A stretch of DNA of 37,299 bases from Acidimicrobiia bacterium. GTDB lineage: Bacteria; Actinomycetota; Acidimicrobiia; IMCC26256; JAMXLJ01. Shown one piece after another: positions 1 to 37,299 of this stretch. The notes beneath the pieces are model-generated. The model had not been told where the DNA came from. It saw nothing but the letters and a program-made list of their open reading frames with translations, and made no database searches. Position 1 is the first letter of the stretch; the number at the start of each line of letters is the position of its first letter. The stretch is taken from the NCBI GenBank assembly GCA_035651955.1, contig DASRES010000012.1:1-37299 (forward strand). Reading direction: 5' to 3'. A program made the position numbers and the translations under genes.

Positions 1-1
1 G

Positions 2-181
2 GGACCGCAGCCCGTCAACCCGCCGCCGGGCACGACCGGACCGACCTCGGTCACGACCGGCTGGGGCCCGAGCGAGCTGCCGCTGCTGCAGTCGATGGAG
101 CAGTACTTCGCGCTGAACGCGGCGCAGGTGCAGAAGCTCGCCATCCAGTTCTGGGCGTACCTCATCGGCATGTCGGGCTGA
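2..181 (+). CDS. C-terminal end of an unknown protein (truncated by window edge)
   Basis: An open frame runs from the left edge to a TGA at 179-181, giving 59 residues with no start in the window. It begins with a Pro/Thr/Gly-rich linker (PQPVNPPPGTTGPTSVTTG) followed by a helical tail containing QSMEQYFALN and FWAYLIGMSG. Codon use fits the neighbours. A Pro/Thr linker before a short helical tail is common in secreted or wall-associated proteins, but I recognise no family and assign no function. A strong hairpin follows the stop at once. Confidence 0.6.
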   Translation, partial: GPQPVNPPPGTTGPTSVTTGWGPSELPLLQSMEQYFALNAAQVQKLAIQFWAYLIGMSG

Positions 182-183
182 CG

Positions 184-213
184 GCGCGCGGCCCGCGGCT
201 GCGGGCCGCGCGC
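184..213. terminator. Bidirectional hairpin between convergent genes
   Basis: A perfect 13-bp inverted repeat (GCGCGCGGCCCGC, loop GGCT, then the complement) fills the gap between the stop of the leftmost gene and the stop (216-218) of the beta-propeller gene. There is no T-tract, so it is a hairpin-type or factor-assisted terminator at best. Its place between two convergent stops supports a termination role. Confidence 0.6.
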
Positions 214-215
214 GG

Positions 216-2417
216 CTACCCGATGCCGCGGACGATGTCCCGGCCCGGCCAGTAGCCCGTGCCGCCGACGACCGGCGCGCCGCCGTAGCCGTGGATGCCG
301 CCGAACGCGTCCACGACGTAGCCCGCCGCCTCGCCGCTCACGACGGAGATGCCGCGCACGAGGTCCCGGCCGGCCCAGTAGCCGGATGCATACGCGTTCG
401 GCGCGCCACCGAGCTCGTGCAGCCCGCCGTACAGGTCGAGCACCAGCCCCTGGCCGAGCGCGGTCGCGACGACGCCGCGCGCGACGTCCGCTCCCGGCCA
501 GGACGCGGACGTCCCCGGCGTCGCGGGCATCGTGTGGCCGCTCTGCACGAGCGGGTGGACGCCGCCCCACGCGTCGACGATCGAACCGCGCACGTACCCG
601 CCCGTGCACGGATCGAGCGCGATGCCGCGCGCGATGTTCCATCCGGGCCAGTACGCGGACGTCGTGACGGCCGGCGCGCCGCCGTAGGGGTGCACGCCGC
701 CGAACGCGTCGAGGACGTACCCGCGCCCGCCGGTCGCGTCGCACGGGTCCCCGACGATCGCGCGCGCGATGTCCCAACCGCGCCAGTAGCCCGTGACGGT
801 GACCGCGTGCGCGTCGCCGAACGGGTGGACACCGCCGAAGCCGTCGAGCACGTACCCGCCGGTCGGGTTCCCGGTCTCGTCGCGCAGCACGACGATCCCC
901 CGAGCGATGTCCCAGCCCGGCCAGTAGCTCGTCGTCGCCAGCGCGGGCGCGCCCCCGTAGCCGTGGATGCCGCCGAACGCGTCGAGCACGTACCCGAGGA
1001 CGGGTGTCGCGCGCGGCGTCGCGCTCGGTGCGAAGGCGAAGACCGTCCGGTCGCCGGCGACGAGCACGCGCCCGCCGTTCGCGGCGACGGACGTGAAGTG
1101 ACGCGCGTGGCCGATGTCGAAGCTCGCGTCCACAGCTCCGGTCGACGGGTCGAGCGCGTAGAGCGTGCCGCCGTCGTAGTCGACGACCCAGACCGCGCCG
1201 CCCGCGACGATCGGCGAGCCGCTCGTCCCGGACGGTGCCTGCCATCCGGGGACGGCGGTCAGGGTCGGCGGCGCGGAGGTGAGGTCCACGTGGACGGCGC
1301 GGGTGCCACCGACGCACGGCACGTAGATCGTGGACGTCGTCGCGTCGTACGCGTCGCCGCCGAACGCGAAGCACCCGGGCATCGAGATGGTCGCATTCGC
1401 GAAGCCGTCACCGATGCTGGCCGGCTCGGTCAGCGCCGAGCCGTCGACCAGGTAGCCGACCTCCTGCTTCCCGACCGCGAACAGCTCGCCGTTCGGGAGG
1501 AGCAGCGGCCCGGTCGAGCCGAGGTCGAGATCCTGCTCGTTCCACAGCGCCCAGCTCGTCGGGGCCCACGCGCCGGTCTCGTGCAACGAGCCGTCGAGCC
1601 GGATCAGCGAGTTGCCGCGGTCGTACGGGTCGCCGACGCCGTTCTCGCCGTTGCCCGTCGTCACGTAGAGGTTCCCGCTGCCGTCGAGCGCGATGCCGGA
1701 CGTGCCCCAGATCGCCCCCTCGCGTGTTGTCGGCACCTGGTACGAGTGGAGCGCGCCGCCCGCGTTCGTGTCGTAGCCCACGACCCAGCCGTGGTACGCG
1801 CCGCAGTCGCCGTCGAGACCGCCGAACGCCCAGTACACGACGCTCCCCTCGATCGCGAGCGCGGCACGCTGCTGCTGCGTCACGGCCGTCATCCCGGGCG
1901 GGTCGGCACTGCGTTGCAGCACGACGCGACCGGTCGCGGTGTCGATGCCGACGAGGTCGTGGTGGACGGTCGGGTACCGCTGCTCGGCGATCGCGTAGAT
2001 GACGCCGGTCGCGGTGTCGATGACAGGCGTGCCGGTGACGCCGAGCGGGTCGATGTCACCGCACGGCAGCAGGGCGAGCGGAACGGGCGTGCCGACGTGC
2101 GTGGCCCAGACGATCTGACCGGTCGTCGCGTCGAGCGCGTAGAACGTGTCGTTCTCGGTGACGACGTAGACGCGTGAACCGACGACGAGCGGCTCCCCGT
2201 ACACGAACCCGTCGAGCACCGGCGACGACCACACGGGGCTCGCGGGCAGCAGCGCGGGTGACGCGCCCGGATCGCCGTTGCGGTCGGGCGTCCCGTGATA
2301 CGTGGGCCACGACGGCGGCGTCGCGCCCGCGACACCCGTTCCCGCGAGCACGGCTGCGAGCGCGGTCACCGCGAGCAGCACGACGACGCGCGTGGTCAGC
2401 GGGCGGGACGCGTGCAC
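216..2417 (-). CDS. Secreted PQQ-like beta-propeller protein with six C-terminal YVLDxFGGxH repeats
   Basis: The protein has 733 residues from a GTG start. Residues 1-33 form a signal peptide (basic start, VVVLLAVTALAAVLAG core, likely cleavage after AGA), so it is exported. Residues about 38-470 look like a PQQ-enzyme-type beta-propeller, with blade motifs such as VYVVTENDTFYALDATTGQIVW and GTLYALDPSTGAVDASF. Residues 474-733 hold six tandem repeats of 36-46 residues with the core YVLDAFGGxHxYGGAP followed by YWPGWDIARGI. Repeat 4 is the most divergent, with an insertion. Similar repeats occur in secreted actinobacterial proteins, but I know no assigned function. There is no clear Shine-Dalgarno sequence. 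The gene is monocistronic and convergent with the gene to its left. A role in binding or display at the cell surface is a guess. Confidence 0.85.
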   Translation of the reverse strand: MHASRPLTTRVVVLLAVTALAAVLAGTGVAGATPPSWPTYHGTPDRNGDPGASPALLPASPVWSSPVLDGFVYGEPLVVGSRVYVVTENDTFYALDATTGQIVWATHVGTPVPLALLPCGDIDPLGVTGTPVIDTATGVIYAIAEQRYPTVHHDLVGIDTATGRVVLQRSADPPGMTAVTQQQRAALAIEGSVVYWAFGGLDGDCGAYHGWVVGYDTNAGGALHSYQVPTTREGAIWGTSGIALDGSGNLYVTTGNGENGVGDPYDRGNSLIRLDGSLHETGAWAPTSWALWNEQDLDLGSTGPLLLPNGELFAVGKQEVGYLVDGSALTEPASIGDGFANATISMPGCFAFGGDAYDATTSTIYVPCVGGTRAVHVDLTSAPPTLTAVPGWQAPSGTSGSPIVAGGAVWVVDYDGGTLYALDPSTGAVDASFDIGHARHFTSVAANGGRVLVAGDRTVFAFAPSATPRATPVLGYVLDAFGGIHGYGGAPALATTSYWPGWDIARGIVVLRDETGNPTGGYVLDGFGGVHPFGDAHAVTVTGYWRGWDIARAIVGDPCDATGGRGYVLDAFGGVHPYGGAPAVTTSAYWPGWNIARGIALDPCTGGYVRGSIVDAWGGVHPLVQSGHTMPATPGTSASWPGADVARGVVATALGQGLVLDLYGGLHELGGAPNAYASGYWAGRDLVRGISVVSGEAAGYVVDAFGGIHGYGGAPVVGGTGYWPGRDIVRGIG

Positions 2418-2457
2418 CGCAGAAGTGTTGCAGGCGCGCGCACACCCTCCGTGACAC

Positions 2458-2823
2458 TCACGCGGGCGCGTAGAGCGCGTAGCCGCGCGTCACCTTGCCG
2501 TCGGTCCCGAACACCATCACCTCGGTGACGCGACGTCCCGTCTGGTTGCGGTAGAGGATCGCGAGACAACCGCCGCCCACGTGCACGTCGTCCACGTCGA
2601 AGTGGAGGTCGCGGGTGCGCGCCAGCGCCGCGGTCCAGTAGGCACGCAAGGCGTCGCGACCGCGCACGACCGGGTCGCCCGTGACGGCGGCCGCAACGGG
2701 CGACGTGAACTCGACGTCGGCTGCGAAGTGCTCGAGGACCGCGTCCACGTCGTGCCGGTTCCACTCGTCGGCCCACTGCTGCGCCCAGCGGCGCGCGTCC
2801 TTGTCGCCGATCACGTCGGTCAT
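2458..2823 (-). CDS. SnoaL-like / NTF2-fold protein
   Basis: This 121-residue protein starts at the ATG whose first base is 2823. The N-terminal pattern WADEWNRHDVDAVLEHFAADVEFTSP, then GRDALRAYWTAAL and a final beta strand VMVFGTDGKVTRGYALY, is that of SnoaL-like polyketide-cyclase/ketosteroid-isomerase-fold proteins, which are usually 110-140 residues. The substrate cannot be told from sequence. Its ATG overlaps the TGA of the upstream gene (ATGA), so the two are probably translationally coupled. The frame extends far upstream, but that extension runs antisense to other genes and is not coding. Confidence 0.8.
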   Translation of the reverse strand: MTDVIGDKDARRWAQQWADEWNRHDVDAVLEHFAADVEFTSPVAAAVTGDPVVRGRDALRAYWTAALARTRDLHFDVDDVHVGGGCLAILYRNQTGRRVTEVMVFGTDGKVTRGYALYAPA

Positions 2824-3680
2824 GGTCGTGGCGCTCCGATCGGGTTGGGGACCGGTACGGCACCGGCGTCGATCAGGTGGCGGCTGATCGGCGCGGCGAG
2901 CGCGATCGCACGCTCGATCCCGGTCGAGCCGAGCCGCTCGACCGGTCCCGCGGCCAGACGGTCCGTCGTGGCCTCGAGCTCGCGTCGGAGCGCGCCGCCG
3001 CTCTTCGTCAATCGGCCGTCGCGATCGAGCAGCCCGCGCGCCTCGAGCCGGCGTACCGCGCGGTCCCACTCGTCGTCGGTCCAGCCGCGCGTCGGTTGCA
3101 TGCGCTCGCGGCTGACCACGCCGGTCGCGACGTGTGTGAGGACGGCGTCGATGCCGCGCAACCCGAGCGACACGGCCGCGAGCACGTGCCCGTCGCCGCG
3201 GTGCTCGCGCAACACGGTCGTCGCGAGCCACACGCGGGTCACGACGTCGTCGGGGACCGGGACGGACGCCCACCCCGCGGCGAGGGGGCGTCCCTCGAAC
3301 CGGCATCCGTCGACCGCGGTCGCCAGCAGCTCGGCCAGCTCCGCGAGCTCGCGCGTGAAGCGACGGGCCGTGTACCGGCACAGGAGCTCGGTGGCGACGC
3401 GCACGCGCGTCTCGAGCACCGCCGCGGGCGTGGCGCGCGCCCACGCGTCGGGGATCGCGCGGGCGACCATGCCGGGCCGGAACCCGAACGTCATCGCGGT
3501 GACGGGCTCCGCGTTCAACGGCCCGAGCGGCGCGACGCGCGCGGCGAAGTAGCCCATCCAGAACCCGCGCAGGCCGAGCGCGTTCGACGCCTCCGTCGTC
3601 TCGGGCGCGAAGTAGACGACGGCGTGGATGGGCTCGATCGCCTCCCAGAACCGGCGGGCGAGCGTCGGTGCGGCGTCCAT
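2820..3680 (-). CDS. SCO6745 (SalK-like) family protein
   Basis: This 286-residue soluble protein contains WEAIEPIHAVVYFAPE near the N-terminus, then GFWMGYFAARVAPLG and FGFRPGMVARAIPDAW, and a C-terminal winged-helix-like part (GWTDDEWDRAVRRLEARGLL, followed by GRLTKSG). This order matches the actinobacterial SCO6745/SalK family, whose biochemical role is unproven. I chose the ATG at 3680 because it sits directly before the conserved block; an ATG at 3725 would overlap the divergent MocR start. The gene leads a two-gene unit with the SnoaL-like gene and is divergent from the MocR regulator, which suggests but does not prove regulation by it. Confidence 0.8.
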   Translation of the reverse strand: MDAAPTLARRFWEAIEPIHAVVYFAPETTEASNALGLRGFWMGYFAARVAPLGPLNAEPVTAMTFGFRPGMVARAIPDAWARATPAAVLETRVRVATELLCRYTARRFTRELAELAELLATAVDGCRFEGRPLAAGWASVPVPDDVVTRVWLATTVLREHRGDGHVLAAVSLGLRGIDAVLTHVATGVVSRERMQPTRGWTDDEWDRAVRRLEARGLLDRDGRLTKSGGALRRELEATTDRLAAGPVERLGSTGIERAIALAAPISRHLIDAGAVPVPNPIGAPRP

Positions 3681-3730
3681 GGTTCGCGAGCATGCCGTCT
3701 CGCACCACCGACGCGACAGTGCCATTCTGA

Positions 3731-3763
3731 TCCAGTGGACCAGGACCTCGTCTGGTGGACCCG
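3731..3763. promoter_or_regulatory. Possible MocR operator
   Basis: The divergent gap and the first codons of the MocR gene contain TGGACC twice (3736-3741 and 3756-3761, exactly 20 bp apart) and an inverted pair ACCAG/CTGGT (3739-3743 and 3752-3756). Repeats two helical turns apart are typical of MocR/PdxR targets. It overlaps the proposed GTG start, which would fit autoregulation, but the evidence is weak. Confidence 0.3.
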
Positions 3764-5177
3764 CGTCGTGTTCGACGGCTGGCAGTCGCGACCCGGGCCA
3801 CGCCACCAGCGGATCGCGAGCGCGGTGCTCGACGCGATCGAGCAGCGGACCGTCGCGCCGGGGGCGCGCGTCCCCGCCGAGCGACGCCTCGCGGAGTCGC
3901 TGGGCGTGAGCCGCGGGACGGTCGTCGTCGCGTTCGACCACCTCGTCGAGGCGGGTGTCGTCGTGCGCCGCCAGGGTGCGGGCACCTCGGTCGTGGGGCG
4001 GCCCCCGTGGACGCGACCGCACCCCGAGACGGGCGTTGCGTCGCTGTTGCTCCGCCGGCTCGCCGCCGACCGCGAGACGATCGACCTCTCGCTGTCGGTG
4101 CCGGCCGGTGCGGGCCACCTCCCGGCCGTGGACTGGCACGCCGGGTCGCGCGCACCCGAGGGTCACGGGCTCGACCCGCGTGGCGACCTCCGCCTCCGCC
4201 GGGCGATCGCCGACCATCTGACCTGTCGGCAACGCCTCCCGACCGGGCCCGACGAGGTGCTCGTGACCGCGGGCGCGCAGCAGGCGCTCGCGCTGCTCGG
4301 GCGCGCGCTCGTGTCGCGCGCGACGACGGTCGTCGCCGGATGCCCGACCTATCCCGGGTTCGCGGCCGCGTTCCTGCCGGCGCAACACGACGTGCGCACG
4401 GTCCCCGTCGACGACGCCGGGACCGACCCGACCGCGATCGCGCGAGCGCTGCACGGCCGCGGTGACGCGGTCGTGTACGTGATGCCGACGGGACACAACC
4501 CGACCGGGTCCGTCATGCCGGCCGCGCGCCGCCGCGCCGTCGCCGAGATCGCCACGACCGCGAACGTGACGATCGTCGAGGACCTCGCGCTCGCCGACCT
4601 CGTCCTCGACGGCGACGACGTGCCCGAGCCGATCGCGGCGCGGTCGAGCAACGCCGTCGTGATCGGCTCCGTGTCCAAGCTGATGTGGGCCGGCGTGCGC
4701 ATCGGTTGGATCCGGGCCGATCCGCGACTGCTCGACGACGTCGCGCGCGTCAAGGTCGCGCACGACCTCGCGACGAGCGCGCCCGCGCAGGCCGTCGCAA
4801 CCGCGTTGCTCGACGCGATCGACGACGAGTGGCTCGCGGCGCACCGCCGGGCGCTGGCGGCGCGGCGCGACCACCTGCTCGTGCTCATCGCCGAGCAGAT
4901 CCCCGCGTGGCGGGCGCGCCGCCCGTCGGCGGGCCTGTCGTTGTGGGTCGAGATCCCCGTCGCGCGCGCGGACGCGTTCGCGCACGTCGCCGCGGCGCAA
5001 GGCGTCGTCGTCGCCGCCGGCAGCACCGCGTGCCTCGACGGACGCCACGTCGGCGCGATCCGGCTGTCGTTCGCCGAGCCGATCGAGACGCTGGAGCTCG
5101 CGGTCGAGCGGCTCGCGTCGGCGTGGGAGTCACACAGCGTCGACCTCGCGACGGCGCCGCGTGAAGCGGGGGCGTGA
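3735..5177 (+). CDS. MocR/PdxR-type transcriptional regulator (GntR winged helix + aminotransferase fold)
   Basis: The 480-residue protein has a GntR-type winged helix at residues about 20-90 (VPAERRLAESLGVSRGTVVVAF, VVRRQGAGTSVV). It is fused to a fold-type I PLP aminotransferase domain containing YVMPTGHNPTG and SVSKLMWAGVRIGW, where K315 is the expected Schiff-base lysine. This is the standard MocR layout and usual length. Such proteins sense a PLP adduct or amino compound rather than act as transaminases. I start at the GTG at 3735, just ahead of the family's conserved start (DLVWWTRVVFDGW); the open frame continues upstream only as antisense. It is divergent from the SCO6745/SnoaL pair, its likely target along with itself. 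Confidence 0.9.
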   Translation: MDQDLVWWTRVVFDGWQSRPGPRHQRIASAVLDAIEQRTVAPGARVPAERRLAESLGVSRGTVVVAFDHLVEAGVVVRRQGAGTSVVGRPPWTRPHPETGVASLLLRRLAADRETIDLSLSVPAGAGHLPAVDWHAGSRAPEGHGLDPRGDLRLRRAIADHLTCRQRLPTGPDEVLVTAGAQQALALLGRALVSRATTVVAGCPTYPGFAAAFLPAQHDVRTVPVDDAGTDPTAIARALHGRGDAVVYVMPTGHNPTGSVMPAARRRAVAEIATTANVTIVEDLALADLVLDGDDVPEPIAARSSNAVVIGSVSKLMWAGVRIGWIRADPRLLDDVARVKVAHDLATSAPAQAVATALLDAIDDEWLAAHRRALAARRDHLLVLIAEQIPAWRARRPSAGLSLWVEIPVARADAFAHVAAAQGVVVAAGSTACLDGRHVGAIRLSFAEPIETLELAVERLASAWESHSVDLATAPREAGA

Positions 5178-5261
5178 TCCGCGTCACGTCGGCGACCATC
5201 GCGGACCACTCTCCCGTAATTGGCACTGTCCGCGTCGCCGCCGACGAGGGACCTTGGCCCC

Positions 5262-5765
5262 ATGCGAACCCTTCCGTCATACGTCGCGATGCGACCCGTG
5301 CAGCCGTGTGACGAGGCCGCGCTCGTCGCGATGTTCGAGCGTTGCAGCCCGGCGAGCAGGTACGCGCGGTTCCTCTCACCCGTGCAGCGCATGCCCGCGC
5401 GCCACCTGCACGACGTGCTCCACCCCGACGGGACGCGATGGTCGTGGGTGGCGTGTGACCGCCGCGACGGCACCGTCGTCGCGCTGTCGAGCCTGTTCCG
5501 TGGCCGGGGGTCGAGCGGGGAGGTCGCGCTGCTCGTCGAGGACGCGTGGCAGCGGCACGGGATCGGGACCGCGCTGCTGGAGCTCGCCGCGGCGCGAGCA
5601 TGCGACGTGGCGATCGACACGTTCATCGCGGTGGCGCTCACGGATTCGCGCCACGTGCGGCGGATGCTGGAGCGGGTCGGCACGGTCACCTCGGTGACCG
5701 ACGGCCACACGAGCGAGCACCGCGTGCAGGTGTGCACGGCGGCGGCGCGCCGCGCCACGGCGTGA
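5262..5765 (+). CDS. GNAT-family N-acetyltransferase
   Basis: This 167-residue protein starts at ATG 5262 (a GAGGGA box lies about 12 bp upstream). MRPVQPCDEAALVAMFERCS is a typical GNAT beginning, and GEVALLVEDAWQRHGIGTALLELAAARA contains motif A, the acetyl-CoA pyrophosphate loop (QRHGIG). The substrate is unknown. The sequence SPASRYARFLSP resembles GNAT domains linked to acetate/propionyl-CoA ligase-type acetyltransferases. Its TGA overlaps the GTG of the next gene (GTGA), so the two are coupled. Confidence 0.85.
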   Translation: MRTLPSYVAMRPVQPCDEAALVAMFERCSPASRYARFLSPVQRMPARHLHDVLHPDGTRWSWVACDRRDGTVVALSSLFRGRGSSGEVALLVEDAWQRHGIGTALLELAAARACDVAIDTFIAVALTDSRHVRRMLERVGTVTSVTDGHTSEHRVQVCTAAARRATA

Positions 5766-6790
5766 TCCGGGAGCTCGTGCGCCATCCGGTGGTGCAGGCG
5801 CCGATGGGGGGCGGGCCGTCCACGCCGGCGCTGGCCGCAGCGGTGAGCGACGCGGGCGGGCTCGGGTTCCTCGCCGCGGGATACAAGACGGCGGCCGCGA
5901 TGTCGGACGACATCGCGACGACGCGGCGGCTGACGAGCGAGCCGTTCGGTGTGAACGTCTTCGTCCCGAACCGCGCGCCCGTCGACGACGCGGCCGTCGC
6001 GCGCTACCTCGACGAGCTGCGACCGGAGGCGGCGGCGCTGGACGTCGAGCTCGGCGCGCCGGCGTGGACCGACGACGACTGGGACGCGAAGCTCGACGCG
6101 CTCGTCCGGGACCCGGTCGCCGTCGTCAGCTTCGCGTTCGGCTGCCCATCACGTGACGTCGTCGCCGAGCTGCGCCGGGCCGGGTCGCGCGTGGTCGTGA
6201 CGATCACCGAGCCCGACGAGGCGCCGACCGCGGCCGCGGCCGGCGCGGACGCCGTCTGCGTGCAGGGCATCGAGGCCGGCGCGCACCGCGGCGGCTTCAC
6301 CGACGACAGCGCGCACGACGGCTACGGCGTGCTCGCCCTGCTCGGCGCGACGCGCGCGGTGACCGACCTTCCCGTCGTCGCCGCGGGCGGGATCATGGAC
6401 GGGCGCGACCTCGCCGCCGTGCTCGCGGCCGGGGCGGACGCCGCGCAGCTCGGCACCGCGTTCCTGCGCAGCGACGAGAGCGGCGCGCACCCGACCTACA
6501 AGGCCGCGCTCGCGGACCCGTCGTTCACCCGTACCGGCATCACACGCGCGTTCAGCGGGCGCCGGGCGCGGGGGCTCGTCAACCGGTTCATGGTCGACCA
6601 TCCCGACGCGCCGAGCGCCTATCCGCAGGTGAACGCGGCGACCCGCCCGCTGCGCACGGCGGCCGCCGCGCGCGGCGACGCACACCGGATGAGCCTGTGG
6701 GCCGGTCAGGGATGGCGACGGTCGCGCCCGCACGCGGCGGGCGCGACCGTCGAACGGATCGTCTCGGAGTGGCGGGCCGTCAGCGGTTGA
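5762..6790 (+). CDS. Nitronate monooxygenase (NMO/2-nitropropane dioxygenase family)
   Basis: The 342-residue FMN-binding TIM-barrel protein begins IRELVRHPVVQAPMGGG and shows GGLGFLAAGYKTAAAM, a CVQGIEAGAHRGG motif with the family's catalytic-base histidine, and VVAAGGIMDGRDLAAVLAAGADAAQLGTAFL for phosphate binding. Class I NMOs oxidise alkyl nitronates such as propionate-3-nitronate, using FMN and O2. The GTG start overlaps the stop of the GNAT gene. Its 3' end overlaps the convergent CHRD-like gene by 11 bp. True substrate assignment within this family is uncertain. Confidence 0.9.
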   Translation: MIRELVRHPVVQAPMGGGPSTPALAAAVSDAGGLGFLAAGYKTAAAMSDDIATTRRLTSEPFGVNVFVPNRAPVDDAAVARYLDELRPEAAALDVELGAPAWTDDDWDAKLDALVRDPVAVVSFAFGCPSRDVVAELRRAGSRVVVTITEPDEAPTAAAAGADAVCVQGIEAGAHRGGFTDDSAHDGYGVLALLGATRAVTDLPVVAAGGIMDGRDLAAVLAAGADAAQLGTAFLRSDESGAHPTYKAALADPSFTRTGITRAFSGRRARGLVNRFMVDHPDAPSAYPQVNAATRPLRTAAAARGDAHRMSLWAGQGWRRSRPHAAGATVERIVSEWRAVSG

Positions 6791-7490
6791 TCCCGCCGCA
6801 CGTCACCGGCATCTCCGCCTCGAGCGGGACGCCGGCGGCGAGCGAGCCCTGCACGCCGTCGTAGGTGTGGTTCATGTTCAGGTCGCGCCCGTGCATCACG
6901 ATGTGCAGCTCGCCCAGGTCCTCGGCGACCTGGTGCGGCAGCGTGATCACACGGTGGTAGTGCACGACACCGTGCGCGTCGGACATCGGCGCGCGCGTCA
7001 CGTCGAGCGCACTGCCCGGGCTGGTGTCGCCGCTCGTCGTCAACGTGACGAGGATCGGACCGTACGACGGCTGTCCCTGCACGGTGTCGATGATCCCCTG
7101 CACGATCACGGGCGGGAGCTTCTGCGCCGAAGCCGGCGGGCAGACGTTGTGCCGGCCCAGCACGCCGTGGATGTGCGCGACGTGCGGGAGGTTCGGCGAG
7201 AGGCCGCGTACCGTCATCCACACCTCGAGCTGGTCGCCGACGAGCCGCGCGCGGACGTCGCCGTTCGCGTTGCTGAAGTTCGACGCCTGCGGATCGTCCT
7301 TCACCCGGTCGAGGTCCGCGGAGAACGTGCCGTTGCGGTGATGCTCGCGTTCGCGCGCCTCCTGGTGACGGGCCTCGTGCTCGTGGTGCCCACCGTCGTT
7401 GGCCATCGCGGTGGCCGGCAGCGCCACGACCGCGGCGACAGCGACCGCGGCGACGAGCGGCATTCGCAGCCGCGCCGATCCGAACCTCAT
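6780..7490 (-). CDS. Secreted CHRD-like protein with His-rich N-terminus
   Basis: The 236-residue protein starts at ATG 7490 after a strong GGGGGAGGGGA ribosome site. Residues 1-31 are a signal peptide (MPLVAAVAVAAVVALPATAMA). The mature N-terminus is rich in His and Glu (HHEHEARHQEAREREHHR), which could bind metal or just be a polar linker. The body (FSNANGDVRARLVGDQLEVW, then LPHVAHIHG and later ELHIVMHGRDLN) resembles CHRD-type extracellular beta domains, where HIHG is characteristic. No enzymatic role is evident. Monocistronic; its 3' end overlaps the nitronate monooxygenase gene. Confidence 0.7.
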   Translation of the reverse strand: MRFGSARLRMPLVAAVAVAAVVALPATAMANDGGHHEHEARHQEAREREHHRNGTFSADLDRVKDDPQASNFSNANGDVRARLVGDQLEVWMTVRGLSPNLPHVAHIHGVLGRHNVCPPASAQKLPPVIVQGIIDTVQGQPSYGPILVTLTTSGDTSPGSALDVTRAPMSDAHGVVHYHRVITLPHQVAEDLGELHIVMHGRDLNMNHTYDGVQGSLAAGVPLEAEMPVTCGGINR

Positions 7491-7558
7491 TCCCCTCCCC
7501 CTTCGTCGTCGGACGTTGCGGGGGTGTTCGGCGCCGTCGACGCGACCGGATGACGCGA

Positions 7559-8458
7559 TCAGCGCATCTGCTGGACGAGCGCGGGCAGCTCGTCGAGGAG
7601 CTCCCGAGCGAGACGCCCCGCGCCGGGCCCGTGTCGCCCGAGCCGCATGCCGGCGCGCGCGTGCACGTGCACGGCACACAACGTCGCGACGAGCGGCGTG
7701 CAGCCCTGCGCGGCGAGGCCGGCGAGCAGCCCGGCGAGGACGTCACCCGAGCCCGAGACCCCGAGCAGCGGGTGGCCCGCGCGGTTGCAGTACTGCGCGG
7801 CGCCCGGCGCGCCCACCCACGTCTCGGGGCTGCGGACGGCGACGACGCAGCCGAACAGCTTCACTGCGGCTTCGAGCGCGCGGCGTGCGTCCTCGGTGAC
7901 GTCGGCCGCGTCGAGACCCGTGATGCGCGCGGCCTCACCGGCGTTCGGGATCAGGACTGAGCGGTCCGCGACGCCGTCGAGCAGCGCGGGCTCCTCGGCG
8001 ACGACGTCGAGCGCGGCGGCGTCGAGGACGAGCGTCGCGTCGCTCCGGAGCCCTTCGACGGCCGCGACGACCAGGCGACGCGTCGCGTCACGGTCCAGCG
8101 TGCCCGACCCGACGAGGATGGCGGCGGCGCCCCGCGCGAGCTCCTCGAGCCGACCGTCACCGTCACCGACCGCGCCCGTCGCGGTCTCCGGGAGGGGGAC
8201 GACGCGCGCTTCGGGCAGCGCGACGCCGAGCGCGGGGATCGCGCTCGCCGCGGTCGCGACCTGCACCACCCCCGCACCGGCGCGCAGCGCCGCGGTCGCG
8301 GCCAGCAGCGTCGCGCCCGGTGTCTCGCGGGATCCGCCAGCGACGAGCACGCGCCCCCGCTCGTGCTTCGACGACGCGGCCGCCGTGCTCGGCACGCCCA
8401 GCCCGCGCAGCGTCCCCGACGTGACGGGGACGGCGTCAGCGCGGCGCGACGGGCACAT
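7559..8458 (-). CDS. nnrD: ADP-dependent NAD(P)H-hydrate dehydratase
   Basis: The 299-residue protein matches the ribokinase-like NnrD/CARKD fold: RGRVLVAGGSRETPGATLLAATAALRAGAGVVQVAT at the N-terminus, ILVGSGT, LIPNAGEAARITG, and the active-site loop GVSGSGDVLAGLLAGL (residues 234-249; D239 is the expected catalytic Asp, with GSGD in place of the commoner GTGD). It repairs hydrated NADH and NADPH using ADP. The epimerase domain found in bifunctional YjeF proteins is absent. The ATG at 8458 lies inside the 3' end of the upstream phosphatase gene, so the two form an operon. Confidence 0.9.
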   Translation of the reverse strand: MCPSRRADAVPVTSGTLRGLGVPSTAAASSKHERGRVLVAGGSRETPGATLLAATAALRAGAGVVQVATAASAIPALGVALPEARVVPLPETATGAVGDGDGRLEELARGAAAILVGSGTLDRDATRRLVVAAVEGLRSDATLVLDAAALDVVAEEPALLDGVADRSVLIPNAGEAARITGLDAADVTEDARRALEAAVKLFGCVVAVRSPETWVGAPGAAQYCNRAGHPLLGVSGSGDVLAGLLAGLAAQGCTPLVATLCAVHVHARAGMRLGRHGPGAGRLARELLDELPALVQQMR

Positions 8459-9185
8459 CGGGCTCGCGGGTGATCGGCGCGCGTGACGCGTCGAGCGCGA
8501 CCGAGCTGTTGTAGCAGTCGAGCGTCATCTGCGGAGGCGACGTGCCGTCGGCGGTGTACCGCGTCACCGAGCAGTTGAGGAGCTCACCCTGCGCGTCGAT
8601 CGCGAGGATGTCGCGCTCGGTCAGGTGCTCCAGCGCATACCGGAACATCAGGATGACGACCTGGTGCGCGACGACGAGCACGCGCTCACCGGTGAGCTCG
8701 CGCGCGATGCTGTCGATCGCGCTGCGGACGCGCAGCGCGACGTCGCACCAGCTCTCGCCCCCAGGCGGCCGGTAGTAGAACTTGCCCACTCGCGCGCGTG
8801 CCTCGGCCTCCTCGGGATACCGCTCGACGATGCCGTGCTTCGTGAGCCGGTCGAGGACGCCGAACTCGCGTTCGCGGAGGCGCTCGTCGAGCACGAGCGG
8901 CAGCTGGAGCCCGCCCGCGTCGAGCGCGAGCCGCGCGGTCCGCGCTGCGCGCTCGTAGGGCGACGAGACGACGGCCGTCGGTGTGCTCTTCCCGAGCGCC
9001 GTGAGCCAGCTCCCGAGCGCGCGTGCCTGCTCCTCGCCGCACGCCGACAACCCGACGTCCATGTCGCGCTCCGCGACGTCGATCCACGTCGTGCCCGCCG
9101 CCTCCGCCGCTTCCGCCGCGACGTTGCCCGCGCTCTCCGCGTGCCGGACGAGCAGGAGCTCGCCCGGCCACCGACTCGACGTCAC
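8436..9185 (-). CDS. Histidine phosphatase (phosphoglycerate-mutase-like) family protein
   Basis: With a GTG start at 9185 the protein has 249 residues. LLLVRHAESAGN is the RHG-type catalytic motif near the N-terminus; SSPYERAARTARLAL, LDERLREREFGVLD and VLVVAHQVVI supply the other histidine-phosphatase landmarks, including the second catalytic His. Family members act on phosphosugars, nucleotides or phosphoproteins; specificity is not visible. A GTG at 9290 would add 35 Arg-rich residues with no homology-like features, so I prefer the shorter form. It is the first gene of a two-gene unit with nnrD. Confidence 0.8.
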   Translation of the reverse strand: MTSSRWPGELLLVRHAESAGNVAAEAAEAAGTTWIDVAERDMDVGLSACGEEQARALGSWLTALGKSTPTAVVSSPYERAARTARLALDAGGLQLPLVLDERLREREFGVLDRLTKHGIVERYPEEAEARARVGKFYYRPPGGESWCDVALRVRSAIDSIARELTGERVLVVAHQVVILMFRYALEHLTERDILAIDAQGELLNCSVTRYTADGTSPPQMTLDCYNSSVALDASRAPITREPDVPVAPR

Positions 9186-9319
9186 CGCGAACGGGGCGCG
9201 CCATCCGCGCGGTCGGTCACCGGCTCGACGTGCTCGGTCGGTTGCATTCCGACTCGGTACCCCCTCGACGACGAACGGAACCGTGCGCACGGGCCCGGCG
9301 CCGAGGAGCCATCGGCTTG

Positions 9320-9350
9320 TATACGTTGTGCCGCCCGCCGGCGCGGGCGG
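9320..9350 (+). promoter_or_regulatory. Candidate -10 box and leader hairpin of the SDR operon
   Basis: TATACG (9320-9325) is the only AT-rich hexamer in the gap and could be a -10 box. It is followed by an exact 8-bp hairpin CCGCCCGC-CGGC-GCGGGCGG (9331-9350) that ends about 9 bp before the GGGGGGA ribosome site of the gene starting at 9371. No convincing -35 box is seen. Whether the hairpin affects translation is unknown. Confidence 0.35.
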
Positions 9351-9370
9351 GCCGAACTCGGGGGGACGCC

Positions 9371-10282
9371 GTGCGTGAGCTCGCAGGAAAGGTCGCGGTC
9401 GTCACCGGGGGCGGCGGCGGGATCGGGAAGGCCCTGGGCGTGCGCTTCGCGCAGGAGGGCATGAAGGTCGTCCTCGCCGACAACGACGGCGACCTGCTCG
9501 ACGCGACGGTCGACGAGCTGCGGGGCCGCGACTTCGACGTCACCGGCGTCGTCACGGACGTCCGGCTGCTGGACTCGGTCGAGGCGCTGCGCGACGCGAC
9601 GCTCGACGCGTACGGCGCCGTCCACGTGCTGTGCAACAACGCGGGCATCGGCTCCGGGTCGCAGAAGCCGTTCTGGGAGCAGCACGTCAACGACTGGCGC
9701 TGGAGCTACGACGTCAACGTGTTCGGCGTCGTGAACGGCATCAACGCGTTCGTACCGGTGATGCTCGAGCAGGACGTCGAGGGTCACGTCGTCAACACGT
9801 CGTCGGGGAACGGCGCGTTCGTCCCGCTGCTCGCGGGCACGATCTACGCGACGACCAAGGCCGCCGTCGTGACGATCACCGAGTGCCTCTGGGGCAGCCT
9901 GCGCGCGATCGACGCGAAGGTGAGCGCGTCGGTGATGCTCCCGTCCACGCGGACGCCCGGTCTGCTGAACACGGGGATCTGGCGCCCGGGGCGCAACCGC
10001 CCACCCGAGTTCGCGCACGACGACGCACCGCCGCAGGAAGGACGCGACGCGCTGTCGGAGGTCGAGACCGCAATGCGCGCGGCAGGGCGCGAGCTTACGT
10101 TCGCGCCGCTCGAGGAGATCGCGGACATGACGGTCGACGGCATCCGCAACGACGAGTTCTGGATCTACGCGGGCGGCGACCCCGAGAGCGCGCGTGTCCG
10201 CGCGGACTCGATCGTGAACAAGACGCCGCCCGTCTACATGCTGCAGGGCGCGCAATTCACCCCACAGGAGCGATCCCGGTGA
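9371..10282 (+). CDS. Short-chain dehydrogenase/reductase
   Basis: The 303-residue classical-type SDR begins at GTG 9371 after a GGGGGGA ribosome site. It shows the cofactor motif TGGGGGIG (residues 12-19), LCNNAGIG, the catalytic serine region NTSSGNG and YATTK (Y159, K163). It is somewhat longer than the 250-residue norm, the extra length lying after the active site. The acidic residue at the end of strand 2 (VLADND) favours NAD(H). It starts a five-gene operon (SDR, VOC, EthD, PEBP, acyl-CoA synthetase), which suggests catabolism of a carboxylic or hydroxylated substrate. Its TGA overlaps the next GTG (GTGA). Confidence 0.9.
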   Translation: MRELAGKVAVVTGGGGGIGKALGVRFAQEGMKVVLADNDGDLLDATVDELRGRDFDVTGVVTDVRLLDSVEALRDATLDAYGAVHVLCNNAGIGSGSQKPFWEQHVNDWRWSYDVNVFGVVNGINAFVPVMLEQDVEGHVVNTSSGNGAFVPLLAGTIYATTKAAVVTITECLWGSLRAIDAKVSASVMLPSTRTPGLLNTGIWRPGRNRPPEFAHDDAPPQEGRDALSEVETAMRAAGRELTFAPLEEIADMTVDGIRNDEFWIYAGGDPESARVRADSIVNKTPPVYMLQGAQFTPQERSR

Positions 10283-10698
10283 CGCAGATCCTCGGTCAGT
10301 TCTGCATCCACGTGCGCGACCTCGAGCGCGCGATCGGCTTCTGGGAAGGTGTCGTCGGCATCCCGGTCCAGAGCCGGACCGACATCCCCGACGTCAAGGA
10401 AGCGGTCCTGCAGGCACCGCAGGGCGGATCGCGTCTGCAGCTCGCCCAGCGGCTCGATCGCGACGAGCCCGTCGACATGGGCACCGCGATGTGGAAGCTG
10501 TACGTGAACACGAGCGACTGCCAGGCGCTCTACGACAGGGCGATCGCGGCGGGCTGCGAGTCGGTCACGCCGCCGATGCGCACCGAACGCTGGCCCGTCA
10601 CCATCGCGTTCGTGAAGGACTTCGACGGGTACCTCGTCGAGCTCGTGGAGTACCACGAGGGCACGCCGCCCGGCGTCCCCGACCCGAAGCATCCGTGA
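10279..10698 (+). CDS. VOC-superfamily (glyoxalase/extradiol dioxygenase fold) protein
   Basis: This 139-residue protein starts with ILGQFCIHVRDLERAIGFWEGVVGIPV, the usual first VOC strand-helix unit, and ends FVKDFDGYLVELVEYHEG, the usual metal-ligand-bearing C-terminal strand (Glu in LVELVEYH). A first metal-ligand histidine is plausible in CIHVRD. Members may be isomerases, lyases, dioxygenases or epimerases; none can be chosen here. The GTG overlaps the SDR stop, so the pair is translationally coupled. Confidence 0.85.
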   Translation: MTQILGQFCIHVRDLERAIGFWEGVVGIPVQSRTDIPDVKEAVLQAPQGGSRLQLAQRLDRDEPVDMGTAMWKLYVNTSDCQALYDRAIAAGCESVTPPMRTERWPVTIAFVKDFDGYLVELVEYHEGTPPGVPDPKHP

Positions 10699-10711
10699 CA
10701 GGAGGCGAGAC

Positions 10712-11002
10712 GTGATCAGGTTCTCGGTGCTGTACCCCGCGACGGAAGGCGCCCGCTTCGACCACGACTACTACCGCGACAAGCACGTCCCGCTCGCGGC
10801 GAAGGCATGGAATCCCGTACGGGTGGAGATCGACAAGGGCGTGAACGGCCCGTACGTCGCCGCGGTCCACTTCGTGTTCGAGTCGAACGACGCCGTGCAG
10901 GCCGCGTTGGGGTCGGACCAGACTGCGGCGATCATGGCCGACGTCGCGAACTACACCGACGTCTCGCCCGTGGTGCAGACGAGCGAGATCGTGGAGAGCT
11001 GA
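10712..11002 (+). CDS. EthD-family protein
   Basis: The 96-residue protein (GTG start, ribosome site GGAGGCGAG) has the EthD signature near its N-terminus: MIRFSVLYPATEGARFDHDYYRDKHVPLA, where DYYRDKH is the conserved Y-x-x-x-H element. The fold is a dimeric ferredoxin-like alpha/beta barrel. EthD proteins accompany oxidative degradation operons, but their chemistry is unproven. It lies 13 bp after the VOC gene. Confidence 0.85.
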   Translation: MIRFSVLYPATEGARFDHDYYRDKHVPLAAKAWNPVRVEIDKGVNGPYVAAVHFVFESNDAVQAALGSDQTAAIMADVANYTDVSPVVQTSEIVES

Positions 11003-11024
11003 TCCGGACGAGGGAGCTGAGGCG

Positions 11025-11510
11025 ATGGCGGACACGCTGAAGGTCACGAGCACGCTGTTCGACGACGGCGCGACGATCCCGAAGTCGGCCGCGCACACGT
11101 ACGCGGGCGGGGACAACGTCAGCCCCGATCTGTCGTGGACGGGGGTGCCCGACGGGACGCAGAGCCTCGCGGTCACGTGCTACGACCCCGACGCGCCGAC
11201 GACCGTCGGCTTCGTGCACTGGATCCTGTTCAACCTCCCGCCGGACACGACGTCGCTGCCCGCGGGCGCGGGCGCGCAGGGCAGGAGCCCGTCCGGCAGC
11301 GTGCTCGGGTTCACCGACTGGGGCGAGAGCCAGTACGGCGGGATGGCGCCGCCGCCGGGCGACGAGCCCCACCACTACCTGTTCACCGTGTACGCGCTCG
11401 ACGTGCCGAAGCTCGACGCCGGCGCGACGTGCACCTACGCGTTCTTCCGGTTCTCCATCCGGGAGCACGTCCTCGCGACGGGTACGCTCACCGGCCGCTT
11501 CGGTCTCTGA
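11025..11510 (+). CDS. YbhB/YbcL-type phosphatidylethanolamine-binding-like protein
   Basis: The 161-residue protein matches bacterial PEBP/Raf-kinase-inhibitor-like proteins: NVSPDLSWTGVPDGTQSLAVTCYDPDAPT (anion-binding DPDAP motif), FVHWILFNLPPDTTSLPAG and HHYLFTVYALDVPKLD. There is no signal peptide, so it is probably cytoplasmic. The function of bacterial members is not established. Ribosome site GGGAGCTGAGG precedes ATG 11025. It sits inside the SDR-to-synthetase operon, an unusual setting. Confidence 0.9.
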   Translation: MADTLKVTSTLFDDGATIPKSAAHTYAGGDNVSPDLSWTGVPDGTQSLAVTCYDPDAPTTVGFVHWILFNLPPDTTSLPAGAGAQGRSPSGSVLGFTDWGESQYGGMAPPPGDEPHHYLFTVYALDVPKLDAGATCTYAFFRFSIREHVLATGTLTGRFGL

Positions 11511-11541
11511 CGCGGGCGCGCCGACCAGGAGCCTTTCGACG

Positions 11542-13272
11542 TTGCGACTCACCTGGCCGGACCGCACGCTCCCCGACGAGATCCACGCGGCGCTCGCGGG
11601 GCCGGGCGCGCCGTTCGAGCTCGTCACCGAGAACGTGCTCGGTGTCGACCTGCAGGTGTTCGCGAAGCGCGCGCGGCATCTGCGCGAGCTCCTCACGACG
11701 GCCGCCGAACGCTTCGGTGACCGGCCCTATGTCGTGTTCCCGGACCGCACGCTGACGTACGCGGAGATGGTCGAGCACGCGGCCGTCGTCGCCCGCTCGT
11801 TGCAGGAGACGTACGGCGTCACGAAGGGCGATCGTGTCGCGATCGCGGCCGCGAACTGCGTCGAGTACGCGGTCACGTTCTGGGCGACGACCGCGCTCGG
11901 AGCGATCACCGTCGCGATGAACGGCTGGTGGACCGGCCCCGAGATGACCTACGCGCTCGGCCTCACCGAGCCGCGCGTGCTGCTCGGCGACCGCCGCCGC
12001 ATCGAGCGGCTCGCCGGCGAGTCCGTCCCCGACGACCTGCCCGTCGTCGTGTTCGAGGACGACTTCGCGTCGCTCGAACGCGCCCGTCCGGACGACTCGG
12101 ACGACGTCGCGCTCCCCGACGTCGCCATCGACGAGGACGACCCGTACCTCATCCTGTTCACGAGTGGGACGACGGGACGGCCGAAGGGCGCGCTGCTGTC
12201 GCACCGCAGCAACGTCCACTTCGTGTCGATGGCGATCCTGCGCGCCGCCGAGGGGATCGCGCGGCACGCGCGCGCGACCGGTCGCGCTCCCTCGCGGCCG
12301 CCGTCGCTCCCCGTCACGATCTCCGCGTCGCCGTTCTTCCACGTCTCCGGTCTCAACTGCCAGCTCGTCATGGCGTGCGCGACCGGGATGACGATCGTGT
12401 ACCCGCCGCCGGGCCGGTGGCGCGAGGACGTCCACCTCGAGCTGACCGAGAAGCACCGCGCGACGGCATGGTCGCTCGTGCCGACCCAGTTGTGGCGGCT
12501 CCTGCAGTGGCCCGACCTCGACCGCTACGACCTGTCCTCGCTGAAGAGCGTCGGCGGCGGGAGCGCGGTGTGGCCGCCGGAGCTGCTGCGCAAGCTGGAG
12601 GAGAAGCTGCCGAACGTGCGGCCCGGCCTCGGTACCGGTTGGGGCATGACGGAGTCGAACGGCGGCGGCACGTCGCTGCGTTCGGACTCGACGTACGACC
12701 ACCCCGACAGCATCGGGAACGTCGCACCGTCGGTGGAGCTCGAGATCCGCGACCCGGAGACGGGTGCCGCGCTCGGCGAGGGCGAGGTCGGTGAGATCTG
12801 CATCCGCACCGCCGCGCTCTTCCTGCGCTACTGGAACGATCCCGACGCGACGCGCGCCGCCCTCGACGACGAGCGGTGGTACCGCACGGGCGACTTCGGA
12901 CACGTCGTCGACGAGTTCGTGTACCTCGAGGGGCGCCGCCAGGACCTCATCATCCGGGGCGGCGAGAACGTCTATCCCGCGGAGATCGAGAGCCGGATCA
13001 TCGAGCACCCGGACGTCGACGAGGTCGCGGTCGTCGGCGTCGACCACCCGACGCTCGGGCAGGAGGTCAAGGCGTACGTCGTGGCCCGTCCGGGCAGCTT
13101 GCTCTCGGCCGACGAGGTCCGCGCGTTCGCGGCGACGTCACTCGCCGCCTACAAGGTGCCCGCGCACGTCGAGCTGGTCGGATCGCTCCCCCACAACGCG
13201 ACGGGCAAGGTCCTCAAGCACCTGCTCGGCAAGGAGACCCCGCTGCAGTCGACCGGCTTCATCGAGGAGTGA
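11542..13272 (+). CDS. Acyl-CoA synthetase / AMP-dependent ligase (FadD-like)
   Basis: The 576-residue ANL-superfamily ligase has the P-loop LFTSGTTGRPKGALL (about residue 204), the adenine-binding region GWGMTES, the hinge YRTGDFGHVVDEFVYLEGR, then RGGENVYPAEIE, and the C-terminal catalytic lysine in NATGKVLK (K556). It activates a carboxylate to acyl-AMP and then acyl-CoA. The substrate is not determinable, but the neighbouring SDR, VOC and EthD genes and the convergent enoyl-CoA hydratase operon suggest a fatty, steroid-like or aromatic acid. It starts at TTG 11542, 31 bp after the PEBP gene. Its 3' end overlaps the convergent oxidoreductase gene by 14 bp. Confidence 0.9.
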   Translation: MRLTWPDRTLPDEIHAALAGPGAPFELVTENVLGVDLQVFAKRARHLRELLTTAAERFGDRPYVVFPDRTLTYAEMVEHAAVVARSLQETYGVTKGDRVAIAAANCVEYAVTFWATTALGAITVAMNGWWTGPEMTYALGLTEPRVLLGDRRRIERLAGESVPDDLPVVVFEDDFASLERARPDDSDDVALPDVAIDEDDPYLILFTSGTTGRPKGALLSHRSNVHFVSMAILRAAEGIARHARATGRAPSRPPSLPVTISASPFFHVSGLNCQLVMACATGMTIVYPPPGRWREDVHLELTEKHRATAWSLVPTQLWRLLQWPDLDRYDLSSLKSVGGGSAVWPPELLRKLEEKLPNVRPGLGTGWGMTESNGGGTSLRSDSTYDHPDSIGNVAPSVELEIRDPETGAALGEGEVGEICIRTAALFLRYWNDPDATRAALDDERWYRTGDFGHVVDEFVYLEGRRQDLIIRGGENVYPAEIESRIIEHPDVDEVAVVGVDHPTLGQEVKAYVVARPGSLLSADEVRAFAATSLAAYKVPAHVELVGSLPHNATGKVLKHLLGKETPLQSTGFIEE

Positions 13273-14251
13273 CGGGAGGGCGGACGTCGATGACGACCTT
13301 GCCGATCGCGCGGCGGTCCGCGACGTAGCGCAGCGCGGCGGGCGTGTCGTCGAGCGTGAAGCGTGCGCCGATGTGGGGCTTCAGGTCGCCCGCGGCGAGG
13401 AGGTCCATGAGCTCCCGCTCGTCGCGCTGCGCGCGCTCGGGGTCGTGCGTCATGAAGCTGCGCGCGTCGTAGCCGAGGATCGTGACGCCCTTCAGCAACA
13501 CGAGGTTGAGCGGGATGCGGGGGATCTCGCCGGACGCGTAGCCCACGGTCACGAACCGGCCGCCCCACCGGAGCGCGCGCAACGCCGGCTCGGCGACGTC
13601 GCCGCCGACGGGGTCGAGGACGACGTCGGCGCCCTCGGGGAGCACCTCGCGCAGCTGCGCGCGCAGCTCGCCGGCGCGTGGCTGCACGGTGCGGGTCGCG
13701 CCGCACGCCTTCGCGGCGTCGAGCTTCTCGTCGCTCGACGCGATCGCGGTCACCGACGCGCCGAGCACCGTCGCGACCTGCACCGCGGCGAGCCCCACAC
13801 CGCCACCCGCGCCGAGGACGATCACCTCGTCGCCCGACTGCACGCTCGCGACCGAACGGAGCGCGTGGTACGCGGTGCGGTGCGCGACGCCGAACGCGGC
13901 CGCGGACGCGTCGTCGACGCCGTCCGGCGTGCGCGACAGCCCGGCCGCGTGCACGACGGCCTTCTCCGCGAACGCGCCGACCATCGTGGCGCCGAAGACG
14001 CGGTCGCCCACGCGGAGCTCGCGCACGTTCGTGCCGACCTCGTCGACGCGGCCCGCGAGCTCGCTGCCCACGACGAACGGGACCGGGACGTGCACCTGGT
14101 ACTCGTTCGCGACCAGGAGGACGTCGGGGAAGTTGACCGCGGCCGCGGCGACCGAGACGCGCACCTCGTCGGGCCCGGGCACCGGGTCGGGTATGTCCTC
14201 CACGGTGACGGCCTCGGGTGCGCCGTGGGAACGGCACATCGCGGCGCGCAT
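13259..14251 (-). CDS. NADPH:quinone oxidoreductase-like zinc-independent MDR protein
   Basis: The 330-residue medium-chain dehydrogenase/reductase lacks the cysteine ligands of zinc alcohol dehydrogenases. It carries VAAAAVNFPDVLLVANEYQ, PFVVGSELAGRVDEVG, the nucleotide loop VLGAGGGVGLAAVQVA and VLDPVGGDVAEPALRAL, all typical of the quinone oxidoreductase/enoyl reductase branch. It likely reduces an enone or quinone with NADPH. I start at ATG 14251, one base after the enoyl-CoA hydratase stop; it is the last gene of a three-gene operon. A longer frame would only add residues antisense to other genes. Confidence 0.88.
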   Translation of the reverse strand: MRAAMCRSHGAPEAVTVEDIPDPVPGPDEVRVSVAAAAVNFPDVLLVANEYQVHVPVPFVVGSELAGRVDEVGTNVRELRVGDRVFGATMVGAFAEKAVVHAAGLSRTPDGVDDASAAAFGVAHRTAYHALRSVASVQSGDEVIVLGAGGGVGLAAVQVATVLGASVTAIASSDEKLDAAKACGATRTVQPRAGELRAQLREVLPEGADVVLDPVGGDVAEPALRALRWGGRFVTVGYASGEIPRIPLNLVLLKGVTILGYDARSFMTHDPERAQRDERELMDLLAAGDLKPHIGARFTLDDTPAALRYVADRRAIGKVVIDVRPPVTPR

Positions 14252-14252
14252 G

Positions 14253-15017
14253 TCAGGAGCCGCGCCAGACGGGGTCGCGCTTCTCGAGGAAGGCGGTGGC
14301 ACCTTCCTTGGCGTCGTCGCTCGAGAAGATGCGCGGCTGCCACTCGCCGAGGCGCGCCCACGCGCGGGCGGCGTCGGTCGGCGCGGTGCGCACGAGCTCC
14401 TTCGTCGCCTGGACCGCGAGCGGCCCGTTCGCCGCGATCCGCGCCGCGAGCGCGAGCGCGGCGTCGAGCACCGCGTCGGGCGCGACCACCTGGTTGACGA
14501 GACCGAGCGCGTAGGCGCGCTCGGCGTCGATCGGGTCGCCCGTCAGGGCGAGCTCGAGCGCGACCGCGAGCGGGATCCGCGTGCTGACGAAGGTGCCGCC
14601 GCCCGATGCGATCAGGCCGCGCTTCACCTCGGGGAGGGCGAAGCGCGCCGCTGACGACGCGACGACGACGTCGCACCCGAGCAACAGCTCGAAACCGCCC
14701 GCGACGGCCGTCGCGTTGGCGGCGCCGACGACGGGCACCGTGATGTCGCCGCGCAGGAAGCGCATGAGCCGCGCGCCACCGTCGCCGAGCTTCTCGCCCG
14801 ACGCGAACGACGCGAGGTCCATGCCGGCGCAGAACGCGCGGTCACCCGTCCCGGTGAGGACGACGGCGCGCGTCTGCGGGTCCGCCTCCGCGGCGACGAG
14901 CGCGCGCCCCAACGCGTCGATCAGCTCGGGCGTGAGCGCGTTGCGCGCGTCGGGACGGTTCAGGCGCAGCACGAGCGTCGTGTCGCGCCGCTCCTCGACG
15001 AGCACCGGCTCGGTCAT
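14253..15017 (-). CDS. Enoyl-CoA hydratase/isomerase (crotonase family)
   Basis: The 254-residue crotonase shows LNRPDARNALTPELIDAL, the oxyanion-hole segments AFCAGMDLASF and NATAVAGGFELLLGCDVVVAS, and FALPEVKRGLIASGGGT, where the Glu of LPEVKRGL is the usual catalytic acid; the partner Glu seems replaced (AGGFELL has Glu one turn away). It hydrates or isomerises an enoyl-CoA. Its ATG overlaps the TGA of the phosphotransferase gene (ATGA), and the oxidoreductase gene follows after one base, so the three are one operon. Confidence 0.9.
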   Translation of the reverse strand: MTEPVLVEERRDTTLVLRLNRPDARNALTPELIDALGRALVAAEADPQTRAVVLTGTGDRAFCAGMDLASFASGEKLGDGGARLMRFLRGDITVPVVGAANATAVAGGFELLLGCDVVVASSAARFALPEVKRGLIASGGGTFVSTRIPLAVALELALTGDPIDAERAYALGLVNQVVAPDAVLDAALALAARIAANGPLAVQATKELVRTAPTDAARAWARLGEWQPRIFSSDDAKEGATAFLEKRDPVWRGS

Positions 15018-16048
15018 GAGCGCCCGTACGTCGTGGTCTCCGCGAGCTCCGCCGCGCCCTTCATGAGGTCGAGGACGATCGGCCCGAAGGCCTGCAGCTT
15101 GTCGTCGTCGGGTGTCGCGCGCTGGTAGCCCTGCTCGAGCACGACCGCGAGCTTCCACTTGGCGAGGATCACGTAGTAGTCGATGTCGTCGACCTGCCGG
15201 CCCGACACCTCGGCGTACCGTTGGAGGAGCGCGGACCGCGGCGGCATCCCCTTCATGTCGACGTAGCTCCCGAACGACCGCTCGTCGCTCGTGTCCTCGG
15301 GCCAGCCCTGCACGACCCACGCGAGGTCGAGCTTCGGGTCGCCGACGGTGCCCATCTCCCAGTCGACGATGGCGGCGAGCCTCGCGGGCGCACCGTGGGC
15401 GAACATGACGTTCGCGAACTGGTAGTCGCCGTGCATGAGACCGGGGACGTAGTCGATGGGCCGGTGCGCGCGCAGCCATGCGGCCGCGACGTCGAAGCCG
15501 GGGAGCTCGCGGCCCTTGATGCGCTCCAGGAAGGCGGTCCACCGGTCGACCTGGCGCTCGTGGAACCCGTCGGGACGGCCCAGGTCCTGCAGCCCCTTCG
15601 CCCGCCAGTCGACCTGCGAGAGCAGCGCGATCCCGTCGACGAGCGCGAACGCCAGACCTTGCCGAGCCTGCAGGTCGGTGTCGAACGGCGCGGGCCAGCC
15701 GTCGACCTCCATCGGCGACCAGCCGTCGACGAAGCCCATCAGATAGAAGGGACGGCCGAGCACGGAACCGTCCGTGCACACGCCGACGGCCTTCGTGTGG
15801 GGCACGTCGGTGCCGTCGAGCGCCTCGATGATCCGCCACTCGCGCGCGATGCCGTCGTCACGTTGCGCGGGCGCGGTCGGCGGCGGGATGCGCAGCGCGC
15901 AGTGCAGGTCGCCCCGACGGATCTCGTAGATCTCGTTCTGGCTGCCGCCCGAGAGGTAGCGCGTCGTGATCGGCTCGCCCGTGCCGGGAAGGCCCGTCTC
16001 GTCCAACCACGCGCCCAGGCGCTCGACGTCGATGCCGTGCTCGGTCAC
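15014..16048 (-). CDS. APH-like phosphotransferase (acyl-CoA-metabolism-associated)
   Basis: The 344-residue kinase-fold protein contains LSGGSQNEIYEIRRGDLHCALRIP (nucleotide loop and lysine/arginine strand), GLMHGDYQFANVMF (catalytic HGD..N) and AAIVDWEMGTVGDPKLDLAWV (DxE metal motif). It belongs to the APH group often found beside acyl-CoA dehydrogenases and hydratases (as in ACAD10/11), where it may phosphorylate hydroxyacyl substrates. I choose GTG 16048, with GGGGG five bases upstream; GTG 16060 is possible. It heads the operon and is preceded by a tandem operator and a candidate promoter. Confidence 0.87.
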   Translation of the reverse strand: MTEHGIDVERLGAWLDETGLPGTGEPITTRYLSGGSQNEIYEIRRGDLHCALRIPPPTAPAQRDDGIAREWRIIEALDGTDVPHTKAVGVCTDGSVLGRPFYLMGFVDGWSPMEVDGWPAPFDTDLQARQGLAFALVDGIALLSQVDWRAKGLQDLGRPDGFHERQVDRWTAFLERIKGRELPGFDVAAAWLRAHRPIDYVPGLMHGDYQFANVMFAHGAPARLAAIVDWEMGTVGDPKLDLAWVVQGWPEDTSDERSFGSYVDMKGMPPRSALLQRYAEVSGRQVDDIDYYVILAKWKLAVVLEQGYQRATPDDDKLQAFGPIVLDLMKGAAELAETTTYGRS

Positions 16049-16088
16049 GGGCTCCCCCACCTTCCCCTCGCGGCGCCACGAAGGGCGG

Positions 16089-16125
16089 TCAGAATATGAT
16101 TCTGGCGGCGTCGAACACAATTCTG
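16089..16125 (-). promoter_or_regulatory. Promoter with tandem operator of the phosphotransferase/hydratase operon
   Basis: A palindrome CAGAAT-ATG-ATTCTG (16089-16103) is followed 21 bp later by a related copy: GAATATGATTCTGG (16091-16104) against GAACACAATTCTGG (16112-16125), identical at 10 of 14 bases. Twenty-one bp is two helical turns, so two dimers would bind on the same DNA face. On the minus strand, a possible -35 TTGTGT (16119-16114) and -10 TATTCT (16095-16090), 18 bp apart, lie inside the repeats, which would fit repression. It resembles AGAAC/GTTCT sites of actinobacterial lipid regulators, but the spacing differs, so I name no regulator. Confidence 0.55.
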
Positions 16126-16130
16126 GCTCG

Positions 16131-18509
16131 TCAGGAGCGCGGGTCGGCGCCCTCCGTGCCGTCCGCCGACGCGCGCGCCACCGGCTCGCGCCCCGGCGGC
16201 TGCTGGGGCCGGGGCCGTTCGGGCGGGCGGCGGATCGACCGGGCGACGGTCTCCCCGACCGCCACGGTCACCGCCTCGCCGTGGTGCGTGATGTCGAGCG
16301 GCTCGCCCGCCGCGAGCGAGTAGCGCGCCTCGTCGTGCACGACCTCGACGTGCAGTCGCCGGCCGCGGAACGAGACGGTGAACGCGATCCGGGCGAGACC
16401 GTGCGGCAGGACGGGCGCGAAGAGCAGCGCGCCGTCGCGCGCCCGCATGCCGCCGAAGCCGTTCACGAGGGCGATCCAGTTGCCCGCGAGCGACGCGAGA
16501 TGGATGCCGTCACGCGTGTTGTGCTCGAGGTCCTCGAGATCCATCAGCGACGTCTCCGCCGCGTAGTCGTAGGCGAGGTCGAGATGCCCCGTCTCCGCCG
16601 CCATGACCGCCTGCGTCGCGGCGGACAACGACGAGTCCCGCACCGTCAGCGGCTCGTAGTAGGCGAAGTTGCGCACCTTCTGGTCGTCGGTGAACGCGTC
16701 ACCGCGCAGCTGCATCGCGAGCACGAGGTCGGCCTGCTTGACGACCTGCTTGCGGTACAGGTCGAAGTACGGGAAGTGGAGCAGGAGCGGGTACTGGTCG
16801 GGCCTGGTCGCGTCGAAGTCCCACACCTGGTGGCGCGTGAAGCCCTCCGCCTGCGGGTGGACGTTCAGCGCGTCGTCGTACGGGACGACCATCTTGTCGG
16901 CGGCGTCGCGCCACGCGGCGGTCTCTTCGTCGTCGACCCCGAGCTCGCGCGCGCGGTTCGGATGACGCCCGACGGCGTCTGCCGCGGCGCGCAGGTTCTG
17001 CTGCGCCATCAGGTTCGTGTACACGTTGTTGTCGGCGATCGCGCTGTACTCGTCCGGACCGGTGACGCCGTCGATGCGGAAGTTGCCGGCGGGGTCGTGA
17101 TGACCGAGCGATCGCCACAAGCGCGCGGTCTGGACGAGCACCTCGATCCCGACCGTCGCGTCGAACGCGTCGTCGGCGGTCGCGTCGACGTACCGGACGA
17201 CGGCGTCCGCGATGTCCGCGTCGACGTGGAACGCGGCCGTTCCCGCGGGCCAGTAGCTCGAGCACTCGGCGCCCGTGATCGTGCGCCAGGGGAACGCGGC
17301 ACCCTGCAGGCCGAGCTGTGACGCGCGCGCGAGCGCGTCGGGCAGGGTGCTGTGCCGCCACCGCAGCGCCTGCTCCGCGGCCTCGGGAACGGTGTAGGTG
17401 AGGACCGGCAGCACGAAGGTCTCGCTGTCCCAGAACGCGTGTCCGTTGTACCCGGTGCCGGTCAGCCCCTTCGCCGGGATCGCACGGCCTTCGACGCGCG
17501 CGCCCGCCTGCAGCACGTGGAACAGCGCGAAGCGGACCGCCTGCTGGATCTCGGCGTCGCCGTCGACCTCGACGTCGCTGCGGGCCCAGAAGTCGTCCAG
17601 GTACCCGCGCTGCTCGCGCAGCAGCCCGTCCCAGCCCGTCCGGCGGGCCGCCTCGACCGCCGCGACGACCTGATCGCGGACCGCGGGCAGTGACCGAACC
17701 GAGGACCACCCGTACCCGACGAACTTCACGACCCGCAGCGTCTGCCCCGGCTGGAGCTCGGTCGTCGCGCTGACGCGCGCGACGTCCGCCCAGCTCTCCG
17801 ACGTGACCGTCACATCCGGCCCGTCGACGACGTGGTCGATCGCCGCACCGATCCGCAGCGCGCTCTCCTGCGTGTGGTGGACGAGCACGGCGCGCGTGTC
17901 CCGGGCCGCGTCGAACTCGGCCACCAGCGGCGACTCGAGCACGGCAGCCGCGCGCGGGTCACCGTTCGCGGCGGGGAGCGGCTCGTTGGCGACGAGCTCC
18001 GACTGCACGACGACGCGCGCCGGCGCGTCGAGGGGCTCGACCTCGTAGCAGACCGCGGCGATCGCGCGCTGCGTCAGCGAGACGAGCCGTACGGACGAGA
18101 CCCGCACGGTTCGACCCGCGGGCGACGACCACTCGACTCGGCGCGACAGCGTGCCGGCGCGGAAGTCGAGCACGCGGTCGTGCGAACGGAGCTCGCCGTA
18201 GCGGACGTCGAACGGCTCGTCGTCGATCAGGAGACGGATGATCTTGCCGTTCGTGACGTCGATGAGCGTCTGCCCGGCTTCGGGATAGCCGTAGCCCGCC
18301 TCCGCGTACGGGAGCGGGCGCACCTCGTACACGCCGTTCAGGTACGCCCCGGGTAGGCCGTGCGGCTCACCCTCGTCGAGGTTGGCGCGCCAGCCGACGT
18401 GCCCGTTCGACAGCGCGAACACGGACTCGGTCTGCGCGAGGAGGTCCAGGTGCAACGCTGTCTCGTGCAGCGACCACGGCTCGGACGCGAACGCGGGGTG
18501 CCGGATCAC
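16131..18509 (-). CDS. Glycoside hydrolase family 65 protein (trehalose/maltose-type disaccharide phosphorylase)
   Basis: The 792-residue protein has the GH65 layout: an N-terminal beta-sandwich (residues about 10-270), a linker, an (alpha/alpha)6 barrel and a short C-terminal beta domain. The catalytic loop is [19 protein letters not shown], with E487 as expected general acid. [17 protein letters not shown] and [13 protein letters not shown] are sugar-binding signatures. [11 protein letters not shown] corresponds to the region that binds phosphate in phosphorylases. The Pro/Arg-rich last 25 residues look like a disordered tail. The substrate may be trehalose, maltose or another alpha-glucobiose. 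Its GTG overlaps the stop of the beta-phosphoglucomutase-like gene, the natural next step (beta-glucose 1-phosphate to glucose 6-phosphate). The pair parallels mycobacterial Rv3400/Rv3401. Confidence 0.88.
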
Positions 18510-19270
18510 TTCGGCGCGGCGAGGAGGTCCGAGAGGTCGGACACGACGACGTCCGCACCGTGCGCGCGCAACGCGTCGCGCTGCCCGACGCGGTCGACGC
18601 CGACGACGAAGCCGAACCGGCCGGCGCGGCCCGCCTCGACGCCGGCGAGCGCGTCCTCGAACACGACGGCCTGCGCGGGCTCGACCCCGAGCGCACGGGC
18701 ACCGGCGAGGAACGTGTCCGGCTCGGGCTTGCCGCGCAGGTGCTCGCGCTCCGCGACGACACCGTCGACACGCTCGTCGAACAGCGTGTCGATGTGCGCG
18801 GCGACGAGGACGTCGTGGCAATTCGTGCTGGACGAGACGACGGCGCGCCGCAGGCCGGCGTCGCGCACCGCCTCGACGTAGCGCACCGAGCCGGGATAGG
18901 GCTCGACACCGCGCTCGTGGATCATGCGCAGGACGAGCTCGTTCTTGCGTGTGCCCAGCCCGTACACGGTCTCCGCGTCGGGCGGATCGGCGGGCGATCC
19001 GTCCGGGAGTCGGATGCCGCGCGACGCCAAGAAGGAACGCGTGCCGTCGGCGCGCGGCTTGCCGTCGACGTAGCGGTCGTAGTCCTCCTTCTCGTCGAAG
19101 GGGACGAACGGCTCGCCGGTGCGCTCCGCGCGCTGGTGGAGGTACGCGTCGAACATCGCCTTCCACGCGGCCGCGTGGATCGTCGCCGTCTCGGTGAGCA
19201 CGCCGTCGAGGTCGAACAGGCACGCGCGGACGCCGTCGGGGAGACCGAGCACGAACCGGAGGCTATGCAT
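18506..19270 (-). CDS. HAD-superfamily beta-phosphoglucomutase-like protein
   Basis: From ATG 19270 the protein has 254 residues. [19 protein letters not shown] is HAD motif I with both aspartates (DxD); [12 protein letters not shown] gives motif [11 protein letters not shown] motif III and [19 protein letters not shown] motif IV. The longer cap and [19 protein letters not shown] match the beta-phosphoglucomutase group. It probably converts the beta-glucose 1-phosphate made by the adjacent phosphorylase to glucose 6-phosphate. An in-frame ATG at 19300 is possible but would overlap the start of the divergent VOC gene and adds no conserved residues. Neither start has a clear ribosome site. Confidence 0.87.
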
Positions 19271-19298
19271 GTGGCGCGCCGGCGGGCAGACTCCCGCC

Positions 19299-19739
19299 AT
19301 GGCGTCCGTGAACCACGTCGGCCTGACGGTCGGCGACCTCGACGCGTCGCTGGCCTTCTACACCGAGGTCGTCGGCATGACGGTCGTGGTGCCGAGGTAC
19401 CGCAGCGGCGGCGCGTGGTTCGACACCCTCACCGGCAACCACGGCGCGGCGATCGACGTCGCGATGCTGCAGTCGGGATCCCTCGTGCTCCAGCTCGTGC
19501 AGTATCACGAGGGCGGTGATCCCGTCGCGTTCACGGGCCACGCACGGGTCGGCAACGTCCACCTCTCGATCGACGTCGACGACGTCGAGAAGAAGCGCGC
19601 CGCGATCGCGAGGACGCACGACCCGACGCCGATCGTCGGCCTGCCCTTCCCGGGCGCGCGAAGCTTCTACGTGCACGATCCCGACGGCGTCCCGGTCGAG
19701 TTCCTGCAGCTTCCCGACGACGCGCACCTGCCGCGCTGA
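19299..19739 (+). CDS. VOC-superfamily protein
   Basis: This 146-residue glyoxalase-fold protein starts [24 protein letters not shown] and ends [18 protein letters not shown]. His in NHVGL, His in VHLSIDV and Glu in VEFLQL are plausible metal ligands. It is close in layout to the VOC gene at 10279 but not a recent duplicate. The reaction is unknown. It stands alone, divergent from the HAD gene with only 28 bp between the two starts, and convergent with a pseudogene. Confidence 0.85.
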
Positions 19740-19743
19740 CACG

Positions 19744-20200
19744 TCAACGCCGCGGGACGAGCGTCGCGGTCTCGACGATCGTCTCTTCGTGGCGCTGGAG
19801 CGGGTCGTGGAGCTGGTCGAGCCGCCGCAGGAGGATCCCCTCGCGCAGCGCCCACGGGCAGATCTCGACGCGGTCGACGTCGAGCGGGCGCATACCTCTG
19901 CGCGAGGCGGCGGCTGCGCCGAACACGTCCGGCCCGTTGCGGGCGTCGCGGATCGCCGCGGTCGCGAACCCCGATCAGCTCGGCGACGTTCTCACGGTCG
20001 GAGACCCGGACGGCCCGGCGCACGACGTCGACGAGGCGCTCCACCCCGGCCTGGTCGATCACCCCGTCGTCGGTCTCGCGCTCCGCGAGCCTGACGGTGT
20101 CCTTGAAGACGGACGTCTCGAGCGGTGGTGCACCGGCGCGACCGTCCGCGATCTGGAGCTTGACCGAGTTCGAGCCGACGTCGAGGACACCGAGCCTCAC
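19744..20200 (-). pseudogene. Degraded Ppx/GppA phosphatase (frameshift plus large internal deletion)
   Basis: The N-terminal 77 codons from GTG 20200 give LGVLDVGSNSVKLQIADG and later NVAELIG, the start of an exopolyphosphatase/GppA protein. Then one extra base in a run of four C (19969-19972; G on the coding strand) shifts the frame. In the next frame the text continues FATAAIRDARNGPDVF, exactly the next conserved Ppx/GppA block. It then jumps to MRPLDVDRVEICPWALREG and ILLRRLD, the family's C-terminal block, ending at 19744. The actin-like middle (roughly 150 residues, including the phosphate loop DIGGGS) is missing. A full protein is about 300 residues. The extra base might be a sequencing error; the deletion would still leave it non-functional. 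Confidence 0.85.
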
Positions 20201-20252
20201 GGCGGTGCCCTACCCGCGCCGTCCCCTCGCCGAACTGCGGCTCCGGCACGGC

Positions 20253-20269
20253 TCGCCCACTCCGGGTGA
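20253..20269. promoter_or_regulatory. 17-bp palindrome (regulon site 1)
   Basis: TCGCCC-ACTCC-GGGTGA, one base from the strict consensus TCAYCC-N5-GGRTGA. It ends 61 bp before ATG 20331, the same spacing as at 23593, and is the first of eight copies in this half of the window. Confidence 0.55.
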
Positions 20270-20330
20270 TGACGGTGCCGTCGGACCGTCGGACGCTGGG
20301 GCGACGACCGACGACTCTGGAGTCGCGCAC

Positions 20331-20501
20331 ATGCCGTACTACATCGGTGGCGGGATCCTCTATCTGGTGCTCATGGTGACGCTCGGCGTCCTCAGCATCC
20401 GCAAGGGCCACTGGATCCTGTTCCTGGTCGGGATCCTGCTGCCGTTCCTGTGGCTGGTCGGTGCGGTCATGCCGCCGACGCGGCGCGTGCGGGCGGTCTG
20501 A
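20331..20501 (+). CDS. Small two-segment membrane protein
   Basis: The 56-residue protein begins MPYYIGGGILYLVLMVTLGV and has two hydrophobic segments (residues about 4-21 and 27-46) joined by RKGHW, with a basic tail (PPTRRVRAV). It resembles short superinfection-immunity or PLDc_N-like membrane hairpins (GHWILFLVGILLPFLWLVGA), but the family is not certain. No strong ribosome site is seen. A regulon palindrome lies 61 bp upstream and a hairpin follows the stop. It is probably a membrane-stress-related small protein; that is inference from context. Confidence 0.65.
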   Translation: MPYYIGGGILYLVLMVTLGVLSIRKGHWILFLVGILLPFLWLVGAVMPPTRRVRAV

Positions 20502-20530
20502 GGACACGGGCGCGCTCAGCGTCCGTGTCC
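20502..20530. terminator. Hairpin between convergent small genes
   Basis: GGACACGG (20502-20509) and CCGTGTCC (20523-20530) form an 8-bp stem, with CGCT/AGCG able to pair within the loop. It begins right after the stop of the small membrane protein and covers the last codons of the convergent 69-residue protein. There is no T-tract. Confidence 0.5.
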
Positions 20531-20725
20531 GTCGTCGCGCCGCTGGACGTCGACCAACACCAGTCCGAGGTCGTTGATCTTCTTGAGCGCGCGGTGCAGG
20601 ACGGCCTGGTCCGCCACCTCGGCGCGCAACACCGTCTCCGTCGACACGTCGAACCCCTCGAACGCATGCGCGATCCGGTCACCGACGGAGCCCTTGATCC
20701 GGATCTCGTACTCCGTGCCGCTCAC
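20516..20725 (-). CDS. Small conserved protein, paralogue of its upstream neighbour
   Basis: The 69-residue protein begins SGTEYEIRIKGSVGDRIAHA at GTG 20725 and contains FDVSTETVLRAEVADQAVLH and INDLGLVLVDVQR. It aligns along its length with the next gene upstream (YEVRVRGDVAGRIEEYVEGA, DQAALHGLLAWMQSLGLELVDVR), so the two arose by tandem duplication. The strand-helix-strand pattern suggests a small alpha/beta dimer domain. I have seen similar actinobacterial proteins only as uncharacterised. The GTG overlaps the upstream stop (GTGA), so they are translated together. No function is assigned. Confidence 0.75.
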   Translation of the reverse strand: MSGTEYEIRIKGSVGDRIAHAFEGFDVSTETVLRAEVADQAVLHRALKKINDLGLVLVDVQRRDDGHGR

Positions 20726-20943
20726 GTGCCACCGCCCCAGGAAGCGTTCGACGCCGCCGGTCGCACGTCGACGAGCTCGAGCCCGAGGCTCTGCATCCAC
20801 GCGAGCAGCCCGTGCAGCGCGGCCTGGTCGGGCAGCACGGCGCGCACGACGCTCTCGGTGGTGACGTCCGCCCCTTCGACGTACTCCTCGATCCGGCCGG
20901 CGACATCACCTCTGACGCGCACTTCGTACAGCGTCCCCGCCAT
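20722..20943 (-). CDS. Small conserved protein, first of a tandem paralogous pair
   Basis: The 73-residue protein starts at ATG 20943 (AGTLYEVRVRGDVAGRIEEY) and shares the pattern Y-E-[VI]-R-[VI]-x-G, DV[ST]TE[ST]V, DQA-x-LH and LGL-x-LVDV with its downstream partner. There is no signal peptide or membrane segment. The C-terminus ends PAASNASWGGGT, a short polar tail the partner lacks. A regulon palindrome ends 65 bp upstream of the start and the large flippase fusion is transcribed divergently, so these genes probably respond to the same signal. Function unknown. Confidence 0.75.
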   Translation of the reverse strand: MAGTLYEVRVRGDVAGRIEEYVEGADVTTESVVRAVLPDQAALHGLLAWMQSLGLELVDVRPAASNASWGGGT

Positions 20944-21008
20944 GGCGCTCCCGACAGGTCGACCGGATGTCCCATCGGCGAGGATCGCCCGCTCGCCGGG
21001 GGCCGGCG

Positions 21009-21025
21009 TCATCCCGAGGGGATGA
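21009..21025. promoter_or_regulatory. 17-bp palindrome (regulon site 2)
   Basis: TCATCC-CGAGG-GGATGA, with exact inverted half-sites, 65 bp upstream of the start of the small-protein pair on the minus strand. Site 3 lies 52 bp away (centre to centre) on the side of the divergent gene. Confidence 0.65.
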
Positions 21026-21060
21026 TCCCGCGCCGTCGCGGGGTGATTCGCGCGCCCGGC

Positions 21061-21077
21061 TCACCCGGCGTGGGTGA
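21061..21077. promoter_or_regulatory. 17-bp palindrome (regulon site 3)
   Basis: TCACCC-GGCGT-GGGTGA, with exact inverted half-sites, 55 bp upstream of GTG 21133. Together with site 2 it gives each of the two divergent transcription units its own copy at a similar distance. Confidence 0.65.
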
Positions 21078-21132
21078 TGGCGCGAGGGCGAAGACGTCGC
21101 ATGCTGCACGCCGGATTCCGATCGGGGACGAC

Positions 21133-23580
21133 GTGGCAACGGACACGACGCGCAGCGTGACGGTCGGAGCGGGTCCAGTGCCCGATGCACACGCACCATC
21201 GCCCGGCCGAGTTCGGCAATGGCGCGCGCGGAGCTTCGGTCCGGCGTCGGAGCGGCCGTACCGGCGACGGACGAGCGACTGGCTCCGCCTGGCGGTCGCA
21301 ACGGCCGTGCTTGTGGTCGCGTCACTTCACGCGGGCGCCGTGACGCGGACCGAGCGGAGCATCTTCCAGACGTTCAACACGCTGCCGTCGGGAGCAAAGT
21401 CGCTCTTCCGGTTGCTGTACGGGCTTGGCGCGCTGTGGGCGGTCGGGCTCGTGGTACTGGCCGCGCTGGCCGGCCGGCGGTGGCGACTCGCCCGCGACAT
21501 GGCGGTCGCCGGGGTCCTGGCGTGGGTCGTCGCGCGGCTCATGGGCGCGCTCGTCGCCGACAGCGCGTCGCTCGCATCCTCGTATCACGCGGTCGTACGC
21601 CTCGGGCACGACACCCCTCGGTTCCCTGTCCCGCGACTCGCGCTCGTCACGAGCGTCGTGTGCGTCGCATCGCCGTATGTCGCGCGGCCTACGAGGCGGA
21701 TCGGCACGCTCCTCGTCGTCGCCCTCGTGTTCGCCGCGATGTACCTGGGCACCGGGTATCCGAACGACGTCCTCGCAGCGATCGTGCTCGGATGGGGCGT
21801 CGCGGCCGCGGTGCATCTCGTGTTCCGCTCGCCGGGCGGGCGACCGACCACGGAACAGGTCGCGGCCGCGCTCGAGGAGCTCGGCGTGGCGGCGGTCGAC
21901 GTGCGGCTCGCGCCTGTCCAGCCGAGGGGCGCGACGCTCATGAACGCCTCGGGCGACGGAGGGCCGCTGTCGTTGCGGATCCTCGGGCGCGACGAGGCCG
22001 ACGCGCAGCTGCTCGTCAAGCTCTGGCGCTTCGTTGTCTACAAGGACTCGGGGCCCGACGTGTTCCTCGGTCGACGGCACGCGGTCGAGCACGAGGCGTA
22101 CACGATGCTGCTGGCGGAACGGGCCGGCGTGCGCGTTCCAGGCGTCGTCGCCGCCGGCACCGCGGGCCCCGGCGCGGCGGTGCTGGTCGTCCGTACGCCG
22201 GTGGGGCGCCGCCTCTGCGAGCTCGAGCCGGCCTCGGTCACCGACGCGACGCTGCACGCCGTGTGGTCACAGGCGGGTGCGCTCGCGCACGCGGGCATCG
22301 CGCACGGTCGCTTGAGCACCGCCGCAGTGCTCCTCGCAGACGGCGGCCCCGTCCTCACGGACTTCCACGTCGCCCGCGCGACCAGCACGAGCGAGCAGCG
22401 TGGCACCGACCTCGTCGAGCTTCTCGTCTCGACCGCGTCGCTCGTAGGCGAGGAGCGAGCCGTCGAAGCCGCCGTGCACGGGATGGGGAAGCAGTGTGTC
22501 TCGGCCGCGCTGCCCATGATGCAGCCGGCCGTGCTCACGCGGGCCACGCGCCACAGCTTCAAGCGCAGGGAGCTGAGCCGGCGGATGAAGCGACTCCGCG
22601 AGCTGAGCGCGGCCGCGACCGGCGCGCATGTACCGACGCTCGAGGAGGTGCATCGCGTCAGCGGCGCCAATCTCGCAATGGCGATCGGGACGTTGGTCGC
22701 GCTCGTCGCGCTGATGAGTCAGGTCGGCAGCCCGCAGAAGATGTGGGACACGATCCGCAACGCGAACTGGTGGCTCGCGCTGCTCGCGCTCGCCTTGTCG
22801 CTCGCGACGAACTTCGCGTACGCGATCGCCCTGCTCGGTACGGTTCCGATCCGCTTGCCGCTGCTCGCGACGACCGAGACCGAGCTCGCGATGTCGTTCT
22901 CGAACCTGGCGATCCCGGGAATCGGCGGCGTCGCGCTCCAGATCCGGTACCTGCAGAAGCAGGGTGTCCCGCTCGCCTCCGCGGTCGCCGCCGGTGGTTT
23001 CCTGAGCGGCTTCGTCAACACGATCGAGCAGCTCGTGCTGTTCGTCATCGCGCTGGTGCTGTCGCCGGCCTCGGTGCAGCTCGGCGACATCCCCACGAGC
23101 TCCGTCGTCGACGTCGTTCTCGTCGTCGTGCTCCTAGCCGGCGTGGCGGCCGGCCTGCTGTTCGGCATCCCGCGGATCCGTCGTCGCGTGTTGCCCCCCG
23201 TCGGGGAGGCGCTGCACACGCTCGGCTCCGCCATGCGGTCCCCGCGGCGACTCGGGCTGCTGTTCGTCGGCAACGTCCTCGCCACGTTGCTCTACGCGTT
23301 CGTGTTGATCGCGTGCATCGCCGCGTTCGGCGGTCACGTGTCGTTCTGGACGGTGCTCGTCCTCAACATCGGGATCGGCACCATCGCCGCGATGGTCCCC
23401 GTGCCCGGTGGCAACACTGCGGTTGGCGCGATCGGGATGACGGGCGCGCTCACGACAGTGGGAGTCGGCACCGAGATCGCGGTCGCGGCCGTCCTGCTCG
23501 ACCAGATCGTCGTGACCTACATCCCCGCGGTCATGGGCTGGTTCGCGACGCGCCACCTGATGGAGCAGGACTACATCTGA
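21133..23580 (+). CDS. PAP2-like / pseudokinase / LPG-synthase-TM flippase fusion protein
   Basis: From GTG 21133 (GGGGA five bases upstream) the protein has 815 residues in three parts. Residues 50-232 are hydrophobic and PAP2-like, but the usual catalytic motifs are lost: the SGH position reads PVPRL (166-169) and the last motif reads MYLGTGYPND (203-212), with Gly in place of the catalytic His. Residues 280-440 look like a kinase fold: LLVKLWRF (K296) and VEHEAYTMLL (E320) fit, but the catalytic HGDL reads HGRL (391-394) and DFG reads DFH (410-412), so activity is doubtful. Residues 510-810 are a multi-pass flippase-like domain of the MprF/AglD type (LAIPGIGGVALQIRYLQKQG, VPVPGGNTAVGAIGMTGAL). 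It probably moves or senses a lipid at the inner membrane. The degenerate domains may be a family trait. Confidence 0.8.
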   Translation: MATDTTRSVTVGAGPVPDAHAPSPGRVRQWRARSFGPASERPYRRRTSDWLRLAVATAVLVVASLHAGAVTRTERSIFQTFNTLPSGAKSLFRLLYGLGALWAVGLVVLAALAGRRWRLARDMAVAGVLAWVVARLMGALVADSASLASSYHAVVRLGHDTPRFPVPRLALVTSVVCVASPYVARPTRRIGTLLVVALVFAAMYLGTGYPNDVLAAIVLGWGVAAAVHLVFRSPGGRPTTEQVAAALEELGVAAVDVRLAPVQPRGATLMNASGDGGPLSLRILGRDEADAQLLVKLWRFVVYKDSGPDVFLGRRHAVEHEAYTMLLAERAGVRVPGVVAAGTAGPGAAVLVVRTPVGRRLCELEPASVTDATLHAVWSQAGALAHAGIAHGRLSTAAVLLADGGPVLTDFHVARATSTSEQRGTDLVELLVSTASLVGEERAVEAAVHGMGKQCVSAALPMMQPAVLTRATRHSFKRRELSRRMKRLRELSAAATGAHVPTLEEVHRVSGANLAMAIGTLVALVALMSQVGSPQKMWDTIRNANWWLALLALALSLATNFAYAIALLGTVPIRLPLLATTETELAMSFSNLAIPGIGGVALQIRYLQKQGVPLASAVAAGGFLSGFVNTIEQLVLFVIALVLSPASVQLGDIPTSSVVDVVLVVVLLAGVAAGLLFGIPRIRRRVLPPVGEALHTLGSAMRSPRRLGLLFVGNVLATLLYAFVLIACIAAFGGHVSFWTVLVLNIGIGTIAAMVPVPGGNTAVGAIGMTGALTTVGVGTEIAVAAVLLDQIVVTYIPAVMGWFATRHLMEQDYI

Positions 23581-23592
23581 ACGCACCGCCGT

Positions 23593-23609
23593 TCACCCCG
23601 ACGGGATGA
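23593..23609. promoter_or_regulatory. 17-bp palindrome (regulon site 4)
   Basis: TCACCC-CGACG-GGATGA lies in the 90-bp gap between the flippase fusion and the HdeD-like gene, 61 bp before ATG 23671, the same distance as site 1 from its gene. Confidence 0.65.
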
Positions 23610-23670
23610 CGACAGTGGTGCGCGACCCGGCGGACCATCGCGCCGTACGGCGAGACGGGAGGCGGGACCC

Positions 23671-24264
23671 ATGAGCCGCATCGAGGTCTGGGCCGTCGAC
23701 GAGTCACGCGTCGAGGTCATGAGCGATCGTCCGCGCCGGTGGCCGGTCCTCCTCGCGCTCGGGATCGCATGGGTGCTGTTCGCAGTCGCCGTCCTCGCGT
23801 TCCACGTCCAGACGCTGACCGCGCTCGCCGCGTTCGCCGGCGCGACGTTCGTCGCCGCCGGGCTCACGGCGGTCATCGGCGCGTCGACGCTCGAGCGCGG
23901 TCGACGCTGGCCCATGGTCGTCGTCGGCCTGGCCGGCGTCGGCCTCGGTGTGGTCCCGCTCGTGTGGCCCGAGCCGTCGCTCTACTTCCTCGCCGTCCTG
24001 ATCGGCTCGTTCTTGGTCGTGTCGGGCGTCGCGCACTTCGTGCGCGCGCTCTTCCACACCGCGGAGCGCTACTGGTGGGTCGGGTCGGTCCTCGGCATCA
24101 GCGAGTTCCTGATCGGCGCGTGGGCTGCGGCCTACCCCGGACGTTCGCTCACGGTGTTCGCGTCACTCCTGGGGATCTACGCGCTCGTGCGCGGCGTGCT
24201 CGAGATCTTCGGCGCCTTCGCGCTGCGGGGTCTCGACCGCGACCTGCGCGTCCCGTCGCGCTGA
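23671..24264 (+). CDS. HdeD-like (DUF308) membrane protein
   Basis: The 197-residue protein has a short cytoplasmic start and six hydrophobic segments in three pairs (beginning PVLLALGIAWVLFAVAVLAF and ending SLLGIYALVRGVLEIFGAFAL), the DUF308/HdeD pattern. Typical helix ends such as GVGLGVVPLVWPEPS and LIGAWAAAYPGRSLTVFASLLGIY are present. E. coli HdeD is linked to acid stress; function in actinobacteria is unproven. Ribosome site GGGAGGCGGGA precedes ATG 23671, and a regulon palindrome lies 61 bp upstream. It ends 9 bp from the convergent LuxR gene. Confidence 0.85.
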   Translation: MSRIEVWAVDESRVEVMSDRPRRWPVLLALGIAWVLFAVAVLAFHVQTLTALAAFAGATFVAAGLTAVIGASTLERGRRWPMVVVGLAGVGLGVVPLVWPEPSLYFLAVLIGSFLVVSGVAHFVRALFHTAERYWWVGSVLGISEFLIGAWAAAYPGRSLTVFASLLGIYALVRGVLEIFGAFALRGLDRDLRVPSR

Positions 24265-24273
24265 CACGACCTC

Positions 24274-26793
24274 TCACAGGAGTCCTCGTGCTCGCGCGCG
24301 CTCGACCGCCTGCTCGCGTGACGCGACGCCCAGCTTGCGGTAGATGGACCGCAGGTGCGTCTTGAGCGTGTTCGACGAGATGAACAGCTCCCTTGCGATC
24401 CCGGAGTTGCTCGCGGGTGTGCCGAGCTGCCGCAGCACGGCGAGCTCGCGCTCACTCAGCGCATCATGGGCCGGCGCATCGCCGGCCCGCGCGGGCACGG
24501 GCGCGTCCTCCTCCGCGAACACGAGGGCGAACCCCTCGGGCTGCGCGAGCGTCGCCGCCGACGTCCGGTGCCGTTCGGCTGCCACCGCGTTGGACGAGGC
24601 ACGTGCGAGCAGCAGCTGCCGCACGATGCGATCGCGGACGGTCGAGACACGCAGCTCCCCGAGACGAGCACGCGCCACGGACGGTCGTCGCTCGAGATCG
24701 AGGCGGATCTCGAGGAACGTCCGCTCCACACCGAGCGGTAGCTGGGCCGTCAGGGCGCTGGCGCGCGAGAGGTCGCCACGCCGGATGCACACGAGCGCTT
24801 CGAGTGCATCCACCCGACCCGGCAGCACGTCACCACCGGATCGCAGGGCCCGGTGTCGCGCTCGCGCCACGCCGGCCGTCGCTCCGACGACGTCATCTCG
24901 GGCGAGCGCGAGCCGCGCGAGCGAGAGCGCTCCGAGCGTCGCGTGGACGATGGAGTCGAAGTCGTCGGCCAACGGTTCGAGCTCGGCCAGGTCGGCCTGA
25001 GCGGCGCCGGGCTGGTCGCGTTCGATGAACACAGTCGCGCGAGCCAGGAGGGCGTCGAGCGCGCCGAAATCAGGGGTGCCCGGTCGTGCGCGCCTGAGGG
25101 CGAGCGTTGCGAGCGCCAAACCTTCGCCCAGCTTTCCCTCCGCGACGGCAATCGTCGCTTGCACCGCCGGTACAACGACGAGCGCGAGAGGCGCGGAGAT
25201 CCTTGAACCCGAAGCGAGGGGTTCGACCAGCGCCCGGGCCGCGGTGACGTCGCCGAGAAGGAGATGGGCTCGCGCCATGATGACGGGAAGCCGTTCGAAC
25301 GCCGGATCTGTCGTTGCGGCGTCGCCGACGGGCCCGAGCTCGGCCACCTTGTCGAGCGCGCGACGAGCATCGCCCCGCAACGCGTAGAGCTGTCCGCGCA
25401 GCGCGACGAGCCGCTGGGCGAATCCCGGCGGCAGGTCGGAGCGAGAACGGCTCGCCTCCTCGGCGCGGGTCAGCCACACCTCGCCCTCGACATAGCTCTG
25501 GCGCAACCCGAGCGCCAGCGCGAACCGCGCCATGCGTTCCGGGTCACCGGCGACATCGTCGAGCGGAACGAGACCGAGCCAGTCCTGGTGCCGGCGGCTC
25601 AACCCCGCGCGGGGCGTCGAACGCACCGCGAGCTCGAACGCCTCGTCGTTCTCGCCCGCCGCGAGCAGGTGGCCGACAGCCAGCCGGATGTCACCGGCTG
25701 CCGCGAACCATCGCGCCGCGACGGCGTGGAGCCGCCGAAGACGCGGCTCGTCACGGACAGCGAGCTCGTCGAGGAGCGCCTCGCGGAACAGGTGGTGATA
25801 GCGGAACCACTCGCGACGGTTGTCGAGCGCGACGACGAACAATCGCCGATCCTCGAGCGTCCGCAGCGTCGCCGTCGCGCCGTGACGACCCGTGAGAGCA
25901 TCGGCGAGCTCGGCATTCAGGATCTCGACGACGGACGTCGCGTAGAGGAAGTCGCGAAGCTCGCCTGGCTCGCGCCTGACGACCTCGTGGATGAGGAACC
26001 GGGCGGCTCGCGCGACGCCGACCTCGACGGCGAGCGCGGGGTCCGCGCCTGACCGCCGCTGGAGCGACAGCGCGGCGAGCTGCAGGCCCATCGGCCATCC
26101 CTCGGTCTGCGCGGTCAGCGCCGCAACCGTCTCGTCGGTCGGCGCGATCCCGTCGAAGGTCGTGAGGAACGCCGCCGCCTCCTCTGCGCTGAACGCGAGA
26201 TCCCGCTCGGAGACCTCGCGCGTGAGGCCGCGCGCGCGCCAACGCGCGGTCGGCAAGCGTGGCCGCTCGCGACCGGCGAGGACGACCGAGAGCTGCGGCG
26301 GCGCGTGCTCGACGAGATAAGCGAGACGTTCGAGAACGTGCGCGTCATCGAGGACGTGAACGTCGTCGATGACGAGCGTCACGTCGATGTCCAGCCGCGC
26401 GAGGTCGTTGACCAGCGCGCCCACGAAGCCATCGGTGCCCCCTTCGGACTCGAACAGTGTCCGCGCCGCGCCCGATGCGACGGTCGGCGCCACCGTGCTC
26501 GTCGCGTACAGGACCTGCGACCAGAACCGGGTCGGTTCGTCGTCGCTGCGATCGAGCGTGAGCCAGGCGACGCGCGAGCGGGTCCTCGTGACCCGGTCGT
26601 GGACTGCGGACGTCTTGCCCCATCCCGCGTTCGCGACGACAAGCGTCACGCACCGCCCCGGTGGCGCCAGCAGTGGGTCGAGGCGCGGGCGTGCGACGAC
26701 CCGATCGCGAGGTGGAGGGACGGCGACCTTGCTCGCGACGACCGGCGGACGCAGTACGGGTCCGGGATGCTCGTCGCGCCCGGTGTCGTTCAC
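24274..26793 (-). CDS. Large LuxR-family regulator (MalT-like STAND ATPase), channel-linked
   Basis: From GTG 26793 (GGAGG nine bases upstream) the protein has 839 residues. The N-terminal NTPase carries a Walker A motif ANAGWGKTS (54-62) and Walker B VTLVIDDVHVLDD. A middle winged-helix/arm region (TEGWPMGLQLAALSLQ, WFRYHHLFREALL) is standard for MalT-type proteins, followed by a long TPR-like helical sensor. The last 65 residues are a LuxR helix-turn-helix (LSERELAVLRQLG, IARELFISSNTLKTHLRSIYRKLG). Such proteins assemble on a ligand and activate transcription. Its start overlaps the stop of the ion-channel gene (GTGA), so the two are co-translated. It is paralogous to the gene at 27894. Confidence 0.9.
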   Translation of the reverse strand: MNDTGRDEHPGPVLRPPVVASKVAVPPPRDRVVARPRLDPLLAPPGRCVTLVVANAGWGKTSAVHDRVTRTRSRVAWLTLDRSDDEPTRFWSQVLYATSTVAPTVASGAARTLFESEGGTDGFVGALVNDLARLDIDVTLVIDDVHVLDDAHVLERLAYLVEHAPPQLSVVLAGRERPRLPTARWRARGLTREVSERDLAFSAEEAAAFLTTFDGIAPTDETVAALTAQTEGWPMGLQLAALSLQRRSGADPALAVEVGVARAARFLIHEVVRREPGELRDFLYATSVVEILNAELADALTGRHGATATLRTLEDRRLFVVALDNRREWFRYHHLFREALLDELAVRDEPRLRRLHAVAARWFAAAGDIRLAVGHLLAAGENDEAFELAVRSTPRAGLSRRHQDWLGLVPLDDVAGDPERMARFALALGLRQSYVEGEVWLTRAEEASRSRSDLPPGFAQRLVALRGQLYALRGDARRALDKVAELGPVGDAATTDPAFERLPVIMARAHLLLGDVTAARALVEPLASGSRISAPLALVVVPAVQATIAVAEGKLGEGLALATLALRRARPGTPDFGALDALLARATVFIERDQPGAAQADLAELEPLADDFDSIVHATLGALSLARLALARDDVVGATAGVARARHRALRSGGDVLPGRVDALEALVCIRRGDLSRASALTAQLPLGVERTFLEIRLDLERRPSVARARLGELRVSTVRDRIVRQLLLARASSNAVAAERHRTSAATLAQPEGFALVFAEEDAPVPARAGDAPAHDALSERELAVLRQLGTPASNSGIARELFISSNTLKTHLRSIYRKLGVASREQAVERARARGLL

Positions 26794-27551
26794 GTCACCT
26801 GCCCTCCGTCGTGACCGGCCCGCTCGTCGTCCATCGCTCCGGGTGGGTTGCGTCGTCGCCGGCTCATCGCGCCGACGAGCAACGCGACGACCGTGACCAG
26901 ATAGATCTGGCCGAGCAACGCCTCGAGGACGGCCGCCGCCCGTCCGAACCCGCCAGCCGCCGTCAGATCGCCGTACCCGACCGTGGTGAGCGTGACGAAG
27001 CTGAAGTAGAGGTAATCGGAGATCGTCGCGTGCGCCTGCTGCGCGAAGAACGGGTGTGCGCCGAACGCGCCGATCGCGCCGTACCCGAACGCGAACGTCA
27101 TGCCTGCGAGCACGTAGACGCACAGCGCGCCGAGCACCGTCCTCACGTCGATCACCGGACGCGCCGCGACGCCGCGCACGATCACCACCGGTGCCACGAG
27201 GACGAGGACGAGGCTCACCAGATAGAAGGAGCCGCGCACGGCGCCACCGTCTTCGTTGGGCGCGATGACGATCGCGGCGAGCGTGCACAACGTGACGACC
27301 GCACCGGTGAGGCGGATCGTCGAGCGCCTCACGCGCGATGCGGCCATCGCGACGACGAGGGTGAGCCCCTGAAGCGAAACGGTTACGACGCGGGTCCACG
27401 CGTCGGTCGGTGACGCCACCTCGATCACGTACGTCACCACGAGGAGGAGCAGCACGATCCCGTAGCGATAACCCTGCCGTCGCTCCTCGCCTCGCGCCTC
27501 ACGCGACGCGTCCGGGCGCGCGCGCGAGCTGGCAGCGGTTACACCTGTCAT
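26790..27551 (-). CDS. Potassium-channel-like membrane protein (Ion_trans_2)
   Basis: The 253-residue protein has about six membrane segments: four N-terminal (for example GIVLLLLVVTYVIEVA and FYLVSLVLVLVAPVVIV), then a pore helix with the selectivity filter FVTLTTVGYGDLT flanked by VLGALCVYVLAGMTFAFGY and IYLVTVVALLVGAM. TVGYGD is the K+-selective signature. There is no S4-like arginine ladder and no cytosolic ligand domain, so gating is unknown. ATG 27551 begins the unit, with a regulon palindrome 88 bp upstream. Coupling of a channel to a giant LuxR regulator suggests the regulator reads ion or membrane state; this is inference. Confidence 0.88.
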   Translation of the reverse strand: MTGVTAASSRARPDASREARGEERRQGYRYGIVLLLLVVTYVIEVASPTDAWTRVVTVSLQGLTLVVAMAASRVRRSTIRLTGAVVTLCTLAAIVIAPNEDGGAVRGSFYLVSLVLVLVAPVVIVRGVAARPVIDVRTVLGALCVYVLAGMTFAFGYGAIGAFGAHPFFAQQAHATISDYLYFSFVTLTTVGYGDLTAAGGFGRAAAVLEALLGQIYLVTVVALLVGAMSRRRRNPPGAMDDERAGHDGGQVT

Positions 27552-27639
27552 CGGCGACCGACTGCCCGGTGCGCCATCCGCACTCCTGTTCCGCGGTCGC
27601 TCCCCGAGTCCAACGTCGCAACCAGAACGCGACGCGGCA

Positions 27640-27656
27640 TCATCCAGCCGGGGTGA
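27640..27656. promoter_or_regulatory. 17-bp palindrome (regulon site 5)
   Basis: TCATCC-AGCCG-GGGTGA lies 88 bp upstream of the channel gene start on the minus strand and 237 bp from the divergent LuxR gene, so it more probably serves the channel/LuxR operon. Confidence 0.6.
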
Positions 27657-27744
27657 ACCCCGACCAAGGGCCGCGCGGTGCGACGAGGTCGAGTGCGCCC
27701 GCCTTCACCGCCCGACGGTCTTCGACGACGGCCGGAGTGGCCCG

Positions 27745-27773
27745 TTGCCACACCACGACGATGCCGCTACCTT
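27745..27773 (+). promoter_or_regulatory. Candidate housekeeping promoter of the second LuxR gene
   Basis: TTGCCA (27745-27750) and TACCTT (27768-27773) with exactly 17 bp between them fit a sigma-70-type promoter. A transcript from about 27780 would have a leader of roughly 114 bases. Confidence 0.45.
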
Positions 27774-27893
27774 TCGCACGACACGGCCGCGCCCGTCGCA
27801 CGCCACGTCCACGAGGGCCCCGACCGCAGGAACTCATCGTGCGCTCCGGACCCTGGCGCACCACAGCAGCGTGGTCGTCGCGGGAGGAGCGCG

Positions 27894-30515
27894 ATGCACC
27901 CGACACGCAGCGTGGGCGACCCCGTGGAACGCGAGGGTGACGGGCATCGCAGAACCGGCCCGCACGCAGTCCTCGACGACTCGAGGCCCGCACCCGTCTC
28001 GACGAGGCTCGCGCCACCCCCGGGTCCCGAGCGGATCGTGGTCCGTCCGCGGGTCACCAAGTGCTTCTCGGGCGCGCTCGACGCCCGGTTGACGCTCGTC
28101 ACCGGCGCGCCCGGCATCGGCAAGACGGCAGCGGTGCGCGAATGGATCGAAGATATCGACGCTCGTGTTGCCTGGCTGACTGCCGGCACCGAGGACAACG
28201 ACCTACGCGACTTCCAGCGCGATGTCGCGGGTAGCGTCCAGCGCGTTGCTCCCGAGGTGCCCGCGCGCTTCGACGCCGTCTCCGAGATCGACTCCCCGCT
28301 GGTTCTCGTCATCGACGACTTCCAGGCCATCACGAGCACAGACGTCGTCGGCGCACTGCGTTTCCTGCTCGAGCACAAGACCCCTTCACTGCACGTCGTC
28401 GTCGCGAGCAGGTCCGACCCGCCGTTACCGCTGGCACGATGGCGCGCTCGCGGCGAGCTCCACGAGGTGCGCGAGGCGCAACTCCGCTTCCGACCCGACG
28501 AGGCGCGTGCGTACCTCGCGATGTTCGACGACCTCGCGATCGACGACGACGCGATCGCGACGCTCGTACAGCGGACCGAGGGATGGATCGCAGGATTGCA
28601 GCTCGCGGTGATCTCGCTGCGCACGAGCGACGACCCCGCGACGTTCATCGACCGCTTCGGCGGCACCGACCGCTTCATCGCCGACTTCCTCCTCGACGAC
28701 GTGCTCGAGCACCAGCCCGATGACATTCGCGACCTGCTGCTCGACATGTCCGTGCTGGACGAGTTCGACACCCGGCTGTGCGCGGCGCTGACCGGCCGCC
28801 ACGACGTCGAGCATCAGCTGCGCCGGGTCGAGGCCGCGAACCTCTTTCTCGTCAGGGTCGACGACGCGGGGACGACGATGCGCTACCACGCGCTCTTCCG
28901 CGACTTGTTGCGGTCCGAGCTCGACAGCCGATCACCACAACGTGCGCGGGACCTCCGCCGACGCGCCGCTGCGCTCGTCGCCCACCGGGGAGACCGTGTC
29001 GCGGCCATCGCGTTGCTCGTCGACGCGGGTGACGACGACGCGGCGTTCGAGCTGGCGATGCCACACGACGTCGAATTGGATCTCGACGCACGGGCCGAGA
29101 CCCGTGCCGGGCTGAACCTGCTGCGCGAGTCGTTCGTCGCGGCCGATCGCGATCGTGTCGTGCGGTTCGCCGACGCGCTCCTCAAGGCCGGCCGCATCGA
29201 GGAGGCGGCGGGCTGGTTGACCCGGGTCGGCGCCGCGTCGCGCAGCGGCGACGACGAGCCCGCGGTGTCCGCCCGGCTGGACGCCGTGTGGAGCAGGCTG
29301 TACGCCGCGAGCGGTGAGGCGGATCTCGTCATCCGGCGGGCCGGCCGCGCGCTCATGACCGTGTCGCGCGACCGCTTGCCTCACGAGACCATGCTGCGCG
29401 GGCTCGAGGTCGACCTGGCCCGCGCGTGGTTGCTCGAGCGGAACACGCGGCAGGCGGAGCGGCGCCTTCGTCTGCTCGACGACCGGGCACTCGATCCGCT
29501 CATGAGCGAGGTCGCGGTCCCCTCGCTTCGAGCCCGGATCGCGGCGGCCGAAGGCCGCCTCCGCGACGCCGACACAACCGCACGCCGCGCGCTCCGGTTC
29601 GCGACGACACTCGGCGCCACCCGTCACCCCGCTGCGCTCGATGCCCTCCTCGCCGTCGGACAGGTCCGCTACGAGCGCAACGACATCGCCGACGCGAAGC
29701 GAGCGGTCGAAGCGACGACCGATCTTGCATCCGAGCTGTCGGCGCAGCCCTACCTCGCGCTGGCCCGTCTCGCGGAAATCCGGCTCGTGGGAGCCGAGCA
29801 CGGTGCCGCCGCGGCGCTGCACCACCTCACCGCCGTGTCCGGCTCGTTCAGTTCCGTGCTCCCCCGTTGCATCACGGATGCCATCGCTCTGATCGAGGCA
29901 CACCTGTCGCTCGTCGCGGGCGACGCGGAGCGCGCGGCACGCCTCGTCGCGACGGTGCCGGCCTCGTTCGAGCGGGTCCTGCTCGCCGCGGAGATCGACA
30001 TCGCGAACGGCGAGAGCAAGGCCGCACGCCGGCGACTCGACGCACTCGAGCCGCTCACGCTCGTCCAGTCGGTCCGGGTGGAGCTCCTTCACGCCGCAGC
30101 GACGGACGACGCCGTCGAGCAGCGCCGACACGTCGCGACGGCCGCGACGCTGGCGGCGCCGGACCTCCTGCGCCGGAGGTTCGTGCAGAGCCATCCGAGC
30201 GTCGTGCGCGCGGCGCGCGCACTGGCCACGTCGGCGGACGCCGACCCTCTCACGCGCCAGTTCCTGGAGTCGGTCACGGGCCTGCCGGTCGTCACGCCGG
30301 CAGGCGCACTCGTGGACTCCCTGACCGAGCGCGAACGCTCGGTGCTGCGGTACCTGTCGACGACGCTCGACTACCGCGACATCGCGAGCGAGCTCTTCAT
30401 CTCGGCGAACACGCTGAAGACGCACGTGGCGAGCATCCACCGGAAGCTCGGCGCGTCGTCACGCGCGCAGGCCGTCCGCCAGGCCGAGCAGCTCGGCCTC
30501 CTCCACCACCACTGA
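27894..30515 (+). CDS. Large LuxR-family regulator (MalT-like STAND ATPase), stand-alone paralogue
   Basis: The 873-residue protein starts at ATG 27894 after a strong GGGAGGAG ribosome site. Walker A is GAPGIGKT (71-78) and Walker B VLVIDDFQAI. The arm region TEGWIAGLQLAVISLR and MRYHALFRDLLRSEL parallels the gene at 24274. A TPR-like helical middle follows, and the C-terminus is a LuxR helix-turn-helix (LTERERSVLRYLS, IASELFISANTLKTHVASIHRKLG). The two regulators share layout and near-identical recognition helices (ELFIS-S/A-NTLKTH), so they may bind related DNA. It is divergent from the channel/LuxR operon and appears monocistronic. The ligand is unknown. Confidence 0.9.
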   Translation: MHPTRSVGDPVEREGDGHRRTGPHAVLDDSRPAPVSTRLAPPPGPERIVVRPRVTKCFSGALDARLTLVTGAPGIGKTAAVREWIEDIDARVAWLTAGTEDNDLRDFQRDVAGSVQRVAPEVPARFDAVSEIDSPLVLVIDDFQAITSTDVVGALRFLLEHKTPSLHVVVASRSDPPLPLARWRARGELHEVREAQLRFRPDEARAYLAMFDDLAIDDDAIATLVQRTEGWIAGLQLAVISLRTSDDPATFIDRFGGTDRFIADFLLDDVLEHQPDDIRDLLLDMSVLDEFDTRLCAALTGRHDVEHQLRRVEAANLFLVRVDDAGTTMRYHALFRDLLRSELDSRSPQRARDLRRRAAALVAHRGDRVAAIALLVDAGDDDAAFELAMPHDVELDLDARAETRAGLNLLRESFVAADRDRVVRFADALLKAGRIEEAAGWLTRVGAASRSGDDEPAVSARLDAVWSRLYAASGEADLVIRRAGRALMTVSRDRLPHETMLRGLEVDLARAWLLERNTRQAERRLRLLDDRALDPLMSEVAVPSLRARIAAAEGRLRDADTTARRALRFATTLGATRHPAALDALLAVGQVRYERNDIADAKRAVEATTDLASELSAQPYLALARLAEIRLVGAEHGAAAALHHLTAVSGSFSSVLPRCITDAIALIEAHLSLVAGDAERAARLVATVPASFERVLLAAEIDIANGESKAARRRLDALEPLTLVQSVRVELLHAAATDDAVEQRRHVATAATLAAPDLLRRRFVQSHPSVVRAARALATSADADPLTRQFLESVTGLPVVTPAGALVDSLTERERSVLRYLSTTLDYRDIASELFISANTLKTHVASIHRKLGASSRAQAVRQAEQLGLLHHH

Positions 30516-30530
30516 CCGCTCAGACGCGTT

Positions 30531-30547
30531 TCATCCCTTCCGGGTGA
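30531..30547. promoter_or_regulatory. 17-bp palindrome (regulon site 6)
   Basis: TCATCC-CTTCC-GGGTGA lies 15 bp after the LuxR stop in a gap between convergent genes. It is the only copy with no protein gene starting 55-90 bp away. A hairpin follows at 30620. Confidence 0.55.
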
Positions 30548-30619
30548 GGCCACGGTGAGGTGTTCTCGCGATCCTGGTGGCGGCGCGCATCTCGAGCGGA
30601 CCTCTGCGTGCCGTGCGCC

Positions 30620-30657
30620 CGCCCCGGAGTGAGGGTCCCCCCACTCGCTCCGGGGCG
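30620..30657. terminator. Strong hairpin between convergent LuxR and ndh genes
   Basis: CGCCCCGGAGTGAG and CTCGCTCCGGGGCG pair over 14 bp on the plus-strand RNA (one G-U pair) around a 10-base loop. Only two T follow, so termination would be hairpin-driven. It probably separates the LuxR gene from the five-gene respiratory operon ending at 30674. Confidence 0.6.
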
Positions 30658-30673
30658 TTCGGCGCTCCGACCC

Positions 30674-31984
30674 TCAGCCGTGTGACTCTCCGACCGCCGC
30701 CGGCCAGTCCACGGCTGCCGCGTCGGGTCGGTCGATGATCGACGAGGCTCGGCTCTTGGACAGGTAGTCCCACGCCCAGGTCCGGACCGCGTCCACGCGT
30801 TGGCGGAACCCGTCGAGCAGGTACGCGTGGACACCGAGCCATGCCAGGTAAGCGAGGACGCCCTGGAGCTCGCGGCGGCGCGGGCCCATCTCGGCCACCG
30901 CCGCGTTCCGCCCGATCATCGCCATGATCCCCTTGTCGCGGTAGTGAAACGGCGCACGCGGCCGTCCCGCGATGTCCGCGACGATGTTGTCCGCCGCCCA
31001 GCGGCCGGCCTGGAGCGCGACCGACCCGAGTTGCGGGAACGGGGCGCCGTCGGGACCGGGCGTGTTGGCAAGGTCGCCGAGCGCGTAGACGCGCTCGCAG
31101 TGCGGAACGGTGAGATCCGGGTAGACGTCCACGCGGCGGCCGTGTCCCGGCTCGACGCCCGCGTGCGACGCGACGCTCTCGGCCTCGATGCCGCCGGCCC
31201 ACACGACCGCGCGCGTCGCGATCTCGCTGCCGTCGGAGAGCACCACGCCGTCCGGACGCACCTCGGTGACGCGCACACCGAGCAGCAGGTGGACGCGCTT
31301 CCTGCGGAGGACGTCCGCCGCGTAGGCGTGCACACGATCGGAGAACGGAGCGAGGACGACAGGCGCGGGATCGACGACGTAGATGCGCGCGACATCGACA
31401 GCGAGGTCGTGGAAGCGCTCGGGCATCACGTCGTTCACCAGGTCCGCGAGCGCGCCCGCCGTCTCGACGCCCGTCGCGCCGGCGCCGACGATCACGAAGT
31501 TCAGCGCACCGTGGTCGATCAGCTTCGGGTTCCGGTCGGCGTCCTCGAAGAGCTCGAAGATCCTCGACCGCAGACGCTGCGCGTCGCGGAGCGCGTACAG
31601 CGGGAACGTGTGCTCACGGGCACCGGGCGTCCCGAAGAAGTTCGGTTGCGCACCGGCCGCGAGCACGAGGTAGTCGCCCGCGAACCTCGTCCCGTCCGCG
31701 CACGTCACGGTCTTCGTGAACGGGTCGGCGGCGGTGACGGTCGCCATCTTCACCTCGACGTTCGGCTGCGTCCGGAACAAGTCGCGCAGCGGGCGCGCGA
31801 CGTCGAGCACGGTCGCCTGCGCGGTGGCGAGCTGGTAGAGCATGGGCTGGAACTGGGTGTAGTTGTGCTTGTCGACGAGCGTGACGTGGACACCGTGACG
31901 GGCGAGTCGCTTCGCGCACGTGGTGCCGGCGAAGCCCCCGCCGACGACGACGACCGAGGTGTCGGCGTAGCGGTTCGTGACCAT
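30674..31984 (-). CDS. ndh: Type II NADH dehydrogenase (NDH-2-like)
   Basis: The 436-residue flavoprotein has two dinucleotide folds: VVVVGGGFAGTTCAKRLARHG for FAD and FVIVGAGATGVETAGALADLV for NADH. VVWAGGIEA and YALGDLANTPG (second FAD contact), and PQLGSVALQAGRWAADNI complete the NDH-2 pattern. The C-terminus (about residues 370-436) has the amphipathic membrane-anchor region. NDH-2 passes electrons from NADH to quinone without pumping protons. It is the last gene of the GMC-cydA-cydB-SDR-ndh operon, two bases after the SDR stop, so it is likely made together with the bd oxidase that consumes the quinol. Confidence 0.9.
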   Translation of the reverse strand: MVTNRYADTSVVVVGGGFAGTTCAKRLARHGVHVTLVDKHNYTQFQPMLYQLATAQATVLDVARPLRDLFRTQPNVEVKMATVTAADPFTKTVTCADGTRFAGDYLVLAAGAQPNFFGTPGAREHTFPLYALRDAQRLRSRIFELFEDADRNPKLIDHGALNFVIVGAGATGVETAGALADLVNDVMPERFHDLAVDVARIYVVDPAPVVLAPFSDRVHAYAADVLRRKRVHLLLGVRVTEVRPDGVVLSDGSEIATRAVVWAGGIEAESVASHAGVEPGHGRRVDVYPDLTVPHCERVYALGDLANTPGPDGAPFPQLGSVALQAGRWAADNIVADIAGRPRAPFHYRDKGIMAMIGRNAAVAEMGPRRRELQGVLAYLAWLGVHAYLLDGFRQRVDAVRTWAWDYLSKSRASSIIDRPDAAAVDWPAAVGESHG

Positions 31985-31986
31985 CG

Positions 31987-32754
31987 CTACAGGCCCGGGC
32001 TGCTGTGCATGAGGCCGCCGTCGACGAACATCGTCGTGGCAGTGACATACGTGGCGGCATCACTGGCGAAGAACGCGACGACGCCCCCGATCTCCTCGGG
32101 TTCCGCCATCCGCCCGATTGGGATCGCCCGGTCCAGCGTCTTCATCTTCCCCGGGTCGTCCATCGTCGAGGCGTTGATCGGTGTCGCGACGGCTCCCGGG
32201 CCCACGCCGACGACCATGATGTTGTGCGGCGCGAGCTCCACGCCGGCGCTGCGCGTGAGCATCCGCATCCCGCCCTTCGACAGGCAGTACGGCGCGTTGC
32301 CGGGCATCGGCCAGTCCTCGTGCACCGACGTGACGTTGATGATCCGGCCGCCGCGACCCTGGGCGATCATCTGCTTCGCGGCGAGCTGCGTCCCGAAGAA
32401 CGCGCTCTTGAGGTTGATCGCGAGCACCTTGTCGTAGTCACGCTCGCTGGTGTCGAGCACCGAGGTGCGGGTCTCGACGCCGGCATTGTTCACCATGACG
32501 TCGACACGCCCGAACGCGTCGACAGCCGCGTCGACGAGGCGCTGGAGGTCGTCGATCTTGCTGACATCGGCCTCGACGCCGATCGCCTGATCGCCGAGCG
32601 CGCCGATCTGCTTCTCGAGATCGTCGGTCGCGCGCTCGTCGGCGACGTAGTCGATGACCACGTTCGCGCCCTGCTTGGCGAGCGCGAGGACCACCGCCTT
32701 GCCGATGCCGCTGTTTCCGCCGGTCACGATGCACGCTTTGCCGTGCAGGCTCAT
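31987..32754 (-). CDS. Short-chain dehydrogenase (glucose-1-dehydrogenase-like)
   Basis: The 255-residue classical SDR shows TGGNSGIGKAV (residues 11-21), VNNAGVETRTS, INVTSVHEDWPMPG, the YCLSK active site and PGAVATPIN, closest in pattern to glucose 1-dehydrogenase-type SDRs (the INVTSVHE motif is typical). Substrate is not certain; a sugar or polyol is plausible. It lies 16 bp after cydB and just before ndh, so the NADH it could make would feed the encoded NDH-2 and bd oxidase. Confidence 0.9.
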   Translation of the reverse strand: MSLHGKACIVTGGNSGIGKAVVLALAKQGANVVIDYVADERATDDLEKQIGALGDQAIGVEADVSKIDDLQRLVDAAVDAFGRVDVMVNNAGVETRTSVLDTSERDYDKVLAINLKSAFFGTQLAAKQMIAQGRGGRIINVTSVHEDWPMPGNAPYCLSKGGMRMLTRSAGVELAPHNIMVVGVGPGAVATPINASTMDDPGKMKTLDRAIPIGRMAEPEEIGGVVAFFASDAATYVTATTMFVDGGLMHSSPGL

Positions 32755-32770
32755 GGTCGCTCCTCAACGC

Positions 32771-33811
32771 TCACGATGGGACGGGTGCGGGGGGCTTCTC
32801 CGCGCGCTCGGCTCCTTCCTCCGGAAGGAGGCTGCGCTGGTCCATGACGAACAGCAACGCGATCGACGGTCCGATCACGGCGACCGCGATGGCGAAAACG
32901 ACGAGCAACGCGGTCAGCGTCTCGGACGGCGCCGCAGCGGCCGACACCTTCAGCGACGTCGGCAAGATGTAGGGCCATTGCGCGACGCCCCATGCGAAGA
33001 CGATCGTCGCGACTGCACCGACCGCGACCAGTCGCGCGAAGCGCGCGATGCCGCGGCGCAACAAGACGAGTGAAGTGACGCCGCACATCGCCGAGGCGAC
33101 GACAAGTGGCAACGAGCGGCTCGCCATGCCGTGGAAGACGTAGGTCGCGTCGGCGCCGAGGACGAAGATGCCTGCGACTGCGGCTGCGCCCGCGGCGATC
33201 GCTGCGGCGATTGCGCGCCGCCGGAAGTACTCGGCGAGATCGTGCTGCTCGAGGCGAGCCGCGTCGCGGATCAGGAACACCGCGGCCAGGAACGCACACG
33301 TTGCGACGGCGAGCACTCCGGCGACGACCGACGTCACGTTGACCCAGCTGGACCACGGGTCTCCCGTCGTGCCGCCGCTCGGGACGCGGCCCGAGGCGAT
33401 GGCTCCCGCGACCGCGCCCATGCAGTACGGCGTGATGACGGACGACGCCGCGAACGCGGCGCCGAAGTTCCGGCGGTCGCGCGTCCGGACGACGCTCTTG
33501 CGGAACGCGAAGCTCGCACCGCGCAGCACGATGCCGAACGCGGCAAGCGTGAGCGGAACGAACAAGGTCGACGTGATCGACGCGAACGCCGGCGGGAAGG
33601 CCGTCCACAGCATGACCAGCGTGAAGATGAGCCAGACGTGGTTCGCCTCCCAGACCGGTCCGATCGAGTGCTCGATCAACGCGCGCGGGCGCTCGCCCCG
33701 GTCGGCGACGCCCGCCAGAAGGTCCCAGAACCCCGCGCCGAAGTCCGCGCCCGCGAGGACGGCGTACGCGGTCACGGCGACGATGAGGAGGACCGCCACG
33801 GCGTCCGTCAT
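32771..33811 (-). CDS. cydB: Cytochrome bd ubiquinol oxidase subunit II
   Basis: The 346-residue membrane protein begins ATG 33811, overlapping the cydA stop (ATGA). AVLAGADFGAGFWDLLAG, ALIEHSIGPVWEANHVWLIF and LVMLWTAFPPAFASI are the conserved first helices of CydB, and about eight or nine hydrophobic segments follow, including GVAQWPYILP. The C-terminal tail is cytoplasmic and Pro/Glu-rich. CydB stabilises the haem-bearing subunit I in the quinol oxidase. Long upstream extensions of the frame run antisense inside cydA and are not coding. Confidence 0.93.
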   Translation of the reverse strand: MTDAVAVLLIVAVTAYAVLAGADFGAGFWDLLAGVADRGERPRALIEHSIGPVWEANHVWLIFTLVMLWTAFPPAFASITSTLFVPLTLAAFGIVLRGASFAFRKSVVRTRDRRNFGAAFAASSVITPYCMGAVAGAIASGRVPSGGTTGDPWSSWVNVTSVVAGVLAVATCAFLAAVFLIRDAARLEQHDLAEYFRRRAIAAAIAAGAAAVAGIFVLGADATYVFHGMASRSLPLVVASAMCGVTSLVLLRRGIARFARLVAVGAVATIVFAWGVAQWPYILPTSLKVSAAAAPSETLTALLVVFAIAVAVIGPSIALLFVMDQRSLLPEEGAERAEKPPAPVPS

Positions 33812-35223
33812 CTCGCCGCGACCTCCTCGCGTACGCGCACGCCGTCGACCGGCACCGGACTGCGTGGCCCGTAGGGAGAGTCCGGTTCGCGTCGGCCCGC
33901 ATCGCGCCACCGCCTGCTCATGCCTCGCAGCACGAGGACCGTCGTGATCCCGAGCCCGAGGTACAGCGCGAGCACCGCCGAGAACGTGATCCACACGCCG
34001 TGGTTCGCGGTGGCCGCCTGTTGCACCTTCAGGTAGTTGTGGACGATCCACGGTTGGCGGCCGACCTCGGTGACGACCCACCCCGCCTCGAGGGCGAGGA
34101 CGGCCGCGACGCCCGCACCCGCGGCCGGCCAGAGGAACCAGCGCGTCTCGGGGAAGTCCCGCCGGATCCACCATGAGATCGCGTACCAGAGCGCGAGCAG
34201 GAGCAGCAGCATCGCGAGGCCGACCATGACGTCCCACGCGAGGTGGACGACGTTCACCTCGCCGATCGTGGGTCGCGCGTTCGACGGCACGGTGTTGAGC
34301 CCTTTGACGACCGTGCTCTTCCCTGTGCTCGGGTCCGACAGCCACGAGGCGAGGCCGGGGATCGGGATGCCGCCGGTGATCTTGCCGCTCGAATTCAGGT
34401 GACCAAGGAGCGTCTCGGGTACGTCGCTCTTCGTCTTCGGCACGAGCTCGATCGCCGCGAACTTGACCGGCTCGTTGCTGAACACCCAGCGCGCGAGCGT
34501 GTCGCCGACGATCATCTGGATCGGCGTGGCGATCGCCGCGACGGTGAACGGGATCGTAAAGCCGAGTCGGTGGTACCGGTCACGCCGCCCGCGGAGCCAC
34601 GCCGCCGCGTACACGGACGCGATGAGGAACCCACCGACGACGTACGCGGCGACCACCATGTGCGCCGCCTCGTACGGCATGGCCTTGTTGAAGATGACGC
34701 CGATCGGATCGACCTTGACGACCTTGCCCGCCGAGTTCAGCGTGAACCCGCTCGGCTCGTTCATCCATGCGTTCGCGGCGACGACCGACACGCTCCCGCC
34801 GATGCCCGCGATCACGATCGGGATACCGGTCCAGAAGTGCGTCCACGGCTTCAGACGCTTCCAGCCGAAGATGTAGATCGCGACGAAGATCGCCTCGGTG
34901 AAGAAGAACAGCCCCTCGATCGCGAACGGCACGCCGAACGCCGCGCCGAAGCGGCCCATGAACGTCGGCCACAGGAGGCCGAACTCGAAGCTCAACACCG
35001 TGCCGGTCACGGCGCCGACCGCTAACGTGACCGCCATGTACTTGGACCACCGCTGAGCGAGGAGCAACGCCGCGGAGTCCTCGTGCTTCAACCCGCGGTA
35101 GTTCGCGACGAGTGCCATGAGTCCCCACGCGACGCCGAGCGGTACGAGCACGATGTGGAACGCGAGCGTGAAGGCCATCTGCGAGCGGGCCCACGGCACA
35201 GGGTTCACGGCGAGCAGGTGCAC
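33808..35223 (-). CDS. cydA: Cytochrome bd ubiquinol oxidase subunit I (CIO-like, short Q-loop)
   Basis: The 471-residue protein (GTG start) has nine or so membrane helices. MAFTLAFHIVLVPLG carries the first haem-ligand His (H23); EAAHMVVAAYV has the second; the GRQPWIVHNYLK motif lies near the C-terminus. The loop between helices 6 and 7 (EPVKFAAIELVPKTKS onward) is short, as in the CIO branch rather than E. coli CydA. It reduces O2 to water with quinol, with high oxygen affinity and tolerance to inhibitors. It starts 15 bp after the GMC gene. A nearby N-terminal Met (M16) is unlikely to be the start because it would cut helix 1. Confidence 0.93.
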   Translation of the reverse strand: MHLLAVNPVPWARSQMAFTLAFHIVLVPLGVAWGLMALVANYRGLKHEDSAALLLAQRWSKYMAVTLAVGAVTGTVLSFEFGLLWPTFMGRFGAAFGVPFAIEGLFFFTEAIFVAIYIFGWKRLKPWTHFWTGIPIVIAGIGGSVSVVAANAWMNEPSGFTLNSAGKVVKVDPIGVIFNKAMPYEAAHMVVAAYVVGGFLIASVYAAAWLRGRRDRYHRLGFTIPFTVAAIATPIQMIVGDTLARWVFSNEPVKFAAIELVPKTKSDVPETLLGHLNSSGKITGGIPIPGLASWLSDPSTGKSTVVKGLNTVPSNARPTIGEVNVVHLAWDVMVGLAMLLLLLALWYAISWWIRRDFPETRWFLWPAAGAGVAAVLALEAGWVVTEVGRQPWIVHNYLKVQQAATANHGVWITFSAVLALYLGLGITTVLVLRGMSRRWRDAGRREPDSPYGPRSPVPVDGVRVREEVAAR

Positions 35224-35238
35224 GGCGAGACCGACGCG

Positions 35239-36819
35239 TCAGCGCAGCCGTTCGGCGATGTGCGCTCCGACGCGCAGCGCATTGGCGATGATCGTGAGCG
35301 TCGGGTTCACCGCGCCGATCGACGGGAAGAAGGCGGAATCGACGACGAAGAGGTTGTCGACCTCGTGGGCCTTGCAGTCCGTATCGAGGACGGATGTCGC
35401 GGGATCCGTCCCGAAGCGCGCCGTGCCTGCCTGGTGCGCCGTCGCAGAGATGTCCATCGCCTCGTGGAGGTAGAGCTTTCGCTCGTGCGTTCCCTCGTGC
35501 ATCCCGAGCTCCGAGAGCATCGAGTCGAACCGCTTGCGCAGACGCTTCAACCCTTCGGTGTTCGTCGGCTCCAGGTGGAGCCGCACCGTATCGTCCTTCT
35601 CGATCGTCACACGGTTCTCCGGTCGGGGCAGGTCCTCCGACGAGAGCCAGAAGTCGACGCCGTGGTGCGCGACGAGGTCGAGCGACCGTCCCGGCGCGAC
35701 CTTCGCACCCCACGCCATCCAGTGCGGCGCCTTCGACCGGACCATCTCCCCGTCCGACTTGCCGAGCATCTGGATCCCGCCCCACGGGTAGTCCCAGTCC
35801 TCGCCTTTCAGGTACCAGTCGTTCATCGCCAGCGTCTTCTGGAATCGCGTCGGGTTCGGCTCCCGCGACAACGCCATCAACGCAAGGTTGTTGTGGCGCA
35901 CGTAGTTGCGGCCGACCTGATCGGAGCCGTTCGCGAGACCGTTCGGATGCGCGGCGCTCGCGGAGCGCAGCAACAGCAGCGCCGAGTTGAGCGCGCCGCA
36001 CGACACGACGACGACGTCGGCCGAGAAGCGCACCTCCGTGCCGTCATCGAGCGTCGCCACGACCTCCTTCACCGAGCGGCCGTGCGCGTCGGTCTCGAGC
36101 CGGTCGACTCGGGTGTTGGTCAGCAGCTCGACGTTCGGGTGCTCGAGCGCCGGGTCGACGCAGACCGTCTGCGCGTCCGCTTTCCCGCCGACCAGGCACG
36201 GGAAGCCGTCGACGCGGTCGCAGCGGATGCAACGGCTCGACGGCAGCGCGGTGCCGCCGTGTCCCTCGTCGAGCATGACGCCGATCGGGAGATGCGACGG
36301 GTGCAGCCCGAGTGTCTCGAGGTCGTCGCTCAGCTGCTGGATGCGCGGCTCGTGGCGCAGCGCCGGGTACGGGTAGCCGCCACTCCTCGGTCCCTCGGTA
36401 GGATCCTCGCCCCCCGCGCCGTGCACGACGTAGACCTCCTCGGCGGCGGCGTACCACGGCTCGAAGTCGGCGTACGACAGCGGCCACGCCGGTGAGATGC
36501 CGCCGTGGTGGGTGATCTCGCCGAAGTCCTCGGGTCGCAGCCTGAACAGCGCGGCGCCGTAGAACTTCGTGTTGCCGCCGACGTAGTAGTTCTGCTCGGG
36601 CGTGAACTGCTTCGCGTCCGCGTCGATCCACCGCTCGGTGGTCGTGTACTTGCCGCGGAGGAACACGGCCTGGGTGTCCCAGTTGTCGCGCTCGCGCGGC
36701 AGGTAGTCGCCGCGCTCGAGCAACAGGATCCGCTTGCCGGTCGGTGCGAGCTTCCACGTGAGCGTCCCGCCTCCGGCTCCGCTCCCGATGACGATCACGT
36801 CGTAGTGCGCGACGGCCAT
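35239..36819 (-). CDS. GMC-family oxidoreductase (membrane-chain-linked alcohol/sugar dehydrogenase type)
   Basis: From ATG 36819 (GGGGGTGGG upstream) the protein has 526 residues. YDVIVIGSGAGGGTLTWKLA is the FAD-binding N-terminus and VGGNTKFYGAALFRL the second FAD contact. A cysteine cluster CIRCDRVDGFPC follows mid-protein; cysteine-rich segments occur in quinone-linked GMC dehydrogenases, but a metal site is unproven here. The C-terminus has TAHQAGTARFGTDP (active-site His) and NLFVVDSAFFPSIGAVNPTLTI (active-site partner Asn). The substrate is likely an alcohol, sugar or polyol. It leads the respiratory operon, so electrons may pass to quinone and then to the bd oxidase. A longer frame to 37023 would overlap the divergent promoter. 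Confidence 0.87.
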   Translation of the reverse strand: MAVAHYDVIVIGSGAGGGTLTWKLAPTGKRILLLERGDYLPRERDNWDTQAVFLRGKYTTTERWIDADAKQFTPEQNYYVGGNTKFYGAALFRLRPEDFGEITHHGGISPAWPLSYADFEPWYAAAEEVYVVHGAGGEDPTEGPRSGGYPYPALRHEPRIQQLSDDLETLGLHPSHLPIGVMLDEGHGGTALPSSRCIRCDRVDGFPCLVGGKADAQTVCVDPALEHPNVELLTNTRVDRLETDAHGRSVKEVVATLDDGTEVRFSADVVVVSCGALNSALLLLRSASAAHPNGLANGSDQVGRNYVRHNNLALMALSREPNPTRFQKTLAMNDWYLKGEDWDYPWGGIQMLGKSDGEMVRSKAPHWMAWGAKVAPGRSLDLVAHHGVDFWLSSEDLPRPENRVTIEKDDTVRLHLEPTNTEGLKRLRKRFDSMLSELGMHEGTHERKLYLHEAMDISATAHQAGTARFGTDPATSVLDTDCKAHEVDNLFVVDSAFFPSIGAVNPTLTIIANALRVGAHIAERLR

Positions 36820-36881
36820 GCCCACCCCCGTCGTCGTGTGGCGTCCGCGCACGATCGTCCGGCTCGTCCGCGCGCGTCGCA

Positions 36882-36898
36882 TCGCCCGCAAGGGATGA
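36882..36898. promoter_or_regulatory. 17-bp palindrome (regulon site 7)
   Basis: TCGCCC-GCAAG-GGATGA, one base from the strict consensus with the same A-to-G change as site 1. It lies 62 bp upstream of the GMC start and so of the whole respiratory operon. Site 8 is 26 bp away, centre to centre. Confidence 0.55.
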
Positions 36899-36907
36899 AA
36901 GGTGCGA

Positions 36908-36924
36908 TCACCCGGTTGGGATGA
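36908..36924. promoter_or_regulatory. 17-bp palindrome (regulon site 8)
   Basis: TCACCC-GGTTG-GGATGA matches the consensus exactly and lies 78 bp upstream of ATG 37003. With site 7 it repeats the two-sites-for-two-divergent-units layout seen at 21009/21061. Confidence 0.65.
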
Positions 36925-37002
36925 CGAGCGCGCGTCTGGACCGGCGGAGAATCGCTCGATGACGGCTCTCGCCGGGATCCCCAGCCGGAAAGGACGGCGG
37001 TC

Positions 37003-37266
37003 ATGAGCACGACGAACGGTCATCCGCGCGTACAGCTCGACCGGCGGTTGCTCATCACCAGCGCAACGCTGGTCGGCATCGCCGGACTCGTGGGCGGGGT
37101 CGGCATGGTCATCGGAGGCGTCCTGCTGTCGTCAGCGGCGAAGCAGTGGGTCCGCGGTCTCGACCGGCCGCCGAGCGAGACCGCCAAGGTCATCCTCGGT
37201 CGCGCGAAGGCCGCGACTGCCGCGGGAACGAAGGCGTGGCAGAGCGAGGCCGCGTTCGGTCACTGA
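37003..37266 (+). CDS. Small single-pass membrane protein
   Basis: The 87-residue protein (ribosome site AAAGGA before ATG 37003) has a polar N-terminus with DRRLL, one or two hydrophobic stretches in a Gly-rich segment (TLVGIAGLVGGVGMVIGGVL, residues about 22-41), and a soluble basic C-terminus with WVRGLDRPPSETAK and an Ala/Lys-rich helix. No family is recognised. It is divergent from the respiratory operon with a regulon palindrome 78 bp upstream, so I infer it belongs to the same stress response. The 33 bases after its stop show nothing. Confidence 0.7.
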   Translation: MSTTNGHPRVQLDRRLLITSATLVGIAGLVGGVGMVIGGVLLSSAAKQWVRGLDRPPSETAKVILGRAKAATAAGTKAWQSEAAFGH

Positions 37267-37299
37267 TCGCCGGACGCGACTCGCTCGTGGCGACGCCAC

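Follow-up and report, generated by a model that had tools for sequence, protein, structure and literature searches.

The window analysed here, a stretch of 37,299 nucleotides from an Acidimicrobiia bacterium, carries on its forward strand, at positions 21133-23580, a gene for an 815-residue protein in which a PAP2-like domain is followed by a kinase-like domain and an MprF-type flippase-like domain, an assignment made with the help of 85 near full-length homologues. In line with the initial annotation, which had placed a three-part membrane protein with PAP2, kinase and flippase folds at precisely these coordinates, an 815-codon frame opens with GTG at 21133 and reaches its stop at 23580, and comparisons by profile or model indicate that all three domains are homologous to the families proposed. 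The start itself is provisional, since alignment with the homologues begins only near residue 24 and the structural model has a pLDDT below 50 over residues 1-24; the frame is open from 20698, which leaves options for an upstream start. The model, calculated with 42 related sequences as input, has a mean pLDDT of 83.8 and a pTM of 0.66. Its Foldseek and VIA matches were taken up by the kinase part, and a viral fold library likewise returned mostly general kinases; the PAP2 and flippase assignments therefore rest on sequence profiles, and that of the flippase also on the model of a relative.

Family profiles detected PAP2, kinase or flippase domains nowhere else within the 37-kb window. The neighbours of the gene encode a DUF308 protein, a LuxR-type regulator and an ion-channel protein, and because they are shared mainly with a relative of the same genus, they offer no functional hint. 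Two large frames for LuxR/MalT-type regulators (24277-27399 on the reverse and 27678-30515 on the forward strand) lie divergently around the ion-channel gene (26793-27551), and this block is partly shared with the same-genus relative. On the reverse strand at 19670-20200 there is also a short frame that has no Pfam match and may be truncated or frame-shifted; its start (LDVGSNSVKLQ) presumably resembles that of a Ppx/GppA-type phosphatase.

Relatives of the three-part protein and the arrangement of its domains

Homologues of the 815-residue protein were collected by searching overlapping sets of 61, 148 and 246 genomes, and the 85 that were near full-length, most of them from draft assemblies, were aligned; a search of genome contigs matched only a closely related MAG. 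In a quick LG+G4 tree the protein falls within a clade of 17 sequences (SH-aLRT 100), hereafter the window clade, which in the present sampling is limited to Acidimicrobiia, spans several families of that class and consists almost entirely of full-length frames.

The wider family forms a graded series. All three PAP2 motifs are present in 6 of the 85 homologues, five of which also possess all four scored kinase residues, and a further 10 of the 85 combine an intact kinase with no PAP2 motif at all; in the remaining homologues each domain is missing one or more of the scored residues. Four of the latter (L032, L015, L042 and L043) combine one or two retained PAP2 motifs with a largely dead kinase. 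One of these, L032 (3659-6226), is a paralogue from the same genome as the window, on contig C16, with two of three PAP2 motifs and a dead kinase, the reverse of the kinase-alive group.

The three domains also occur in other arrangements. At locus L108 (2888-5719, reverse strand) a single frame encodes a permuted flippase-PAP2-kinase fusion with intact PAP2 motifs, and at L140 and L142 the three domains are encoded by separate neighbouring genes. That the domains have been re-assorted yet stay together suggests a common task. The same is indicated by stand-alone PAP2 genes with PAP2 motifs, which adjoin 6 of the 13 loci where a dead fused PAP2 domain accompanies a living or near-living kinase and none of the 29 loci in the other groups (Fisher p 3e-4, with groups made by hand post hoc, kinship uncorrected, flanks of differing length and no KX6RP match in the L047 gene). 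These genes lie at 4191-4898 and 5770-6657 in L049, 4746-5450 in L100, 3693-4520 in L057, 6091-7445 in L131, 2581-4158 in L047 and 3147-3818 in L048.

The PAP2-like and kinase-like domains

The PAP2-like domain (residues 42-236; 21256-21840, forward strand) comprises six long helices in the model. The Pfam PAP2 profile (PF01569) matches it below threshold, at residues 171-231 (E 0.011; 16 bits with a cut-off of 27.2), and the profile of the window clade aligns by hhalign with that of intact PAP2 members across the entire domain with an E-value of 4.4e-37. Judged by these profiles, this part is a true PAP2 homologue across its six helices. None of the three PAP2 catalytic motifs (KX6RP, PSGH, SRX5HX3D) is complete. 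The alignment leaves G138, A145 and S146 at motif 1 (21544-21570), FPVPR at motif 2 (residues 164-168; 21622-21636), where V166, P167 and R168 occupy the SGH positions, and A202, G208 and D212 at motif 3 (21736-21768), where the Arg and His have become A202 and G208 and the Asp is kept as D212. The losses of SGH and of the final His that had been reported for this domain are thus borne out, and KX6RP is missing as well. The position of the catalytic His of PSGH is taken by Arg168, and by Arg in 16 of the 17 clade members.

The kinase-like domain (residues 239-500; 21847-22632, forward strand) has a Bud32/PRPK/RIO/WaaP-like fold, as indicated by profiles, by an NCBIfam Bud32-type kinase match (residues 303-428, E 8e-10) and by fold matches of the middle part of the model over about 200 residues to PRPK (Z 16.8), Bud32 (Z 16.7) and WaaP (Z 15.2), as well as to RIO. 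Only the DFG Asp remains of the four catalytic residues scored (Lys, HRD Asp, Asn and DFG Asp). In the family alignment the beta-3 (VAIK) lysine, which lies in the family motif LFVKVxGRD, corresponds to R282 (21976-21978); HGRL replaces HRDL at residues 391-394 (22303-22314), which puts R393 at the HRD Asp position; the Asn position holds A398; and DFG reads D410-F411-H412 (22360-22368). Both motif substitutions had been recognised in the initial annotation, as HGRL for HGDL and DFH for DFG. The residues that it took to be retained fared less well: K296 sits on a model helix (286-302) beyond the strand (277-284) that bears R282, and is not the ATP-binding lysine; residue 320, given as Glu, is His, the conserved acids being E319 and E321; and D410 is indeed Asp in this protein but is kept in just 6 of the 17 clade members, the other 11 having Gly. 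Across the clade 4 of 17 sequences have the beta-3 Lys, and no sequence has either the HRD Asp or the metal-binding Asn. Poorly conserved as they are, the nucleotide-binding residues speak against the nucleotide sensor that had been suggested for this domain.

Some kinases function without the usual residues, and H391 (invariant in the clade), D426 and the acids at 319 and 321 are strongly conserved here, as might be expected if the domains, like some atypical kinases, had moved their catalytic residues elsewhere and stayed active. At the motif positions themselves, however, the clade has no catalytic residue fixed, and we regard this explanation as very improbable.

A decaying gene would also have lost its motifs, and the constraint on the kinase-like part is lower than that on the flippase. 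In comparison with the same-genus homologue, dN/dS is 0.31 for the PAP2-like, 0.33 for the kinase-like and 0.19 for the flippase domain (Nei-Gojobori; rough values, as synonymous divergence is about 1). The kinase-like domain has the highest ratio of the three parts in all four window-clade pairs, which points to weaker constraint on it, and the flippase domain has the lowest in three of the four; mean pairwise identity within the clade is 0.52 for the C-terminal domain compared with 0.49 and 0.46 for the other two. The PAP2 and kinase losses are nevertheless common to 17 sequences from several families, which have clade-specific residues in common, are nearly all full-length and show dN/dS well below 1, so that simple decay was rejected and a gene on its way to loss seems highly unlikely. 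The alignment of homologues called for at the outset thus shows that the losses are not private to this copy. Homologues with intact motifs, which had been named as a sign of mere decay, do exist among distant members (5 of 85 with both enzymes, and the 10 with the kinase alone), whereas the alterations extend throughout the close clade, on which purifying selection acts.

The flippase domain and its replaced Glu-Arg pair

The C-terminal domain (22684-23538, forward strand) was delimited by Pfam and profile alignments. Pfam LPG_synthase_TM (PF03706), the MprF-type flippase family, matches residues 518-802 with an E-value of 1.1e-19 and 71.5 bits, well above the curated cut-off of 33.4, and the protein therefore stays an LPG_synthase_TM homologue, though an atypical one. 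No Pfam match to the C-terminal aminoacyl-PG synthase domain of MprF was found, and the flippase domain is the last in the protein.

Counting by hand from the profile alignment, we equated the Glu of the PGGxGxxE motif with E295 of Pseudomonas aeruginosa MprF (PaMprF), and the Arg 24 residues further on with R319. In the alignment with PaMprF and in that of the family, these positions are occupied here by G765 (23425-23427) and Q791 (23503-23505). The pair is Glu/Arg in all 66 other relatives that cover the site, and throughout the window clade (17/17) it is replaced by Ser or Gly at the Glu site and Gln at the Arg site, with a one-residue insertion two positions past the Glu site. A single change on the quick LG+G4 tree accounts for the clade-wide loss of the Glu. 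Among further PF03706 sequences from outside the clade, some of them family members, the Glu is kept in 62 of 63, the Arg position being more variable in distant ones, and all three PF03706 paralogues from the same genome with a readable motif retain both residues.

The flippase loops had been described as conserved, a claim that fails at these two positions, which are invariant elsewhere in the family, and an ordinary flippase is not supported. This bears on the model put forward in the initial annotation, in which lipid and nucleotide sensors gate such a flippase. The folds of the sensor domains are kept, and Arg168 at the PAP2 His position could hold a phosphate; with ATP and metal residues poorly conserved and the flippase core atypical, however, the model as a whole appears improbable.

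The salt bridge formed by E295 and R319 is conserved in PaMprF (PMC11980842) and, by the account of the PaMprF paper, also in RtMprF. Its role as a lipid gate is disputed: as presented in the same paper, the Rhizobium tropici structure speaks for it and the P. aeruginosa work against it. In vitro lipid scrambling persists in PaMprF E295Q, R319A and R319E, and becomes faster in E295R (PMC11980842). In Staphylococcus aureus MprF, Ala at conserved flippase positions including E206 abolishes flippase function in vivo (PMC6299216), and the loss of the pair could thus equally mean a dead transporter.

A putative lipid scramblase without enzymes, and its known counterparts

We read the 815-residue protein as an MprF-type lipid scramblase or a lipid-binding scaffold that would have no enzyme activity. 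Our preferred reading, which we hold tentatively, is that it is conserved, has no enzymatic role and derives from an actinobacterial protein of three parts that handles lipids, and that it may move or hold lipid through a C-terminal domain devoid of the usual salt bridge. The intact relatives join in one chain a PAP2 phosphatase, which would face outward, a Bud32/WaaP-like kinase, which would be cytosolic, and an MprF-type scramblase; known PAP2 proteins and the charged loops suggest that the PAP2 pocket lies outside and the kinase inside. Such a protein could act on one lipid at both faces of the membrane, with the lipid being phosphorylated, or a carrier processed, on one face, then moved and dephosphorylated on the other. 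In the window clade, both enzymes have lost their catalytic residues, the domains are kept under purifying selection by the rough dN/dS values, and in the alignment the Glu-Arg salt bridge of the scramblase core has given way to Gly/Ser-Gln. The C-terminal domain most likely still moves or holds a membrane lipid, and the PAP2-like and kinase-like parts would have a binding or scaffolding role. More specifically, and with greater reserve, this may be a clade of MprF-type transporters in which both sides of the salt bridge were exchanged after the two fused enzymes had been lost, leaving a lipid scramblase that lacks the salt bridge and is maintained by selection.

Alternatively, all three parts could be inactive as enzyme or transporter, the protein being a lipid-binding receptor or an assembly scaffold. 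Hallmark residues are gone from each of the three domains, and the near-universal Glu in the other LPG_synthase_TM sequences fits this possibility. Yet within the clade conservation is strongest in the C-terminal domain, by identity and, in three of four pairs, by dN/dS, and PaMprF scrambles lipids in vitro even with changes at this pair, which makes a wholly inactive protein less likely. If the clade protein scrambles lipids, the proposed salt-bridge gate would not be needed in nature. A natural clade with both salt-bridge residues exchanged, and the new state present in all 17 members, bears on the disputed MprF gate and offers a natural test of how MprF-like lipid transporters work, while a single architecture that grades from two intact enzymes to none lends itself to the question of what role enzymes play when fused to a lipid transporter.

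The component families are already known, and the three-part combination appears to be without a published description in the open-access literature, in which we found no paper on a PAP2, kinase and flippase architecture; this is weak evidence, as subscription journals were mostly outside the scope of that search. The family profile matches the PAP2 lipid phosphatase LpxE (PDB 6ebu) over residues 73-223 (E 3.3e-7), and in contrast to such phosphatases the window clade lacks all three catalytic motifs. With Bud32/PRPK and WaaP-type kinases the middle domain has its fold in common; unlike them, the clade lacks the HRD Asp and the Asn and mostly also the beta-3 Lys and the DFG Asp, and in the 815-residue protein the kinase-like domain sits between two membrane domains. 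Related records from Nocardia, Mycolicibacterium and Streptomyces carry the name 'lysylphosphatidylglycerol synthase transmembrane domain-containing protein', which, where annotation is given, covers the C-terminal part only; the aligned family members outside the window clade keep the Glu-Arg pair, these records being compared by annotation only. Homology to the flippase domain of P. aeruginosa MprF (PDB 9goe and 9j8q) extends across 293 positions of the profile (E 5e-4), and Foldseek pairs the model built for an intact family member with 9j8q (E 1.7e-4). Compared with P. aeruginosa MprF, the 815-residue protein has PAP2-like and kinase-like domains and no matched aminoacyl-transferase domain, and it presents Gly-Gln where MprF has Glu-Arg.
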